Shown: positions 1-64,000 of the stretch, one piece after another
Numbering within the stretch: position 1 is the first letter of the stretch
Layout: every line of letters starts with the position of its first letter
Assembly: GCF_001027745.1 (NCBI RefSeq)
Contig: NZ_LECU01000010.1
Location: 62,001 to 126,000, forward strand
DNA: 64,000 nucleotides
Reading direction: 5' to 3'
Origin: Pedobacter sp. BMA
GTDB lineage: Bacteria > Bacteroidota > Bacteroidia > Sphingobacteriales > Sphingobacteriaceae
The notes under the pieces: model-generated
Seen by the model: the letters and a program-made list of their open reading frames with translations, nothing else
Told to the model about the DNA's origin: nothing
Databases searched by the model: none
Program-made: the position numbers and the translations under genes

Positions 1-436
1 GATCAAGTTCATAGGGAAGGAGAATAAGGTCAGGCTGGATCCGTTTAAGGTCGCTCACTAAAAGGCTCACCAGGTTATCAAAACCTTCCTGCCCTTTTGC
101 GGGCATCGATGCGTCCTGGGCGTGGTAGCAGCGTAGATTCTTTAAGTTTACTTTGAGTAATCTCAGCGCATGCCGAAGTTCCTCCAGCCGCAACTGGCTG
201 AGTTTGGCAGCAGGATATTTTTTTGAACCGGGATGGGAGCGGCTTCCATCGGTAGTTAATATGATGTGGACGTCCGTGCCATTTTCGATTAGACTTGAAA
301 TCAGTCCTGCGCATGCCAATGACTCATCATCTGGATGAGGCACCATAATGAGACAACATTTTATTTCCTTGAGTCTTTCTGGCTCCAAAGAAACAGCCGA
401 GGACCAGAATTTCTCTTTTTCGAATACATTAGTCAT
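1..436 (-). CDS. PIG-L/LmbE family deacetylase (3' end outside window)
   Basis: This gene enters from the left edge, so only its N-terminal part (about 145 residues) is visible. It starts at ATG 434-436 (M-T-N-V-F-E-K) and reads without a stop to base 1. Near residue 33 it has the family's zinc-binding signature H-P-D-D-E after a hydrophobic strand (C-C-L-I-M-V-P), followed by A-G-L-I and a T-D-G-S segment. Those features define N-acetylglucosamine-type deacetylases of the PIG-L/LmbE fold. Its start overlaps the stop of the preceding acyl-CoA-dehydrogenase-like gene by 8 nt, so translation is probably coupled. With the glycosyltransferase at the head of the operon this suggests deacetylation of an N-acetylated sugar intermediate, but the substrate is unknown. 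Confidence 0.85.
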   Translation of the reverse strand, partial: MTNVFEKEKFWSSAVSLEPERLKEIKCCLIMVPHPDDESLACAGLISSLIENGTDVHIILTTDGSRSHPGSKKYPAAKLSQLRLEELRHALRLLKVNLKNLRCYHAQDASMPAKGQEGFDNLVSLLVSDLKRIQPDLILLPYELD

Positions 437-1568
437 TAAAGCCTCCGGGATTTTGAATAAAGAACTCGGCTATTTTAAGGCGTGTAGCATCCGGAGCAGG
501 CTGCCGGAGATAGAAGCTGAGATCGCGGAAGATCCGCTCCAGAGGATAAGGAGCCATTAGTCCCCGCGCACCCACGCAGCGGTTACTTTCTTCCATTACT
601 TTTAAACAGCTTTCTTCTATATTTACCCTGGTCATGTTGGCAAATGCAATCAGATCTTGTGTCCGGGTATAATCAATAACCCACTCATCATAATATCTAC
701 CCGATTGCCTTAGCCAAAGATTTCCGGTTGTTACCTCCGAACAGATCCTGGAAATCCGGAGTTGCTGAAACGGATCTTCGGTGCGGTTAAGTGCTTTCAG
801 GTATTCAATTGTGCTTTCCATGATCGCTTCTGCTCCGCCTAATTGAACGGCTGCAAAGCGTATGGCGCCACCACTAAAATGAGGTTGGTTTAAATAGATT
901 CCTGGTTGCCCAAGTAAATCGCAATCTTTAAAGTTATATCCTGAAAAGTTTACCTTAAAACTTCCGGATGCTTTCATCCCGAGTGGTTTCCAGCTTTCAC
1001 GATCGATATTTTCATCGCTTATCTTCTCCATATCCACGATGAGCATTTGCCAGCCTTCGTTTTGCGCCGTTTTGATGTTGCCCGTGATGAGTGCTTTATT
1101 AACCAGCGATGCTCCGGAACAAAAGGTTTTGCTCCCACTGATGATATAGGACTCGTGATTGCAATTAATATTAATGCCATCGGCACCCTGCGTGTTCCAG
1201 ATTCCAAACAAATCTCCATTTTCCTTCACGCCATTGTACCATTTTTCCTTTTGTTGAGTATTGCCATACAGGTGAATTAAATATAAGGTGTTGATATGGC
1301 CCTCAAAGATCCTTCCTACAGAAAGATTCGCTTTTCCAACATCCTTTAGTAATTCGAGTAAGGCTGGCGTATTGGGTGTATTGAAGTCGAGTGCATTGCC
1401 AGGAAGTACTACTTCCAGTGCGCCACATTCGCGCAACAATTCAAACTCCTGAACCGGACCCAGCGGGCTGTGCTCTGTGGTATTGGCAAGCTTCGCGATG
1501 CTTTTGAGGGCGGCTTCAAAATGCACCCGTTTAAATGTTTTTACAGGAGCTGTTTGGCTGATGTTCAT
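429..1568 (-). CDS. Acyl-CoA dehydrogenase-like flavoprotein
   Basis: A 379-residue protein with the acyl-CoA dehydrogenase fold. An N-terminal helical part is followed by a flavin-contact region (F-G-I-W-N-T-Q-G), the strand segment G-S-K-T-F-C-S-G-A, and a C-terminal helical domain with V-G-A-R-G-L near residue 330 and an R-D pair typical of family C-termini. The length is normal for the superfamily, which also includes nitroalkane oxidase and sugar N-oxygenases. It overlaps the upstream glycosyltransferase by 4 nt (ATGA) and the downstream deacetylase by 8 nt. That context argues against fatty-acid beta-oxidation and for oxidation of a precursor in a glycoconjugate or small-molecule pathway. 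The real substrate cannot be told from sequence. Confidence 0.8.
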   Translation of the reverse strand: MNISQTAPVKTFKRVHFEAALKSIAKLANTTEHSPLGPVQEFELLRECGALEVVLPGNALDFNTPNTPALLELLKDVGKANLSVGRIFEGHINTLYLIHLYGNTQQKEKWYNGVKENGDLFGIWNTQGADGININCNHESYIISGSKTFCSGASLVNKALITGNIKTAQNEGWQMLIVDMEKISDENIDRESWKPLGMKASGSFKVNFSGYNFKDCDLLGQPGIYLNQPHFSGGAIRFAAVQLGGAEAIMESTIEYLKALNRTEDPFQQLRISRICSEVTTGNLWLRQSGRYYDEWVIDYTRTQDLIAFANMTRVNIEESCLKVMEESNRCVGARGLMAPYPLERIFRDLSFYLRQPAPDATRLKIAEFFIQNPGGFND

Positions 1569-2656
1569 ATCGTATTGATGAGTTTATTATTCTTATTAGC
1601 GGTGGATTCGAGCTGTTCTTCGTATGCAGCAATCATTGTAACGAAGCTGAACTTTTGCAGCGCATATTTTCTGATTTCCGAGCGGTTAAGTTTTTCAGCT
1701 TCCAGTATCGCCTCTGCAAGCTGATCTACATTTCCGCCCGCTGCAAGTACACCTGTATGGGGGGCAATGATTTCGGGAAGTGCGCCCATTCTAAAACCGG
1801 CAATAGGAGTACCGCAGGCCATGGCTTCTGCTGCAACAAATCCGAATGGTTCTTCCCAGCAAGGGGTAATCAGGCATACAGACGCATTACCAATCTCCCG
1901 GTTCAGCGACGGCTGATCCAGAAGTCCAAGGAAAACAAGGTCATCGCCCATAAGGGGCTCTATTTTTTGTTTATAATATTTTTCATCAGCGATACCACCA
2001 GCAATTCGCAACGGGATTTTTGCCGCTCTGGCAGCGGCGATAGCAAGGTGAAGTCCTTTATCAGGATGAATTCTTCCAAACCAAAGGGCGTACCTGTCGA
2101 GGCCGGCTTCAGGATGAAAATCCCACTTTTCGATTTTAATTCCATTCAGGATAACATTGCACTGATTGACTAATCCGCGCCAGTTTTCGGCACTTTTTCT
2201 GGAAACCGTAATGTAATCTATTATGGGTTTCCTACGTTCAGCAGCAATGGCCAGCTCAAGTTCATAAAATGGAGGCGTGTGCAATACGGTTACTATTGGT
2301 GTATTTACAATTGTTGCCATGGTGATGGGAACATAGTGAAGGCTGTTATTGAAAATTACATCAAAACCATATTGGTCAATTTCAGTCATTAACCTGAAAT
2401 AGGCATGGTGTTCAGCGATGTACTCCGAAGGCAGATCCTTCATTTTCCTCCGCTGTCCGGTCAGTTCATCATAGTGATCATCTGTAAGTATCGGTACTAG
2501 TGGTAGGGAAGGATCTGAAGATGAACTCGCAAATAAGGTAACGTCATGCCCGCTGGATTGTAAGGCAGTTGTGATATGGTGTGTAAAAACTTCCAGTCCG
2601 CCGGCAAATGGCGCACGTATGGGGTGTTTTAGGTGTGAGATGATTCCGATCTTCAT
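1565..2656 (-). CDS. Glycosyltransferase family 4 (GT-B fold)
   Basis: A 363-residue cytoplasmic GT-B glycosyltransferase. The N-terminal Rossmann domain starts with a glycine-rich acceptor loop (F-A-G-G-L-E-V-F near residues 17-24). The C-terminal donor domain has W-F-G-R-I-H-P-D-K-G near residue 192 and the nucleotide-sugar motif E-E-P-F-G-F-V-A-A-E-A-M-A-C-G-T-P near 268-284, typical of GT4 retaining enzymes. It is the first gene of a translationally overlapping three-gene operon with the acyl-CoA-dehydrogenase-like and PIG-L genes. The donor and acceptor sugars are not predictable. Confidence 0.9.
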   Translation of the reverse strand: MKIGIISHLKHPIRAPFAGGLEVFTHHITTALQSSGHDVTLFASSSSDPSLPLVPILTDDHYDELTGQRRKMKDLPSEYIAEHHAYFRLMTEIDQYGFDVIFNNSLHYVPITMATIVNTPIVTVLHTPPFYELELAIAAERRKPIIDYITVSRKSAENWRGLVNQCNVILNGIKIEKWDFHPEAGLDRYALWFGRIHPDKGLHLAIAAARAAKIPLRIAGGIADEKYYKQKIEPLMGDDLVFLGLLDQPSLNREIGNASVCLITPCWEEPFGFVAAEAMACGTPIAGFRMGALPEIIAPHTGVLAAGGNVDQLAEAILEAEKLNRSEIRKYALQKFSFVTMIAAYEEQLESTANKNNKLINTI

Positions 2657-2910
2657 GTTGAGGGGATAGCGATGTGCTTTTTCCTTAAGAAGACAGTGTA
2701 AACAGTGGTAAAGTTTTGAAAAAGAAATAACAGGAGTTGGGATCGTTTGTTAAAGTTTGCATCGCACATACAGACGATGATACATTTCAATAATTGCGCT
2801 TTGGACTAAATTAATCCTGTTTAGTGTGACTTTTCGTTTGTCATATGTCAACACCTTATTGCAGATGCTATGACAATACTTTATTTTTGATTAAATCATC
2901 CCTAACGAAT

Positions 2911-3213
2911 ATGAACAGTATGAAGACCTTGCATTCCCTGCGTGAGGCTTTGCACAAGAAGTTTGGAAGTATAACTGTCGACAGGCAATTGTGCGAGCAG
3001 ATTTCCGTTGCAATTTTTACACATCAGGAAGATTATATTAGCACTACAACGCTGATGAGACTTTTTGGATTGTTACCCATGGACCGAAATGTATTTCCGC
3101 CTCAGATTATTGAAATGATTGTCCGTTATACCGGCCACCAAACTGATGGAACTTTAGATGCCTTAATTACTGCAATCAAGCCACTTCACAAAACCCCGAC
3201 CAGGAGAATTTAA
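2911..3213 (+). CDS. Hypothetical protein, about 100 aa
   Basis: I do not recognise a family. The frame is open from ATG 2845, but the extra 22 residues are Cys- and Ser-rich and unlike a normal N-terminus, so the start at 2911 (M-N-S-M-K-T-L-H-S-L) is preferred. The protein looks mostly helical, with a conserved-looking core (T-L-M-R-L-F-G-L-L-P) and no signal peptide or membrane segment. It stands alone, transcribed away from the glycosyltransferase operon and convergent with the next small gene. Confidence 0.5.
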   Translation: MNSMKTLHSLREALHKKFGSITVDRQLCEQISVAIFTHQEDYISTTTLMRLFGLLPMDRNVFPPQIIEMIVRYTGHQTDGTLDALITAIKPLHKTPTRRI

Positions 3214-3244
3214 CTGTTTTAAATGGAAATTAAGTTACATCGAA

Positions 3245-3514
3245 TTATTCGGGTGATTCCTTTGAGATGTAAATGCTTAAAGGTGACGGTAGCAGGCTTT
3301 GATCTTTTGCCGGTTGCTCTACATAAACTGCTATGCTAACCGCAGTTAAACCACTCTTGCTTAATTTGATTTCAAACGTTACCCGGTCGCCTACCTCAAC
3401 ACCCCCCGTCAGTGAACTTATAAAAAAGGGAATATCCTGCTCGTTTTCATCAACAATATAACCTTTATCGGAAACTGGATCAATAAGGATCACAATACCT
3501 TTTCTCATACTCAA
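3245..3514 (-). CDS. Cold-shock-domain-like small protein
   Basis: An 89-residue protein whose first 60 residues follow the cold-shock OB-fold pattern. There is a start strand K-G-I-V-I-L-I-D, a D-K-G-Y-I-V segment in place of the usual G-F-G-F-I RNP1 motif, then P-F-F-I-S-S-L, and V-G-D-R-V-T-F-E-I, which matches the family's E-G-D-x-V-x-F-E. The aromatic RNP1 core is degenerate, so it is a divergent member, and nucleic-acid binding is inferred rather than shown. The 25-residue tail is Ser/Pro-rich and unlike typical CspA. M3 (base 3508) is an alternative start. Confidence 0.6.
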   Translation of the reverse strand: MSMRKGIVILIDPVSDKGYIVDENEQDIPFFISSLTGGVEVGDRVTFEIKLSKSGLTAVSIAVYVEQPAKDQSLLPSPLSIYISKESPE

Positions 3515-3748
3515 AATTGAAATAGACCGTCATTTTTCAGGACGACATGATAGACTTCCCCAAATGTCGCTTGTTGAAGCCAAAAAAAGAATTTATATGC
3601 AAATAAAAACATAGCCTGAAGTTTTTAATTAAGCTAAGTTGTTTGATGGTAGCGTTATATTAATCATACATCATTAGTGTGGTATTGTTTAACGGTATCT
3701 GATGTAATATTAAATTTTAGTTAGATTTGACACTCAAAAACTTTAAAT

Positions 3749-4027
3749 ATGAAGCCCACAGTTAGTATTGAATATTGTCCGAAATGCGGTTGGATGTTGC
3801 GCGCAGCGTATATGGCTCAGGAACTGCTCACCACTTTTGCAGATGAGCTTAAAGGTGTAACACTAATTCCAAGTGAGTTAGGAGGAACCTTTACCGTTTC
3901 CAGCAGAGAGAGAATCATTTTCGACAGAAAAACTGCACAACGTTTTCCTGAAATTAAGGAATTAAAGCAACTGGTGCGGGATGAGATAAGTCCGGAGAAA
4001 GACCTTGGACATAGCGACCGAAAATAG
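3749..4027 (+). CDS. SelT/SelW/SelH-family (Rdx) selenoprotein-like protein
   Basis: A 92-residue thioredoxin-like protein of the SelW-type Rdx family. The family's redox motif is present with cysteines at residues 10 and 13 (Y-C-P-K-C-G-W), a Cys-x-x-Cys form without selenocysteine. The second family motif (P-S-E-L-G-G-T-F) near residues 42-49 is also visible. No signal peptide is seen, so it is likely cytoplasmic. The physiological partner of bacterial Rdx proteins is not established. It is convergent with the small gene at 4032-4250. Confidence 0.8.
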   Translation: MKPTVSIEYCPKCGWMLRAAYMAQELLTTFADELKGVTLIPSELGGTFTVSSRERIIFDRKTAQRFPEIKELKQLVRDEISPEKDLGHSDRK

Positions 4028-4031
4028 CTGA

Positions 4032-4250
4032 TCAGGCATTTGATTCGATAAGCAGTTTCAGCATTTTTAAGCGGTGGATAAGGGGCTGGTAAACTTTTGC
4101 ACCAATATCTGCCTTCAAGGGTTGAATGTGGCTTTGTAGAAAGAGTTCGTAATCAGTAATTTCAGTTGCATCATTCAGAAAAATCGGTACCGGCTGTTTT
4201 CCTGCGTTATTAAAAAAATCTTCAAGTTCCTGTAATTCCTGCATTGTCAT
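4032..4250 (-). CDS. Small Bacteroidota protein (DUF6965-like)
   Basis: A 72-residue acidic, helical protein starting M-T-M-Q-E-L-Q-E-L-E-D-F-F. The segment F-N-N-A-G-K-Q-P-V-P-I-F-L-N-D-A recalls a small uncharacterised Bacteroidota family (DUF6965, recalled from memory). The frame is open further upstream to 4307, but a -7 box TACCTTTG lies just 4 nt before ATG 4248-4250, which fixes this start and implies a leaderless transcript. No function can be assigned. Confidence 0.6.
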   Translation of the reverse strand: MTMQELQELEDFFNNAGKQPVPIFLNDATEITDYELFLQSHIQPLKADIGAKVYQPLIHRLKMLKLLIESNA

Positions 4251-4254
4251 GGGG

Positions 4255-4262
4255 CAAAGGTA
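4255..4262 (-). promoter_or_regulatory. -7 box TACCTTTG, 4 nt before the start codon
   Basis: Reading the minus strand, TACCTTTG is followed by CCCC and then the ATG at 4250. It matches the Bacteroidota -7 consensus TAnnTTTG. No clear -33 TTTG is present at the usual distance. Confidence 0.45.
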
Positions 4263-4337
4263 AGCGGAAAACAATTTTATAGCTAGTAATGTTGATAATA
4301 TGGTCAATCTACCTTGATCTTATTCTACCGCTGATTT

Positions 4338-4730
4338 ATGAAAACTTCATTGATTAAAAATACCACAAGAATTTTATTGGGAACGGGTCTGGTTTTTGCA
4401 GGCATCGGTCATCTTACTTTTGCAAGAAAACCGTTTCAGGCCCAGGTTCCCGACTGGGTTCCGCTTAAAAAAGATGATACAGTTGTTTATTCCGGATTTG
4501 TGGAGATAGCAATGGGGACGAGCTTGATTTTCGCACCAGTAAAATATCAGAAATTCGTGGGCCTGGCAGCAGCGAGTTTATTTGTTGCCGTATTTCCAGG
4601 CAATGTTTCGCAGTATCTTAACAAAAGAAGCGCGTTCGGATTGAACACCGATCAGAAACGTTTTGCCCGTTTATTTTTCCAACCCATTCTGGTATTCTGG
4701 GCGCTTGCAAGTACAAGCAAAAAAACGTAA
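4338..4730 (+). CDS. DoxX-like integral membrane protein
   Basis: A 130-residue protein with about four hydrophobic segments: residues 10-25 (L-L-G-T-G-L-V-F-A-G-I-G-H-L), 50-67, 72-90, and a C-terminal one ending F-W-A-L-A-S. The opening G-x-x-F-x-x-x-G-x-x-H-L-T-F pattern is typical of the DoxX-like superfamily. Members are inner-membrane proteins of unclear function, sometimes linked to redox or quinone chemistry. It is a single gene with no visible operon partner. Confidence 0.7.
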   Translation: MKTSLIKNTTRILLGTGLVFAGIGHLTFARKPFQAQVPDWVPLKKDDTVVYSGFVEIAMGTSLIFAPVKYQKFVGLAAASLFVAVFPGNVSQYLNKRSAFGLNTDQKRFARLFFQPILVFWALASTSKKT

Positions 4731-4844
4731 AGTAATTGATCTGAATGAGCTCTGTAAAAAACCTGATAGGTTTATGTTATATGTTGTTAAGGCAAAAACA
4801 TTTTATTTACTGAAGCGTTGAAAAAAGAAACAACTGCAAAAATT

Positions 4845-5027
4845 ATGGAAATGAAGTCTTCAGATCATGAGTTATCAAATGTACAGTCGGATAGTTCAAA
4901 CGGAAACGTTCCACATCCGGATCAAAATTTAACTACTGTAAGGTTGGAGACCATTTCACAGGCCTTGTGGAAGGCTATTTCAAATGCAGATGATCAAGAT
5001 GCTTCTTTGTGGAGGATGTGGCGTTAG
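4845..5027 (+). CDS. Hypothetical small protein, about 60 aa
   Basis: A short hydrophilic protein ending in D-A-S-L-W-R-M-W-R. The frame can be extended nine codons to a TTG at 4818, but the ATG at 4845 (M-E-M-K-S-S-D-H) is the simpler start. There is no signal peptide or membrane helix, and I recognise no family. A GC-rich hairpin lies 16 nt after the stop, which supports a real transcription unit. Confidence 0.4.
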   Translation: MEMKSSDHELSNVQSDSSNGNVPHPDQNLTTVRLETISQALWKAISNADDQDASLWRMWR

Positions 5028-5042
5028 TTGAGCGATGAGGAA

Positions 5043-5062
5043 GCCGGCCTGAAGGGGCCGGC
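5043..5062. terminator. GC-rich hairpin between convergent small genes
   Basis: Arms GCCGGCC and GGCCGGC are separated by a 6-nt loop. It has no strong T-run on either side, so it is a weak or factor-assisted terminator. It sits between the stop of the gene ending at 5027 and the stop of the minus-strand small ORF ending at 5075, so it may serve both. Confidence 0.5.
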
Positions 5063-5074
5063 CATAACCCAATT

Positions 5075-5176
5075 TTACACGTCGTTTTCTTTATCACTTG
5101 AACGAACCAGAACAATTAATATTCCGAACGCCGATAAGAATGAACACAATCCCACAATTAAATTAATTTTCTCCAT
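5075..5176 (-). CDS. Predicted 33-aa single-span membrane small protein
   Basis: ATG 5174-5176 opens a 33-codon frame ending TAA at 5075. The peptide is M-E-K-I-N, then about 20 hydrophobic residues (L-I-V-G-L-C-S-F-L-S-A-F-G-I-L-I-V-L-V), then the charged tail R-S-S-D-K-E-N-D-V. That is one transmembrane helix with a polar C-terminus, the usual build of regulatory small membrane proteins. It is the only gene-like content of the 557-nt gap 5028-5584. Its expression is unproven. Confidence 0.45.
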   Translation of the reverse strand: MEKINLIVGLCSFLSAFGILIVLVRSSDKENDV

Positions 5177-5360
5177 TGGTTATAGTTTGATATTTTGAAA
5201 ATATAATTTTTCTGTCAATTTCCAAACTTTTAAACTCAACAGGAGTATGATTTACTCAATTATTATTCATTACCGTAGAAATGTAGAAATTTCTTCACAC
5301 ATTTTATAACCTGATTGTTTAGCAAACCTTTCCTGGATGATTAAAACCATATGAATTCTG

Positions 5361-5426
5361 TTTGGTTAAATATTTGATGTATTTTTGTTAAACATACGTT
5401 TGATTTGATACGGACGTATGCATACG
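5361..5426 (+). promoter_or_regulatory. Putative promoter and palindromic operator before the TPR histidine kinase gene
   Basis: TTTG (5361-5364) and a -7-like TATTTTTG (5380-5387) are 15 nt apart, shorter than usual. Downstream are CATACG (5393-5398) and a perfect 12-bp palindrome CGTATGCATACG (5415-5426). The kinase start is at 5585, so the leader would be near 190 nt. Confidence 0.35.
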
Positions 5427-5584
5427 AAAGATTGCTAATTACGCTAACCTTATTCAGAATGCCGTATTACAGAAAGTAATTCCGCTATTTTAAACGTTAC
5501 TGAGATTTTATCAAAGGAAGGAAATAAAATTAAATCTGACTGTTTCGTCCTTATTTCAGCAATATCTGTGCTGACTTATTACTT

Positions 5585-7651
5585 ATGGTGAATAAAAATA
5601 TCAAGCAACATATTCTTTTCAGGTTGACGAACCCGTTAGCACTGTTATTACTTTTTTGTCTGAGTTTTGCTGCCTGTAAAAATGATCGTCAGGAATTATA
5701 TAAGTCTAGCACTGCTGTAAAGTCAATACTTGATAGTGCATCACATCTACTGGATTTAGGAGAAGAAGCAGGGGCATTGAACTATCTGGAACATTCGACT
5801 GCCAGATTCGATTCAATAGCGGCATTCGATCGATGGCAGATTTACAATTTTAAAGCCATTTATTATCTGAATTACAGTTACAATATACGGTTTGCTGAAA
5901 TCTATGCAGATAGTATGCTTCATGCAATTGAACCGCATCAGCAACAGTATAAATATGAGTATGCTGTAAGCCTTTTTACTAAGGGAGACGTACTTCGCTC
6001 CTCTGGCAATTTTGAACGTGCTTACGATTATTATTATGAAGCTAAAGTCTTCGCCGGAAAGCACCTGAACGATTGCAGCAAAGCTGTACTTAGCTTTCGA
6101 ATCGGTTTAGTAAGGTACCGGCAGGCCAATTATAGCCGCGCAATAACTTTCTTCAAAGAAGCGATCACCGAGAAAAACGCCTGTGCAAACAGGGATTTTA
6201 ATTCAAATGTATATTTTCCTCAGGCTGTACTAAATGCTACCGGATTAAGCTATGAGCGGATAAATAAACCAGATAGTGCAATTCATTACTATCAGCTTGC
6301 ACTCAAATGTATTTTTGATAACGAAAAGTCGTTTCCTGCAGAATATAAGTCCATGATTATGGCACAAGGTGTCATCTATGGGAACCTGGGCGGTTTATAT
6401 GCCAAAGAAGGCAAATCAGCAAAGGCAGAAGATATGCTTAGAAGAAGTATCCGCCTAAATGATCATAAGGGATTCGCGATTGATGATGCGCAAACAGCCA
6501 AAATTAAACTGATCAATTTATATCTGGATAAGAATGAGTTTGAGAAGGCGCGCAATATTTTAGACCAGGTTGATACTTACCTGCAATCTACAAGTGGGCC
6601 AGAAAGCAGGAATAACGAAATTTTAAAGCGCTGGCTGGATGCTCAAAGCCAGTATTACCACAAAATTGGCGACTACAAAAGTGCTTTCCATTTCCTGGGA
6701 ACATTAGGGAAATTTACAGATTCCATCAGTAAAGCTGAACAAGCGGTGAAACGTTCGGACTTTGATAATGGATTAGAAAATGCTGAACGAAGATATCAGA
6801 TGCTGACCCTTGAGCGAACAGGTGAACGTAAATCCTTATTTCTATATGGCTCAATCATTTTACTGATACTCATTATAATCATTGCATTTTTATTTATCAA
6901 AAACCTGCGAAAAGACAGGAAAAACCTGAAGGCGATGAGGATCTTGAATACTCAGATTATTCATTCTTATGAGGCACTGGAAGAGAGTCATCAGGAAAAC
7001 AATGATATGCTGCAGGTGATTGCGCACGATTTGCGGAACCCTATCAGTGGGATGATGATGGCAGCCTCAACATTATCCTATATAACACCCCTGCCAGTTA
7101 AGGATCAGCATATGTACGACCTCATTCAGGAATCCGGAGAAGAGGCCATAAAAATGATCAATGAATTGCTGGAATCGAAAACCAGGCAGCTTGAACTGAA
7201 GCTTCGGGAGGCAGATATTTTTGATATACTTTACTACTGTGTCAAAATGCTGGAACATAAGGCTGCAGAAAAATCAATACATATTAATCTGAAAGCTTTT
7301 AGGGTAACATTTTTGATGAACCGGGAAAAAATCTGGCGTGTTTTCAGTAATTTAATCGGCAATGCCATTAAATTTAGCATGCAAGATAAGGAGATAAACA
7401 TCGAGCTTTCTTACCAGCAAAATGGAGTGGCAATAAGCATTGCCGACGAAGGGGTAGGTATACCAGAAAACGTTGCCGCCACACTTTTCGATAACCGCGG
7501 GAAGATAGGAAATGCAGGCACACATGGTGAGCCCTCTTTTGGTTTAGGCTTATCGATCGCGAGGCAGATTGTCGATGCCCACAACGGCAAGATCTGGTTT
7601 GAACCTAATCCATCAGGAGGTACTACGTTTTGGGTGTGGCTGCCCATTTAG
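5585..7651 (+). CDS. TPR-containing membrane histidine kinase
   Basis: A 688-residue sensor kinase. Residues 14-31 form a lipoprotein-like signal ending L-S-F-A-A-C (Cys31). Residues about 45-400 are a helical TPR-type sensor region outside the cytoplasm, with repeated A-x-x-Y/F patterns such as G-N-F-E-R-A-Y-D-Y-Y. A transmembrane helix lies near residues 419-438. The cytoplasmic HisKA has phospho-acceptor His481 in V-I-A-H-D-L-R-N-P. The HATPase shows N-box N-L-I-G-N-A-I-K-F-S, G1 D-E-G-V-G-I-P and G2 F-G-L-G-L-S-I-A-R. It has no receiver domain; a lone receiver follows 150 nt downstream and is the likely partner. The ligand is unknown. Confidence 0.9.
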   Translation: MVNKNIKQHILFRLTNPLALLLLFCLSFAACKNDRQELYKSSTAVKSILDSASHLLDLGEEAGALNYLEHSTARFDSIAAFDRWQIYNFKAIYYLNYSYNIRFAEIYADSMLHAIEPHQQQYKYEYAVSLFTKGDVLRSSGNFERAYDYYYEAKVFAGKHLNDCSKAVLSFRIGLVRYRQANYSRAITFFKEAITEKNACANRDFNSNVYFPQAVLNATGLSYERINKPDSAIHYYQLALKCIFDNEKSFPAEYKSMIMAQGVIYGNLGGLYAKEGKSAKAEDMLRRSIRLNDHKGFAIDDAQTAKIKLINLYLDKNEFEKARNILDQVDTYLQSTSGPESRNNEILKRWLDAQSQYYHKIGDYKSAFHFLGTLGKFTDSISKAEQAVKRSDFDNGLENAERRYQMLTLERTGERKSLFLYGSIILLILIIIIAFLFIKNLRKDRKNLKAMRILNTQIIHSYEALEESHQENNDMLQVIAHDLRNPISGMMMAASTLSYITPLPVKDQHMYDLIQESGEEAIKMINELLESKTRQLELKLREADIFDILYYCVKMLEHKAAEKSIHINLKAFRVTFLMNREKIWRVFSNLIGNAIKFSMQDKEINIELSYQQNGVAISIADEGVGIPENVAATLFDNRGKIGNAGTHGEPSFGLGLSIARQIVDAHNGKIWFEPNPSGGTTFWVWLPI

Positions 7652-7804
7652 CTTAGGCATTTGCCGAAAATGTAGAGTATTGTAATGATTTTTTCATGAC
7701 GCAAAAAGGTAACCCGAATGATGCAGATATACTTAGTACTTATTCCATTTTTTTATCGTATAAATACGGATTTTTATTCTTAATATTAATGCTTAAATTT
7801 AATT

Positions 7805-8173
7805 ATGGGCTCTAAAATTCTTGTTATTGAGGATGATGCAAGTAATGCTGACGTGATCAAACTGATCCTGGAGAATGAAGACTTTCAGGTTATGGTAATC
7901 CATCGGTCAAAACTGCTTTATTCTGCGCTTCACGAGTTTGAGCCTGATTTAATTGTTATGGATATTATGCTTGGAGATGATGACGGCAGGTCTTTGTGTT
8001 TTGAGCTTAAAAATAATGGCAATACAAGGCATATCCCCATTATGCTCATCACTGCATTGCTCGACCGCGAGGTAGAAGCTATTCGTAATAACGCAGACCT
8101 GGTAATGTTTAAGCCTTTCGAGTACGATAAGCTCGCTGCTAATGTAAAAAATCTTTTGGCGGTGAGTTATTAG
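7805..8173 (+). CDS. Single-domain response regulator (receiver only)
   Basis: A 122-residue CheY-like receiver without an output domain. Acidic pocket D10/D11, phospho-acceptor D53 (V-M-D-I-M-L), T83 and K103 (F-K-P-F) are all present, so it should be phosphorylatable. It lies 150 nt after the TPR histidine kinase and is its probable partner. Signalling would have to pass by protein contact or a phosphorelay. Its 3' end overlaps, on the other strand, the remnant of an AraC-type regulator. Confidence 0.88.
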   Translation: MGSKILVIEDDASNADVIKLILENEDFQVMVIHRSKLLYSALHEFEPDLIVMDIMLGDDDGRSLCFELKNNGNTRHIPIMLITALLDREVEAIRNNADLVMFKPFEYDKLAANVKNLLAVSY

Positions 8174-8285
8174 TTATTGTTTCTGCCATGTAGTCTGTGG
8201 GGCTTTTGCCGAACATCTTTTTAAATTCTATACTGAAATACTTCCTATCGCTGAAGCCTACATGAATAGAGAGGTATTGCATCAT
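8139..8285 (-). pseudogene. Remnant of an AraC-family HTH C-terminus
   Basis: The minus strand reads M-M-Q-Y-L-S-I-H-V-G-F-S-D-R-K-Y-F-S-I-E-F-K-K-M-F-G-K-S-P-T-D-Y-M. This is the second helix-turn-helix of AraC/XylS regulators (pattern A-x-x-V-G-F-S-D-x-x-Y-F-x-x-x-F-K-K-x-F-G-x-S-P-x-x-Y). The frame hits a stop four codons upstream (TAA before I-M-M), and the rest of the regulator is absent. The recognisable part is about 8169-8285; the last residues run into the lone-receiver gene on the other strand. It is a gene fossil, not a working regulator. Confidence 0.7.
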
Positions 8286-8383
8286 TATTTATGTCGACCA
8301 CTATTATCTGGAAGCCATGGCGAGATATAAGGCATGGTACTTTTAGTCAGGAAAAGGGATATACTGGTAAACGACAATAACAT

Positions 8384-9646
8384 ATGAGCTTCAAATTGAC
8401 ACTAAAAAAATCAAAAGAACTGGTTGCTTCATTGCACTTTGCAGGGATATTTGTTCTTATCGCTTTATCCTCAACTGCTCAAACAAAGCAATCGGGAGGA
8501 ACAGCCGACCGGAAATTCTGGGTGAAAACCTTATACCGGATATCATATCCGGTGATCAACAATCTGGCAAATGAAACTTTAAAGCAGAATATGCCGCTCG
8601 AAAAGGGAAACAATTACAACCTCAAACTGGAACATGTAACTTATCTGGAAGCTGTTGGGCGGACAATTGCCGGTATCGCACCATGGCTGGAGTTACCCGA
8701 TGATGATTCGGAAGAGGGTAAATTGCGAAAATCTTTCCGGTTGCTTGTCATCGAAGGACTTAAGCATGCTGTTGATCCAAAAAGTAAAGATTACCTGGAT
8801 TTCAGATCTGAACCGCAGGCAATAGTGGATGCAGCCTATGTTGCACAGGCTTTCATTCGCGCACCAAAAGGGATTTGGGCGGCTTTGGATACAACCACAC
8901 AACAGCGGTATGTGGAAGAATTTAAATCGTTGCGCAACCGGACTGGTGCCTATAACAATTGGTTGCTTTTTGCAGGATTGACAGAAGGATTTCTGTTTAA
9001 AATCGGAGCACAATATGATCCGGCCCGTTTGCAGTTTGCCTTGAAGAAAATTAATGAATGGTATGTAGGTGACAGCTGGTACAGCGATGGTGAAAAATTC
9101 AGCATGGACTATTACAACTCTTATGTGATTCATCCGATGATGGTTGATTTGATGCAGATTATGCTTGAAAAAGGTAAAACAAATGTGGATGACTATAATA
9201 AATCGTTGGCAAGAATGGCGAGATACAGTGAGTACCTGGAACGCGTTATTGCTCCTGATGGTTCTTACCCTGCTTATGGAAGATCAGTTACTTACCGTAC
9301 TGCGGCATTTCAGGCGCTGGGGCAAACCGCATTGATTGGAAAACTACCCGCAGAGGTAAGTCCTGCTCAGGTCAGGTGTGCATTAACAGCAGTATTTCAC
9401 CGGATGTATGATGGTAAACAAAATTTCGACAACAACGGCTGGCTGGTGTTGGGGTTTAATGGTCACCAGCCTGAAATAGCCGATGTATACACCTCAACAG
9501 GGAGTTTATACATGGCTACCCTTGGGTTCTTACCATTAGGATTAAAAGCAAACGATCCATTCTGGACATCACCTCCGGCACCGTGGACTTCCGTTAAAGC
9601 ATGGTCGGGCGCTAAAGTTAAGAAAGATTACAAGGTAGAATATTAA
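8384..9646 (+). CDS. Secreted DUF2264 protein
   Basis: A 420-residue protein with an N-terminal hydrophobic segment (residues 18-32, ending S-S-T-A-Q), so it is probably exported. The rest matches DUF2264: R-x-W-V/x-L-x-x-I-x-x-P-V near residue 47, the central W-Y-x-G-D-S-W-Y-S-D-G-E-K-F-S-M-D-Y-Y-N-S-Y near 226-248, and R-S-V-T-Y-R near 301. The family is predicted to form an alpha/alpha barrel and often accompanies glycan degradation in Bacteroidota. Its catalytic activity here is not shown. A strong terminator follows, so it is monocistronic. Confidence 0.8.
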   Translation: MSFKLTLKKSKELVASLHFAGIFVLIALSSTAQTKQSGGTADRKFWVKTLYRISYPVINNLANETLKQNMPLEKGNNYNLKLEHVTYLEAVGRTIAGIAPWLELPDDDSEEGKLRKSFRLLVIEGLKHAVDPKSKDYLDFRSEPQAIVDAAYVAQAFIRAPKGIWAALDTTTQQRYVEEFKSLRNRTGAYNNWLLFAGLTEGFLFKIGAQYDPARLQFALKKINEWYVGDSWYSDGEKFSMDYYNSYVIHPMMVDLMQIMLEKGKTNVDDYNKSLARMARYSEYLERVIAPDGSYPAYGRSVTYRTAAFQALGQTALIGKLPAEVSPAQVRCALTAVFHRMYDGKQNFDNNGWLVLGFNGHQPEIADVYTSTGSLYMATLGFLPLGLKANDPFWTSPPAPWTSVKAWSGAKVKKDYKVEY

Positions 9647-9723
9647 CAGTGGTTATGCTGATCATTCTTCAGATTACGAAAACCTTAAAGGTGGGGAGTA
9701 TACAAGGATCGGATTGCTGGCGG

Positions 9724-9757
9724 AACCGGATTGGAATTTATCCAATCCGGTTTTTTA
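9724..9757 (+). terminator. Rho-independent terminator after the DUF2264 gene
   Basis: Arms AACCGGATTGG and CCAATCCGGTT (11 bp, 7-nt loop) are followed by a T-run. Confidence 0.9.
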
Positions 9758-9901
9758 TTGTCATAAATTTGAGACAATTAATCTTTTATTTAGAATTGTT
9801 TTAAATCAGGCTATTTATTTAGAATCATTCTTTTTAACTTAGCGCTCGATTTTAGTAATCCAAACACTTCGGCTATCTAGATAGAATTAAACAAAACTCA
9901 A

Positions 9902-11374
9902 ATGAAAAAAATCCTTCTTGGTGCTTTACTGATTGCATCAATGGGCTTAAAGGCTCAGAAAAATACTTTCTTTGATCAGGCTTTTTGGAAAGGGAACACC
10001 GACCTGGCCACGATAAAGGCTGAAATTGAAAAAGGAAATAGCCCTTCTCAGTTGAATCAGATCTCTTTTGATGCTACTTTCTTTGCAATCAGCAATGATG
10101 CCCCTATAGAGTCCATTTTGTTTCTATTGTCTCAACCTGGTAATGGTGTAGATAAGCTTTTGCATGATGGAAGGACCTACTTATTTACCGCTGCCTCAAA
10201 AGGAAATGTGCCGGTGATGGAATACCTTTTAAAAAACGGTGCAAAGGCAAACCTGGAAGACAGTCATGGGTTTTCCCCTTTAACTTTTGCCGCGGCTGCC
10301 GGACAACAGAATACTAAGGTTTATGATTTACTGATTGCAAAAGGTGCCGATTTAAAGAAAGACTTAAACCATGACGGTGCAAATGCATTACTGATCGGGA
10401 TTAGTAATGATAAAGAATTTGCACTGACAAATTATTTTATTTCAAAAGGTTTAAGCCTGAATAGTGTTGACGCCTCTGGAAATACTGCGTTTAACTACGC
10501 AGCAAGAACTGGTAACATTGAATTAATGAATAAATTAATTGCCAAGGGGGTAAAATATAACAATAACGCCGTATTGATGGCTGCACAGGGTGGAAGAGGA
10601 TCTTCAAACGGTTTACCCGTTTTTCAGTATCTGGAAAGTTTGAAACTTAAGCCGTCAGCATTGGGAACAAACGGGGAAAACGCTTTATTCTATATTGTTC
10701 GTAAACCAAAGCAGGAAGAATTGATCAGCTATTTTCTATCCAAAGGCGTAGATGTAAATGAGGCCGATAAGGATGGAAACACCGCCTTCATTAATGCAGC
10801 AGGTTTCACCAGGGATTTATCAGCTTTGGAATTATTATTGAAAAATGTAAAAAACATTAATCAGGTGAATGCGAAGGGCGTGTCTGCATTAGATATGGCC
10901 GTTCGCAGTAACTCTGCTGATGTGGTGAAGTTACTTTTGGATAAAGGGGCTGATTTAAAACTTGCAGATAAAGACGGAAATAATCTGACATATTACCTGA
11001 TGCAGGGCTATTCACCAAGAGGTATGGAAGATTTTAATGCGAAATATAAACTGTTAACCGACAAGGGATTTGACCTTGCTGCTGCACAGCCTAACGGAAA
11101 CAGCTTATACCATATCGCTGTGGCGAAAAATGATTTAGCTTTAGCAAAGTTTATTACGCCGTTAAAGGCAGACGTTAACGTGAAAAACAAAGAAGGCTAT
11201 ACGGCTTTGCATAAGGCAGCGATGACAGCGAAAGATACTGAACTTATGAAATACCTGATCTCTGTTGGTGCCAAAAAAGATGTAACTACCGAATTTAAAG
11301 AAACACCTTTCGACCTGGCCAGTGAAAATGAATACCTGTCAAAAAATAAAATTGCTATAGATTTCTTAAAATAA
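9902..11374 (+). CDS. Secreted ankyrin-repeat protein of the flavin redox operon
   Basis: A 490-residue protein with a cleavable signal (M-K-K-I-L-L-G-A-L-L-I-A-S-M-G-L-K-A-Q). About ten ankyrin repeats follow, recognised by phrases such as G-x-T-x-L/F-x-x-A-A and L-L-x-K-G-A-D/x. The clearest are near residues 88-115, 120-150, 195-215, 290-312, 325-352 and 425-455. No enzymatic motif is present, so it is probably a periplasmic binding scaffold. Only 4 nt separate it from the DUF2271 gene and a further 12 nt separate that from the PepSY-reductase gene, so all three are one operon. Pseudomonas AnkB, a periplasmic ankyrin protein that supports a catalase, is a known precedent for redox partnering. 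Confidence 0.85.
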   Translation: MKKILLGALLIASMGLKAQKNTFFDQAFWKGNTDLATIKAEIEKGNSPSQLNQISFDATFFAISNDAPIESILFLLSQPGNGVDKLLHDGRTYLFTAASKGNVPVMEYLLKNGAKANLEDSHGFSPLTFAAAAGQQNTKVYDLLIAKGADLKKDLNHDGANALLIGISNDKEFALTNYFISKGLSLNSVDASGNTAFNYAARTGNIELMNKLIAKGVKYNNNAVLMAAQGGRGSSNGLPVFQYLESLKLKPSALGTNGENALFYIVRKPKQEELISYFLSKGVDVNEADKDGNTAFINAAGFTRDLSALELLLKNVKNINQVNAKGVSALDMAVRSNSADVVKLLLDKGADLKLADKDGNNLTYYLMQGYSPRGMEDFNAKYKLLTDKGFDLAAAQPNGNSLYHIAVAKNDLALAKFITPLKADVNVKNKEGYTALHKAAMTAKDTELMKYLISVGAKKDVTTEFKETPFDLASENEYLSKNKIAIDFLK

Positions 11375-11378
11375 TAAA

Positions 11379-11864
11379 ATGAATACTTTTTTTAAATTAT
11401 GCCTGGCATTTATGCTGGTGCTTACGTTACCTGATTTTTCTTCTGCACAGAAAACTACCAAGTACAAATGCCTTGTGCAGATGACAAACTACGTAGGCGA
11501 AGGTGCATACATCGTAGTTTCTTTAATAGACCCGAAAGGTACATATGAGAAAACGCTCTATGTGATGGGTTCGGATAAAAAATGGTATCCCGATCTAAAG
11601 GAGTGGCACAAGGCCTTTAAAGCTAAACCGACTAATATCAGTGCAATTACAGGCGCTTCAGTTACGGGCGGCGACAGAAGTGTAACCGTTTTTGAAATCG
11701 ATAATGCTAAACTGAATAAAGGTTACAAGATCCGTTTTGAAACTGCTGTTGAAGACAATAAATATTACGTCAAAGACCTTGAAATTCCACTTACCACTGA
11801 AGGACTTGCTGCTAAGACTGAAGGAACAGGGTACATCAGAAACGTTCGTTTGAGCGCTAATTAA
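11379..11864 (+). CDS. Secreted DUF2271 protein, predicted FMN carrier
   Basis: A 161-residue exported protein (signal ends near S-S-A-Q, residue 24) of the DUF2271 family. Residues 91-94 are T-G-A-S, within the segment I-S-A-I-T-G-A-S-V-T. This fits the [S/T]-G-A-[S/T] acceptor motif used by ApbE to attach FMN through a phosphoester bond, which would make Ser94 the linked residue. DUF2271 proteins have been linked to ApbE-type flavinylation; flavinylation here is inference. It sits between the ankyrin gene and the PepSY-reductase gene, and ApbE is encoded convergently 2.3 kb downstream. It would act as a periplasmic electron carrier. Confidence 0.82.
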   Translation: MNTFFKLCLAFMLVLTLPDFSSAQKTTKYKCLVQMTNYVGEGAYIVVSLIDPKGTYEKTLYVMGSDKKWYPDLKEWHKAFKAKPTNISAITGASVTGGDRSVTVFEIDNAKLNKGYKIRFETAVEDNKYYVKDLEIPLTTEGLAAKTEGTGYIRNVRLSAN

Positions 11865-11876
11865 TAAATATTATAA

Positions 11877-14066
11877 ATGACAATTTCTGTTTGGAGATAT
11901 AGCCACTTAGCACTGGCTATATCTTCTTTTATTTTTATTACCCTGGCTTCAGTAACGGGAATTATCCTCGCTTTTAAGCCTGTTACGGAAAAAACACAAC
12001 CTTACCGTTCTAAAGGTTTCAGCAGCCTTACGGTAGCCGAGGTAATCCCCAATCTGAAGAAATCGTATACCGATATCAGCGATGTAACAATAGATGCCAA
12101 CCAGTTTGTCAGCATTAACGGCACTGATTTAAATGATGAGTCAGGAAAATTTTATGTCGATCCTGTTAGTGGAAAATCCCTTGGGAGGGTAGGTAAAGAA
12201 AACGAATTTTTCAGAACCGTGACAACTTTACACCGCTCTTTGTTTCTACACGAAACCGGTCGTTTTTTTGTAGGTATAACCGCATTTCTGCTATTTCTCA
12301 TTGCAACATCAGGAACTGTACTGATCATTCAGCGTCAGCGAAGCTTTAAAAAGTTTTTTGGAAAAATAGTCAGAGATGGTTTTGCACAATATTACCACGT
12401 AGTCCTCGGTCGGCTATTGCTTATTCCAATTATCATCATTTCCTTGAGCGGAACATTCTTATCGCTGCAAAGATTTGGATTAATCAAGGAACAAAAGATT
12501 ACGCACAAGGTAGATTTAGATGCACTCAAAACTACTCCCGAAAAAAAGCTGCAGGATTTTGAAGTGCTGAAAAATATAAAGCTTGGAGAAGTGCAGTCGA
12601 TTGAGTTTCCTTTTTCAGAAGATGTAGAAGACTATTTCACTATCAAACTTCAGGATAGGGAAATTACGTTAAATCAAATTACAGGAGAGATTTTAACAGA
12701 GCAGGCCTATACAACAGCTACTCTGTTAAATACACTTAGTATGGATTTACATACGGGCAGGACCAATGCGATATGGGCAGTTGTTTTGGCGATCGCTTCG
12801 ATAAATATTTTGTTTTTTATTTATTCTGGTTTCGTCATCATGTGGAAAAGGCGTTCGAACCGGATCAGGAATAAATTTAAACCGGAAGCAGCCGAGTTTA
12901 TTATTCTGGTGGGTTCAGAGAATGGAACCACTTTTAGATTTGCAAAGGCTATACACGATCAGCTTTTGACGAGCGGTAAGCTTTCATTTATGGCCGAACT
13001 AAATGATTATAAGGCATTTGCTCAGGCGAAGCAAATCCTTGTTTTTACGGCCACCTACGGGCAGGGTGATGCGCCAACAAACGCGAAGAAGTTTATCTCG
13101 CAGCTAGAACGTTATCCACAACAACAGTCTGTTAAGTTTTCTGTTGTAGCCTTTGGCTCTCATGCATACCCGGATTTCTGTAAGTTTGGTTATGAGGTGA
13201 ATAATGCACTATCGAAAAAGACCTGGGCAACGCCGATACTTGAAATACATACAGTCAACGATCGGTCACCCGAGGAATTCACCATCTGGGCTAACTCCTG
13301 GGCTTCACATTCTGATATCGAATTAACGGTACTGGATAAATTGCTGGAAACGAAGGCGCCTAAAACACTGAAGTTCATAGTTACCGATAAAATTGTTTCC
13401 GCACATGAAGAGACATCGTTCATAATACGATTAAGGCCTAAGCGTTTAAAGAAATTTGATTCTGGTGATTTGCTGACGATTTATCCTGCAAATGATCATA
13501 GAGAGCGACAGTATTCCATAGGAAAAGTTGGCAAAGAAGTACAGCTCAGCGTTAAACTGCACGAAGGTGGGCTGGGTTCCGGGTTTTTATACAATCTGAA
13601 TGTTGGAGAGTCATTGTCTGCGTCCATTATAAAGAATGCTCATTTCCATTTTCCCCATAAGCGAAAAACAGTGATTATGGTTTCAAATGGAACCGGTATT
13701 GCACCATTTCTGGGGATGCTGAATCAACATGATAGTCAGAAAAATATTCACCTGTATTGTGGTTTCAGGAACCAGCAATCATTCGCTTTGTATGAAAAAA
13801 GTATTAACGCTAAAGCCCTGGAAGCTGCTAAAGTCAATGTTGCATTATCGCGTGAAGGGGATAAAATGTATGTAAAAGATTTACTGGCAAGGGATAGTGA
13901 TTTTGTAGCTCAAACGCTGAGAAATGATGGAGCGGTTATGTTATGCGGCTCCTTAAGCATGCAAAAGGATGTTATCAGCTGGTTGGAACAACTATGCCAG
14001 GAACAGGATAACAAAAGCATTAGTTTCTATCAATCGCGCGGACAGGTATTAATGGATTGTTATTAG
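11877..14066 (+). CDS. PepSY membrane protein fused to flavodoxin/FAD/NAD(P)H reductase
   Basis: A 729-residue fusion. Residues 1-330 are a PepSY-TM region with four membrane helices (about 12-34, 130-151, 175-198, 297-323) and conserved histidines (H119, H125, H174, H292) that could hold haem. Residues about 341-480 are a flavodoxin domain (G-S-E-N-G-T-T phosphate loop, T-A-T-Y-G-Q-G-D). Residues about 495-729 are a ferredoxin-reductase-like module with FAD motif R-Q-Y-S (544-547) and NAD(P) motif N-G-T-G-I-A-P (604-610), ending in an aromatic residue. The order is like cytochrome P450 reductase or the sulfite-reductase flavoprotein. It would take electrons from cytoplasmic NAD(P)H through FAD and FMN to the periplasmic side, with the DUF2271 protein as likely acceptor. 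Confidence 0.9.
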   Translation: MTISVWRYSHLALAISSFIFITLASVTGIILAFKPVTEKTQPYRSKGFSSLTVAEVIPNLKKSYTDISDVTIDANQFVSINGTDLNDESGKFYVDPVSGKSLGRVGKENEFFRTVTTLHRSLFLHETGRFFVGITAFLLFLIATSGTVLIIQRQRSFKKFFGKIVRDGFAQYYHVVLGRLLLIPIIIISLSGTFLSLQRFGLIKEQKITHKVDLDALKTTPEKKLQDFEVLKNIKLGEVQSIEFPFSEDVEDYFTIKLQDREITLNQITGEILTEQAYTTATLLNTLSMDLHTGRTNAIWAVVLAIASINILFFIYSGFVIMWKRRSNRIRNKFKPEAAEFIILVGSENGTTFRFAKAIHDQLLTSGKLSFMAELNDYKAFAQAKQILVFTATYGQGDAPTNAKKFISQLERYPQQQSVKFSVVAFGSHAYPDFCKFGYEVNNALSKKTWATPILEIHTVNDRSPEEFTIWANSWASHSDIELTVLDKLLETKAPKTLKFIVTDKIVSAHEETSFIIRLRPKRLKKFDSGDLLTIYPANDHRERQYSIGKVGKEVQLSVKLHEGGLGSGFLYNLNVGESLSASIIKNAHFHFPHKRKTVIMVSNGTGIAPFLGMLNQHDSQKNIHLYCGFRNQQSFALYEKSINAKALEAAKVNVALSREGDKMYVKDLLARDSDFVAQTLRNDGAVMLCGSLSMQKDVISWLEQLCQEQDNKSISFYQSRGQVLMDCY

Positions 14067-14157
14067 TGTAACCGACCCGATATTTTCCAGATAAACATAA
14101 TATTGTTTAGTTCATGGTGTTAGGGTGGAGGAAAGTGATCTCAATCAGAATTAATGA

Positions 14158-15159
14158 TTACAGATTTTTCTTCCACTTTTCAATCGTCTGGGTGTCAAGG
14201 TTTCCAGACCAGTAAAGCTGGCCATCGTCTCCGAATATCACACAGCTATATTCTGGAAATCCAGCGAGTAATTGGAGACCTTTATCCTTACCAAGCAACA
14301 TGATCGAGGTGCTGAAACCATTTGCTTTCTCAGTATCGGGCCCAAAAACTGTCACGCTGGTTAGTCCTGTTACAGGATATCCTGTTGTGGGATTGATGAT
14401 GTGTGAATACCGTTTTCCATTAAACATCACAAATTTTTCATAGCTGCCAGAAGTTACAACCGCACCATTTTTGATGGGAACAGCAGCAAACAGGCTATCT
14501 TTGTGAAATGGGTTGGTAATTCCGATCATCCATGGTTTGCCGTTGGGTTGTTTACCCCATACACTCATGTCACCGGTAGCATTTACGATACCAGCGTTAA
14601 TGCCTTTTTCTAACATCATTTTTCTACAGCGGTTAGTGGCATAACCTTCTCCTAATGCCCCAAAACCTATCTTCATGCCTTTCTCTTTCAAAAAAATAGT
14701 GCAGTTGATGCTGTCGAGAATGATATTTTTATAATTAACATTTTGTACAGATTTTCTGACTGCATCAGGTGACGGCATTTCAGTCATTGATCCGTCGAAT
14801 TTCCAGATTCGATCCATAGCTGCAAAACTGATGTCGAACGCGCCATTGGTTAGTTTCGATAACTGAATGGCACGCTGCGTAAGTTTGAAAACCTCCCGAT
14901 CCACTTTTACGGGATATTCACCAGCATGCTGATTGACAGCAGAAACTTGTGACGTTGGTTTCCAGTCGGAAATTAAGAATTCAATTCTCGAAATTTCTTC
15001 AATGATGGTATCTATATTGGCTTCCGCAATTAGCTTTGTTTTGGCTACGATAGATATATCAAATCTACCACCCATTAGCATTGTTGTTCTTTTTTTTACA
15101 ACCTGAGCTTGCAATGCGGTGGAGAGGGTCAAGATAAATAATGTGAATTTTAACTTCAA
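14158..15159 (-). CDS. apbE: FAD:protein FMN transferase (ApbE family)
   Basis: A 333-residue exported protein; the signal M-K-L-K-F-T-L-F-I-L-T-L-S-T-A-L-Q-A-Q lacks a lipobox Cys. Family landmarks are M-G-G-R-F-D near residue 29, the segment M-K-I-G-F-G-A-L-G-E-G-Y-A-T near 161-174, N-A-T-G-D-M near 193-198, and the C-terminal S-H-I-I-N-P-T-T-G-Y-P block near 252-262, which contains the metal and flavin contacts. ApbE splits FAD and attaches FMN to Ser/Thr in target proteins. It is convergent with the PepSY-reductase gene. The T-G-A-S-bearing DUF2271 protein is the obvious substrate in this window. Confidence 0.93.
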   Translation of the reverse strand: MKLKFTLFILTLSTALQAQVVKKRTTMLMGGRFDISIVAKTKLIAEANIDTIIEEISRIEFLISDWKPTSQVSAVNQHAGEYPVKVDREVFKLTQRAIQLSKLTNGAFDISFAAMDRIWKFDGSMTEMPSPDAVRKSVQNVNYKNIILDSINCTIFLKEKGMKIGFGALGEGYATNRCRKMMLEKGINAGIVNATGDMSVWGKQPNGKPWMIGITNPFHKDSLFAAVPIKNGAVVTSGSYEKFVMFNGKRYSHIINPTTGYPVTGLTSVTVFGPDTEKANGFSTSIMLLGKDKGLQLLAGFPEYSCVIFGDDGQLYWSGNLDTQTIEKWKKNL

Positions 15160-15372
15160 TTTAATACGGTTAAATGAAGCCCAAATTTAAAGATTACACA
15201 CATGAAATTGCAGCTATTACTTAAAGAAATATTAACCGTTGAATAAGGTTAACGAATCTTTAGGTATTTTGTACATCACATAATATCATGCAGAGTTGGA
15301 TTAAGCTGATCTAACAAATTGAAACTTTTCAAAACCATCGGCTATTATTCATGTTGCTTTTTAAAAGAACTG

Positions 15373-15735
15373 ATGATGAATACTTATACAAAAAAAGCGA
15401 AAACAAACGGATTGGTGTTGGATGGATTGAAAGCTGTTGGTGATTCAGCAGGATTGAAGGCAAGTAAATCGAAAATAAAGAAGGAAGTACAACTCAGCTT
15501 TAGCATAGTTAACCAGCTTACGGAAATGCTATTCACCAAACGAGGCATGCAAAACCGTAAGGAAATAGAGATGGCCGGATTGGGCATTATCGCACTTTAT
15601 AATATCTACCGCGGGGTGAAGAAGGGAAAAAGATCTCCGCTGGTAAAAGGAGTATTCCTGGCAGGTATCTTAACTGCCGCATTAATAGTGAATAATAAAG
15701 CTACGTCTCCTTCGGGTATTGTGAAAGTAAACTAA
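15373..15735 (+). CDS. Hypothetical protein with a C-terminal membrane segment
   Basis: About 120 residues, starting M-M-N-T-Y-T-K-K-A-K. The frame is open to a TTG at 15319, but the double Met at 15373 is the better start. A basic N-terminal half (K-A-S-K-S-K-I-K-K-E) is followed by an amphipathic region and a hydrophobic stretch near residues 92-108 (G-V-F-L-A-G-I-L-T-A-A-L-I-V). No family is recognised. It stands alone between apbE and the CoiA-like gene, transcribed divergently from apbE. Confidence 0.55.
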   Translation: MMNTYTKKAKTNGLVLDGLKAVGDSAGLKASKSKIKKEVQLSFSIVNQLTEMLFTKRGMQNRKEIEMAGLGIIALYNIYRGVKKGKRSPLVKGVFLAGILTAALIVNNKATSPSGIVKVN

Positions 15736-15888
15736 AGGCTATGCTATCATTTTATGTTGTGGGATATCGGTGTGTATTCCTATAGGTTTTAAATTCGCCG
15801 CTTGCAGATTCTCCTGCTAATATATTTAGTTTTATTTTTGTATCACCCGAAATCATCCATTTTGCAATAGCTTGCGCGGGTATACTTC

Positions 15889-16566
15889 ATGAATGACCCT
15901 ATCAACTTTCACAACGACAGCATTCAGCTCTCTTCAGGTGCAGGAACGCTTGTAGCAGAGCCTTTTTACAGAAAGGAAACAGCCTGGCACAGGGATTGGA
16001 AGCTGGCATTTCCTCCATCATTCCGCGAAGTAGGATTTAACGATGCTGCGAAAGGCGATTTTCACAGAGCAGACATATTTACTCCATCAGGACATACCAT
16101 CGAATTTCAAAACTCGCCGATCACAATCCTGGAGTTGAAAAGCAGGGAGGCTTTTTATCCGAATTTGGTTTGGGTTTTGAATGGAAAGAAATTTAAAGGC
16201 TTCAGAATATTAAAACACCTCCCAGCAGTCGATGATCCAAAACTAGATGCTTTTGAATTTTGCCATTCCGATCATTTATCAATGGTTAGAAAAAATGAGG
16301 TCATAAATGGGGAAATAAATCCCCGTATCCTCAATTTTTATCATCCAGAACTAAAGGACATCGTTCTGACATCTGATCTATATTCTTTTTGCTGGAAAAA
16401 TCCTCACAAGGTATGGTTCGAGGCCACCTGTCCCATATTCGTCGATTTAGGTGGGCATTTTATATACGAACTTAAACAAAGACCACAGCTTTCCGGAAAT
16501 TACCCTTATCTGAAGTTGATTACCAGAAAGAAATTCATAGCACTATATACGCCTCCTGAAAGTTAA
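15889..16566 (+). CDS. CoiA-like competence/nuclease-fold protein
   Basis: A 225-residue protein whose central block H-R-A-D-I-F-T-P-S-G-H-T-I-E-F-Q-N-S-P-I (about residues 59-78) matches the nuclease-like core of competence protein CoiA, in which the Asp, Glu and Gln line a PD-(D/E)XK-type active site. An upstream W-H-R-D-W-K segment is also typical. CoiA family members are needed for DNA uptake or recombination in naturally competent bacteria. Many Bacteroidota carry a stand-alone copy whose role has not been tested. No competence genes surround it here. Confidence 0.7.
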   Translation: MNDPINFHNDSIQLSSGAGTLVAEPFYRKETAWHRDWKLAFPPSFREVGFNDAAKGDFHRADIFTPSGHTIEFQNSPITILELKSREAFYPNLVWVLNGKKFKGFRILKHLPAVDDPKLDAFEFCHSDHLSMVRKNEVINGEINPRILNFYHPELKDIVLTSDLYSFCWKNPHKVWFEATCPIFVDLGGHFIYELKQRPQLSGNYPYLKLITRKKFIALYTPPES

Positions 16567-16639
16567 ATCAACAATGCCTGTGTTTTGGCCGTAGCTTTGC
16601 TTAGTTAACTCGGTTTACTAAATTAAAGCTCAATCTGAT

Positions 16640-17023
16640 ATGTATAGCTGTGTAATCATCGATGATGAACAAATAAGCATCAATATTCTTAAATATTTCA
16701 TTAACCAAAGTAATCAGCTGGAGTTGTTGAATACATTCACAGATCCGGTGGTGGGAACCCGTGAAATTCTGGATTACGATAATGTTGATTTTCTATTTCT
16801 TGATATCAGGATGGATATTTCGGGATTAGACGTTGCGCGGGTAATTCGCAATAAAGTAAAGTATTTAATATTCGTTACCGCCTATGAGCATTATGCACTT
16901 GATGCGTTTAGTGTAAATTGTGACCGGTATCTTATGAAGCCGGTAAATTATAAAAAACTCGATGGCATTATACAAGAACTGCTTAACCGCGAAGGAAGAA
17001 ATATGAGGCGGGAAATAAAATAG
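16640..17023 (+). CDS. Receiver-only response regulator (LytTR-family receiver type)
   Basis: A 127-residue receiver. D8/D9 form the acidic pocket, D55 (F-L-F-L-D-I-R-M) is the phospho-acceptor, T80 is in V-T-A-Y-E-H-Y-A-L-D-A-F, and K100 is in L-M-K-P. The A-Y-E-H-Y-A-L and L-M-K-P-V-N-Y segments are those of receivers normally joined to a LytTR DNA-binding domain, but this protein ends about 15 residues after the fold (R-R-E-I-K). The output domain is therefore missing. No kinase gene is adjacent. Confidence 0.8.
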   Translation: MYSCVIIDDEQISINILKYFINQSNQLELLNTFTDPVVGTREILDYDNVDFLFLDIRMDISGLDVARVIRNKVKYLIFVTAYEHYALDAFSVNCDRYLMKPVNYKKLDGIIQELLNREGRNMRREIK

Positions 17024-17042
17024 AACCAATGCCATTTAAAGT

Positions 17043-17077
17043 ACCCAAAGTCACTTTAAGATAAAATGACTTTGGGT
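17043..17077. terminator. Bidirectional hairpin between convergent genes
   Basis: Arms ACCCAAAGTCA and TGACTTTGGGT form an 11-bp stem between the receiver gene and the DUF4142 gene. Confidence 0.75.
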
Positions 17078-17085
17078 GAAGAAAC

Positions 17086-17676
17086 TTATTTATTTATACT
17101 GTCACTGATCTTATTAATCATCACCAGGTGGCTCTGAACAACTGGTGCAGTCTTAGTTGCAAACGTTTTTAATTCGGCATCTTTACCATCTTTTGATTCA
17201 TCTTCCATCAGTTTTAAGGTTGATTTGTGTCCGCTAATCATTGCATCTACATAGGCTTTATCGAAATCCGCGCCAGTTTTTTTACCAAGATCTTCCATGG
17301 TTTTTTTATGCTCATCATCTACGGTACTCGGTAAGGTGATGTTTTTCTGTGCAGCAATAGCCATTAATTCTGTATTTGCTGTTCCATGATCTTTAACCAT
17401 CATGCTTGCAAAATCTTTAACCTGCTGGTTTGTACCCTTCTCTAAGGCAAGTTTTCCTAACTCCACTTCTGCCATACCACCAACGGCTGCCTGAGTGGCA
17501 AATTTTGCATCGGCATCATCGACAGCAATGCCTCCGGTTTCTGCCACATTAGTTGTGGTGTCTTTAGCCATATTTAAACTATCGGCACTTTCTTTCGCAT
17601 CTTTTTGTCCGCTACCGCAAGACTGGAACGTAAACGCCGAAATTGATACGGCAACCACATAAATTAACTTTTTCAT
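17086..17676 (-). CDS. DUF4142 lipoprotein
   Basis: A 196-residue protein starting M-K-K-L-I-Y-V-V; an alternative start two codons upstream exists at 17682. A lipobox F-Q-S-C puts the lipidated Cys at residue 20. After an acidic linker the DUF4142 four-helix domain follows, with V-K-D-F-A-S-M-M-V-K-D-H-G and D-K-A-Y-V-D-A-M-I-S-G-H-K that conserve His residues suggestive of a ferritin-like bundle. These proteins are envelope-located and commonly stress-associated, but their biochemical function is unknown. It is monocistronic and ends at a shared terminator. Confidence 0.85.
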   Translation of the reverse strand: MKKLIYVVAVSISAFTFQSCGSGQKDAKESADSLNMAKDTTTNVAETGGIAVDDADAKFATQAAVGGMAEVELGKLALEKGTNQQVKDFASMMVKDHGTANTELMAIAAQKNITLPSTVDDEHKKTMEDLGKKTGADFDKAYVDAMISGHKSTLKLMEDESKDGKDAELKTFATKTAPVVQSHLVMINKISDSINK

Positions 17677-17757
17677 ATACATAGGTTTTTGTTGTATCAG
17701 GTAAACATTGCCCGTAATGAAATAGTTTAAATTTTCGTGTTAAATAGCTAAAACAAC

Positions 17758-17787
17758 AAAAGGCGCAAATGATATTACGCCTTTTTT
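17758..17787. terminator. Hairpin with T-run near a small coiled-coil gene
   Basis: AAAAGGCG pairs with CGCCTTTT, with T-rich ends on both strands. It follows the stop of the gene 17804-18004 on the minus strand. Confidence 0.7.
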
Positions 17788-17803
17788 CATGCTGTTCAGC
17801 TGA

Positions 17804-18004
17804 CTAAAGCTTAATTTTTTTTGCCTTTCCTTCCGGTTTCTCAGGAAGCTGAATAGATAAAATCAAATCAATGCTTTCCGAATTCGTTTCGTAATCGGCA
17901 GCGATTTTTTCCCATTTCACAAGTTCTGCCTGTAAGTTTTCAATCTCCTTACCAAGTGATTCTATCTTATTCTGAATTGATTTTTTAACGTTTGTATTTG
18001 CCAT
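17804..18004 (-). CDS. Small coiled-coil hypothetical protein
   Basis: A 66-residue protein starting M-A-N-T-N-V-K-K. The segment I-Q-N-K-I-E-S-L-G-K-E-I-E-N-L-Q-A has heptad spacing and should form a short coiled coil. The C-terminus is basic (K-A-K-K-I-K-L). The start is set by a TATTTTTG -7 box 4 nt before ATG 18002-18004; the longer frame to 18058 is unlikely to be translated. No known family. Confidence 0.55.
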   Translation of the reverse strand: MANTNVKKSIQNKIESLGKEIENLQAELVKWEKIAADYETNSESIDLILSIQLPEKPEGKAKKIKL

Positions 18005-18008
18005 AAAA

Positions 18009-18016
18009 CAAAAATA
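18009..18016 (-). promoter_or_regulatory. -7 box TATTTTTG, 4 nt before the start codon
   Basis: The minus strand reads TATTTTTG, then TTTT, then ATG at 18004. It matches the Bacteroidota TAnnTTTG consensus and implies a leaderless mRNA. No clear -33 box is seen. Confidence 0.5.
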
Positions 18017-18146
18017 ATATTTGGATGGCACATCTTTAAAAACATAATTGTCAAACAACTTATTTTTCAGCTTTATTGATTGATATACAGTGTATTTATA
18101 ATTTTATATATTTTTCCACAGCTATTAGTAAAAGAAGAATGATGCT

Positions 18147-18863
18147 TTAAAAATATTTATCCAAACTCAGTCCGTAAGTTAAATTGAGGTTTTCGCTGTT
18201 GGTAATATTCAATTTATTGTACGTAAGCGCAGTGGTCAGGCTTATCCACTTTTTAAGTTTAAATCCAAGCGTAGTGTTTGATCTGATAATATGATCTCCT
18301 TTTCTGGAAAAGGAATTCTGGAGAAAATGGTTACCGTCAATGGTGATGAGTTCTTTTATACTGAAGTGATATTGTAATCTTAATGAGTTTCTGTAGGTGT
18401 GGTAATTATCCCCGGCAATTAAACTACTTTGGTCAAACAGAATTCCATTGCTCAGGTTCACGTATGCATATTCCTTGTCGACAATGCTATAGGCAATTCC
18501 TAAACCCGCCAGCAGTTGGTTTTTGAGTTTCAGCGAATAACTGGTATTGTAGTTAGCTAAACCCCAATAGTAGAAGTGGGGGAAGGTTTTGTACAGGTTA
18601 AAGTTTAGCGTAGTAGAAAAATCGTTATTGCTGAGGTTGTTATTTTGCTTTCCATATAACCAGGCCGATAATGAATTTAATACCACGCTTTTCTTCTTTA
18701 CACCAAAGCTTAATGCGTTGTTTAGTAAATAAGCCTGATCATCATTAGTTCGGTTAACTGAGCCTGTTGAATTTAAAAGCAAATGGTAATTTGTGCTGTC
18801 GGTGTATTGTGCAAATGCATTGTTAACGAATAGACACACGGCTACAAAAAGTATACTCCTCAT
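18147..18863 (-). CDS. DUF481 outer-membrane beta-barrel protein
   Basis: A 238-residue exported protein (signal M-R-S-I-L-F-V-A-V-C-L-F-V-N-N-A-F-A-Q). The rest is a run of alternating polar and hydrophobic strands rich in Asn, Tyr and Leu (L-N-S-L-S-A-W-L-Y-G, Y-W-G-L-A-N-Y-N-T-S-Y-S-L, L-T-T-A-L-T-Y-N-K-L), ending in an aromatic residue (K-Y-F), as outer-membrane barrels do. The pattern fits the DUF481/salt-induced outer-membrane protein family. No function can be read from it. It stands alone. Confidence 0.72.
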   Translation of the reverse strand: MRSILFVAVCLFVNNAFAQYTDSTNYHLLLNSTGSVNRTNDDQAYLLNNALSFGVKKKSVVLNSLSAWLYGKQNNNLSNNDFSTTLNFNLYKTFPHFYYWGLANYNTSYSLKLKNQLLAGLGIAYSIVDKEYAYVNLSNGILFDQSSLIAGDNYHTYRNSLRLQYHFSIKELITIDGNHFLQNSFSRKGDHIIRSNTTLGFKLKKWISLTTALTYNKLNITNSENLNLTYGLSLDKYF

Positions 18864-18899
18864 CCATAAATAACACTTTTATGCAGAAATATGTTTAGG

Positions 18900-19151
18900 T
18901 TAGTTCAATTCATACCATTTAGGCATTTCAATATAATTTTGGTTGAATATTACTGTTCCTTCAGTATTTTTAAATCCGGCAGTAATGTAATCAAGCTTCG
19001 GCGCTTCAGTAGCGATTTCTTGCTTAAACTGCATGGCATCGATCGTTAGGTAATGATATAACTTTTGCTGCTCTGTTTTATTTTCTGTCAGAAGAATCAA
19101 AACATGTTCGCCCGTACCCAGTTTATGGATTATTGTTCCCTTTACTCTCAT
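18900..19151 (-). CDS. Hypothetical protein, 83 aa
   Basis: A small soluble protein with a beta-like start (K-G-T-I-I-H-K-L-G-T-G-E-H-V-L-I-L-L) and an aromatic tail (E-M-P-K-W-Y-E-L-N). It has no signal peptide or membrane span. I do not recognise a family. It lies 36 nt upstream of the DUF481 gene on the same strand, so the two may share a transcript. Confidence 0.5.
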   Translation of the reverse strand: MRVKGTIIHKLGTGEHVLILLTENKTEQQKLYHYLTIDAMQFKQEIATEAPKLDYITAGFKNTEGTVIFNQNYIEMPKWYELN

Positions 19152-19296
19152 ACTTTACACGACAAGTATTTACGACTAATGTTTTATTCATTTTGTTCTG
19201 AATCAAACATTCGAATTAATAAGGTGTTCACTAAATATAAATGCTCATCCAGCCAGAATTCGGGTGAGATTCCAACATACAAGATCTATTATAAAA

Positions 19297-20121
19297 ATGG
19301 TTGAATCAGAACCCAAAGATTGGCGCTTCAAGCTTCATGAAATTATTTATGAGTCAAATACGCCTGCAGGTAAGGCGTTTGATGTGGGCTTACTGATTGC
19401 AATTTTCGCCAGTATCATTGTTGTGATGCTGGATAGTGTTGTGGGTATCCATCAGCATTATGGTAAAATATTTAACATTGCCGAATGGATTTTTGCTGCA
19501 TTGTTTACTTTAGAATATATATTAAGACTCGTTAGCATTCGTAAACCAATTAAATATGTTTTTAGTCCGCTGGGAATTATCGATTTGATTGCATTGTTGC
19601 CATCATATCTTAGCATATTTTTTATTGGTGCGCAATCGTTGCTTGTATTCCGGGCATTGAGATTATTAAGGGTATTCAGAATTTTTAAACTAGGACAGTT
19701 TCTTACCGAAATTAACTTCCTAACCCAGGCGTTGAGAAATAGTTTACGTAAGATTAGTATTTTTTTGCTCACCGTGTTAACCATTACAGTGATCCTGGGG
19801 TCGATTATGTATCTGGTCGAAAATCGTGAGAACGGCTTTTCAAATATACCTGAAAGCATCTATTGGGCAATCGTAACCATTACTACAGTTGGCTACGGGG
19901 ATATCTCTCCCATAACGCCGATGGGCAAGTTTGTTGCATCTGTAGTGATGTTAATTGGTTACGCCATCATTGCTGTACCGACCGGAATAATTACGCACGA
20001 CATTGCGGTGGCGGCCAGTAAGAAAAAAGAGCTTCCTGAATCTTGCCCGAATTGTAGCAGGGAAGGCCATGACAGCGATGCACTTTTCTGTAAGTATTGT
20101 GGTTCATCGCTATTCAGGTAA
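19297..20121 (+). CDS. Voltage-gated-type potassium channel with a C-terminal zinc ribbon
   Basis: A 274-residue six-helix ion channel. The start at M-V-E-S-E-P-K-D-W is preferred over a frame open 11 codons upstream. S1 lies near residues 29-50, S2 near 60-80 and S3 near 92-112. S4 carries spaced arginines (F-R-A-L-R-L-L-R-V-F-R-I-F-K). After S5 comes the pore with selectivity filter T-V-G-Y-G-D at 197-202, specific for K+, then S6. The C-terminus ends in C-P-N-C and C-K-Y-C separated by about 14 residues, a zinc-ribbon pattern. That tail could sense metal or redox state or mediate assembly. It is monocistronic and ends at a hairpin. Confidence 0.92.
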   Translation: MVESEPKDWRFKLHEIIYESNTPAGKAFDVGLLIAIFASIIVVMLDSVVGIHQHYGKIFNIAEWIFAALFTLEYILRLVSIRKPIKYVFSPLGIIDLIALLPSYLSIFFIGAQSLLVFRALRLLRVFRIFKLGQFLTEINFLTQALRNSLRKISIFLLTVLTITVILGSIMYLVENRENGFSNIPESIYWAIVTITTVGYGDISPITPMGKFVASVVMLIGYAIIAVPTGIITHDIAVAASKKKELPESCPNCSREGHDSDALFCKYCGSSLFR

Positions 20122-20126
20122 AAAAA

Positions 20127-20150
20127 AAGCTCCCTTAGGAGCTTCTCTTT
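20127..20150. terminator. Hairpin between the channel gene and the acidic-protein gene
   Basis: AAGCTCC and GGAGCTT with a CTTA loop, flanked by an A-run before and T-rich sequence after, so it can act in both directions. Confidence 0.75.
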
Positions 20151-20153
20151 TAC

Positions 20154-20489
20154 TTACAGCATTTCACTGTCATCTTCATCGTAGGCATTGAGATCTTTAT
20201 CCAGTTCTTCTACATCCGAGTCGTCTGTTTCTTCAATATCTTCCGCGTCTTCATCCGTTTCCAGATCGTCGCCATCTATCAAATCATCATCATCTTCTTC
20301 GTCATCCGGTCCAAGTTCTTCATTTAAACGTGTACCCTCTCCATCGGCATATTGTACCTCTTCGGCTGTATATTCGTCATTTTCGGGTAAAGAGTGTCCA
20401 TCTGCTGCACTGCCTTCTGATCTTCCCACCTGAAATTGTTCCAGGTTTGCAATTTCTTCTTCTGGTTGAATGTTTTCTTGATTTTCCAT
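20154..20489 (-). CDS. Highly acidic hypothetical protein
   Basis: A 111-residue protein made mostly of Asp, Glu, Ser and Gly, with runs such as D-D-E-E-D-D-D-D-L and E-E-T-D-D-S-D-V-E-E-L. It is very probably intrinsically disordered and strongly negative. No signal, membrane span or known domain is present. Acidic proteins of this kind may bind cations or basic proteins, but no function is claimed. It has a normal ATG start (M-E-N-Q-E-N) and a shared terminator at its 3' end. Confidence 0.65.
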   Translation of the reverse strand: MENQENIQPEEEIANLEQFQVGRSEGSAADGHSLPENDEYTAEEVQYADGEGTRLNEELGPDDEEDDDDLIDGDDLETDEDAEDIEETDDSDVEELDKDLNAYDEDDSEML

Positions 20490-20709
20490 GGTAGTTTTTT
20501 TTATTAAAGAACAGGATTGGAGAGACTATGGTTTGAACAATAATTATATTTCTTGTACCTGGCGCTACCCGAAACTACAAATATATTTTAAACGGGTTTT
20601 AATGCTTTGTTTTTTCGATCGCTATACAAAAGGATAGTGCTATTATTTTTTAGTTACACTTTCTTTAATCCCGTATGCTTTATTTTTACAGAATTAAATA
20701 GCAAAAGAA

Positions 20710-21306
20710 ATGAAAATTTTACATCTTATATCCAGCCCAAGAGGGGAGGCATCTTTCAGTATTAAACTGGGAAATGCAGTAGTTGAGAAACTTACTGAAG
20801 CAAATCCGGAAAGTACTGTTAAAACACATAGCCTGGTATCGGCCCCATTTCCACATTTAGAGGAAGTGCATTTGAACTCTTTTTATACCCCGCTAGAAAA
20901 TCACACTCCGGAATTAACTGAAGCAGTGAAGCATTCAAACGAAGCAATTGCTGAGATTCAGGATACCGATGTAATTGTAATTGGTGTGCCAATGTACAAC
21001 TTCGGAATTCATTCTACGCTTAAAGCATGGATTGATCATGTAGCCCGTGCCGGTAAGACTTTCAAGTACGGCGAAAACGGACCTGAAGGTTTGGTAAAAG
21101 GTAAAAAGATTTATCTGGCTATTTCTTCGGGTGGTGTTTATTCAGAAGGGCCAATGAAGGCATACGATTTTACTGAACCTTATTTAAGAGCTGTGCTTGG
21201 CTTTTTGGGCATGGTAGATGTAACTGCTTTCAGGGTTGAGGGTGTTAATATGCCTGACTTGAAAGACAACGCATTAGAAAACGCCATTTCCAAAATCGTT
21301 CTTTAA
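20710..21306 (+). CDS. azoR: FMN-dependent NADH-azoreductase
   Basis: A 198-residue flavodoxin-fold quinone/azo reductase. The N-terminal FMN phosphate loop S-S-P-R-G-E-A-S-F-S is at residues 8-17, the flavin-contact loop V-P-M-Y-N-F-G-I-H-S-T-L-K-A-W-I-D near 94-110, and the G-K-T-F-K-Y segment near 117-122. All match the AzoR family, which reduces quinones and azo compounds with NADH. The length is typical. It is cytoplasmic, monocistronic, and followed by a terminator. Confidence 0.92.
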   Translation: MKILHLISSPRGEASFSIKLGNAVVEKLTEANPESTVKTHSLVSAPFPHLEEVHLNSFYTPLENHTPELTEAVKHSNEAIAEIQDTDVIVIGVPMYNFGIHSTLKAWIDHVARAGKTFKYGENGPEGLVKGKKIYLAISSGGVYSEGPMKAYDFTEPYLRAVLGFLGMVDVTAFRVEGVNMPDLKDNALENAISKIVL

Positions 21307-21311
21307 AAATA

Positions 21312-21351
21312 GGCCTTGCCTGCCTTTTGGCAGCGCAGGGCATATTTTTTA
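21312..21351. terminator. Terminator after azoR
   Basis: GCCTTGCCTGCC pairs with GGCAGCGCAGGGC (one bulge, TTTT loop), followed by a run of T. Confidence 0.75.
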
Positions 21352-21711
21352 ATTCTGCATATAACGGTCAACTCTGGCAGCAAAATCATTAAGATCAAAA
21401 GGCTTGTTAATAAAATCCTCAGCATCGCATTTTGACTTTACAGCATTTAAGTGGTTATTGGCCGACATCATCATAACAGGAATGCCGTGTGTTTTAATAT
21501 TCCCCTTCAGGCTATTGCAGATATCTAACCCATTTCCATCTGGAAGCACAATATCCAGGATGATCATGTCCGGCGTGTGCTTATTCATCTGTAACCAAAA
21601 ATCACGGGTATTTCTGCAAGCTCTTACTTCAAAAAGCTCTTCCTCTAAAAGGAATGAAATGATTTCCCGTATGCCGGGATTATCTTCAACTACATAGATG
21701 CACTTTTTCAT
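21349..21711 (-). CDS. Single-domain response regulator
   Basis: A 120-residue receiver with D10 in V-E-D-N, phospho-acceptor D53 (I-I-L-D-I-V-L-P-D-G-N-G), S83 and K103 (N-K-P-F). There is no output domain. Unusually for this genome the start is preceded by a perfect AGGAGG Shine-Dalgarno (21716-21721) 4 nt before the ATG, which suggests strong or separately regulated translation. No kinase is adjacent. It is convergent with azoR. Confidence 0.87.
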   Translation of the reverse strand: MKKCIYVVEDNPGIREIISFLLEEELFEVRACRNTRDFWLQMNKHTPDMIILDIVLPDGNGLDICNSLKGNIKTHGIPVMMMSANNHLNAVKSKCDAEDFINKPFDLNDFAARVDRYMQN

Positions 21712-21715
21712 AGAA

Positions 21716-21721
21716 CCTCCT
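21716..21721 (-). promoter_or_regulatory. Perfect Shine-Dalgarno AGGAGG
   Basis: The minus strand reads AGGAGG-TTCT-ATG before the receiver gene. Such sites are rare in Bacteroidota and I saw no other equally good one in the window. Confidence 0.7.
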
Positions 21722-21984
21722 GTTTCAATGGATAACGGAACTATTAATCAGGTGTTTAAAATAATTCTTAACATCATTGAAGTTATCCACGGCATTGGTT
21801 CATCTGTCACCGTTTTATCTTATTCATTAATTAGCTAAAAAAAAGATTAAAATATGTTTATATACTAAATATTTTAGTATAGATTTGCGCTAAGTGACAT
21901 CCAGTTTATGGTTCAAACCGCTCTATTCGGGGGATAAAACAAAATGCAGATGGCTGGGTTTTTTGATTGATAATATTATTTTTT

Positions 21985-22299
21985 ATGACTGTTACCGTAT
22001 TAGCCATATTAGAAACTGATTTTAAGCCTGATTTATCATTGGGGAAAATTATGAATGAGCGATTAAAAATCGCAGCTGCTGATTTGCAGGATATTTATTT
22101 ACAGCCTTTGCAGGCATTAGGACAGCGTAGTGATGACGTAGTGGTTTACATCAGTTACAATCCAAAATACAAAATCAGGTGGCGGGTTGTAAATGATGTA
22201 CCTGAAGACATAGATAATTTTGTTTCTCAGATATGTGGTAATCTGGGCTACTTACATTGGAAAACAGCCGCCATTAATATTTTCAAGGGAAATGAATAG
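21985..22299 (+). CDS. Hypothetical protein, about 104 aa
   Basis: A soluble mixed alpha/beta protein starting M-T-V-T-V-L-A-I-L-E-T-D-F. The frame extends six codons upstream to a TTG, but this ATG is more likely. The recognisable blocks are I-M-N-E-R-L-K-I-A-A-A-D-L-Q-D and V-V-V-Y-I-S-Y-N-P-K-Y. No family is recognised and no membrane or export signal is present. It is followed 94 nt later by another small gene on the same strand. Confidence 0.5.
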   Translation: MTVTVLAILETDFKPDLSLGKIMNERLKIAAADLQDIYLQPLQALGQRSDDVVVYISYNPKYKIRWRVVNDVPEDIDNFVSQICGNLGYLHWKTAAINIFKGNE

Positions 22300-22393
22300 C
22301 ATGTTATCACCTGAGTAAGGCAGTCTGGGATTTTCTTCAAATTTGTATGAACAAATTGAAATCTATTGATGTTCTATTACAAACTTAAATGAA

Positions 22394-22615
22394 ATGATAG
22401 AACTGGCTTATAGATGCGATTTACCCAATCACCAGCATCATGTATACACCCTGATGCAATACGGAAGTGATGAACCATTCTCCTATATGATAGACGGGGA
22501 AGTAATCGGAAAATTAGATAAAGTTGAAGGTTCCTGGAAACAGCTGAGTGGAAAGGATACCCCTCAGGAGGTAATCAATGATATTGGTTCTTTCCTGGAT
22601 AACAGAAAGTATTAA
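22394..22615 (+). CDS. Hypothetical protein, 73 aa
   Basis: A small acidic soluble protein starting M-I-E-L-A-Y-R-C-D-L-P. The segment Y-M-I-D-G-E-V-I-G-K-L looks like a beta hairpin. No family is recognised. A strong terminator (22621-22652) lies directly downstream, shared with convergent mnmA, which supports it being a real transcription unit. Confidence 0.5.
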   Translation: MIELAYRCDLPNHQHHVYTLMQYGSDEPFSYMIDGEVIGKLDKVEGSWKQLSGKDTPQEVINDIGSFLDNRKY

Positions 22616-22620
22616 ATTAA

Positions 22621-22652
22621 AAACCCCGGCTATTTCTAAACGGCCGGGGTTT
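22621..22652. terminator. Bidirectional terminator between a small gene and mnmA
   Basis: AAACCCCGGC and GCCGGGGTTT form a 10-bp stem with T-rich flanks on both sides. Confidence 0.85.
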
Positions 22653-22672
22653 GATATTTTTAATGGGCGTGA

Positions 22673-23764
22673 TTAAACTAGAAAACCACCGCCAAGCAAA
22701 TCGTTTCCTTCATAAAATACTGCTGATTGTCCCGGAGCAATTGCCGAAACATTGTGGTCAAAAACAACTCTCATCCTATCTTTTTCCTGAACAATTGTAC
22801 TTAACATGCCGGCATCCTTATAACGTATTTTTGTAATTACATCATTCATAGGTTCCTCAATACTGCCATATTTAATCAGATTGATATTGCGGACCATTGC
22901 TTCTTTACGCTCCAACTCCTCTGCACGGCCTAAAACAACCGTATTGCTTTCAGGAAGTATCTGGGTAACAAACATCGGTTCACCAAATGCCACACCTAAG
23001 CCTTTACGCTGGCCGATGGTATAAAAGGGATAGCCTTTATGCTGACCAACGACCATTCCGTTGCTCAATATGAAATTTCCCCCGGCTACACGGTCTTCCA
23101 GATCCTCTACTTTATGTTTAAGAAAAGCTCTGTAGTCGTTATCAGGAACAAAACAAATTTCATAACTCTCAGATTTTTTGGCTAATTCTTCCTGTCCCAT
23201 GTCCAAAGCCATCTGTCTGATTTCTGATTTTGCAAAACTGCCCAACGGAAATTTAGTACGGGATAGATTTTCTTGTGAAACTCCCCACAGTACATAAGAC
23301 TGATCCTTGTTTTCATCCTTACCTTTTGATATTACATAGCGTCCGCTGTCTTGCTGGCGGATGTTGGCATAATGGCCGGTTGCAATAAACTCGCAGTCGA
23401 GTTTATTAGCCCTTTTTAATAAAGCTTCCCATTTAATATGGGTATTACATAAAACACATGGGTTAGGCGTTCTTCCGGCAAGGTACTCATCAACAAAATT
23501 ATCGATCACATAATCACCAAATTCGTCGCGTATGTCTAAAATGTAATGCGGAAAACCATAATTTACGGCAAGTGTCCTGGCATCATTAATGCTATCCAGC
23601 GAGCAACATCCGGTTTCTTTACTGCTTCCCCCTGAGGTTGCGTAATCCCATGTCTTCATGGTAAGGCCGATTACTTCATAACCCTGCTCGTGCAGCATTA
23701 CTGCAGCAACCGAACTATCCACACCGCCACTCATGGCTACCAGAATTCTACCGTGTTTACTCAT
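22673..23764 (-). CDS. mnmA: tRNA-specific 2-thiouridylase MnmA
   Basis: A 363-residue enzyme that thiolates uridine 34 of tRNA-Lys/Glu/Gln, using ATP and sulfur relayed from a cysteine desulfurase. The PP-loop S-G-G-V-D-S-S is at residues 12-18. The catalytic cysteines are C103 (N-P-C-V-L-C) and C204 (E-I-C-F). The tRNA-interaction segments N-K-D-Q-S-Y-V-L and the C-terminal beta-barrel are present, and the length is typical. A -7 box TATTTTTG lies at 23782-23789. It is monocistronic. MnmE, which makes the other modification of the same base, is encoded near 52-53 kb. Confidence 0.97.
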   Translation of the reverse strand: MSKHGRILVAMSGGVDSSVAAVMLHEQGYEVIGLTMKTWDYATSGGSSKETGCCSLDSINDARTLAVNYGFPHYILDIRDEFGDYVIDNFVDEYLAGRTPNPCVLCNTHIKWEALLKRANKLDCEFIATGHYANIRQQDSGRYVISKGKDENKDQSYVLWGVSQENLSRTKFPLGSFAKSEIRQMALDMGQEELAKKSESYEICFVPDNDYRAFLKHKVEDLEDRVAGGNFILSNGMVVGQHKGYPFYTIGQRKGLGVAFGEPMFVTQILPESNTVVLGRAEELERKEAMVRNINLIKYGSIEEPMNDVITKIRYKDAGMLSTIVQEKDRMRVVFDHNVSAIAPGQSAVFYEGNDLLGGGFLV

Positions 23765-23781
23765 CTTTAAAAAATAGAGTG

Positions 23782-23789
23782 CAAAAATA
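23782..23789 (-). promoter_or_regulatory. -7 box TATTTTTG of mnmA
   Basis: On the minus strand TATTTTTG lies 17 nt before the mnmA ATG and matches TAnnTTTG. It implies a short leader. Confidence 0.45.
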
Positions 23790-24047
23790 AGCTTTATTTA
23801 ATTGAAATTGGTGAGCTGAAGTCAGTTCCTTGTAAAAAGCCACAGCAGGCCACTAATACATATCAATCATCCTGGGTACACCTCCGTAGGTCGACCTGTC
23901 AGTTTGTGGAGTGAGCCTCTCAAATCTCTTAGCTTTTAGAATTGTATTTTTTGTGTTGGTTAAACGATTTAGACAAAGATTATTTACAGTTTTGCGTTTA
24001 AATTAATACCTTAGGATTTTCAAATATAAGCTAACTTTAAAACCGAC

Positions 24048-26333
24048 ATGATTAAAAAAATTATCCTGCCTTGTCTTGTACTTTCTTCACTCGTGGCCTC
24101 GGCACAGCAGAATTTGGTGCAATATGTAAAACCCATTATCGGCACATCAAAAATGGGTCATACATATCCTGGCGCAACCGTTCCGTTCGGTGCCGTTCAA
24201 TTAAGTCCCGAAACCGATACCTTATCATATGAAGTAAATGGTAAATATAATGGCGACGTTTACAAATATTGCGCAGGTTACAAATACGAAGATAAAACCA
24301 TTACGGGCTTTAGCCATACGCACTTTAGTGGAACAGGCCATTCTGATTTAGGTGATTTCTTAATTATGCCAACCAAGGGGAAACTGCAACTAAATCCAGG
24401 TACGGCAGACAATCCTAAATCAGGCTATCGCTCAGCATACTCGCACGCCAACGAAACTGTTGAAGCCGGATATTACAAAGTTAAACTGGACGATGATAAC
24501 ATCACTGCAGAGCTAACAGCTACCAACAGGGTGGGGATGCACCAGTATACCTTTCCAAAATCAGATCAATCGCATATCATTTTGGATCTGATGGCAGGCA
24601 TTTACAATTATGAAGATAAAACCGTTTGGTCATACGTCCGCGTAGTGAATGATACACTGATTACGGGGTACAGGCAAACTTATGGTTGGGCCAGAACAAG
24701 AACGGTATTTTTTGCAATGAGCTTTTCTAAGCCATTCAAAAGTTATGGCAGAAAAAGTTTCGATGCTAAACAAGCCTACAGAGGATTCTGGGGTAAATTC
24801 AATCAGGATCAGAATTTTCCGGAAATAGCCGGTAAAAAAATCAAAATGTTCTTCGACTTTGACACCCAGGAAGGCGAAAAAGTGAAAATTAAATTTGCGT
24901 TATCACCGGTAAGTCAGGAAAACGCCTTGCAGAACATGCGTGCAGAAATTTCCGGCTGGGACTTTGAAAAAGTTAAAGCACAGGCACAATCAAACTGGAA
25001 TAAAGAACTAAATAAAATTCAGGTTACTACCAGCAACGATAATAAAATCAATTTCTATACGGCATTATACCATGCATTCATTAATCCAACAACCTATACC
25101 GATGTAAACGGGGAGTATAAGGGGCTTGATCAGGGCGTTCATAAAGCAGATGGATTTACAAACTACACTACGTTTTCGTTGTGGGATACTTACAGGGCAC
25201 TGCATCCATTCTTCAATATTGTTCAACCAGCGCGTAGCAATGATATGGTTAAATCCATGATGGCACATTACGATCAAAGCAGTTTACATATGTTACCAAT
25301 CTGGTCGCACTATGCAAACGATAACTGGTGTATGAGTGGCTATCATAGTGTCTCTGTCTTATCCGATGCGATAATAAAAGGTACTTATAATGGTGATGCC
25401 AACAAAGCCCTCGATGCCTGTATCACCACAGCTAAACACCGCGATTATGAAGGTATAGGATATTATATAGACAAAGGTTATATTCCTGCTGAACGCAGTG
25501 GTGTATCCGTGTCAAATACATTGGAATACGCTTATGATGACTGGTCTATTGCGCAGCTTGCTAAAAAGTTAAACCGCATGGATGTTTATGAAGAGTTTAT
25601 TAAACGTTCAAACAACTGGCGGAACAATTACGATAGCGCATCTGGTTTTATGCGTCCACGCCTGGCAGATGGCACTTTCAAAAAAGCTTTCGACTCAAAA
25701 GATACTGAGGGTCAGGGTTTCATTGAAGGCAACAGCTGGAATTACAGTTTCTTTGTACCTCATGACCCTGCTTCATTAATCGAAGTGATGGGGGGAAAAA
25801 AGAAGTTTGCAGCACGTTTGGACACGCTTTTTAGCATGCATTTGCCTGATGAATTTTTTGCCCATACCGAGGATATTACCCGCGAAGGTATTATCGGAGG
25901 ATATGTTCATGGAAATGAACCAGCACACCATGTGGCTTACCTGTACAACTGGACTGACGAAGTATATAAAGGACAGGCGCAAATTCGTCATATCCTTAAC
26001 ATGCAGTATAAACCTACCGCAGATGGATTGGGTGGCAATGATGATTGCGGGCAAATGAGTGCCTGGTATATGTTTTCGTCGATGGGCTTCTATCCTGTAG
26101 CACCCGGTTCGGATGTCTATTCGCTAGGTAGTCCGCTTGTAGATAAAGCAATTATTAACTTAGAGAACGGTAAAAATTTTACTGTCGAAGCCATAAATCA
26201 GAGCGCCAAAAATGTGTATGTACAAAAGGTGATGCTGAATGGGAAAGAAATCACGAGCCACCAGATTAAACATGCTGATATTATTAACGGTGGAAAGCTT
26301 AGCTTCTATATGAGTGCAAAACCAAAAAAATAA
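24048..26333 (+). CDS. GH92 family alpha-mannosidase
   Basis: A 761-residue exported enzyme (signal M-I-K-K-I-I-L-P-C-L-V-L-S-S-L-V-A-S-A-Q). It has the N-terminal GH92 beta-sandwich and a C-terminal (alpha/alpha)6 barrel. Landmarks are Y-V-K-P-I-I-G-T, F-S-H-T-H-F-S-G-T-G-H, L-E-Y-A-Y-D-D-W-S-I-A, E-G-N-S-W-N-Y-S-F, G-N-E-P-A-H-H and G-N-D-D-C-G-Q-M-S-A-W-Y. GH92 enzymes are Ca2+-dependent inverting exo-alpha-mannosidases; the linkage specificity is not predictable. It opens a cluster with GH125, a second GH92 and a GH95-like enzyme. A strong terminator follows it, so it is its own transcription unit. Confidence 0.94.
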   Translation: MIKKIILPCLVLSSLVASAQQNLVQYVKPIIGTSKMGHTYPGATVPFGAVQLSPETDTLSYEVNGKYNGDVYKYCAGYKYEDKTITGFSHTHFSGTGHSDLGDFLIMPTKGKLQLNPGTADNPKSGYRSAYSHANETVEAGYYKVKLDDDNITAELTATNRVGMHQYTFPKSDQSHIILDLMAGIYNYEDKTVWSYVRVVNDTLITGYRQTYGWARTRTVFFAMSFSKPFKSYGRKSFDAKQAYRGFWGKFNQDQNFPEIAGKKIKMFFDFDTQEGEKVKIKFALSPVSQENALQNMRAEISGWDFEKVKAQAQSNWNKELNKIQVTTSNDNKINFYTALYHAFINPTTYTDVNGEYKGLDQGVHKADGFTNYTTFSLWDTYRALHPFFNIVQPARSNDMVKSMMAHYDQSSLHMLPIWSHYANDNWCMSGYHSVSVLSDAIIKGTYNGDANKALDACITTAKHRDYEGIGYYIDKGYIPAERSGVSVSNTLEYAYDDWSIAQLAKKLNRMDVYEEFIKRSNNWRNNYDSASGFMRPRLADGTFKKAFDSKDTEGQGFIEGNSWNYSFFVPHDPASLIEVMGGKKKFAARLDTLFSMHLPDEFFAHTEDITREGIIGGYVHGNEPAHHVAYLYNWTDEVYKGQAQIRHILNMQYKPTADGLGGNDDCGQMSAWYMFSSMGFYPVAPGSDVYSLGSPLVDKAIINLENGKNFTVEAINQSAKNVYVQKVMLNGKEITSHQIKHADIINGGKLSFYMSAKPKK

Positions 26334-26360
26334 TTTAATCATACCTTTCTCCATATTCGA

Positions 26361-26387
26361 CCGCCAGCGTATGCTGGCGGTTTTTTC
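26361..26387 (+). terminator. Rho-independent terminator after the first GH92 gene
   Basis: CCGCCAGC and GCTGGCGG with a GTAT loop, followed by six T. Confidence 0.93.
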
Positions 26388-26588
26388 ATTTACAAGCTAT
26401 AAGAAAATCGATTTAGAAATACATATTTAAAGGTTTTCGATTTTGAACTTAAAAAAATTATCTTAATATTTGTTTTCGTTCTAACCAGATAATTTGCGAT
26501 ATCAGTCATAAACCTTTGATTTGCTGAACATCGTTTTAGGGTTGGCGATATTAAATTTATATAGAACCAAATCTCATCACACACAATA

Positions 26589-28013
26589 ATGAAAAGAAGA
26601 ACATTTATCCAGAGCTCAGGTATGTTGGGGGCAGGTGTACTTGCATCCAAATTTTCTCTTGCTTCTGAACTTTTTCCCGAATTTCCCGTTGTCAGGGTTG
26701 TTGCAGGAAAACGCCATTTTAAAAGTAAAGCCGTTGACTCTGCAATCAAAACGTTTCAGTCGAAGGTGAAAAATCCTGAATTGGCATGGCTCTTTGAAAA
26801 CTGCTTTCCAAATACACTTGACACAACAGTTTATTATAATGAAAAAAATGGTCGTCCTGATACCTACGTAATCACCGGGGATATTGATGCCATGTGGCTA
26901 CGTGACAGCTCTGCACAGGTTTGGCCTTATTTGCAGTTTGTGAATGAGGATGAGCCACTGAAGAGATTGATAGCTGGCGTAATCATCCATCAAACCAAAT
27001 GCGTTTTGAAAGACCCTTATGCCAACGCTTTCTACGGTGATGCAAATAAGGTAGGAGAGTGGAAAACCGATAAAACAGATATGCAGGCCGGCGTTCACGA
27101 GCGTAAATGGGAAATCGATTCGCTGTGCTATCCTATTCGTTTAGCCTACCATTACTGGAAGAAAACCGGAGATAAAACACCTTTCGATGCAGATTGGAAA
27201 AAAGGGATTGAAGCTACACTAAAAACTTTTAAAGAGCAGCAGCGTAAAACTGGTCATGGTCCTTATCATTTTCAACGGGAAACCACGCAGCCAACAGACT
27301 CACAGCCTATGGCAGGATATGGCTTTCCGGTTAATCCTGTAGGTTTGATCTGTTCTGCCTTCCGCCCCAGCGATGATGCAACAATTTTTCCATTTTTAGT
27401 TCCATCTAACTTTTTTGCTGTTTCTAGCTTGAAACAGGCTGCCGAAATGATCAAAGCCCTGCAGGCGGATCAGTCGCTTGAAAGCAATTTGCTGAATCTT
27501 GCCGACGAAGTGAATGCCGCTTTGCAAAAACACGCAATTGTTAACCATCCAAAATATGGAAAAATCTATGCCTTTGAGGTCGATGGATTTGGAAGCAATT
27601 ACATGATGGATGATTCAAATGTGCCAAGCTTGCTTAGTTTGCCCTATCTGGGCGCTATGAAAATTGAAGATCCAATTTACCAGAACACCCGTAAATTTGC
27701 TTTATCGAAAGATAACCCATATTTCTTTAAAGGCACAGCAGCCGAAGGAATTGGCGGCCCGCATGTTGGTCAGGATATGATTTGGCCAATGAGTATTACG
27801 ATGAGGGCGCTGACCTCAACAGACGATCCAGAGATCAAATTATGCATCCAGACATTGCAAAAAACACATGGAGGTAAAGGCTTCATGCATGAATCTTTCC
27901 ATAAAGATAATCCTGAAAAATTTACCAGAGCATGGTTTGCCTGGTCCAACACCTTGTTTGGTGAGTTGTTATGGAGAACATACCACGAAAAACCTGCTTT
28001 ACTTAACGGATAA
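26589..28013 (+). CDS. GH125 family exo-alpha-1,6-mannosidase
   Basis: A 474-residue (alpha/alpha)6-barrel glycosidase. The N-terminus K-R-R-T-F-I-Q followed by a hydrophobic G-M-L-G-A-G-V-L-A-S stretch resembles a twin-arginine export signal. GH125 landmarks are G-D-I-D-A-M-W-L-R-D-S-S-A-Q-V-W-P-Y, F-E-V-D-G-F-G-S-N-Y-M-M-D-D-S-N-V-P, and G-G-P-H-V-G-Q-D-M-I-W-P-M-S. Characterised GH125 enzymes remove alpha-1,6-linked mannose from N-glycans or yeast mannan. The flanking GH92 genes support joint attack on an alpha-mannoside. Confidence 0.93.
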   Translation: MKRRTFIQSSGMLGAGVLASKFSLASELFPEFPVVRVVAGKRHFKSKAVDSAIKTFQSKVKNPELAWLFENCFPNTLDTTVYYNEKNGRPDTYVITGDIDAMWLRDSSAQVWPYLQFVNEDEPLKRLIAGVIIHQTKCVLKDPYANAFYGDANKVGEWKTDKTDMQAGVHERKWEIDSLCYPIRLAYHYWKKTGDKTPFDADWKKGIEATLKTFKEQQRKTGHGPYHFQRETTQPTDSQPMAGYGFPVNPVGLICSAFRPSDDATIFPFLVPSNFFAVSSLKQAAEMIKALQADQSLESNLLNLADEVNAALQKHAIVNHPKYGKIYAFEVDGFGSNYMMDDSNVPSLLSLPYLGAMKIEDPIYQNTRKFALSKDNPYFFKGTAAEGIGGPHVGQDMIWPMSITMRALTSTDDPEIKLCIQTLQKTHGGKGFMHESFHKDNPEKFTRAWFAWSNTLFGELLWRTYHEKPALLNG

Positions 28014-28017
28014 AAAC

Positions 28018-28057
28018 AAAGCCCTCATTTGGAAAAAAAAATACCAGTGGGGGCTTT
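28018..28057. terminator. Weak hairpin after the GH125 gene
   Basis: AAAGCCC and GGGCTTT arms surround an A-rich loop. There is no long T-run, so this may be an attenuator-like or weak terminator. Confidence 0.4.
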
Positions 28058-28073
28058 AACTTTGTAATCAACT

Positions 28074-28265
28074 ATGCTACTTAATGATAATATACCAACA
28101 TCTCTATTGTTAGATGTGAAGCCGGGAGATGAAATTACAAGCGCCGAAATTTCGGGTGTAGTGCATAAAATCGAAATTCAGGAAACAGATGATTTTCTGC
28201 TTTTTATATTCATTCTGGAAGATAAGCAAGAATTAGCGATTAAAAAGTTGAGGCAAGTGTGTTAA
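28074..28265 (+). CDS. Hypothetical protein, 63 aa
   Basis: A small acidic protein with alternating beta-like segments (V-K-P-G-D-E-I-T-S-A-E-I, D-F-L-L-F-I-F-I-L-E-D-K). There is no signal peptide or membrane helix. It sits between the GH125 gene and the second GH92 gene on the same strand but shows no link to glycan breakdown. No family recognised. Confidence 0.45.
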   Translation: MLLNDNIPTSLLLDVKPGDEITSAEISGVVHKIEIQETDDFLLFIFILEDKQELAIKKLRQVC

Positions 28266-28436
28266 AAATCACCGGTTACAGACAGCTGATGTAAGTTTTT
28301 AGCTTTCCTTCTATGTATCCTGTTTTTTAATTCTTAAATAAATTAAGGTCTTACGGGAGTAACGTTATCATATTTAATCACCTTATGTCAATCGGTTTAA
28401 TGTATTCAACTATCAAATAAAACGATTTATAATCAA

Positions 28437-30590
28437 ATGAAACTACTAACCAGGTATATATTTGTTGTTTTATCGCTAATGATAACACAAGCGGTAAAAT
28501 CCCAGAACCAGAAGAAAAACACTTTAACCAATTATGTAAACCCCTTTATTGGCACGGCACCATTAACTGACCCTAAAATTTTAGGATACGAATTGCCAGA
28601 GGGCTGGCGCTCATGGGCCGGTCTATGCTTTCCGGGCAGCTCACTGCCAAACGCAATGGTTCAGCTTAGTCCCATTACCGAGTATGGTTCAGGTGCCGGC
28701 TATGAGTATGAGGATGATGTAATTCTGGGATTCGCCCATACTAATAAAGGTCATTGGAACCTTTGCAACGTGCCTGTTTTGCCTATGTCAAAGCCTGGTA
28801 CCCATTTTGGATCAAAGTTTTCTCACCAAAAAGAAAGTGCGTCGCCCGGGTTCTATCAGGTTTATTTAAGCGACTATCAGGTTAACGTAAACCTGACTTC
28901 CACTTTAAGATGTGGTTTTCATCAATATGAATTTAAAGACAATCAGGACCGGCAGGTATTATTTGATCTCGCAAAAGCCAATAGCCGGGTGTCTGACTGG
29001 AATATATCGCAGGATGGTGATTATGCGGTGAAAGGCTTTCAGAACGGGGAGAACGTATATTTTTATGCGGTTTCAAACACCAAAATAGACAGACTAGAGA
29101 AAAAAGAAGAAGGGAAAAATAGCGGCTATGCCATTCTTCATTTAAGCGATGGACAAACAAGGCCGGTAGAGCTTAAAATTGGTCTTTCGTTTGTAAGCGT
29201 CGAAAATGCAAGGGAGAATCTGGAAAGTGAAATCGGCTCAAAAACTTTTACACAGGTTAAAGCGGCTGCAGCGACTCAATGGGAGAAATTGCTGTCTGCA
29301 ATCCAGGTAAAAGGGGGCACCAGTAAACAAAAGGTCATGTTGTATTCCAGTCTCTACAGGTCATTTCTTTGGCCGGCTTTACGCAGTGACGTAAACGGTC
29401 AGTTTAAAGATGCTAAGGGACAGGTGACCAAATCTGATTTCAGGTACTACACGGAGCCATCCCTGTGGGATACATACCGCAATAAGGATGTACTGTTGGG
29501 ATTGATTACTCCGGATGTTACGCTTGACGTTATTAAGTCGATGATCGATGTCGGGCAAAAACGGGGGTTCATGCCTACTTTTTTTCATGGCGATCACGGT
29601 ACTTCATCCGTTGCGGGTGCTTATCTCCGGGGAATAGATCAGTTTGATATCAAGGCGGCATATCAGATTTTTTTGAAAAATGCGAACGTAGAAGGCGGAG
29701 CACGTCCTTTTATCAAAGAATATATTGAAAAAGGATATATTTCTGATCCGGATATTAAAAATCCACATGTTGAAACGAAAGCCAAAGCAGGGGTGTCCAA
29801 AACACTCGAATATGCTTATGACGATTATTCGCTGGCTCAAATTGCAAAGAAACTTGGCGACTCCAGCAATTACAGAAGCCTCATGGCCAGGTCCGGAAAC
29901 TATAAAAATATGTTCGATCCTGGCACACGATTCATGAGAGGGCGACTTGAAAATGGCAACTGGATAAAGCCATTCAATCCCCAGTATCCCTATTACGAAT
30001 ACATGTACCGGGAGGCAAACGCATGGCAGGTTTCCTTTTATGCACCTCACGACATGCCGGGTTTAATTCGATTGTATGGCGGTGCAGCAGGCTTTGAATC
30101 AAAACTCGATTCTCTGTTTACACTTCCCTGGAATCCAAAATATATTGCCCGGAATGTTGAAACGATGATTGGACAATATTGCCAGGGTAACCAGCCAGAT
30201 CATGAAGCGCCTTTTGCCTATACTTTTATTGGCAAACCCGAAAAATCTCAGAAAATTATTGATAAGATATTAAATGAACTATATGGAATAGGCAAGGAAG
30301 GCCTTGCACTTTCAGGAATGGATGATGCAGGGGAAATGTCTTCATGGTATGTGTTCAGCGCTTTGGGTATCTATCCGTTCTCTGCAACTGATCCAAATTA
30401 CATTGTTACCGTACCGTTGTTCGATGAAATTAAATGGAAAACCAGTAGTGGTAAACTGCTGATCATTAAAAAGCCCTTCATAGGAAGAAAACTCACGGCG
30501 ATAAAGGTAAATGGTAAGAAGATTCCTGGATATTTTATATCTCACGATGTGTTTAGAAATGGCGGCACAGTGGAAATGGTTACAGAGTAA
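28437..30590 (+). CDS. GH92 family glycosidase (second copy)
   Basis: A 717-residue exported GH92 enzyme (signal ends A-V-K-S-Q). It keeps the family layout but is clearly diverged from the copy at 24 kb. It has Y-V-N-P-F-I-G-T, F-A-H-T-N-K-G-H-W, L-E-Y-A-Y-D-D-Y-S-L-A, R-E-A-N-A-W-Q-V-S-F, G-N-Q-P-D-H-E and M-D-D-A-G-E-M-S-S-W-Y. The changes T-H-F-S-G to T-N-K-G-H and E-G-N-S-W to E-A-N-A-W suggest a different linkage or aglycone preference. It belongs to the same mannoside-trimming cluster as its neighbours. Confidence 0.92.
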   Translation: MKLLTRYIFVVLSLMITQAVKSQNQKKNTLTNYVNPFIGTAPLTDPKILGYELPEGWRSWAGLCFPGSSLPNAMVQLSPITEYGSGAGYEYEDDVILGFAHTNKGHWNLCNVPVLPMSKPGTHFGSKFSHQKESASPGFYQVYLSDYQVNVNLTSTLRCGFHQYEFKDNQDRQVLFDLAKANSRVSDWNISQDGDYAVKGFQNGENVYFYAVSNTKIDRLEKKEEGKNSGYAILHLSDGQTRPVELKIGLSFVSVENARENLESEIGSKTFTQVKAAAATQWEKLLSAIQVKGGTSKQKVMLYSSLYRSFLWPALRSDVNGQFKDAKGQVTKSDFRYYTEPSLWDTYRNKDVLLGLITPDVTLDVIKSMIDVGQKRGFMPTFFHGDHGTSSVAGAYLRGIDQFDIKAAYQIFLKNANVEGGARPFIKEYIEKGYISDPDIKNPHVETKAKAGVSKTLEYAYDDYSLAQIAKKLGDSSNYRSLMARSGNYKNMFDPGTRFMRGRLENGNWIKPFNPQYPYYEYMYREANAWQVSFYAPHDMPGLIRLYGGAAGFESKLDSLFTLPWNPKYIARNVETMIGQYCQGNQPDHEAPFAYTFIGKPEKSQKIIDKILNELYGIGKEGLALSGMDDAGEMSSWYVFSALGIYPFSATDPNYIVTVPLFDEIKWKTSSGKLLIIKKPFIGRKLTAIKVNGKKIPGYFISHDVFRNGGTVEMVTE

Positions 30591-30731
30591 TCACAATTTT
30601 TACTTTTGACCATATAAATGTGATCATTAAGCAATTTTACCCCTAATTGTTTACGATTTTCTATCCTCTGTCCTTTTGTGATGCTTTAAATTTGCTGCCG
30701 GAGTATTTTAAAACATCATACAAAAGTTTAT

Positions 30732-32969
30732 ATGAAAATCTTTCTGACCATCTTATGTTGTCTAATTGCACAGTACCAGTTGTTTGCCCAAACCATAAAC
30801 TGGGAGCAGTTCATGGCAAAGCAGAATATGAAATGGGAGCAATTGGGAAAAGACTATTATAGCGGTATTACTTTAGGTAATGGATTAATGGGCCTGAATA
30901 TTTACCAGGCGGGCGATAGTACCATCAGGCTTGACGTAGGCAGATCAGATGTAATTGATGTGAGGGCACAACTTATGCCAGAGGCTGGTAAGCTCTATAC
31001 TAAGGCCCGACTCCCTATCGGGCATTTTATGGTGAACGTTAGGGGGAAAATACTCCGGGCAGATATTCAGCTTCATCTTTATGATGCAATAGCCTCAGGT
31101 AAAATATTTACTGATCAGGGAACAATTGATGTTGCAGCTTATGTTGATGCTAAACATGAGGTCATCCATATTGAATTGAAAGACCAGCAAAACAGGAAGC
31201 TCGACTGGAAATGGGAGCAGGAAAGAAGTGTAAGTTTTAGATACATGCAGAGTCACCCGACTGACAAACCCAAAACCTATCCAGATAATCCACCGGTTGT
31301 GAGGAAGAATATCAATGAATTTGTAGTTTACCATCAGCCATTATTAAATCATGGGGGATATAGCACTGTCTTTAAAGCCTCAAAAGATGAGATGTTGGTT
31401 TCTGTTGGCTACGATGCTACTGCCAGTGCTGATGAAGATCTGGAAGCCATCAACAGTATTAGGGGTTTTGAAAAGGATATTAATCACCTCAAAAATCACA
31501 AGTCCTGGTGGCACCAGTATTACCAGAAAAGTTTTGTAAGCCTGCCAGATAAGAGGATGGAAAACTTCTATTGGATCCAGCTATATAAACTCGCTTCAAT
31601 TACACGGGAAAATAAAATACTCATTGATTTGATGGGTCCCTGGGCCAGTTCAACACCGTGGCCTGCGATCTGGTGGAACCTGAATACCCAGCTTACCTAT
31701 TCACCTGTTTTTGCTGCCAATCACCTTGAACTCACCAAACCGTTATTCCAGTCTTTCAAAACCAATCTTCAGAACTTGATTAATAATGCTCCCGAGAAGT
31801 GGCGCTATAATTCTGCCTTCATAGGCCGTAGCTCATCTTACGATCTGATTAGCCCCACCAATGAAGCAGATATGGTAAAAGGCCCTTTTGAAGCAGGTAA
31901 CCTGACCTGGATGATGTATTATTATTATAAATATTATGAGTATACGGGGGATAAGCAGCTATTGAAAACCGAAATTTATCCTTTATTGAAACGATCAGTT
32001 AATTTTCTCTTACATCTCTTATACAAAGATGAGCAGGGGATTTATCATCTGCCGCTATCTCATTCACCGGAGTATAAAAATGCCGTAGACGCTAACTATT
32101 CGCTTGCCAGCTTAAATTGGGGACTGAATACCCTTATATCCATCAATACTAGTCAGGGAATAAAGGATGGAGATGAGGCCAAATGGAGGGAAGTGCTTAA
32201 AAACCTTACCGCGTACCCAAAGGGTGAAGATGGTTTCCTGATTGGCAAGGATGTAGCGCTCACTTCATCACACAGGCATTATTCTCATCTCTTAATGATT
32301 TATCCTTATGGCCTGGTAAACTGGGACCACGAAAATGAACGGGCGCTTATCCTCAAATCGGTTAATCACTGGATTTCTCTGAAAGGGGCACTTCAGGGAT
32401 ACACCTACACCGGCTCGGCCAGTATGTTCGCGCAAATGGGAAATGGGGATAAAAGTTATGCGCTCTTGAATGAACTCTTTAATAAGTACATCCAACCCAA
32501 TACCCTTTATAAAGAATCTGGTCCGGTAATCGAAACACCCCTGGCGGCCGCAACGTCGATACAGGAACTACTTCTGCAAAACTGGAATGATAAAATCAGG
32601 ATCTTCCCAGCTATACCGGAATCATGGAAAGATGTTTCCTTTAAGAATTTAAGAACTGACGGCGCCTTTCTGATAAGTGCGAACAGGAGAAATGGAAAAA
32701 CAAATTCCATCCAGATCAATAGCCTTATAGGTGGTGGCTGCATAATTTCGTCGGATATTACTAATTTCGAAGTCACTTCGAATAAAAGAAAATCACTGCA
32801 ATTTGAACAGAAAACAGTGGGAGCAAAGGTTGAGATCAGATTTTCTGGTTTGTTAGCCAATGAAATAATCAGCGTTAATGCGAAGGATAATGCTGTTAAA
32901 AACCTTTCGGTAAGCTACAGTCATCATGCAGACTGGTACTGGGGGTATAATAGTTTGACTATGAAATAA
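30732..32969 (+). CDS. GH95-like glycoside hydrolase (alpha-L-fucosidase type)
   Basis: A 745-residue exported protein (signal M-K-I-F-L-T-I-L-C-C-L-I-A-Q). The N-terminal beta domain (L-G-N-G-L-M-G-L-N) is followed by an (alpha/alpha)6 barrel with W-A-S-S-T-P-W-P-A-I-W-W-N-L-N-T-Q and R-H-Y-S-H-L-L. The C-terminal block P-L-A-A-A-T-S-I-Q-E-L-L-L-Q-N-W-N-D-K-I-R-I-F-P is characteristic of GH95-type enzymes. GH95 members remove alpha-L-fucose or alpha-L-galactose. The spacing (141 nt after the second GH92) permits co-transcription. A fucose-removing step would fit N-glycan use, but the assignment is by motif only. Confidence 0.8.
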   Translation: MKIFLTILCCLIAQYQLFAQTINWEQFMAKQNMKWEQLGKDYYSGITLGNGLMGLNIYQAGDSTIRLDVGRSDVIDVRAQLMPEAGKLYTKARLPIGHFMVNVRGKILRADIQLHLYDAIASGKIFTDQGTIDVAAYVDAKHEVIHIELKDQQNRKLDWKWEQERSVSFRYMQSHPTDKPKTYPDNPPVVRKNINEFVVYHQPLLNHGGYSTVFKASKDEMLVSVGYDATASADEDLEAINSIRGFEKDINHLKNHKSWWHQYYQKSFVSLPDKRMENFYWIQLYKLASITRENKILIDLMGPWASSTPWPAIWWNLNTQLTYSPVFAANHLELTKPLFQSFKTNLQNLINNAPEKWRYNSAFIGRSSSYDLISPTNEADMVKGPFEAGNLTWMMYYYYKYYEYTGDKQLLKTEIYPLLKRSVNFLLHLLYKDEQGIYHLPLSHSPEYKNAVDANYSLASLNWGLNTLISINTSQGIKDGDEAKWREVLKNLTAYPKGEDGFLIGKDVALTSSHRHYSHLLMIYPYGLVNWDHENERALILKSVNHWISLKGALQGYTYTGSASMFAQMGNGDKSYALLNELFNKYIQPNTLYKESGPVIETPLAAATSIQELLLQNWNDKIRIFPAIPESWKDVSFKNLRTDGAFLISANRRNGKTNSIQINSLIGGGCIISSDITNFEVTSNKRKSLQFEQKTVGAKVEIRFSGLLANEIISVNAKDNAVKNLSVSYSHHADWYWGYNSLTMK

Positions 32970-32993
32970 TGCCAGGAAGTGAATTTAAGTGTC

Positions 32994-33929
32994 TTATGTA
33001 GATTTCAGGAAATCAATGTTTCTTTTCAATCCCGAAAGTTTAGTTCGCTTAACCGCCGAACCTTTAAATACTTTTTTGAAAACTTCATCAGTGATTTCAG
33101 TCAGGTCGCTGGTCTTAAGGTCAAGCAATCCCGAATCGGGTTGGAAGGCCTCCTCCTGGTGCACTTTTGAAAAGCGATTCCAGGGGCAAACGTCCTGGCA
33201 AACGTCACAACCAAACATCCAGTTATCCATTTTATCTTTAAACTGAGTAGGGATTTCGTTTTTAAGTTCGATGGTGAGATAGGATATGCATTTGGTTCCA
33301 TCTACCACCTGAGGTGCGATGATAGCATCTGTAGGACATGCATCCAGGCATCGTGTACAGGTACCGCAATGATCAGTTTGAAAGGGATGGTCATAATCCA
33401 GTTCAAGGTCTACAATTAGTTCGGCAAGGAAGAAAAATGAGCCCTCAGTTTTACTGATCAGATTAGAATTTTTTCCGATCCAGCCAATGCCGGATTTCTT
33501 TGCCCAGGCCCTGTCGAGTACGGGTGCCGAATCTACGAATGCCCTGCCATTTACCGCACCGATGTTTTCCTCTATAAAAACGGTAAGCGCTTTCAATTTT
33601 TCTTTTATCACATAATGGTAATCCTGACCATATGCATACTTTGAAATTTTTGGCGCGGTAGGATCGGCCTGTTTCTCATTGGTATAATAGTTAAGCGATA
33701 GCGAAATAACCGATTTTGCATCATCAACCAAAAGGCGCGGGTCCAGCCTCTTGTCGAAATAGTTTTCCATGTATTTCATCTCACCGTGATGATTTTGGTT
33801 CAGCCATTTTTCTAAGCGTGGTGCTTCTTCCTCGAGAAACTCAGCTTTGGAAATACCGCAGGCCATAAAGCCCAAACGTATGGCTTCATCTTTAATCAGC
33901 TTGCTATATTTTACCTTATTTAAGTACAC
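32994..33929 (-). CDS. queG: Epoxyqueuosine reductase QueG
   Basis: A 311-residue cobalamin- and Fe-S-dependent enzyme that makes the last step of queuosine at tRNA position 34. Two 4Fe-4S motifs are visible: [12 protein letters not shown] and [11 protein letters not shown]. The catalytic-region segment [15 protein letters not shown] is present, and the length is close to typical. The start codon is GTG (M-Y-L-N-K-V); a TATCTTTG -7 box lies 7 nt upstream at 33937-33944. Confidence 0.95.
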
Positions 33930-33936
33930 GGATTTG

Positions 33937-33944
33937 CAAAGATA
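33937..33944 (-). promoter_or_regulatory. -7 box TATCTTTG of queG
   Basis: On the minus strand TATCTTTG is followed by 7 nt and the GTG start, implying a nearly leaderless transcript. Confidence 0.45.
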
Positions 33945-34066
33945 AGGCTTACAATCAAAACATTTTCATTAATCACTTGTTCTAAATGCAAACACTAAAT
34001 TAATTAATTGGGGTTCTTTAATATTTGTTTATAATATTTGGAGAACCCGGATTCAACTGCAAAACC

Positions 34067-34273
34067 ATGGAAGAAATAGATCCAAAACATACGGAATCTG
34101 GAGAAGCTCCAAAACCGATAGAAAAAGATTACGAGAATCATAAAGAAGATCCGGGACCAGCAAAACCTGCCGTTACTGAAAAGGACGAAAACGGTGCAGG
34201 CTCGGTATTGAAATGGATTTTGCCGATAGCTGTAATTATTGGCTTAATTGTCTGGTTTGCGCTTAGGAAGTAA
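34067..34273 (+). CDS. Small single-span membrane protein
   Basis: A 68-residue protein starting M-E-E-I-D-P-K-H-T. The frame extends 14 codons upstream, but this ATG is preferred. The first 45 residues are charged and Pro/Glu/Lys-rich, followed by one transmembrane helix (W-I-L-P-I-A-V-I-I-G-L-I-V-W-F-A-L) and a short basic tail R-K. This is a tail-anchored-like topology with a disordered soluble domain. No family is recognised. A very strong terminator follows. Confidence 0.6.
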   Translation: MEEIDPKHTESGEAPKPIEKDYENHKEDPGPAKPAVTEKDENGAGSVLKWILPIAVIIGLIVWFALRK

Positions 34274-34286
34274 GGTCATTCATTTC

Positions 34287-34328
34287 ATAACAAGAAAGCC
34301 AGTTCAAACGAACTGGCTTTCTTGTTAT
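34287..34328. terminator. Strong bidirectional terminator (18-bp perfect stem)
   Basis: ATAACAAGAAAGCCAGTT and AACTGGCTTTCTTGTTAT pair perfectly over a 6-nt loop between two convergent genes. Confidence 0.9.
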
Positions 34329-34336
34329 ATGTAAAT

Positions 34337-35845
34337 TTATTTGAGCAATTTAATCTGATAAAGATCTTTTCTTCTGTCTTTCAATATTTTTACTGTACCA
34401 TAATGATGCAATTCATCCAGTAAATGGAGGTCGACATCAACTACAAGAACCATCTCTGTATTTGGGGTAGCCTCGGCTTTGGTGGCGTTAGTGGGAAAAG
34501 CAAAGTCTGATGGGGTGAATACCGCCGATTGGGCAAACTGAATATCCATATTATTTACCTTCGGCAAATTACCCACACAGCCTGCAATAGCCACATAACA
34601 TTCGTTTTCGATCGCTCTGGCCTGGGCGCAGTGCCGTACCCGGGTATAACCATTCTGGGTATCAGTTAGAAATGGCACAAATAGAATCTGCATTCCCTGA
34701 TCTGCATATAATCTGCTTAGCTCGGGGAACTCTACGTCATAACAAATCAGAATACCAACTTTTCCGCAGTCGGTATCAAAAACCTGCACCTTATCCCCAC
34801 CCACCATGCCATAATATTTCTGTTCGTTGGGCGTGATGTGTATTTTCCGGTATTCATCGATTTTACCCGTTCTATGGCAGAGATAGCTCGCATTGTACAG
34901 CTTTCCCTCATCAATTATCGGCATACTACCTGTAATAATGTTTACATTATAGCTTAGCGCATACTCATGCATTCTGGCCACGATTTCTTCCGTCTTTTCA
35001 GCAAGCTTCCGCATAGCCTCAATTTCAGGAAGATGATTATAGGGCTCCAGCAGCGGAGTATTAAATAATTCAGGAAACATCACGAAATCGGATTTGTAGC
35101 CGCTTATCGCATCAACAAAAAATTCAACCTGCTCGTAAAACGAATCCATATTGGGGAATAAACGCATCTGCCACTGAACCAAACCGAGGCGGATGTTCAT
35201 TGCAGAACGCGCGGAGGCATCCACACCCTGATAGTAGATGTTATTCCACTCGATTAAAGTTGCATATTCTTTTGATTCCTTATCTCCCGGCAGGTAATTT
35301 TTCAGCACCTTCCTTACGTGAAAATCATTTGAAATCTGGAAAGTTAGGGTAGGGTCGTATAATTCTTTGGATTTTACTTTGTCAATATACTGCCTGGGAC
35401 TCAGTTGTTCTGCATATTGGTGGTAACCAGGAATTCGTCCTCCTGCGATGATGCTTTTCAGATTAAGTCCCTCACACAATTCTTTTCGAGCTTCATAAAG
35501 TCTTCTGCCTAACCTCAAGCCTCTAAACTCAGGGTGTACGAATATTTCGATTCCATATAAGGTATCTCCGTTAGGATCGTGTGTAGAAAAAGAATAGTCG
35601 CCCGTAATTAGCTTATAGGTATGGCGGTCGCCGTATTCATCGTACTCTACGATAATGGCGAGCGAGCAAGCTACAACCTTATCATCAACAGCGATACAAA
35701 GTTGTCCTTCAGGAAAAATGTTCAGTAATTTAGCGATACTCGACTTGGGCCAGATAGACCCACCCATGCTGTCGTAAGCCTGCAGCATTGATTCTTTAAG
35801 GTCAGCATAATCTTCGAGCGTTAATCTTCGTAATTCAATATTCAT
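34337..35845 (-). CDS. Bifunctional GNAT N-acetyltransferase / carbon-nitrogen hydrolase
   Basis: A 502-residue two-domain protein. Residues 1-200 form a GNAT acetyltransferase with the acetyl-CoA loop region F-R-G-L-R-L-G-R-R-L-Y near 110-120. Residues 220-502 form a nitrilase-superfamily amidase with catalytic Glu (F-P-E-L-F-N), Lys (Y-R-K-I-H-I) and Cys (L-I-C-Y-D-V-E-F-P-E) all present. This fusion is a known bacterial family of unassigned substrate. It probably acetylates and hydrolyses small amines or amides. It starts M-N-I-E-L-R-R-L-T-L-E. Confidence 0.92.
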   Translation of the reverse strand: MNIELRRLTLEDYADLKESMLQAYDSMGGSIWPKSSIAKLLNIFPEGQLCIAVDDKVVACSLAIIVEYDEYGDRHTYKLITGDYSFSTHDPNGDTLYGIEIFVHPEFRGLRLGRRLYEARKELCEGLNLKSIIAGGRIPGYHQYAEQLSPRQYIDKVKSKELYDPTLTFQISNDFHVRKVLKNYLPGDKESKEYATLIEWNNIYYQGVDASARSAMNIRLGLVQWQMRLFPNMDSFYEQVEFFVDAISGYKSDFVMFPELFNTPLLEPYNHLPEIEAMRKLAEKTEEIVARMHEYALSYNVNIITGSMPIIDEGKLYNASYLCHRTGKIDEYRKIHITPNEQKYYGMVGGDKVQVFDTDCGKVGILICYDVEFPELSRLYADQGMQILFVPFLTDTQNGYTRVRHCAQARAIENECYVAIAGCVGNLPKVNNMDIQFAQSAVFTPSDFAFPTNATKAEATPNTEMVLVVDVDLHLLDELHHYGTVKILKDRRKDLYQIKLLK

Positions 35846-35960
35846 AATGTTTGATTTGTACAGTATGAACAGAGATCTGCAAAGAATGTTTGAAAGCGGC
35901 AGGTTAAAATGAAGAAATAAGACCTCCCAATTTACAAAAATGGAAGAGGTCTTTATAGTA

Positions 35961-36983
35961 TCAAAACAACTTTCCAGTTTGCCCGGGAAAGTTTTTCTTC
36001 AAGTGTTTGTATGCCGCTTCAGTAACTTCTCTTCCGCGCGAGGTACGCATGATATAACCCTCCTGAATCAGAAAGGGTTCATACACTTCTTCAATAGTTC
36101 CCTCATCTTCACCAACAGCTGTAGCAATGGTTTTTAAGCCAACCGGTCCACCTTTGAACTTGTCGATAATCGTACTCAATATTTTATTATCCATTTCATC
36201 CAGGCCATGCTCATCAACATTTAAGGCATTCAGTGCATAGCTTGCAATAGCGGTATCGATTGTTCCGTTACCTTTAATCTGGGCGAAATCACGCGTTCTG
36301 CGTAACAGCGCATTGGCAATACGAGGCGTACCGCGACTACGGCGGGCAATTTCGTAGGCACCTTCATCGCTGATTGGTGTTTTTAATATTTCGGCAGAAC
36401 GTAAAACAATTGTTGTCAATAGTTTTGCATCGTAATAAGCTAACCGGGCATTGATACCGAAACGCGCCCTCAAAGGCGCCGTAAGCAAACCCGAACGGGT
36501 TGTGGCACCAACCAAAGTAAAGGGATTTAACGAAATCTGTACTGATCTTGCATTAGGTCCTGATTCCAGCATGATGTCGATTTTAAAATCTTCCATAGCT
36601 GAATAAAGGTACTCCTCAACCAACGGAGATAGCCGGTGAATTTCATCAATAAATAGAATATCGCCCTCATCCAGTCCCGTTAGTAAGCCAGCCAGGTCGC
36701 CTGGTTTGTCGAGCACTGGCCCTGAGGTTACTTTGATCCCCGTAGCCATTTCATTAGCAATGATATGAGATAGCGTTGTCTTTCCAAGTCCGGGAGGGCC
36801 ATGTAAAAGTACGTGATCCAGGGCTTCCCCCCGAAGTTTTGCCGCCTGCACAAAGATCTTCAGGTTTTCCATGACCTTCTCCTGTCCGGTAAAATCTTCG
36901 AAAGCCTGGGGCCTCAATACCCGTTCAATATCTCTGTCGGTAGGAGTAAGGTGGTTTGCTTCGGGATCAAGATGCTCGTTCAT
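35961..36983 (-). CDS. ruvB: Holliday junction branch-migration helicase RuvB
   Basis: A 340-residue AAA+ motor that drives branch migration with RuvA. Walker A G-P-P-G-L-G-K-T is at residues 62-69, Walker B L-F-I-D-E-I-H, sensor 1 V-G-A-T-T-R and the arginine finger region L-R-A-R-F-G are clear. A C-terminal winged-helix domain ends R-T-S-R-G-R-E-V. Its length is typical. The ATG lies 4 nt after a TATCTTTG -7 box (36988-36995), so the mRNA is probably leaderless. Confidence 0.97.
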
Positions 36984-36987
36984 AAAG

Positions 36988-36995
36988 CAAAGATA
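36988..36995 (-). promoter_or_regulatory. -7 box TATCTTTG, 4 nt before the ruvB start
   Basis: The minus strand reads TATCTTTG-CTTT-ATG. It matches TAnnTTTG; no -33 TTTG is evident. Confidence 0.5.
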
Positions 36996-37014
36996 AAATT
37001 AAATGCTAAAAAAA

Positions 37015-37911
37015 TTAGGATCTTTTAAATTTCTCTGAAACGATAAGGTCTTTCGATCCTGCTGTATATCTGTAAAAACCTTCGTCGGTTTTAATGCCTT
37101 TGTAACCAGCATTTACCATGTTCACTAAAAGCGGACAAGGCGCATATTTCGGATTTCCAAAACCATCATGAAGTACTTTAAGTATCGCCAAACAAATATC
37201 CAGACCTATAAAATCTGCCAGTTGCAGTGGTCCCATGGGATGAGCCATTCCTAATTTCATTACTGTGTCTATTTCATAAACACCTGCAACACCTTCGTAT
37301 AAGGTATATATTGCCTCATTGATCATCGGCATGAGGATTCGGTTGGCCACAAAGCCAGGATAGTCATTTACTTCAACGGGAATTTTATCGAGGTTTATCG
37401 ACAGTGCCATAATCAATGCGGTAGTTTCATCACTACTTTGATATCCCCTAATCACTTCTACCAGTTTCATTACCGGAACCGGATTCATAAAATGCATGCC
37501 GATCACCTTATCTCCCCGGTTGGTAACAGCCGCGATCTGCGTTATGGAGATCGATGAGGTGTTAGAAGCAAGGATGCAGTGCTCTGGTGCATATTGATCT
37601 AAATCCCTGAAAATATTCAGTTTTAAATCCAGGTTCTCTGTCGCTGCCTCAACAACCAAATCCGCATTTTCAACACCCTCTTTGATGGATGTATAGGTGG
37701 TTATCTTTTCCAGCGCCTGAATTTTTTGGTCGTCTGTAAGTGTTCCCTTAGCAATTTGTCTGTCAAAATTCCTGGAAATGGTAGCTAAGGCCTTATTTAA
37801 TGCATCTTGGCTTACATCAATAAGGTTCACTTTGAAGTTATATTGGGCAAACAGGTGACAAATGCCATTTCCCATTGTTCCTGATCCGATTATTGAAACT
37901 GCTTCTATCAT
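37015..37911 (-). CDS. 3-hydroxyacyl-CoA (3-hydroxybutyryl-CoA) dehydrogenase
   Basis: A 298-residue NAD(P)-dependent dehydrogenase. The N-terminal Rossmann motif G-S-G-T-M-G-N-G-I begins near residue 8. The catalytic region S-N-T-S-S-I-S-I-T-Q and H-F-M-N-P-V-P-V-M-K-L-V-E-V places the His near residue 138. The C-terminal domain begins P-V-E-V-N-D-Y-P-G-F-V-A-N-R-I. It oxidises 3-hydroxyacyl-CoA to the 3-ketoacyl form and, at this length, is of the short-chain (HBD) type rather than a multifunctional FadB. It lies directly upstream of ruvB on the same strand. Confidence 0.93.
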   Translation of the reverse strand: MIEAVSIIGSGTMGNGICHLFAQYNFKVNLIDVSQDALNKALATISRNFDRQIAKGTLTDDQKIQALEKITTYTSIKEGVENADLVVEAATENLDLKLNIFRDLDQYAPEHCILASNTSSISITQIAAVTNRGDKVIGMHFMNPVPVMKLVEVIRGYQSSDETTALIMALSINLDKIPVEVNDYPGFVANRILMPMINEAIYTLYEGVAGVYEIDTVMKLGMAHPMGPLQLADFIGLDICLAILKVLHDGFGNPKYAPCPLLVNMVNAGYKGIKTDEGFYRYTAGSKDLIVSEKFKRS

Positions 37912-38320
37912 TTTTGATTATCTGGTTAATAATTTTGACTGCTTATTGGGGTAATGTGATGTTTATTTTGTTAAAAGTGCAAATTAAGGGTTCTATACTT
38001 GTCTTTAATTTATGATTTTATAATATTTTAACGCACTACATTTATTTTTAACAAACATTTACAAATCTGTTTGTCGATACATCCATCCTTTTTATCGTGT
38101 CTTAACAATTTAGTTATTTTCAATGGCTTTAATTCGCAATTGAAATATTAATCGTTGCATCTGTTCTTAGCGAACTGGGGAATCCTCTCAAGTTTTCCAT
38201 TGTAATGAAACCCTCTAATCATTTATGTGTATTTGCTTGCCCTGGACCAAAGTTCGTCTGTTGCATTTGCTGTGATTGATTTTTCAAACTTATTAACTAT
38301 TAAACTAAAATTAAATGTAA
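37912..38320 (+). promoter_or_regulatory. 409-nt upstream region of the susC-like gene
   Basis: This AT-rich gap separates the divergent dehydrogenase and susC-like genes. I see no convincing open frame, hairpin terminator or clean TAnnTTTG with a spaced TTTG. It must hold the susC promoter, but the exact site is not clear. Confidence 0.3.
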
Positions 38321-41300
38321 ATGAAAAGAAAACTACTAAAATGTTTGTTGTTCTTTATTGTTTTGCTGGTAACAAAAGTTTCGGCACAAGAGAAGACTGT
38401 CACAGGAGTGGTAACATCAAAGGAAGACGGATTGCCATTGCCTGGTGTAAGTGTTAAAATTGCAAATACTAAAGTTGGTGTGTCTACGAATGCAGACGGT
38501 TCATATAGCATAAAGGTAAACGCTTCATCTGTGTTACAATTTTCATCAATAGGTTATGTTACACAGGACATTACCGTTGGTAAGCAAATTAAAATCAGTG
38601 TAGCACTCGTTTCTGATTCCAAATCGTTAACCGATGTTGTGGTAATTGGTTATGGAACAGCCAAGAGAAAAGATCTTACAGCGTCAGTGGCCAGTATTAA
38701 AGGCGAAGATCTGGCAGGAAAGCCAGTAGCCAGCTTCGATCAGGCACTTGCGGGTAAAATTACGGGCATGCAGGTCACAAATTCAAGTGGTATATTAGGT
38801 TCAGGTCCACGAATCCGTATTCGTGGCACGAATAGTATTTCTTCAGGTGCTGACCCACTATACGTTGTAGATGGAATGGTAATCATTTCGAGTGGATCGA
38901 GTAGTGTAGCTTCTGTGAATCCACTTGGGGATATCAACCCAGATGATATTCAGAGTGTTGATGTGTTGAAAGATGGTGCGGCAACTGCGATTTATGGTTC
39001 AAGGGGTGCTAATGGGGTAATTATTATCACAACAAAAAAAGGAACTAAAGGCAAAACACAAATCAATTACAATAATTGGTTTGCCTGGGCAAATGTGGCT
39101 AAGCGTTTCGACCTGCTAAATGCACAGGAATTTGTAACCATTGCAAATGAAAAGCTTTATAATGCAGGAACAACTACCCCACAAGCCGTATTATCTTACA
39201 ATGCTGATGGAAGTCTAGTTGATACCGATTGGCAAGGATATGTATTCAATAAAGATGCTTTTCAGCAGAACCATAATATGTCATTCAGTGGAGCTACAGA
39301 TCAGTCCAATTATTATTTCTCTTTGGGTTACGCCGATTTAAAGGGGACAACGGTAGCAAATAACCAGACTAAGTATCAATTTTCGGGTAAATTTGAGCAG
39401 AAAGCATTGGGTGATCACCTAACTGTGGGTGCTAGCTTAACCGGATCATATGTAAAAAATACTGGTCTTAATTCAGGAACAAGTTCACTATCAGGTAACA
39501 TTGGCAATGCCATTAGGGCATTACCTAATGTGGGAGCTTTTAATGCAGATGGGTCTTACAACCTAAGTTCTGATAATGCACGTTTGGGCAGGGCCGCCAA
39601 TCTGAAGGAGATTGACGATAACTATACCAATATCAAATACATTCTGGATAATAATGTTTACCGCAATTTGACTTTCACTATGCTTGGAAATGCATTCGCT
39701 GATGTGAAGATTATTGATGGACTGAACATTCGCTCTCAGATTTCAACTCAAAATATATTTGGCGAAGATTACCAATATTTAAACCCTGTGCATGGAGATG
39801 GGGGAAGTGCAACAAAAGGTTATGAATTCCAACAATTCATACCAAGGTTCAGATACAACTGGACAAACACTGCCAGCTACACAAAAACGATTGGTGATCA
39901 TTCCTTTGGAGCAACAATCGGTGTTGAATTTCAAAAAACTAAAAACAGATCCTTCTACGCAAGTGGTTCTTCATTATCAAGTACATTTTTTGGGGGAGAG
40001 AACATTATCAGTAACTCTTTAACCCAATCTACCTATGATATTGGTGGTGGGGTAAATGAAAATGCTTATAAATCATATTTCGCAAGAGCAAATTATACAT
40101 ACAAAGAACGTTATCTGCTATCGGGAACATACAGGATTGACGCTATATCCTCTTTACCCATTGGTAATCAAAGTGCCAAACTTCCAGGGCTTTCTTTGGG
40201 ATGGAGACTTTCGCAAGAAGATTTTATTAAAGATAATGAAAGTTTAAAGTTCATTAATGATTTTAAAATTCGAGGCGGATATGCTAAAACGGGTAATACG
40301 GATATTGGTAACTATCCTTTTGCAGGAACATTTGGAGCGGCCACATATGGCGTTCAGAGTGGTTTAGCTTATACGCAGGTAGGGAATAGCAGTCTTAAGT
40401 TCGAAACAAGTGGTAAGTACGATGTGGGTATCGACGCAACGTTTTACGATAACAGGATTACTTTCACAGCCGATTATTTCAAAAACAACGTGGATAATCT
40501 GATTCTTGCCGCTCCAACAGCACCATCGTTAGGTGTACCTGGTAATTCCATATATCAAAATGTTGGTAAAATGTACAACAAAGGTTACGAGTTTGCCTTA
40601 AGTGCCGATATATTCAGGGAAACACCCTTTAAATGGAGTAGTTCATTTAACATCACATTTGTTAAAAATAAGATTACTCAGTTATCAAATAACAATGCTG
40701 ATATCAACTATACTTATAACATCAATAGGGTTGGAGAATCTATTGGCGCAATTTATGGCTACGAATATGCTGGTGTAAATGCGGCAAATGGTAACCCGTT
40801 ATATGTTAAAGCTAATGGGCAGATTGTTCAGGGGAATATAGCCAATCAAACCTATTATGTTTACGATGCTGCTAACCCAACAGCTTTAACAACTGCAACA
40901 ACATTATCTGCAGCCGATAAAAAGATACTGGGGCAATCTAATCCAACATATTATGGTGGTTTTGTAAACAATTTCAGTTATAAAAACTTTGATCTTGGCA
41001 TCAATATGGTGTTTTCAGGTGGAAATAAAATCATGAACATCACCCGTCAGGAAAGTTTGCTAAATCAGAAATTTCTAAATAACGGAACTGAAATTTTAGA
41101 AAGATGGACAACGCCTGGTCAAATCACAAATGTTCCTAAAGTGTATTATGGTAGAGATGCCTTCACTAACTTAACTTCAAGTTCAGTATCACGTTTTGTG
41201 GAGGATGGTAAATTCATTCGCGCACAAGACATCACTTTAGGTTACGCTTTTCCTAAATTGTTCACCGATAAATTGAAGTTAAATCGCTTACGTATCTATG

Positions 41301-41452
41301 CTCAGATACAAAATGCTTTTGTCATTACACCATATTCAGGTTTAGATCCCGAATTAAATTACAGTACCACAACTAATAGTCAAACTGGTTTGGATTATAA
41401 TACCAATCCAAAAGCCAGAACTTTTTTGGTGGGTTTAAATGTTGGATTTTAA
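38321..41452 (+). CDS. SusC/RagA-family TonB-linked outer-membrane transporter
   Basis: A 1043-residue outer-membrane protein. It has a signal peptide (M-K-R-K-L-L-K-C-L-L-F-F-I-V-L-L) and a carboxypeptidase-regulatory-like domain near residues 27-105 (T-G-V-V-T-S-K-E-D-G-L-P-L-P-G-V-S-V). The plug domain begins V-V-I-G-Y-G-T-A-K-R-K-D-L and includes G-S-R-G-A-N-G-V-I-I-I-T-T-K-K-G. A large beta-barrel follows, ending in F. It takes up oligosaccharides or other large ligands with the SusD-like lipoprotein encoded 11 nt downstream. No glycosidase is next to it, so the substrate is open. Confidence 0.95.
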   Translation: MKRKLLKCLLFFIVLLVTKVSAQEKTVTGVVTSKEDGLPLPGVSVKIANTKVGVSTNADGSYSIKVNASSVLQFSSIGYVTQDITVGKQIKISVALVSDSKSLTDVVVIGYGTAKRKDLTASVASIKGEDLAGKPVASFDQALAGKITGMQVTNSSGILGSGPRIRIRGTNSISSGADPLYVVDGMVIISSGSSSVASVNPLGDINPDDIQSVDVLKDGAATAIYGSRGANGVIIITTKKGTKGKTQINYNNWFAWANVAKRFDLLNAQEFVTIANEKLYNAGTTTPQAVLSYNADGSLVDTDWQGYVFNKDAFQQNHNMSFSGATDQSNYYFSLGYADLKGTTVANNQTKYQFSGKFEQKALGDHLTVGASLTGSYVKNTGLNSGTSSLSGNIGNAIRALPNVGAFNADGSYNLSSDNARLGRAANLKEIDDNYTNIKYILDNNVYRNLTFTMLGNAFADVKIIDGLNIRSQISTQNIFGEDYQYLNPVHGDGGSATKGYEFQQFIPRFRYNWTNTASYTKTIGDHSFGATIGVEFQKTKNRSFYASGSSLSSTFFGGENIISNSLTQSTYDIGGGVNENAYKSYFARANYTYKERYLLSGTYRIDAISSLPIGNQSAKLPGLSLGWRLSQEDFIKDNESLKFINDFKIRGGYAKTGNTDIGNYPFAGTFGAATYGVQSGLAYTQVGNSSLKFETSGKYDVGIDATFYDNRITFTADYFKNNVDNLILAAPTAPSLGVPGNSIYQNVGKMYNKGYEFALSADIFRETPFKWSSSFNITFVKNKITQLSNNNADINYTYNINRVGESIGAIYGYEYAGVNAANGNPLYVKANGQIVQGNIANQTYYVYDAANPTALTTATTLSAADKKILGQSNPTYYGGFVNNFSYKNFDLGINMVFSGGNKIMNITRQESLLNQKFLNNGTEILERWTTPGQITNVPKVYYGRDAFTNLTSSSVSRFVEDGKFIRAQDITLGYAFPKLFTDKLKLNRLRIYAQIQNAFVITPYSGLDPELNYSTTTNSQTGLDYNTNPKARTFLVGLNVGF

Positions 41453-41463
41453 AAATTACTGAA

Positions 41464-43071
41464 ATGAAAAACTTTAAGATGAAAAATAAATTTGCTTACG
41501 CAGGTCTGATTGCCGTGACTTTAATGGTAACCTCCTGCGAAAAATATACTGAATTAAATCCGGTTAATTCACTTTCCGAGGCTACCGCTTTCGATACTCC
41601 GGCAAATATTGAGCTGGTTGCAGCGGGTGTATATAATACCGCTGCTGTAGGAACCTATAACGGTGGCACAGGTCGCGGTTATCCCTTTGGTGCAGCTGCT
41701 ATTGAGCAGGGGGAAATGAGAGGTGAAGACATGGTAAATCTGGCCACGTTTTATCAAATCACCTATGAGTCTACCTACACCTCTACTACAGCCAATAATA
41801 TCAATCTTTGGAGTAACCTCTATGCATTGATTAACCAATGTAATATCCTGATCACTGGGGTTGAAGCTGCTGCAGCTAAAGGAACGATCACCAGCGCCGT
41901 ATCTACTCAGTACGCTGCTGAAGCTCGTTTTTTAAGAGCATTGGCACACCACGAATTAGTCATTAATTTCTGCCGCCCATACGTTGATGATAATGGTTCG
42001 GCAGCTGGAGTTCCTTATCGTACTGTAGCTGTAAATTCTACCGATGCAGTTTCATCCCAGGTACTTGTCGGCAGAGGCACTGTAGCGCAGGATTATACTC
42101 AAATTCTGGCAGACCTGGATTATGCAGAAACCAACCTTCCAGCAACACGTGCTACTTACGCGATTACCCGTGCAACAAAGGGGGCTGCCATCGCATTAAA
42201 AACGCGCGTTAAATTACATATGAACGATTTTGCCGGCGTTATTACAGAGGGAGCTAAATTGGGTACTTCTGCGACTGCTTCTCCCTATAAAAGTTCGATT
42301 GGTAGTTATGCCCTTACTTCCACTCCTGACGGTCCGTTCACTAGCTTCGCCAGTAATACAGAATCTATTTTCTCTATCGAAAACAGTGCTGCTGCAAATG
42401 GTGGTGTAAACGGTGCATTGCCGAATATGTTTGGGCCTGCTAGTTTAGGAGGACGTGGTTTGGTAGCTACCAGTCCCAACTTATATAATGCTTCGTTTTG
42501 GGTAACAGGAGATACGCGGAGAACCCTCTTACAAGTTCAACAAACTACAACTGGTGCCAAGTATTTCTTTAATTATAAATATAAAGATTATACTAATAAA
42601 ACTGATTATGCCCCAATTATCCGCTACGCTGAAGTTTTATTAAATGTTGCTGAAGCTTATTCAAGGACAACTGTACTGGATACACGGGCTTTAAATTTAT
42701 TAAATGCTGTACGTAACCGAGCCGTTCCAACTGCTAATCAATACACGATTGCGAGCTTCGCGAGCCAGAATGCTTTAACTCAGGCGATACTAAATGAGCG
42801 TAGAATTGAGTTCGCAGGTGAGGGCAGAAGATGGCCTGATATCACGAGACTTTCACAAGACGCGAATTTCCAGGTAACTGGTGGTGGAATTCCAGCTAAG
42901 ATATTAGTTACTGCCTTGAGCGGAACCGGATCAAACTGGGATGCAACCCTTAGGCCTACAACAGCGACAGGTAAGGCTGCAATTGCTTATAGTGATTACA
43001 GGTATATATGGCCTATTCCAACGGATGAGCTAAATGCCAATCCAAATATTGCCCAGAACCCTGGCTATTAA
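41464..43071 (+). CDS. RagB/SusD-family outer-membrane lipoprotein
   Basis: A 535-residue surface glycan-binding lipoprotein, with lipobox V-T-S-C (Cys25) followed by E-K-Y-T-E-L-N-P. It has the helical TPR-like SusD fold with A-A-E-A-R-F-L-R-A-L-A-H-H-E-L near residue 157 and the C-terminal blocks L-N-E-R-R-I-E-F-A-G-E-G-R-R-W-P-D and W-P-I-P-T-D-E-L-N-A-N-P. It pairs with the SusC-like transporter just upstream. There is no adjacent regulator or degradative enzyme, so this is an orphan SusCD unit. A terminator follows. Confidence 0.95.
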   Translation: MKNFKMKNKFAYAGLIAVTLMVTSCEKYTELNPVNSLSEATAFDTPANIELVAAGVYNTAAVGTYNGGTGRGYPFGAAAIEQGEMRGEDMVNLATFYQITYESTYTSTTANNINLWSNLYALINQCNILITGVEAAAAKGTITSAVSTQYAAEARFLRALAHHELVINFCRPYVDDNGSAAGVPYRTVAVNSTDAVSSQVLVGRGTVAQDYTQILADLDYAETNLPATRATYAITRATKGAAIALKTRVKLHMNDFAGVITEGAKLGTSATASPYKSSIGSYALTSTPDGPFTSFASNTESIFSIENSAAANGGVNGALPNMFGPASLGGRGLVATSPNLYNASFWVTGDTRRTLLQVQQTTTGAKYFFNYKYKDYTNKTDYAPIIRYAEVLLNVAEAYSRTTVLDTRALNLLNAVRNRAVPTANQYTIASFASQNALTQAILNERRIEFAGEGRRWPDITRLSQDANFQVTGGGIPAKILVTALSGTGSNWDATLRPTTATGKAAIAYSDYRYIWPIPTDELNANPNIAQNPGY

Positions 43072-43087
43072 TCAATCATTCATTATT

Positions 43088-43132
43088 AAACAAGACGGCT
43101 TCAATCCATGGCGATTGGGGCCGTTTTGTTTT
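43088..43132 (+). terminator. Terminator after the susD-like gene
   Basis: AAACAAGACGGC pairs with GCCGTTTTGTTT (one wobble), followed by T-rich sequence. The remaining 43133-43400 shows no gene. Confidence 0.75.
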
Positions 43133-43401
43133 AATGGCGAGTAGGATTAAACTTCTGAAAACCAAATCCATTCCGTTAAAAAATGTTAAGAAAAAAGTTA
43201 AATTTTATTTATCGACACAAAGCCCAAATTCGTCGATACAAGCTATAAAAGCGCTTCTTTTTTGAAGATCTTTGATTCATCAAGAGAAATAAAAAACATT
43301 TGTTTCGCTGATAAATAAAAAGACAGAGTCGTTAGCAAGAAAGCTAACATTTTTATAAAAGTACTTCCTAGTAAATTTAGGTTAGTTAATGATTAGTTAA
43401 A

Positions 43402-43446
43402 GAAAAGAGATATGGCTGGATAGCGTATCTCTTTTCATTTATAATG
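43402..43446. terminator. Hairpin at the 3' end of pdxH
   Basis: GAAAAGAGATA pairs with TATCTCTTTTC around a loop of about 23 nt. It lies just after the pdxH stop on the minus strand. Confidence 0.6.
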
Positions 43447-43450
43447 GTTT

Positions 43451-44101
43451 TTAAGGTGCCAAACGTGATTTTACCCAGCTTCCTTTACTGAGCTCGAAAT
43501 TAATCCGGTCATGCAACCTGCTGCGTCGTCCCTGCCAAAATTCTATTCTTGTTGGCTTTACGATGTAACCACCCCAGTGTGCCGGCTTGGCAATTTTCTT
43601 ATCTTTAGCTGAACTTTGTAAATCCTCGAACTTTTCTTCTAAAAAGGCGCGGTTAGGAATCACCTGACTTTGTGGAGAAGCGATAGCACCAATCTGGCTG
43701 GCTACCGGACGGCTGTCAAAATATGCCTCAGAGGTTTCCTTATCCAGTTTCTCTACGGTTCCTTCAATCCTTACCTGGCGCTCCAGTTCAGGCCAGAAAA
43801 ATACTAGTGCAGCATATGGATTTCTTTTCAGTTCTTTTCCTTTGGCACTCAAATAGTTGGTGAAAAACCTGAAGCCATCGTCATCTACGCCTTTCAATAA
43901 AACAATTCTTGCATCCGGACGTCCCGCTTTGTCGGCTGTCGCCAATGTCATTACATTTGGTTCATATAGCTGCGCCTCAACAGCGTGGTCGAACCATTTT
44001 TTGAACTGATTAATGGGGTTATCATCAACCTCAGACTCGTCTAAAGTGGCGCTTTTGTAATCCTGGCGTAGGTTTTGTAGAAATTCGTTATTAACTTGCA
44101 T
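43451..44101 (-). CDS. pdxH: Pyridoxamine 5'-phosphate oxidase
   Basis: A 216-residue FMN enzyme that makes pyridoxal phosphate. Landmarks are R-P-D-A-R-I-V-L-L-K-G-V (FMN contact), F-F-T-N-Y-L-S-A-K-G-K-E-L, Q-V-R-I-E-G-T-V-E-K, and the C-terminal P-T-R-I-E-F-W-Q-G-R-R-S-R-L-H-D-R block. The frame is open another 40 codons, but a promoter with -33 TTTG (44133-44136), a 19-nt spacer and -7 TATTTTTG places the start at ATG 44099-44101 (M-Q-V-N-N-E-F-L). The mRNA is probably leaderless. Confidence 0.96.
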   Translation of the reverse strand: MQVNNEFLQNLRQDYKSATLDESEVDDNPINQFKKWFDHAVEAQLYEPNVMTLATADKAGRPDARIVLLKGVDDDGFRFFTNYLSAKGKELKRNPYAALVFFWPELERQVRIEGTVEKLDKETSEAYFDSRPVASQIGAIASPQSQVIPNRAFLEEKFEDLQSSAKDKKIAKPAHWGGYIVKPTRIEFWQGRRSRLHDRINFELSKGSWVKSRLAP

Positions 44102-44105
44102 AAAA

Positions 44106-44136
44106 CAAAAATAAGCATCTTTTACGGTGCTACAAA
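44106..44136 (-). promoter_or_regulatory. Bacteroidota promoter of pdxH (TTTG-N19-TATTTTTG)
   Basis: TTTG at 44133-44136 and TATTTTTG at 44106-44113 on the minus strand are 19 nt apart, the usual spacing. The -7 box ends 4 nt before the ATG. It is the cleanest promoter in the window. Confidence 0.75.
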
Positions 44137-44147
44137 TGATTATCGTC

Positions 44148-44711
44148 ATGCTTAACAATATAGAACCTAAAACCGGCCGCTTACTGATCTCCGAACCATT
44201 CATGGCCGATCCAAATTTCAAGCGATCTGTTGTCCTGTTAACCGAGCACAGTGCAGAGGGAACTGTAGGCTATATTCTCAATCAGGTTGGGAATCTACTA
44301 CTCAAGGATGTGATTCAGGATTTGTGGGAGGCCGACAATCAAATTTATTTTGGCGGACCTGTAGCGGCCGATACCCTTCACTTCATTCACCGTGCTTATG
44401 ATAAGCTGCAAAGCGGGGAGGATATCGGAAACGGAATTTACTGGGGTGGAAATTTCGAGGCACTCAAAATCCTGATCAATAACAACGCGATCAATGAAGA
44501 TGAAATTAAATTCTTTATTGGTTATTCCGGATGGGATAGCGGACAGCTTAAACGAGAGCGGGAACAAAACGCCTGGATGGTGGGAAATGTTTCTAATGCT
44601 GATCTTATTTTCGGCAATGATGAAGAACAGTTATGGCGTGATGTTGTTGTGAACTTAGGTCCAAAGTATGCACATGTCAGTAATTTTCCCAGTGACCCAA
44701 GTTTAAATTAA
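44148..44711 (+). CDS. YqgE/AlgH family protein
   Basis: A 187-residue protein of the YqgE/AlgH (DUF179) family. It starts M-L-N-N-I-E-P-K-T-G-R-L-L-I-S-E-P-F-M-A-D, with the family blocks F-K-R-S-V-V-L-L-T-E-H, Y-F-G-G-P-V and F-I-G-Y-S-G-W-D-S-G-Q-L. The family is widespread and structurally known, but its cell function is not settled. It is divergent from pdxH with a 46-nt gap and convergent with purE. Confidence 0.92.
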   Translation: MLNNIEPKTGRLLISEPFMADPNFKRSVVLLTEHSAEGTVGYILNQVGNLLLKDVIQDLWEADNQIYFGGPVAADTLHFIHRAYDKLQSGEDIGNGIYWGGNFEALKILINNNAINEDEIKFFIGYSGWDSGQLKREREQNAWMVGNVSNADLIFGNDEEQLWRDVVVNLGPKYAHVSNFPSDPSLN

Positions 44712-44743
44712 TACGACGAAAGTGCCATATTCCTTATAAACTA

Positions 44744-44792
44744 AATCGCCAGATAGTTAACACACAAATTGCACGTTCTCTATCTGGCGATT
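44744..44792. terminator. Bidirectional terminator between the yqgE homologue and purE
   Basis: AATCGCCAGATAG and CTATCTGGCGATT form a 13-bp stem around a loop of about 23 nt, with T-rich flanks. Confidence 0.75.
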
Positions 44793-44817
44793 GTATTAAA
44801 TCAGCATTGGTGAGTAA

Positions 44818-45333
44818 TTACATGCTTGCAGCACTTTCTTCAACTTTCAGCCTTAAATCATCTTTATAGGCCTGCATTTTTACAGTTAACGAATCATCTG
44901 CGGTAGCTAAAATCTGTGTAGCGAGTAAGCCTGCATTTTTTGCAGCATTAAGGGCTACAGTAGCCACAGGAATCCCATTCGGCATTTGTAAAATCGACAA
45001 AATACTGTCCCACCCATCAATAGAATTTGATGATTTAACAGGTACACCAATTACCGGCAAAGTGGTAATTGAAGCCACCATTCCTGGAAGATGCGCAGCA
45101 CCACCCGCGCCTGCGATGATGACTTTCAAACCTCTTCCTTGTGCCTCTTTTGCGTAATTGAACATCCGCTCAGGAGTTCTGTGTGCCGAAACCACCGTGA
45201 TTTCGTAGTCAATTCCAAATTCCTTCATCACATCGGCAGCATCCTGCATTACGGGCAAATCAGATTTGCTACCCATTATAATTCCTACCAGTGGTTTTGC
45301 CGCCGAAGGCGAATTTGAATTTGCTGTACTCAT
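44818..45333 (-). CDS. purE: N5-carboxyaminoimidazole ribonucleotide mutase PurE
   Basis: A 171-residue purine-biosynthesis enzyme that converts N5-CAIR to CAIR. The active-site blocks are [19 protein letters not shown] (catalytic His) and [12 protein letters not shown]. It lies 52 nt after purK on the same strand, the usual purK-purE order. The length is typical of the class I enzyme that works with PurK. Confidence 0.97.
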
Positions 45334-45385
45334 TTGTAATAAAGTTTATTGAATTTTTGTTGTTATCTAAAGCTAAAAAAAGGTG

Positions 45386-46525
45386 TTAAGCAATTACTTT
45401 TAAAGTTTTCTGTACGTATCTTGCTTTTTCAATTGCCTTATCCCGGTCTATATCCACAATGGTTACATGGCCCATTTTACGGAAAGGCTTCGTATATTTT
45501 TTACCATAAAGGTGTACAAATACACCATCAATGGCTAAAATCTTTTCCAGATTCTCGTATTTCGCAACCCCTTCCGAACCTTTTTCACCCAAAAGGTTGA
45601 TCATAATGGCATTTGTAATACTGCTGGTATCGCCTAGTGGAAGGTTATAAATTGCACGGAGATGTTGTTCGAATTGTGAAACATAATTGCCCTCAATTGT
45701 CTGGTGCCCGCTATTGTGTGGGCGTGGAGCTACCTCATTCACCAGCAACTCACCGTCCCTGCAAACAAACATTTCAACAGCCAAAATTCCGGTTATGTTC
45801 ATAGCTGAGGCTATATTCTTCGCGATGTTTTCTGCTTTCTGTTGCAGGCTTTCTGCGAAGGTAGAAGGTGAAATCAGGAATTCCACCAGATTCGCTTCAG
45901 GATTAAATTCCATCTCCACCATAGGGAAGGTTTTCATGTCGCCGTTTGCATTACGCGCAACAATCACGGCCACTTCTTTTTCAAAATCTACCAGTTTTTC
46001 AATGATGCACGGAGCATCAAATGCTTTGTCAAGATCTGCAGCGCTATTGATTTTCATTACGCCTTTACCATCATATCCGTCTTTTCTCAACTTCAGTATG
46101 TATGGAAAAGGAATTTGGCTATTAACCATATCTTCTTTCGTATTGGCCATGTGGAAAGGAGAAGTAGGAATGTCATTTTCCTTGAAGAATTGCTTCTGAA
46201 CGCCTTTATCCTGAATTAAACGGATTACCCTTGATTGTGGGAATACCTGTTTCCCTTCTTTTTCCAATTGTTCCAGCGCATCGATGTTCACTTTTTCAAT
46301 CTCGATGGTAATGATGTCAGCCTTCTTGCCAAAATTATAAACGGTATCGAAATCAGTTATTGAGCCGTTTTCAAAGTAATTGGCAATGTGCTTGCATGGG
46401 GCGTCAGGATCAGGATCGAGAACCAGAGCGTTTACATTGTAATTAATTGCTTGCTGAATGAGCATCCTGCCCAATTGTCCGCCACCTAAAATACCCAGTT
46501 TTAATTCGCTAATCTGTTTTGCCAT
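45386..46525 (-). CDS. purK: N5-carboxyaminoimidazole ribonucleotide synthase PurK
   Basis: A 379-residue ATP-grasp enzyme that makes N5-CAIR from AIR, bicarbonate and ATP. It starts M-A-K-Q-I-S-E-L-K-L-G-I-L-G-G-G-Q-L-G-R-M. ATP-grasp landmarks are L-R-K-D-G-Y-D-G-K-G, E-K-L-V-D-F-E-K-E, L-A-V-E-M-F-V and V-N-E-V-A-P-R-P-H-N-S-G. The frame opens 10 codons further up, but the promoter at 46553-46560 and the normal N-terminus favour this start. It is divergent from the HI0933-type flavoprotein gene. Confidence 0.96.
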   Translation of the reverse strand: MAKQISELKLGILGGGQLGRMLIQQAINYNVNALVLDPDPDAPCKHIANYFENGSITDFDTVYNFGKKADIITIEIEKVNIDALEQLEKEGKQVFPQSRVIRLIQDKGVQKQFFKENDIPTSPFHMANTKEDMVNSQIPFPYILKLRKDGYDGKGVMKINSAADLDKAFDAPCIIEKLVDFEKEVAVIVARNANGDMKTFPMVEMEFNPEANLVEFLISPSTFAESLQQKAENIAKNIASAMNITGILAVEMFVCRDGELLVNEVAPRPHNSGHQTIEGNYVSQFEQHLRAIYNLPLGDTSSITNAIMINLLGEKGSEGVAKYENLEKILAIDGVFVHLYGKKYTKPFRKMGHVTIVDIDRDKAIEKARYVQKTLKVIA

Positions 46526-46560
46526 GCGCTTGAAAATAATGCTACTTTTGTGCAAAAGTA
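46518..46560. promoter_or_regulatory. Overlapping divergent promoters with an 18-bp palindrome
   Basis: TTTG (46518-46521), 21 nt, then TACTTTTG (46543-46550) drive the plus-strand flavoprotein gene. The minus-strand TACTTTTG (46560-46553) drives purK. Together they form the perfect palindrome TACTTTTG-TG-CAAAAGTA, with the two -7 boxes facing each other. The -33 for purK is not clear. Confidence 0.6.
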
Positions 46561-46580
46561 ACCATAAAAAAGTTTTATTG

Positions 46581-47771
46581 ATGAATGCTGATGCAATAAT
46601 TATTGGTGCAGGTGCCTGCGGGTTAATGTGTGCTGTACAGGCAGGCTATCTGGGGAAGAAGGTTATCCTGCTGGAAAGGAATGAAAAACCCGGTGCCAAA
46701 ATTCTGATATCAGGTGGCGGACGCTGTAACTACACCAACCAATATGCATCTGCTGAGCAATTCATCTCAGCTAATCCACATTTCATCAAATCTGCCTTTA
46801 CGCAATGGACAGTAGATGATACGATTGGTTTTTTCGAAACGTATGGTATTCAGGGAGCTGAAAAAACATTGGGACAACTATTTCCTGAAGGGAAAAATGC
46901 AAAGGATATTGTGCAGGTATTCACCACTATATGTGAAGATTTTGGTCAGGAAATCCGGTGCGATGCAGATGTAAAAGACATAGCGTTTATGGAGCAGGGC
47001 TTTCAGGTAACCTATGAACGAAAAGGAAAAAAAACAGTACTGACTGCCGAAAAGCTGGTAATTGCTACGGGCGGATTACCGATTCCGAAAATGGGTGCCA
47101 CAGATTTTGCCCTGCGTTTTGCCCGTAAACACAGCTTAAAGATTGTAGAGACTGCACCGGCACTGGTGCCACTAACCATTACCGGAAAAGATGAGGATTG
47201 GTTTGCACAACTTTCGGGAAACTCGGTTTTCTGTGAAGTTAGTAATGAGGAAATTTCTTTCGAAGAAAACATTTTGTTCACCCACTGGGGTTTAAGCGGA
47301 CCGGCAATCCTGCAGATTTCTTCTTTCTGGAGAAGGGGGGAAGCCATTAATATTAACCTGTTACCTCATCAGGATATTGTAGCCCTGTTAGATGAAGAGC
47401 GAAGAACCAACGGGAAAACACTTCTATCCAATTTGTTGAACCGTTTCTATACCCGGAAGTTTACCGATGCGCTGGGCAAGTTTCTGCCCTTAAGTAAACC
47501 TGTAGCTGCCCTAACCAAAAGTGAGATCGATTTAATAGAAAACACCATCCACTATTTTAAAGTGAAGCCAGCAGGCGATAAGGGGTATGACAAGGCCGAA
47601 GTGATGCGCGGGGGCATCGACACCAATGAAGTATCCTCTAAAACGCTCGAAAGCAAAAAGATTCCCAATTTATTTTTCGGAGGAGAATGCCTTGATGTTA
47701 CCGGATGGTTAGGTGGGTATAACTTTCAATGGGCCTGGGCAAGTGGATTTGTGATTGCACAACATTTATAA
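46581..47771 (+). CDS. HI0933-type NAD(P)/FAD-dependent oxidoreductase
   Basis: A 396-residue flavoprotein of the HI0933/YhiN family. The dinucleotide-binding start is D-A-I-I-I-G-A-G-A-C-G-L-M, then L-L-E-R-N-E-K-P-G-A-K-I and the family hallmark S-G-G-G-R-C-N-Y-T-N. A second FAD contact A-T-G-G-L-P-I-P-K-M-G lies mid-protein and the C-terminal block G-E-C-L-D-V-T-G-W-L-G-G-Y-N-F-Q-W-A-W-A-S-G is intact. The frame is open far upstream, but ATG 46581 gives the natural N-terminus. The substrate is not known for this family. Confidence 0.92.
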   Translation: MNADAIIIGAGACGLMCAVQAGYLGKKVILLERNEKPGAKILISGGGRCNYTNQYASAEQFISANPHFIKSAFTQWTVDDTIGFFETYGIQGAEKTLGQLFPEGKNAKDIVQVFTTICEDFGQEIRCDADVKDIAFMEQGFQVTYERKGKKTVLTAEKLVIATGGLPIPKMGATDFALRFARKHSLKIVETAPALVPLTITGKDEDWFAQLSGNSVFCEVSNEEISFEENILFTHWGLSGPAILQISSFWRRGEAININLLPHQDIVALLDEERRTNGKTLLSNLLNRFYTRKFTDALGKFLPLSKPVAALTKSEIDLIENTIHYFKVKPAGDKGYDKAEVMRGGIDTNEVSSKTLESKKIPNLFFGGECLDVTGWLGGYNFQWAWASGFVIAQHL

Positions 47772-47802
47772 TTGAAATTTCACTCAATCCCAAGACAATA
47801 TA

Positions 47803-48519
47803 TCACAGATATACATCCGGCATAATTTCCCATGCCCAGGGTTTTTTGAAAGTTTTAAACGTTCGCAGTTGCGAAAAATACAGCACTTCACTGGTTTTTC
47901 TGTTGGCTACGTCTCTTCTATGGAGGTTGCCAACAGTTGTAAACAGCTCACGGGTTTTGAAATCGTAAACCCTTTCCGTCATGTCGCCAGTGTTCTGGTT
48001 AAAGTATAGGTTGATGGCACTGGTTAAAAACCAGTCATTATTTTCAAACTTAAAAGTATAACCCATTTCCCAGCGCCATTCTGCACCACCTTTAAAACGC
48101 AGATAAAGCTGTCCTTCTTTAATGTTCATTTGAGTGAGCGGATCACCTAGTTTACCGCCTTCCTTTTCACGCAGGATAAAATCATTGTTTTGTGTAGCCA
48201 AACGGTAACTGTTCGACGAAGCAACTTTAAAAAAGATAGCTAAAATGCGAGGCTTCTGCGTTTCTTTGATTATATCCGAATTGTTATCGCCATAAGTCCG
48301 GTTCTCATCTATGGTTTTCGTTGATTCAAAAATTACAGCCAGATCATTTACTCCGTCGTTATTCAGATCGCCATTGGCTGTTTCGATAATTGTCCAGTTG
48401 GAAGGAGTGAGCTGCTCAAGGGAGTTGCCCTCTTGCTTTATTTTCGGAAACAGAAAAGTTTTCTGTGCCGCACATACCTGCACAGTTAGCATCAGCAAAA
48501 CGGAATAGCAAATCTTCAT
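47803..48519 (-). CDS. Secreted hypothetical protein with an EF-hand-like loop
   Basis: A 238-residue exported protein (signal M-K-I-C-Y-S-V-L-L-M-L-T-V-Q-V-C-A-A-Q). Residues near 50-60 read N-G-D-L-N-N-D-G-V-N-D-L-A, a calcium-binding dockerin/FG-GAP-like loop. The rest is beta-rich with many aromatics (E-W-R-W-E-M-G-Y-T-F-K-F). Similar repeat-derived proteins occur in the envelope of Bacteroidota, but no function is assigned. It is convergent with the HI0933-type gene and stands alone. Confidence 0.65.
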   Translation of the reverse strand: MKICYSVLLMLTVQVCAAQKTFLFPKIKQEGNSLEQLTPSNWTIIETANGDLNNDGVNDLAVIFESTKTIDENRTYGDNNSDIIKETQKPRILAIFFKVASSNSYRLATQNNDFILREKEGGKLGDPLTQMNIKEGQLYLRFKGGAEWRWEMGYTFKFENNDWFLTSAINLYFNQNTGDMTERVYDFKTRELFTTVGNLHRRDVANRKTSEVLYFSQLRTFKTFKKPWAWEIMPDVYL

Positions 48520-48648
48520 TCAGGGAAAAAGGTGTTGATGTCTTTTTAGAACGTTTCGAATTGGAATTTAGTTTGTATCGTTTTTAATTGGAGGTTATCA
48601 TGGCATGAAGCTTACATACGAATGGTTAAATATGTGTTAAAATTCCCT

Positions 48649-48656
48649 TACTTTTG
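48649..48656 (+). promoter_or_regulatory. -7 box TACTTTTG before the radical SAM gene
   Basis: TACTTTTG lies 18 nt before the TTG start at 48675 and matches TAnnTTTG, supporting that start. Confidence 0.45.
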
Positions 48657-48674
48657 CATTAAAACCATTTCCTT

Positions 48675-50879
48675 TTGAAAACAGAAATCTTTGCCATTAC
48701 GCCGCCTTTTACACAACTGAATACTCCCTATCCGGCAACGGCGTATATCAAAGGGTTCCTGAATACCAGGAACATTTCCTGTACACAGGCCGATCTGGGT
48801 ATCGAAGTGATTCTGGAGCTTTTTTCAAAAAAAGGACTTACTGATTTATTTGAATATTCAATACAAAGTAATCAGCAAACTAAAAGTGCAAACGCTAAAC
48901 GCATATTTGCCTTGCGGGAAGAATACCTTAAAACCATAGATGCTGTAATTTCTTTCCTTCAGGGAAAAAATCCAACGCTTGCATTGCAGATTTGTGGGGA
49001 TGATTTTCTGCCTCAGGCATCACGTTTTGCTCAGCTTGAAGAATTAGACTGGGCTTTTGGTGCTATGGGCACCCAGGATAAAGCCAAGCACCTGGCAACA
49101 CTATACCTCGAAGATATCTCCGACTATATTGTAGAATGTATTGATGATAATTTTGGATTCAGCCGCTATGCTGAACGCCTGGGCAGAAGTGCCAACTCTT
49201 TTGATGAGTTGTACCACGCGCTGCAGCAGGCGCCAACCTATATCGATCATATCCTCATTGGCATATTAAGGGCTAAAATCGAAAATATTCAGCCGAAATT
49301 ATTTCTTATTTCTGTGCCATTCCCCGGCAATCTGTATAGTGCTTTTCGCTGTGCACAATGGGTGAAAGAGAATTATCCGGACATTAAAGTTTCAATGGGC
49401 GGGGGCTTTCCTAATACCGAGCTCAGGTCTTTATCTGATAAACGGGTTTTTGAGTTCTTTGACTACATCACCCTGGACGATGGTGAATTGCCGCTCGACT
49501 TACTGATCCAGAACATCCAGGGAACCATACCTTCCGAAATGATGATGTATAAACGGACTTTTTTACTGGAGAACGGGGGAGTGGTATACAAAAATGATTC
49601 GTTCAGGAAGGACTACAAGCAGGCTGATGTAGGGACCCCAGATTATTCTGATCTTTTGCTTGATAGCTATATATCGGTTATCGAAATTGTGAACCCTATG
49701 CACCGCATGTGGAGCGATGGCCGGTGGAATAAGCTTACCATGGCGCATGGATGCTACTGGGGTAAATGTACTTTTTGTGATATTTCTCTGGACTATATAA
49801 AAGTCTATGAGCCAGTACAAGCCAAACAGATTGTCGACCGCATGGAAGACCTTTATGCTAAAACCGGACAGAACGGTTTTCACTTTGTGGATGAAGCGGC
49901 ACCTCCGGCTTTAATGCGTGAAGTAGCCCTGGAAATTATCAGGAGGAAACTGGCCGTAACCTGGTGGACGAATATTCGTTTTGAAAAAAGCTTCACGGCA
50001 GATCTGTGTCTGCTTCTAAAAGCATCAGGCTGTATAGCGGTTTCCGGCGGACTGGAAGTGGCTTCTGATCGCTTGCTTAAGCTCATTGATAAAGGCGTTA
50101 CCGTTGAACAGGTTGCAAGGGTTACCCGAAATTTTACTGCAGCAGGTGTTATGGTGCATGCCTACCTGATGTATGGCTATCCTACGCAAACCATACAGGA
50201 AACAATAGATAGTTTAGAAATGGTCAGGCAGCTGTTTGAAGCCGGTATTTTACAGTCGGGCTTCTGGCATCAGTTTGCCATGACGGCTCACAGTCCCGTT
50301 GGCATGTATCCTGAAAGGTTCGGGGTAGTGAAAGAAACCGAGCAGATTGGAACTTTCGCTAACAACGATATTAACTATATCGATAAAACGGGTATCGACC
50401 ATAATAAATTCAGCTTTGGACTGAAAAAATCCCTGTTCAACTTCATGCATGGCATTTGTTTCGATTATGAGTTGCAGGATTGGTTCGATTTTAAAATACC
50501 AAGAACTAAAATTCCTCGTGATTTTATTGAACGCGCATTAAATGATGAAAATCAGTTTAACACTAAGCCTACGGCAAAAGTAGTCTGGATAGGGGGACAA
50601 CCCGATGCAGAATTTTTTACCAAGTCCAAAAAAGGGAATACCTGGGAAATGGCATCATTAACTTTCCATGATAAACGTGAAAGTTTCACCATTCAGACCA
50701 GCAAAGAGGAGGGCGAGTGGCTGACCGCAATTCTTGATAAAATTCATATTTCTAAGGACAAAGTGTATACTTTCGCAGAAGTGAAAGCAGCCTTTGAAAC
50801 TGTAATGGAAAACTTTGAGTTGTTCTGGTATGCCAAACCCATCAACACACTGCGGGAATCAGGCTTACTGGTGCTTTAA
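48675..50879 (+). CDS. B12-binding-type radical SAM protein
   Basis: A 734-residue protein with a TTG start (read as Met: M-K-T-E-I-F-A-I-T-P-P-F); the first in-frame ATG is far inside, and a TACTTTTG box sits just upstream. The N-terminal third has the Rossmann-like segment typical of B12-binding radical SAM enzymes (K-V-S-M-G-G-G-F-P-N-T-E near 240). The radical SAM core follows, with C-Y-W-G-K-C-T-F-C: the iron-sulfur cysteines are spaced Cx4CxxC, one residue longer than the usual first gap. D-I-S-L-D-Y and the glycine-rich strand S-G-G-L-E-V-A-S-D-R follow. The reaction and substrate are unknown. Confidence 0.88.
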   Translation: MKTEIFAITPPFTQLNTPYPATAYIKGFLNTRNISCTQADLGIEVILELFSKKGLTDLFEYSIQSNQQTKSANAKRIFALREEYLKTIDAVISFLQGKNPTLALQICGDDFLPQASRFAQLEELDWAFGAMGTQDKAKHLATLYLEDISDYIVECIDDNFGFSRYAERLGRSANSFDELYHALQQAPTYIDHILIGILRAKIENIQPKLFLISVPFPGNLYSAFRCAQWVKENYPDIKVSMGGGFPNTELRSLSDKRVFEFFDYITLDDGELPLDLLIQNIQGTIPSEMMMYKRTFLLENGGVVYKNDSFRKDYKQADVGTPDYSDLLLDSYISVIEIVNPMHRMWSDGRWNKLTMAHGCYWGKCTFCDISLDYIKVYEPVQAKQIVDRMEDLYAKTGQNGFHFVDEAAPPALMREVALEIIRRKLAVTWWTNIRFEKSFTADLCLLLKASGCIAVSGGLEVASDRLLKLIDKGVTVEQVARVTRNFTAAGVMVHAYLMYGYPTQTIQETIDSLEMVRQLFEAGILQSGFWHQFAMTAHSPVGMYPERFGVVKETEQIGTFANNDINYIDKTGIDHNKFSFGLKKSLFNFMHGICFDYELQDWFDFKIPRTKIPRDFIERALNDENQFNTKPTAKVVWIGGQPDAEFFTKSKKGNTWEMASLTFHDKRESFTIQTSKEEGEWLTAILDKIHISKDKVYTFAEVKAAFETVMENFELFWYAKPINTLRESGLLVL

Positions 50880-51710
50880 GCTGGAAAGGTTGGCATTCAC
50901 TGACTTCATCTGGCTCGCATGATCTTCATATAAATTTTCGAGTTTTTGAAACGACTTCCTAGCATAATCTCTGGTAAAATAGTCGTGTACTTTAGCATTG
51001 AAAGGTTCCATTACCAGAAACTGTGTCAGTATCAGTGCGATGAAAAAGGGGTAGTGCGCCAGGATACTGTGTGAAACTTCCTGCGGTTTTAATAATGGGA
51101 TGCCCATTTTCAGTGTTAAAAAATCAATGATCAATGGAATCACCAATATCGGAATGAGTGCGGCAAGGCGTGTTTTTAAATGGAGGCCTTTTTCGTAATC
51201 TGTAATCTCTTCGAAGTCGTGCCGGCGCAGCGATTGCAGCTCAAGTAACTTTTCTTCCTTGTCGTGCTCCAGTTTAGATAAGGTTTTACCATGCTTTACA
51301 TCTATTGAACTCACGTAATCAGATAATTCTGTTTCGGCTTCGTTCAATTTCTCCTGTTCTGCAACTATTGATTCCTGTTCAGCAATCAGCTTATCCATCA
51401 GCATTAAATCTTCTGGAATGCCGTGACTTAGTTTTTGCTCAACAGAATTAATACGGGCATCTATTTGCTTAAACTGTTTCCGAAGAGAGGTAAATCTATC
51501 CTGACAAATTTGCTTTTCTTTATCATAGCTCTGTTTTAAGCGGTCGATATCATATTGATACTGCTTGCTGATCAGCGCTTCATCATTAAGTGCCAGTCGG
51601 GAGTATAATGTTTTCAATTCCAGCAATAACAATGTTCCGGGCTTTGCGGGCGCTGAAAGTGTGTTGCGAAAGTTATCAATATCGGAATCTGTTAGCGGAT
51701 ATGAATGCAT
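50865..51710 (-). CDS. Coiled-coil membrane protein of unknown function
   Basis: About 280 residues starting M-H-S-Y-P-L-T-D-S-D-I; the frame is open to an ATG at 51785, so a longer form is possible. Residues about 30-170 are highly charged with heptad patterns and should form long coiled coils. Two hydrophobic helices follow (L-A-A-L-I-P-I-L-V-I-P-L-I-I-D-F-L and F-F-I-A-L-I-L-T-Q-F-L-V), then a soluble tail. The 3' end overlaps the radical SAM gene by 15 nt in a convergent arrangement. No family recognised. Confidence 0.65.
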   Translation of the reverse strand: MHSYPLTDSDIDNFRNTLSAPAKPGTLLLLELKTLYSRLALNDEALISKQYQYDIDRLKQSYDKEKQICQDRFTSLRKQFKQIDARINSVEQKLSHGIPEDLMLMDKLIAEQESIVAEQEKLNEAETELSDYVSSIDVKHGKTLSKLEHDKEEKLLELQSLRRHDFEEITDYEKGLHLKTRLAALIPILVIPLIIDFLTLKMGIPLLKPQEVSHSILAHYPFFIALILTQFLVMEPFNAKVHDYFTRDYARKSFQKLENLYEDHASQMKSVNANLSSLKHQ

Positions 51711-51870
51711 CTGTATCAAATAATTGCCTAAATTAATTAGAAAAACCTGCATTGAGTATGTTTTGCCTGATCTTAAATTCAACATTTAGCTATATATGCT
51801 GTCTAAACGCGTAGAACGTGCTGATAATAAGTGCGATTAGTATCTTCATCAAATGTTCATAATGTGCAAC

Positions 51871-51970
51871 TACCTTTACATCGTAAGGCTTGAGCACCTT
51901 GCAGCAACCCCAGTGGTTGAGAGCGGTTAATTTAGATAAGGGCGATCATTCAGACGATTGCCCTTTTTTC
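51871..51970 (+). ncRNA. Candidate small structured RNA before mnmE
   Basis: A TACCTTTA -7-like box (51871-51878) precedes a stretch of about 85 nt with an internal hairpin (CAACC-CCAGT-GGTTG near 51905-51919), ending in a strong intrinsic terminator (51938-51970). There is no open frame inside and the terminator would stop transcription before mnmE. This is what a stand-alone small RNA looks like, but no Rfam family is claimed. The rest of the 51711-52111 gap holds nothing else clear. Confidence 0.35.
51938..51970 (+). terminator. Intrinsic terminator upstream of mnmE
   Basis: AAGGGCGATC and GATTGCCCTT (10 bp with one G-T) around an 8-nt loop, followed by a T-run. Confidence 0.85.
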
Positions 51971-52054
51971 GTTGTGCTTAAATCCGATATTAAGGCCGGG
52001 ATATTTGTTCTAAAGTCTGCTTAGGCGCATGCCCGATCGTGTGTGATAAAAAAT

Positions 52055-52062
52055 TACTTTTG
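52055..52062 (+). promoter_or_regulatory. -7 box TACTTTTG of mnmE
   Basis: Lies 49 nt before the mnmE start and after the upstream terminator, matching TAnnTTTG. Confidence 0.4.
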
Positions 52063-52111
52063 CTTCACGTTAAATCATCCGATAAGCTGTATTTTTGACG
52101 TTTTAGATCGC

Positions 52112-53470
52112 ATGAATAATCAAGATACCATTGTTGCATTGTCAACTCCGCAAGGATCGGGTGCTATAGGAGTCATCCGCTTGTCGGGACCGGACGCCAT
52201 TACTTTAACCAACAGTGTTTTCGCAGGTAAAGACTTGTCGGTTCAGGCCAGTCACACTTTACACTTTGGTTTAGTTAAAGATGGTGAACATATTGTTGAT
52301 GAGGTTGTTGCCGGATTATTTGTTGCGCCAAAGTCGTATACCAAAGAAAACGTAGTTGAGATCTCCTGTCATGGCTCCAATTACATTATCCAGCAAATTA
52401 TTAGTTTGTTAATCAGTAAAGGCGCCCGTGCAGCAAAACCCGGAGAATTTACTTTGAGGGCTTTTTTAAATGGTGCCTTTGATTTGAGTCAGGCTGAAGC
52501 GGTAGCTGATCTAATTGCTTCCAATTCAAAAGCATCGCACGATGTGGCTATGCAGCAAATGCGTGGTGGCTTTGCTAACGAGTTGAAAACCCTTCGGGAG
52601 CAGCTGATTCATTTTGCCTCCATGATTGAACTCGAACTTGATTTCGCAGAAGAGGACGTTGAGTTCGCAAACCGTGATCAATTGAAAAACTTAGTGATCA
52701 AAATTAATCATGTGCTGCGCCGGTTGATTTCTTCATTTGAAATGGGCAACGTCATCAAAAATGGTGTACCTATTGTAATTGCCGGAAAGCCCAACGTTGG
52801 TAAATCTACTTTGTTGAATGCTTTGTTGAACGAGGAGCGTGCAATCGTCTCAGATATAGCAGGTACAACGCGTGATACCATCGAAGATGAGCTGACTATC
52901 GGTGGGGTGGTGTTCCGCTTTATTGATACCGCCGGCATTCGGGATACAGCCGATATTATCGAAGCACTTGGCGTGGAGCGAACCCTTGAAAAGATGAAAC
53001 AGGCTAAGCTCATTATCTTTATGACCGATGCGGCTCAAAGCGTTTCGGAAATTGAAGAGCAGGTAAGGGGATTGGAACAGCTGGGTATTCCATACCTGGT
53101 AATTGTGAATAAAGCTGATCTCATTGCTGACGATCAACGGAAGGCTTACGGAGCACTAAATGCAGTATTTATCTCAGCTCGGGAAAAGCAAGGGATAGAG
53201 GAACTCAAAACAACCTTACTGGAGCAGGTTAATCTGCATCATATCAATACCAGCGAAACGCTGGTAACCAATATCCGCCACGTTGAAGCGCTTAAACAAA
53301 CCGAAAATGCACTTCAAAAAGTGTTGGAAAATGCAGATAATCCGGTAACTTCTGATTTCTTAGCAATGGATATTAAACAGGCCTTACATTACCTTGGGGA
53401 GATCACCGGAACCGTTACTACAGATGATTTACTGGAGAATATCTTTACGAAGTTCTGTATCGGGAAATAG
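52112..53470 (+). CDS. mnmE: tRNA modification GTPase MnmE
   Basis: A 452-residue enzyme that, with MnmG, builds the carboxymethylaminomethyl group on U34 of certain tRNAs. It starts M-N-N-Q-D-T-I-V-A-L-S-T-P-Q-G-S-G-A-I-G-V-I-R-L-S-G. The embedded G domain has Walker A G-K-P-N-V-G-K-S (225-232), switch I G-T-T-R-D-T, D-T-A-G-I-R-D-T and N-K-A-D. The C-terminus F-C-I-G-K carries the catalytic Cys (449). The frame is open 23 codons earlier, but this start is canonical. A mobile island begins right after its stop. Confidence 0.97.
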   Translation: MNNQDTIVALSTPQGSGAIGVIRLSGPDAITLTNSVFAGKDLSVQASHTLHFGLVKDGEHIVDEVVAGLFVAPKSYTKENVVEISCHGSNYIIQQIISLLISKGARAAKPGEFTLRAFLNGAFDLSQAEAVADLIASNSKASHDVAMQQMRGGFANELKTLREQLIHFASMIELELDFAEEDVEFANRDQLKNLVIKINHVLRRLISSFEMGNVIKNGVPIVIAGKPNVGKSTLLNALLNEERAIVSDIAGTTRDTIEDELTIGGVVFRFIDTAGIRDTADIIEALGVERTLEKMKQAKLIIFMTDAAQSVSEIEEQVRGLEQLGIPYLVIVNKADLIADDQRKAYGALNAVFISAREKQGIEELKTTLLEQVNLHHINTSETLVTNIRHVEALKQTENALQKVLENADNPVTSDFLAMDIKQALHYLGEITGTVTTDDLLENIFTKFCIGK

Positions 53471-53511
53471 ATAGGACAATTCAAGCATAACTGCGACAAG
53501 TTATGATAACT

Positions 53512-53547
53512 AAATCGCTAATTATTAATTAATTAGCGATTTTTTTA
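53512..53547 (+). terminator. Terminator between mnmE and the island
   Basis: AAATCGCTAATT and AATTAGCGATTT (12 bp) followed by seven T. Confidence 0.88.
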
Positions 53548-53665
53548 TTTTATAAGTTTTTGCTATTTAGCAATGTTTTGCATAATTTTGGTACATATTT
53601 GGTTACGTTTTAGAAAAGTAATTCAAACATCTGCGTTACATGTTTAATGTAGAGAGTTAACTGCG

Positions 53666-53714
53666 CTTAATGACACCTATTTACACTTAAAGATACTTAA
53701 AGACCCTTAATTTA
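53666..53714 (+). repeat. CTTAA repeats in 10-bp helical phase
   Basis: CTTAA occurs at 53666, 53686, 53696 and 53706, i.e. spacings of 20, 10 and 10 bp. The last three lie in near-identical 10-mers (ACTTAAAGAT, ACTTAAAGAC, CCTTAATTTA). The array ends 2 nt before the ATG of the triple-HTH gene, so it is a likely operator or recombinase arm-site array. Confidence 0.6.
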
Positions 53715-53716
53715 GG

Positions 53717-54562
53717 ATGAGTAGTAAAATTCAAATTGCAAAGATATGTGATCAGTGCGCTACGAGCTTCATAGCCAAAACGACTGTTACCAGGTTTTGC
53801 AGCAAGGCATGCAACAGTAAATTTTATAAAACTACGGCTAGAAAGGCTAAACTATTAAAAGCTGATATTGATACAATAACAAAACAGACTGAAATTAAAA
53901 CTGCACAGATTGAACGGCATTACCTTAATGTTAAAGAGGTCGCAGATTTGCTGGGTGTTTCTAAACGTTCTGTGTATGGTATGATTAATTCCGGAAGATT
54001 AAACGCGCTTAATTTCAGTGTAAGAAGTACAAGAGTGTCAAGAATAGATTTGGAGGTATTTTTTTTCAATAATGGAATAAAAAGTAACCTGATTAATACA
54101 GTGGAACCAATAGCAAAGTCCGACAAAAAAATCGATGTAGCTGATTTAGAAGTTGGGGATTGTTATTCCATGGATGAATTGGTGTCGATATTTGACAAAA
54201 GCAGAACCGCACTGTATACAGCTCTAGCTCGTGCATCTGTACCCAAAATCAAGATAGGTAAGGAAGCTTACTTCGAAAAGGTTGCAGTGGGTAAGTTGTT
54301 GAAAAAATACAAAATGCCTAAACAACTTGGTCTTAGCAAAGAAAGAACGCAGAATCAAAAACTTTCAAAACAAGGCCTCCAAGCGTCGCAATGTTACGCC
54401 ATTGAAGATTGTGTGAAGATGTTTGGAAAAGACCGCTCTTTGCTCTATGGGATTTTCAATAGACGATTAGTGCCTAAAATAAGAGATGGCCAAAATGTGC
54501 TTTTATCAAGAAAAGCAATAGATAAACTTTACAAAACGTTTAAAAGAGAAGGCAGGATTTGA
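53717..54562 (+). CDS. Triple HTH DNA-binding protein with N-terminal zinc finger
   Basis: A 281-residue protein. Residues 11-32 hold C-D-Q-C and C-S-K-A-C, a likely zinc finger. Three excisionase/MerR-type HTH units follow: residues about 68-105 (Y-L-N-V-K-E-V-A-D-L-L-G-V-S), 150-190 (Y-S-M-D-E-L-V-S-I-F) and 228-268 (Y-A-I-E-D-C-V-K-M-F-G). Each ends in a K-I or R-V-S wing. It lies 57 nt upstream of a tyrosine integrase on the same strand, so it is probably the recombination directionality factor or regulator of that element. The CTTAA array immediately upstream suggests autoregulation. Confidence 0.8.
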   Translation: MSSKIQIAKICDQCATSFIAKTTVTRFCSKACNSKFYKTTARKAKLLKADIDTITKQTEIKTAQIERHYLNVKEVADLLGVSKRSVYGMINSGRLNALNFSVRSTRVSRIDLEVFFFNNGIKSNLINTVEPIAKSDKKIDVADLEVGDCYSMDELVSIFDKSRTALYTALARASVPKIKIGKEAYFEKVAVGKLLKKYKMPKQLGLSKERTQNQKLSKQGLQASQCYAIEDCVKMFGKDRSLLYGIFNRRLVPKIRDGQNVLLSRKAIDKLYKTFKREGRI

Positions 54563-54619
54563 TTCAGCTACTATCTTATTAAATTCTAAATAATATTAAT
54601 TATATAAAATTTAAAAGCC

Positions 54620-55732
54620 ATGTCTAAAGTAAAAATTCGCAAACGGCCACTGAAGGATAATAGGCACTCTCTATACTTGGACTACTATCCGCCTTTGAGG
54701 CACCCTAAAACCGGTAAATTGATAAGAAGGGAAAATCTTAAACTCTATATCTATGATAAGCCAAAGAATGACTATCACAAAAAGCATAACAAAGAAACTT
54801 TGCTTTTGGCAGAACATGTTAGATGTAATCGTCAACTGGATGTTCAGAATAGGAAGTTTGGTTTTCTATCAGATGATGCACGGGATGCAGATTTTATTGA
54901 GTTCTTTAAAGAATTCAATAGAAAGAAACAGACTTCACTCTCCGATCAAGCGGCAATGTCTGTAAAATACTTCCAGGCTTTTGCTGGAGAAACGCTTAAA
55001 TTTAGCGATTTGGACGAGTTTTTTTGTGAGGATTATAAATCGTTTTTGCTCAGCGGACCGGGAATCAGCAGGAGGGGGCGCCCAATTAGCCGCAATACCG
55101 CTGTGAGCTATTTTGCAAAGTTTAGAACTGCCTTGAAAGAAGTTTATAGGAGAAATTTGATTACGGAAGATTTATATTCCAGAGTTGATGCTGTTGATCC
55201 CAAAGAAACACATCGGGAGCGACTCGAAATCGAGGAACTGCATGTCTTGGTGAAAACCGCTGCAAAATCGGATTTAATGAAACGTGCTTGCCTCTTTTCA
55301 GCTTTAACCGGGCTGAGGTTTTCCGATGTACAGACACTTAGCTGGAATGAAGTGAGAGGCTATAAAGGAAAATATAGTCTCCAATATTTTCAGGAGAAAA
55401 CAGAAGGCGCTGAGACATTACCGATATCCGATCAGGCTGTAGAACTTATGGGGGTGAAGAAAAAAGATTCGGCCTTGGTTTTTCATGGTTTAGTTTATCA
55501 TCAGTTGAAGGATTTTTTGAAAAAATGGCTTGATACCGCCGGCATTAAGAAAAACATCACCTTTCATAGTTTTCGGCATACTTATGCCACCTTACAAATA
55601 GAAATGGGCACTGATATCTATACCGTTTCCAAAATGCTGGGGCATAAAAGTATTAAGACCACAGAAATTTACGCAAAAGTTGTGGATAAGAAAAAAATTG
55701 AAGCCACCAGAAAGATTAATCTAGAATTGTAA
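54620..55732 (+). CDS. Tyrosine site-specific integrase
   Basis: A 370-residue tyrosine recombinase. The N-terminal arm-binding region is basic (K-V-K-I-R-K-R-P-L-K), then a SAM-like core-binding domain, then the catalytic domain. Catalytic residues are visible: Arg in T-G-L-R-F-S-D-V-Q-T-L, His-x-x-Arg in H-S-F-R-H-T-Y-A-T-L, His in L-G-H-K-S-I, and the nucleophile Tyr in T-T-E-I-Y-A-K-V. It appears intact. It is the first integrase after mnmE, and the 3' end of mnmE is a known integration site for genomic islands in other bacteria. Confidence 0.93.
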   Translation: MSKVKIRKRPLKDNRHSLYLDYYPPLRHPKTGKLIRRENLKLYIYDKPKNDYHKKHNKETLLLAEHVRCNRQLDVQNRKFGFLSDDARDADFIEFFKEFNRKKQTSLSDQAAMSVKYFQAFAGETLKFSDLDEFFCEDYKSFLLSGPGISRRGRPISRNTAVSYFAKFRTALKEVYRRNLITEDLYSRVDAVDPKETHRERLEIEELHVLVKTAAKSDLMKRACLFSALTGLRFSDVQTLSWNEVRGYKGKYSLQYFQEKTEGAETLPISDQAVELMGVKKKDSALVFHGLVYHQLKDFLKKWLDTAGIKKNITFHSFRHTYATLQIEMGTDIYTVSKMLGHKSIKTTEIYAKVVDKKKIEATRKINLEL

Positions 55733-55799
55733 GAATATTAAGTTTGAGTCAACATAATTTTTTGAGGTTATTGCATCATATACTTGCATGTAGCTTTTT

Positions 55800-56144
55800 T
55801 TAGCTCCCAAAGTGTTTCCGATATCCTTTCATTTTTAGTTGCGCCTCTTTTAACATCTCGTTTTGCGTTTTCAATTTGGAAGCGCTTATCCACTCTATTA
55901 GTTTTGACTTCGAAAAATATAATCTTCGGCCAGGCTTACTAACAGGAATCTCCCTGCGACTGACTTTTGTATATATGGCGGGAACGGAGATTTTTAGAAA
56001 TGCCGCCGCTTCATGAACATTTAGTAATTCCGTTTCATCGGTTTCAACCTTCTGAAGATTCGCTATCATCACCTCAAGACGTTCAACTGTTTTTAGGATC
56101 TCCGTTACAACAGCTGGCATATTTTCAAAGCTCACATTTTCCAT
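55800..56144 (-). CDS. Excisionase-like HTH protein
   Basis: About 114 residues, starting M-E-N-V-S-F-E-N-M-P; the frame is open ten codons further, to 56174. An N-terminal coiled-coil-like region is followed by an excisionase/MerR-type HTH: L-L-N-V-H-E-A-A-A-F-L-K-I-S-V-P-A-I-Y-T-K-V near residues 45-66, and the wing I-P-V-S-K-P-G-R-R-L-Y-F-S-K. Such proteins are common beside Bacteroidota integrases, where they set excision or regulate mobile genes. It is transcribed toward the integrase. Confidence 0.8.
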   Translation of the reverse strand: MENVSFENMPAVVTEILKTVERLEVMIANLQKVETDETELLNVHEAAAFLKISVPAIYTKVSRREIPVSKPGRRLYFSKSKLIEWISASKLKTQNEMLKEAQLKMKGYRKHFGS

Positions 56145-56425
56145 TACCCGGTTATTAAGTGGTATTTGCTTCAAAAATCAAGACTTTTTATTAAAGTGTT
56201 TGGGGATGACTAAGGTGATTACGTCTGATTTATTTGGTACGTACTGACAATTGATTTCCGTATGTATATTTAGACCTATTGGTTTTTGATATTGTTGATC
56301 ATAGCCAAAAAGAGTGTCGAAAACACGAAATAGTAATACCTTTAGTGAGTAATAAAGGATATGTGACAAACTTTGTAGGCTGCGGATGAACGATCCCAGT
56401 TATTTCGATGGCAAGGAATCTTCTA

Positions 56426-56447
56426 ATTTTACGGGAATCCGTAAAAT
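56426..56447. promoter_or_regulatory. Palindromic site (TACGGGAATCCGTA) before the orphan gene at 56499
   Basis: ATTTTACGG and CCGTAAAAT are a 9-bp inverted repeat with a 4-nt centre, 51 nt before the ATG at 56499. Its core TACGG-N4-CCGTA recurs at 58084-58097 upstream of the minus-strand gene 57688-58056. Confidence 0.5.
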
Positions 56448-56498
56448 GCATGATTTAAAATCCCCTATGTTTGGATAAACTAAATTAATTAAATCACT

Positions 56499-57446
56499 AT
56501 GGCATTTTTAGATCACAACGGAGAAAGTGAATTCCCAATGTCAAAGCACAGGGTTTTTGAGGCCATGTCCATCGCCATCCCATCGATCAAAGGGCTCAAG
56601 ATAGAAAACGCTGATAGGCTACAGGGAAGGTTTCTGGTAAAGGCGGGAGTCAGCCTGTATAGTTGGGGAGAGAATATACCAATTCAGCTAATTGAGGTTG
56701 CTGAAAATCGAACAAGGGTGCACATTACCTCATCACCGAAGACCGGAATCATGTTTGGTGGCGGCTTCGATATGGGCAAGAACAGGAAGAATATTGAGGA
56801 TATTCTTTCTTATACCTCTATGCTATTGTCCTCCCAATCGCACCAGAAATCTTCAGATCATAATACTGTCCCGCCAACCCCGGTGCAATACAATCGAGAA
56901 TCAGCATTCAGGGATTCTCAGACACCCTTTGCTCCAAAATCATATGCATGGTATGAAAAAACCTGGCTTGTTGTTGTGCTGTGCATTTTATTCTTTCCTG
57001 TAGGACTCTATGGCTTATGGAAAAACGCTTCGATTTCTAAAGGTTGGCAGATTGCGGTGACTATATTTTTTGCTATACTGGTTTTGGCCAATCTAGGAAA
57101 GGAAAAGAATCTTTCTCCTACTGTTGCTGAGAGCAGGGAAGTTACAATTGACAGTATTCCTGGAGAAGCACAGTCTACACCGATTGTTCCTAGGGGAAAC
57201 ACGGTGCAGGTGGACGAGAAAGAACTGATTATTGAAAAACTGAAAGAGAAAGCAAAAACAGATTGGCCAGAGGATTACACTACACAGGAATTCTGGTTGG
57301 GCGAGCAGATTGAGGCCTATGATTACATGCTGAGCATTCCGGATAACAGGATAAAAGCAAAGGCACAGCGAGATTGGCCCCTGGACTTTACCACGCAGAA
57401 ATTTTGGTACGAGGAGCAAGTTGGGGCTAGGGAGAGAATAAGATAA
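56499..57446 (+). CDS. Orphan island protein: N-terminal domain, two TM helices, WPxD repeats
   Basis: A 315-residue protein. Residues about 1-110 form a beta-rich soluble domain (G-R-F-L-V-K-A-G, T-R-V-H-I-T-S-S-P). A Pro/Ser-rich linker leads to two membrane helices (W-L-V-V-V-L-C-I-L-F-F-P-V-G-L-Y and I-A-V-T-I-F-F-A-I-L-V-L-A-N). The C-terminus has two tandem copies of K-A-x-x-D-W-P-x-D-[FY]-T-T-Q-x-F-W-x-x-E-Q, near residues 260-285 and 290-313. I recognise the WPxD repeat style from uncharacterised bacterial proteins, but no function is known. A palindromic operator-like site lies just upstream. Confidence 0.6.
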   Translation: MAFLDHNGESEFPMSKHRVFEAMSIAIPSIKGLKIENADRLQGRFLVKAGVSLYSWGENIPIQLIEVAENRTRVHITSSPKTGIMFGGGFDMGKNRKNIEDILSYTSMLLSSQSHQKSSDHNTVPPTPVQYNRESAFRDSQTPFAPKSYAWYEKTWLVVVLCILFFPVGLYGLWKNASISKGWQIAVTIFFAILVLANLGKEKNLSPTVAESREVTIDSIPGEAQSTPIVPRGNTVQVDEKELIIEKLKEKAKTDWPEDYTTQEFWLGEQIEAYDYMLSIPDNRIKAKAQRDWPLDFTTQKFWYEEQVGARERIR

Positions 57447-57651
57447 AGACCAGTAAGGTTCAGTTTTGTATGGATAGAACCGCAATACGCTTGTGCTATT
57501 GCCTGTATCAAGTAAGTGAGGTCTTTTTCCAGTACCGGAGTTTTTAATTCTTGAACTTTTACTCACTGGCAGGGTTGGAATGGAGCCTGCACAAAAGAAC
57601 CACGGAATTTTCCGACAATCCCTAAAAATCCAGATAAAAAATTAGCGGGAA

Positions 57652-57685
57652 ACATTAGAGGCAAGCGAAAGCTTACCTCTAATGT
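57652..57685. terminator. Hairpin with GAAA tetraloop
   Basis: ACATTAGAGG and CCTCTAATGT form a 10-bp stem, then one mismatch, then AAGC-GAAA-GCTT. It lies next to the stop of the minus-strand gene 57688-58056. It lacks a T-run, so it could be a processing or stability element rather than a terminator. Confidence 0.45.
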
Positions 57686-57687
57686 AC

Positions 57688-58056
57688 TTACCAGTTTTGG
57701 TGAATCCAGTTTTGTACATTTTCTTGTGATCTAAAATGAGTAGGACAAGCATGTATTTTATCCTCAATTTTGTGACCACTAGCAACATTTTTGAGATTCC
57801 ATAACTCCATTAGTCGCTGTATCATGTACAACACTTCGTAACCTTCAGTCCTATCTAATAAAGAACTATCCGGGTTGCCACGTAATTTCGGATTATCACC
57901 TCCATCAGTTGACCAGCTATAACTTTTTTGTAAATCTGAACGGTTAAAGTTTGCCATTATTGATTTTTCAAATTCTACACACAGGGTGTAAGCCTCGGGT
58001 TCTTTAATTGGATTGCTGGTAGAATTGTTAACCCATTCATATCTACTACAATCCAA
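57688..58056 (-). CDS. Hypothetical island protein, about 122 aa
   Basis: A small Trp/Asn/Ser-rich soluble protein ending N-W-I-H-Q-N-W. The only upstream start is TTG 58054-58056 (M-D-C-S-R-Y-E-W); the first ATG inside is residue 34 (57957). No membrane or export signal and no recognised family. The palindromic site 58084-58097 lies 27 nt upstream of the TTG, similar to the one before 56499, which links the two genes. Confidence 0.45.
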   Translation of the reverse strand: MDCSRYEWVNNSTSNPIKEPEAYTLCVEFEKSIMANFNRSDLQKSYSWSTDGGDNPKLRGNPDSSLLDRTEGYEVLYMIQRLMELWNLKNVASGHKIEDKIHACPTHFRSQENVQNWIHQNW

Positions 58057-58083
58057 AGTTCATTAAAATACCCTTAAAAAGAA

Positions 58084-58097
58084 TACGGGAAACCGTA
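58084..58097. promoter_or_regulatory. Palindromic site (TACGGGAAACCGTA)
   Basis: Second copy of TACGG-N4-CCGTA, upstream of the minus-strand gene that starts at 58056. The rest of 58098-58309 holds no clear gene. Confidence 0.45.
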
Positions 58098-58347
58098 ATC
58101 CAATATCGGTTTATGGTTACTTAACAAAAATGTGTCAGAATGGGAAATCCAATCGCTGATCACCCGTTAAATGGTTTGATAGGTCAGTGAGAACTGATCA
58201 ATCTTGAGACAGCGAAAAAAGGATGCGAGTTTTAAAAATCCAAACTTCTTGATCTTATCGCGTAAAGCGAAATTTTTGTTATGAAGACAAAAAATACAGG
58301 TAAAAACTGTGACAAAAGTCTGCCAGTAACCCTCTAAAAATAGCGAA

Positions 58348-58452
58348 ATGAGAAAAGTAAAATCCTTCCCCGAGTATCAAAAAGCATTATATGGAGAAGT
58401 TTTAAGCGAGTTTTTAATCCGATATTCTCCACAGTTAAACCTAACGCACTGA
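58348..58452 (+). CDS. Possible 34-aa small ORF
   Basis: ATG 58348 opens M-R-K-V-K-S-F-P-E-Y-Q-K-A-L-Y-G and runs 34 codons to a TGA at 58450-58452. It is hydrophilic with no known family. It lies between the two direct repeats and may be chance; no clear ribosome site is present. Confidence 0.25.
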   Translation: MRKVKSFPEYQKALYGEVLSEFLIRYSPQLNLTH

Positions 58453-58479
58453 AAAGCAGCAACTTAACTGCTTTTCAGT
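58448..58479. repeat. Inverted repeat with a 12-bp stem
   Basis: ACTGAAAAGCAG (58448-58459) and CTGCTTTTCAGT (58468-58479) with an 8-nt centre, inside the direct-repeat region upstream of the second integrase. Confidence 0.55.
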
Positions 58480-58646
58480 TTGATAACTCTGACACAAGTC
58501 TGCCAGTAAACGCCCCGGGAGCAAAAAATTTATCCCGTCTGGCAAGGCGAAAAAATCAAAACTCTTCTAAGGAAAATTCGGAAAACGTTGGGTATCCCGA
58601 ACGTAAGTCACAGGGAAAAATTCCTCTCCAGGCTAGTTTTGGCTTC

Positions 58647-59789
58647 ATGGAAATTCCTGAACTGCCATATACGATTCCCCGAGTAGTAAAGGGAAGGGTC
58701 ATAACCAGGGTTCCAATCGGAAGCACAATGGAGAAAGAGGTTGCCAAACAAAGTTGGTATGTTGAGTTCTTTTTTCACAATGCAGCGGAGGAACGGATGG
58801 AGCGGATCAGGGTAACCAGAATGCTTAATCGAATAAAAGACCCAAGGGAAAAGCTTCGAAATTTTAATAGCCTCTGTGAAGCTTACCGGATCGCCCTCGA
58901 AGGTGGTTGGAACCCGTTAGATCAGCATGCTAACTCACGGTTGAAAAAGGAACTTATCGGCATTGATCTCAATGAAGCACTTTTGTTATTCGAGACTTAC
59001 CACAAAGCCAAAGGAACCAGGCCAAAATCAATCAGTACTTACCGATCAACAGTTAATTCCTTTATAAAGTACCATGGGGGAAATAAAAAGGTAAATACGA
59101 TCAGTGATTTTGAAATTACGGATTTTTTGAATTTTAAGGAAAGGGAGGAAAAGTGGGCAGGGGTAACTTATAATAACTGCAGGATTGGTCTCAATAATTT
59201 CTTTCGTTATTTAAAGGTCAACAAATACATTTCTGAGAATCCGGTGACTGACTGCGAAACGCGTAAAAAAATGCCAACGCAATCCCATCAGGTTTTTACG
59301 GAACGGGATTTTAAGGTTATCATGGACTGGCTAGATAGGCACGATAAATATTGCCAGCTATTTGTGCGGATGATCTACTACACTTGCATCCGTCCAAAGG
59401 AGCTCAGGTTTCTACAGTTAAAGTATATTGATCTGGAAGAAAATACAATTACGATACCTGGTGCTGTTTCAAAAAATAAAAAATCAATTCCTGTAAATAT
59501 TGACGTGAGCTTGAGAGTTGAACTTGATAAGTTACACATAGAAAAATTCGATAAAGAATATTTTCTACTTGGTTCTGCGGTAACTTTCATTTCACAAACT
59601 ATGTGTGCTGAAAATTATGCCTATAACAGATTTAAGAAATGCTTGGAAGCAACGGGGCTGCTGGATGAAAATTATACGCTCTATTCTTTTAAACACCTAT
59701 CCAATGTCAGAAAGTTCAGGGCTGGATGGACCCTTGCCGAGATTTGTTCTGCGAATAGACATGGCAGTTTGTCAGAAACGGAGACATAA
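58647..59789 (+). CDS. Tyrosine recombinase, stop at the expected catalytic tyrosine
   Basis: The frame gives 380 residues with a basic N-terminus, a SAM-like core-binding domain (residues about 112-200) and a catalytic domain. Arg is in C-I-R-P-K-E-L-R-F-L-Q, and the Y-S-F-K-H-L-S-N-V-R box is near residue 349. The frame ends at R-H-G-S-L-S-E-T-E-T followed by TAA (59787-59789). In this clade the next residue should be the nucleophile Tyr (T-x-x-Y-L-K). The same frame continues after the TAA as L-K-E-L-L-K-F-V to a stop at 59841-59843. One changed base would turn Tyr into stop, so the enzyme is probably dead. Confidence 0.85.
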   Translation: MEIPELPYTIPRVVKGRVITRVPIGSTMEKEVAKQSWYVEFFFHNAAEERMERIRVTRMLNRIKDPREKLRNFNSLCEAYRIALEGGWNPLDQHANSRLKKELIGIDLNEALLLFETYHKAKGTRPKSISTYRSTVNSFIKYHGGNKKVNTISDFEITDFLNFKEREEKWAGVTYNNCRIGLNNFFRYLKVNKYISENPVTDCETRKKMPTQSHQVFTERDFKVIMDWLDRHDKYCQLFVRMIYYTCIRPKELRFLQLKYIDLEENTITIPGAVSKNKKSIPVNIDVSLRVELDKLHIEKFDKEYFLLGSAVTFISQTMCAENYAYNRFKKCLEATGLLDENYTLYSFKHLSNVRKFRAGWTLAEICSANRHGSLSETET

Positions 59790-59835
59790 CTAAAGGAATT
59801 ATTGAAATTTGTGAGGTCGGATAAGGCCATTCCGG

Positions 59836-60039
59836 CTATTTAACGTTTTTTGGAGGTTTTGCAGGAGTCATAAGGATTTCTGCAAGAAACTTTTGTTTCT
59901 GATTTTTCCGCTTTTTTAATAGGTGTTCTGAAAAGTGTAAGCGATGAATGTCATTGACCTTTTTGGCTAGATCTAAGACAATATCGTAAAATTCTTGATT
60001 GCTAACTTCTAGATTTGGAGACTTGTCTTTATTTATCAT
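59836..60039 (-). CDS. Hypothetical small basic protein
   Basis: A 67-residue basic protein starting M-I-N-K-D-K-S-P-N. The middle V-L-D-L-A-K-K-V-N-D-I and the lysine-rich segment L-L-K-K-R-K-N-Q-K-Q-K suggest nucleic-acid or membrane contact. No domain is recognised. Its 3' end overlaps the read-through extension of the second integrase by about 8 nt. The gap 60040-60433 upstream of it holds only a startless open frame on the plus strand (see rejected items). Confidence 0.4.
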   Translation of the reverse strand: MINKDKSPNLEVSNQEFYDIVLDLAKKVNDIHRLHFSEHLLKKRKNQKQKFLAEILMTPAKPPKNVK

Positions 60040-60433
60040 AATATTTCTCTTGACTTATGATGTGAAATTATGAATCACAACTGAAAATAATCTCCCTTAC
60101 CCTAGAAATACCTAAGGTTTTCTTGGACATGGCTACTCCCGGTCCCTACAGAGAATATTGAATTCTTAGAACACCTTTCTGGATTCCAGGAGGTATTAGA
60201 AAGGATTTTAGAAAAAAATTACAAGAAGACGTTGGAAATCTTAAAAAAAGTAGACTTGAATTTTTACCCTCCTGGTATTTTTGTCTGTATAATCATACAG
60301 CATAAATTTAGAATTCAAAATTATCTGTGATCTCACTCATAAATAAAGCGTTACAAGAAAGATGTTTTTGGTAAGTTGGGGTCAACTAACAGTGGTTTAT
60401 CGAAGGACAACCACTTTTGAGACAACCACTATT

Positions 60434-61225
60434 TTAAAGCCGCTCAAATTTTCTAATCCAATCTTTTAGGACACTGATCCTGGATTTATCTGCGGTGAGT
60501 TGTAGACTTTGTGTTATGCAGCCAACAAAATAATTGCGTAGCCAATTGTATTTTGCATAGAACTTCTGGTCGCTGTACAGATTCTTTTTAATGTTGTTGT
60601 AAACGGTTGTTATAAGAGGACTGATTTTTGTGTCTTCCTCTTTCAGTGCATATGCATAATCAATAAAGATGGCATCATTTTCAATGTTCGTCGAAGCATT
60701 GTGCCGGAATATATAATTTGAATGGGAATTGAACTGCTCGCTCTTATTCAACGAATCCATGAGTTCTGTGCGATCCATTGCCAGATGGGAGATAATTGAT
60801 GGATCGATGATCACCCTTGGGTAAATCGCCTCCGCTTCCAATTGGTATGCGCGTATGTAACCTTTTCCTACAATGATGTTATGAGCATCATCAAAAAAAG
60901 CTTCACCATAAGATACCGCACCTCGTATTAAAATGTTTTTGAACATTAGCTTGCGTTGGATTTTTCGCACAGCCCTTATAAGCCTTTTTAATCCGTTTAG
61001 ATCATCAGGTGTAATCAATATAATTGAGTCACTTATATTCAGTGACTGGATTTTCTGATTTTCACGCTTCATCTCTGATAGGATTTCTGTTACAGTCTGA
61101 AAATATTGTTCCAACTGGACATGCTGGCTTTTATATACCAGATCACTAAAGCCAAGTACATCTATAAAAGCCACATATTGTTTAGGTATTGGGTTAGGAA
61201 GGTTGAACGGTGTAGTTTCCATCAT
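60434..61225 (-). CDS. Class III nucleotide cyclase-like protein
   Basis: A protein of about 263 residues starting M-M-E-T-T-P-F-N (open frame to 61276). The segment V-A-F-I-D-V-L-G-F-S-D-L matches the first metal-binding motif of class III adenylyl/guanylyl cyclases (F-x-D-x-x-G-F-T/S). A second Asp lies in I-S-D-S-I-I-L-I, where the second metal Asp is expected. Further on, R-G-A-V-S-Y-G-E-A and G-K-G-Y-I-R-A-Y-Q-L-E-A-E-A resemble the R-I-G-x-x-x-G and V-N-x-A-A-R-L-E regions. Both metal Asp positions are kept, so activity is possible. The product nucleotide is unknown. It lies in a mobile island next to a dual-nuclease gene. Confidence 0.7.
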   Translation of the reverse strand: MMETTPFNLPNPIPKQYVAFIDVLGFSDLVYKSQHVQLEQYFQTVTEILSEMKRENQKIQSLNISDSIILITPDDLNGLKRLIRAVRKIQRKLMFKNILIRGAVSYGEAFFDDAHNIIVGKGYIRAYQLEAEAIYPRVIIDPSIISHLAMDRTELMDSLNKSEQFNSHSNYIFRHNASTNIENDAIFIDYAYALKEEDTKISPLITTVYNNIKKNLYSDQKFYAKYNWLRNYFVGCITQSLQLTADKSRISVLKDWIRKFERL

Positions 61226-61276
61226 GAGAGCATATTTAAAATTTTGATTTGGAGTAAACTGAGCTAAAATAATCAT

Positions 61277-61858
61277 AATTCTTCGTCAAAAGACCTGCTG
61301 TTGACGATATTTTTTTAATTCAGTGCGTTGTCGTGGGGCGGTAGATAAGACGGCGCCTGATATAGTTGACTACAAAGCTAATGTGAGATTTTAAAACGTT
61401 TTCTATTGAATACCCAAGATTTAAGTGACTTGGGCTTATGGCAACTTTCTAACCATCCAGAGAAAAATCAATCTAATGGATTGGGTTTGCCGAATACCTG
61501 AGGTTATTCTTGTAACTTTCTGTATATCATTTATATATGTAGTTAAAAAGCAAACAAAACATTTTGTTCTTTAAGTATAGGAGATATAGTTTCGGAACAT
61601 ATGTATAGCGAATTAGAAATTTTATCTCGTTTACATGCTTGAAATGCTCTTGTTAAATAAGGCGAAGGGAAGTTCATTCACTCATTTTTGTACACCTGGC
61701 GAACAGTTCCTAAGCATTTCCACTGTTATGTAAATCGACCAAGTGCAAAGAACAAATAGTGTCTGTAAGAAAGGCTCCATAAAACCTGTTAGATCGAAAT
61801 TGCAAAATATATTTATGTCAGTAGCTTGATAATTTGGATCAAAAAATTAAATTATCAA
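61277..61858. other. 582-nt AT-rich gap in the island
   Basis: No convincing gene seen. A hairpin CCCAAG...CTTGGG lies near 61421-61442. The region separates the nuclease gene from the cyclase-like gene, both on the minus strand, and could hold the promoter of the latter. Confidence 0.3.
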
Positions 61859-62995
61859 CTATCGGATCATCTTGGTTAGCATCTCATCGATTTTTTCTCT
61901 CAAAATTTCAGTTGGGTCGCTAATTTTGTGACGTTCTGCACGACCTTCGTAGAGGGCCAACATTTCACACAGATCTTTGTCTGTAAGATTTACAATCAAT
62001 TTCCCTTGCTCCCGCATGGCTCCTTTAGCAGCAATCAGTGCATTTTTGTCAGCGCCTTTTTTTGAGATAACAAAAGCAATCATACGATACCCTTTCTCAA
62101 ACAAATATTTTTCAGTGGTGAATATTTGACCTTGCTTAATTTTATTAACATAATTTTTAAATTCAAATAGCACGTAACGGGAGTTAAAGTCGCCTACAAT
62201 TTCCTGCCAAAAATTATGGTCTGATCGTATCCTGCAAACGAGATCGAAGCGATGAATACCCGCATCGGTTGTAAGTTGATCTTCCCATAATGCCAGATCG
62301 CGGTCAAACAGAAAGCGTAAAATTTCAATGCATGCTTTTTCATATTGCCGATCAGGACTTGCATCGTCGTCGTCACTATCATCGTCATCACTTCTTCCTG
62401 ACGGTACCATCCGCAATATTTCACATAGTTCTTCGCCTTTGGTTTTAATTGCTGGTGTAGGACTCGGCGTTTTCTTTGGAGTATCAGGCAAATCTTTTAA
62501 ATCTCTTATCGGCAAGTCATCTAGTTCAAATCCGAATTCAATCGACATAAATTCTGCAGGTGACTCGCCCGTAGCCTGCACGTAAAGCTGTTCCAATTCA
62601 TAATATAGGTCTGGGTTATTGAACGTGAGTCTAAACAAGTCCGTAATATCCCAAATGTGAACACTAAATTGTTCAAGCAATTGTTGCTTATAAGGTTTTG
62701 AAACTGCAGAAGATACTATGAGTAAATTTATTTTATATAGGCCTACTAACGGCTGAAAATGCTCAACTGCATTTTCAATCATTTTTGGCGAGACGGTTCG
62801 ACTACTGTAAAGTTTTATTTCTGCGATACCGTTAAGATCACCTCGTTCAAATATGATATCGGTCTCACGTTCTATTGGCTGTTCAATGAATTGATTGATC
62901 TTTATAGTAAAGTTATGAGTAAGAAAAACTTCTTGGCAAACTTTCTCAAATTGATAGCCAAGCTGTATTCTCTGTTTATTAAAACGTGTAGGCAT
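61859..62995 (-). CDS. Dual PD-(D/E)XK nuclease-like protein
   Basis: A 378-residue protein with two nuclease cores. The first (residues about 14-125) has E17, D46 and E59-x-K61 (A-E-I-K) in the Mrr/restriction-endonuclease pattern, followed by L-L-I-V-S-S. A Pro/Lys-rich and then very acidic linker (D-D-D-D-S-D-D-D-D) covers about 165-213. The second core (about 217-345) has Y-E-K-A near 218, D251 in R-F-D-L-V, and E278-x-K280 in Y-V-L-F-E-F-K, then A-F-V-I-S-K. Both catalytic triads look complete. No other domain is visible. The island context and neighbours suggest a defence effector. Confidence 0.75.
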   Translation of the reverse strand: MPTRFNKQRIQLGYQFEKVCQEVFLTHNFTIKINQFIEQPIERETDIIFERGDLNGIAEIKLYSSRTVSPKMIENAVEHFQPLVGLYKINLLIVSSAVSKPYKQQLLEQFSVHIWDITDLFRLTFNNPDLYYELEQLYVQATGESPAEFMSIEFGFELDDLPIRDLKDLPDTPKKTPSPTPAIKTKGEELCEILRMVPSGRSDDDDSDDDDASPDRQYEKACIEILRFLFDRDLALWEDQLTTDAGIHRFDLVCRIRSDHNFWQEIVGDFNSRYVLFEFKNYVNKIKQGQIFTTEKYLFEKGYRMIAFVISKKGADKNALIAAKGAMREQGKLIVNLTDKDLCEMLALYEGRAERHKISDPTEILREKIDEMLTKMIR

Positions 62996-63221
62996 GGTAT
63001 TAGGGTTTTATGAATCGAATATCTGTATATGTCTAGGGAGAATCAAATTATTGGTTTACCTAAAATCCTATCCTTAAGAAAGCTACCCTTATCAAATGGC
63101 AAAAGCATATAGCTTCAATAATTCCTTTTTTTTAAAACCGGTGTTATATTTTTGACATCAAGTAAGAACAAATTGTTAATCATATATGATTTCCTCATGC
63201 ATTTGTTTTAGAAAATTTGAA

Positions 63222-64000
63222 CTAAACTTCTTCACTAAAGTCTGCAATAATATCGTATCTCACAAAAAACTCTTTGGTTCCAGAGGCAAGATCGAAGAAA
63301 CCGCTAAGTTCTGAGGTTATCGGGATAAATATTCTATTGTCTGTGACAATAGTGGTGGTTGGCAAAGCCTTACCACCAGTTGAGTCATCAGAAAGTTTTT
63401 CCTTTAATTCTATTTCATAATACAGAGATAGCTTATTTGACGCATGTGTAAAAATATAAACTATCTTATGCATACTCCAGATGACTTTGGTTGTGTGTGG
63501 CTCAAGAAAAAAACTTAACTGACTTTTGAATATTTTTTCTGACAGACTCAGAAAAAGCTGAAAATTGTTCAGACTGGGGTAAGACTTGTCTGTCTTGAGC
63601 AATTTCTTTTCTGTTGTGGTTTCGCGCCTTATAATCGGTGGCAGGGGGGCAAAACCGTCAATACCTAAATCCTCGAAAACTTCAACCCCCACAATACTGG
63701 GTATCTCTTCCTCCACGGACCCAACCTGCGTGTATCCGACGTACTGCTTCTGGCTCCTCGTAATCGTGTTAGATTTCTTGATCACTTCTGCAAGCCCTAT
63801 TTCCCCTGCAGCAAATTCAGATAAAAGTGCTTCCACTTCGCCCATTTCTGAGTACTCATATTTATACAGCTCCTTATTTTTCATCAGAATCTGTTGAAGT
63901 GCATCAGCACCCTGTTTTGTGGATGATGGGACGTATTGGGAAAACTTTTGGTACAGATAGTTTCTAACGAAATCCTTAACAAAACTCGCAAATAAAGCCC
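63222..64000 (-). CDS. Large island protein, 5' end outside window
   Basis: The frame reads without a stop from the right edge to TGA/TAA at 63222, so this is the C-terminal 258 or so residues of a longer protein. An internal Met at 63884 is not the true start. The visible part opens F-V-K-D-F-V-R-N-Y-L-Y-Q-K-F and V-P-S-S-T-K-Q-G-A-D-A-L-Q, helical and charged. A beta-rich C-terminus follows (T-K-V-I-W-S-M-H-K-I-V-Y-I-F-T, L-S-L-Y-Y-E-I-E-L). The style recalls C-termini of GHKL/Hsp90-like ATPases of defence islands, but the ATPase part is outside the window, so this is a low-confidence guess. It precedes the dual-nuclease gene by 226 nt on the same strand. Confidence 0.6.
   Translation of the reverse strand, partial: ALFASFVKDFVRNYLYQKFSQYVPSSTKQGADALQQILMKNKELYKYEYSEMGEVEALLSEFAAGEIGLAEVIKKSNTITRSQKQYVGYTQVGSVEEEIPSIVGVEVFEDLGIDGFAPLPPIIRRETTTEKKLLKTDKSYPSLNNFQLFLSLSEKIFKSQLSFFLEPHTTKVIWSMHKIVYIFTHASNKLSLYYEIELKEKLSDDSTGGKALPTTTIVTDNRIFIPITSELSGFFDLASGTKEFFVRYDIIADFSEEV

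Follow-up and report, generated by a model that had tools for sequence, protein, structure and literature searches.

The question raised by this locus is what a secreted ankyrin-repeat protein is doing in front of the genes for a flavin-based electron-transfer chain, and to which acceptor that chain may deliver its electrons. The locus lies in a 64,000-nucleotide stretch of the genome of Pedobacter sp. BMA, here referred to as the window, and comprises four genes:

9902-11374, + strand, secreted ankyrin-repeat protein of 490 aa (open reading frame list, Pfam, structural model)
11379-11864, + strand, secreted DUF2271 protein of 161 aa, the predicted FMN carrier (open reading frame, Pfam)
11877-14066, + strand, PepSY_TM, flavodoxin and FAD/NAD(P)H reductase modules in a single chain of 729 aa (open reading frame, Pfam)
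14158-15159, - strand (convergent), ApbE, an exported FAD:protein FMN transferase of 333 aa (open reading frame, Pfam)

The open reading frames are found exactly where a preliminary description of the window had placed them, on the same strands and separated by the same gaps of 4 nt (ankyrin/DUF2271) and 12 nt (DUF2271/PepSY reductase). Its domain assignments were borne out by Pfam matches over the curated cut-offs, namely Ank_2 (1.2e-44), DUF2271 (1.7e-38), ApbE (2.8e-77) and, in the 729-aa protein, PepSY_TM (1.3e-33; PF03929, 117.5 bits), Flavodoxin_1 (2.5e-17) and NAD_binding_1 (1.7e-9), while matches to CysJ and P450 reductases identify the reductase half as a diflavin enzyme of that type and account for its FAD part. 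Signal-peptide-like N-termini ending in AQ were recognised by eye in the ankyrin, DUF2271 and ApbE proteins. The ApbE gene apparently starts with TTG (at 15159), an ATT two codons upstream also being possible, and an Rfam scan of the window returned no match.

DUF2271 loci were gathered from Bacteroidota genomes and their gene order was then read, which yielded 79 loci with a stand-alone DUF2271 gene. An ankyrin gene is located directly upstream of DUF2271 and on the same strand in 76 of these, mostly at a distance of 10 nt or less, and the PepSY reductase gene follows DUF2271 in 76 of the 79 (directly in 75), with ApbE encoded no more than five genes further on in 66 (37 on the same strand and 29 convergent as in the window). 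The gene order, whose conservation in relatives the preliminary description had made one of the tests of its reading, recurs in 76 loci and is therefore not due to chance. The three loci without an upstream ankyrin gene are L059, which a contig end truncates and whose genome has ankyrin genes on another contig, L020 and L058; the last of these also lacks the PepSY reductase and adjoins a DUF6607 gene. When a single set of 395 genomes from across the phylum was searched for DUF2271 and with a profile of the ankyrin family, a full-length ankyrin orthologue (top score of 444 bits or more, against no more than 114 bits in the remaining genomes) was present in 28 genomes, and these were exactly the 28 with a stand-alone DUF2271 (Fisher p = 1.6e-43, relatedness between genomes not being removed). 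An internal control for this linkage is provided by 13 loci encoding an ApbE-DUF2271 fusion of approximately 505 aa (L030, L053, L055, L062, L065, L070, L082, L090, L091 and L106-L109), all of which lack an ankyrin gene by the same profile; in the one such locus scanned, a short PepSY_TM_like_2 protein adjoins the fusion. Pairwise distances between ankyrin proteins correlate with those of the PepSY protein (0.88), DUF2271 (0.86) and ApbE (0.775), values from which shared ancestry was not removed. Its exact co-occurrence with stand-alone DUF2271 in the 395 genomes indicates that the ankyrin protein should not be regarded as an optional addition.

The ankyrin family is present in named genomes of Sphingobacteriales, Flavobacteriales and Cytophagales, the nearest named relatives of the window protein being those of Pedobacter sp. 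Leaf250 and P. petrophilus (78-79%). Two ankyrin paralogues adjoin each other divergently in one locus (L103:8504-11741) and in tandem in another genome (G309, contig C129), which suggests duplication of the ankyrin subunit, and a full-length orthologue in a metagenome-assembled genome labelled Williamsia, an actinobacterium (L125), most likely reflects a mis-binned or mislabelled contig. The predicted structure of the window protein (pLDDT 92.4) consists of about 14 helix pairs. No cofactor motif was found in the ankyrin protein and cysteine is mostly absent from its 76 orthologues; the possibility that it is itself a substrate of ApbE was ruled out, as the [ST]GA[ST] motif is missing in 75 of the 76. 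A search of the open literature returned no paper joining ankyrin to PepSY, DUF2271 or Fur, and the secreted ankyrin protein appears to be a near-constant, unrecognised part of the DUF2271/PepSY unit, for which we infer a scaffolding or docking role.

The preliminary description had recognised a redox cluster linked to flavinylation, and this agrees with the intact ApbE motif of the window DUF2271 protein (SAITGAS, residues 88-94), which would carry covalently bound FMN. The [ST]GA[ST] motif is kept in 73 of the 79 DUF2271 orthologues, and the DUF2271 protein of A. ursilacus has been reported to be flavinylated by its own ApbE (PMC8238504). In L042 and L058 the motif is replaced by IVGET, in which the terminal Thr remains, and no ApbE gene is adjacent; ApbE was found somewhere in the genome in all 12 genomes checked. 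L042 retains the ankyrin gene. Comparison of DUF2271 with PDB sequences gave no significant match.

With respect to the electron path, the preliminary description had proposed a route from NAD(P)H via FAD and FMN across the membrane, and the flavin part of this stands: among 76 PepSY reductase orthologues the flavodoxin loop residues, the R544-x-Y-S FAD motif, the CG at 690 and the C-terminal DCY are invariant, and the GTGIAPF motif is mostly so. What it had missed is the membrane step, as four histidines (H10, H119, H174 and H292) are likewise invariant and are expected to be the ligands of two haems, an arrangement for which a PepSY structure has been published (PMC11334425). Because the haem pairing in FoxB and its kin is established (PMC11334425), H10/H174 would by analogy hold the cytosol-side haem and H119/H292 the periplasm-side haem. 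The hydropathy of the protein fits four membrane helices with the reductase on the positive, cytosolic side, and its PepSY part gave no significant match among PDB sequences. The start of its gene contains a further feature:

11893-11926, + strand, 13-bp RNA hairpin followed by a U-rich stretch, terminator-like, at codons 6-17 of the PepSY reductase gene (folding, orthologue comparison)

In 39 of 76 orthologues 12-13 paired positions of this hairpin are kept, a T-A to C-G swap occurs at one pair, and 42% of the sequences exceed 95% of their synonymous-codon shuffles in stability. A role in adjusting how strongly the membrane subunit is expressed is possible, although constraint on the amino acids and common ancestry may contribute to the conservation of the hairpin.

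Upstream of the ankyrin genes a conserved operator was observed which matches the Riemerella Fur box ATTTAGAATTATTCTAAAT, itself supported by gel shift (PMC5609570). In the window the region contains the following elements:

9788-9806, + strand, Fur-box-like site 1, ATTTAGAATTGTTTTAAAT, 2/19 mismatches to the Riemerella Fur box (match with controls)
9817-9835, + strand, Fur-box-like site 2, ATTTAGAATCATTCTTTTT, 4/19 mismatches, ending 66 nt before the ATG (match with controls)
9835-9842, + strand, TAACTTAG, directly behind the operator and conserved (sequence)

Of the two sites, it is site 2 that Pedobacter-type relatives conserve. The Bacteroidota -7 element has the consensus TAnnTTTG, which TAACTTAG resembles, and TAACTTAG may serve as a promoter element; a sigma-70 promoter scan of the window found sites no more commonly than in shuffles. 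A Fur-like box with no more than 3 mismatches is present in 63 of 147 ankyrin upstream regions, as compared to 31 of 415 other upstream regions from the same loci and 0.3% of shuffles. With one locus taken per genus, a site with no more than 4 mismatches occurs in 5 of 19 (p about 0.08), and for this reason control by Fur is proposed solely for the Pedobacter/Mucilaginibacter and Flavobacterium-type lineages, where it would be predicted from these sites; no such box was found in the marine Flavobacteriaceae sampled. The exact motif TTTAGAMTRATTCT has 2 matches in the Pedobacter sp. BMA genome as against 1 in the control, and more permissive scans around the siderophore receptors of that genome gave weak matches at most, so that these scans provide no evidence of a genome-wide regulon.

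The genes surrounding the ankyrin loci bear on the acceptor, which the preliminary description had left open. A siderophore-type TonB receptor is encoded near 29 of 76 ankyrin loci (840 kb of flank), for which the window's own genome offers a rough yardstick of 5 siderophore receptors over the cut-off in 5.04 Mb, with one of the two receptor families tested. Recurring neighbours comprise two TonB receptor families (15 loci each), AraC regulators (13), a 443-aa lipoprotein (12) and an HmuV-type ATPase (8), and one neighbouring TonB receptor exceeds the TIGR01783 cut-off. In six loci (L026, L034, L049, L063, L086 and L113) the genes are ordered TonB receptor, lipoprotein, ankyrin and DUF2271, and in all of these except L026 the PepSY reductase then follows. 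Neither Pfam nor NCBIfam has a model that matches the 443-aa lipoprotein, and no PDB sequence resembles it significantly, while the six best PDB matches to its predicted fold (pLDDT 80.5) are all XusB proteins (E down to 3.2e-18), from B. fragilis, where XusB binds ferrichrome, and from Barnesiella, whose XusB binds siderophores. These putative lipoproteins of about 440 aa (L048:14769-16100, L080:13302-14633 and ten relatives) are, on the predicted fold, likely to represent a new branch of xenosiderophore-binding lipoproteins. On a Spirosoma plasmid, the copy of the locus is accompanied by a divergently oriented gene for a TonB receptor whose annotation is siderophore transport. Neither a TonB receptor nor an XusB-like gene lies beside the window cluster. 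Elsewhere in the window's genome (G000:C9, locus L031:9343-13135) a siderophore TonB receptor that scores above the cut-off of TIGR01783 is directly followed by a stand-alone PepSY_TM protein in a HiuAB-like layout. Taken with the Fur-like sites, the TonB neighbours and the XusB-like lipoprotein point to ferric siderophores as the candidate acceptor.

We consider it probable, though by no means secure, that the locus encodes an iron-repressed reductase of ferric siderophores, or of other periplasmic Fe(III), with an ankyrin docking subunit. As its sequence motifs would have it, the FNR-type domain at the C-terminus of the PepSY reductase binds NAD(P)H, and electrons would pass from the FAD of this domain to the FMN of the cytosolic flavodoxin domain and then from the cytosol-side haem to the periplasm-side haem of the PepSY_TM part. 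The periplasmic haem would reduce the FMN fixed covalently on DUF2271 by ApbE, and FMN-DUF2271 may in turn reduce Fe(III) on siderophores imported by TonB receptors. The resulting Fe(II) would enter via FeoB, which is present in one copy in the window's genome together with Fur-family genes. The ankyrin protein would serve as a dedicated periplasmic docking subunit that keeps FMN-DUF2271 in contact with the PepSY protein, presents the cargo of iron, or does both.

A rather unlikely alternative is that the locus encodes a general periplasmic reductase of Fe(III) or another metal such as copper, giving free Fe(II) or Cu(I), with the TonB neighbours as mere companions in an iron regulon. It would accommodate the Pseudomonadota versions of the core, which adjoin two-component systems and in some cases a VIT1/CCC1-type transporter rather than TonB receptors, and PepSY proteins serve copper supply elsewhere, as reported for CrpH (PMC13038864); the TonB receptor, XusB-like, ankyrin and DUF2271 strings and the XusB fold match nonetheless favour siderophores in Bacteroidota. 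An improbable elaboration makes the ankyrin protein the true electron-delivery subunit, its solenoid of about 14 predicted repeats spanning the periplasm as a relay that binds the FMN carrier with one end and the TonB receptor and siderophore side with the other, so that iron would be reduced close to its entry point; we know of no siderophore reductase that resembles such a relay. Also improbable is an electron supply for oxidative repair (MsrPQ-like) or peroxide defence with the ankyrin protein as client binder: PepSY_TM resembles MsrQ (PMC11334425), an MsrA-like gene was seen by eye near 4 loci and the Spirosoma locus has a glutathione peroxidase, but such neighbours are rare as compared to TonB receptors and none of the nine window genes scanned, between 8384 and 18863, matches the catalytic partner MsrP or a peroxidase. 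That the ankyrin protein is an unrelated, co-transcribed envelope hitch-hiker with no part in electron transfer, as might be supposed from its want of redox motifs, its few cysteines and the generic binding nature of ankyrin repeats, is very improbable in view of its 28/28 association with stand-alone DUF2271 in both directions, its near-invariant position and spacing, a conservation equal to that of the PepSY protein, and its retention in loci with a changed FMN motif or with no ApbE gene next to them (L042).

The siderophore-reductase reading provides a proposed electron acceptor for the flavinylated carrier, a question largely left by the 2021 survey (PMC8238504), connects chains of the DUF2271/PepSY/ApbE type with siderophore use by Bacteroidota, and gives a secreted ankyrin protein a testable partner set beside a flavin-haem electron-transfer chain. 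The core of the locus (DUF2271, the PepSY-flavodoxin-FAD/NAD fusion and ApbE) belongs to the PepSY-like flavinylation systems described earlier, which are widespread also in Pseudomonadota; Meheust et al. (2021) counted 1077 PepSY genes with an NAD-binding domain (PMC8238504). PepSY_TM, DUF2271 with [ST]GA[ST] and ApbE are common to the published systems and the window locus, whereas the main text of the survey does not mention ankyrin, and DUF4198, a frequent partner in the published clusters, is not among the window's flanking genes (PMC8238504). The new elements are the ankyrin subunit, how tightly it is linked, and its position next to uptake genes of the XusB-like kind.

Pseudomonadota homologues of the PepSY reductase are 26-28% identical to it along almost all of its 729 aa and likewise lie beside DUF2271, in clusters of the order small PepSY, DUF2271 and PepSY/flavodoxin/FAD protein with ApbE and/or VIT1 in some. 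They differ in that a small soluble PepSY or cytochrome-type protein occupies the position of the ankyrin protein, directly before DUF2271, and by the presence of two-component regulators and, in some, a VIT1-type transporter. A plasmid search identified a clear ankyrin orthologue in Spirosoma only, the five Pseudomonadota loci among the six annotated plasmid loci having the DUF2271-PepSY reductase core and no ankyrin gene. Conjugative plasmids of Citrobacter (L205) and Marinobacter (L204) carry a very similar DUF2271-PepSY reductase-VIT1 island with a two-component system, and Klebsiella and Salmonella plasmids also hold DUF2271 and PepSY reductase genes.

Among iron systems, XusABC of Bacteroides consists of a TonB receptor, the XusB-type xenosiderophore lipoprotein and XusC, a PepSY siderophore reductase of the inner membrane (PMC13142918); in the six string-bearing loci of relatives the ankyrin-DUF2271-PepSY unit takes the place that XusC has there. 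No DUF2271, ApbE or ankyrin partner is part of the published description of XusC (PMC13142918), whereas the window locus has all three, and a pair similar to XusA/XusB adjoins the cluster only in the six string-bearing loci and not in the window. FoxB and HiuB of Pseudomonas and Caulobacter are PepSY membrane proteins with two His-ligated haem sites, as predicted for the window protein, and HiuB is regulated by Fur and acts in ferric hydroxamate use (PMC13001220). Iron release by itself leaves DUF2271, ApbE and ankyrin unaccounted for, since the descriptions of XusC and FoxB include none of the three. To the FoxB/HiuB plan the window locus adds a cytosolic NAD(P)H reductase of its own, an FMN carrier and the ankyrin protein.
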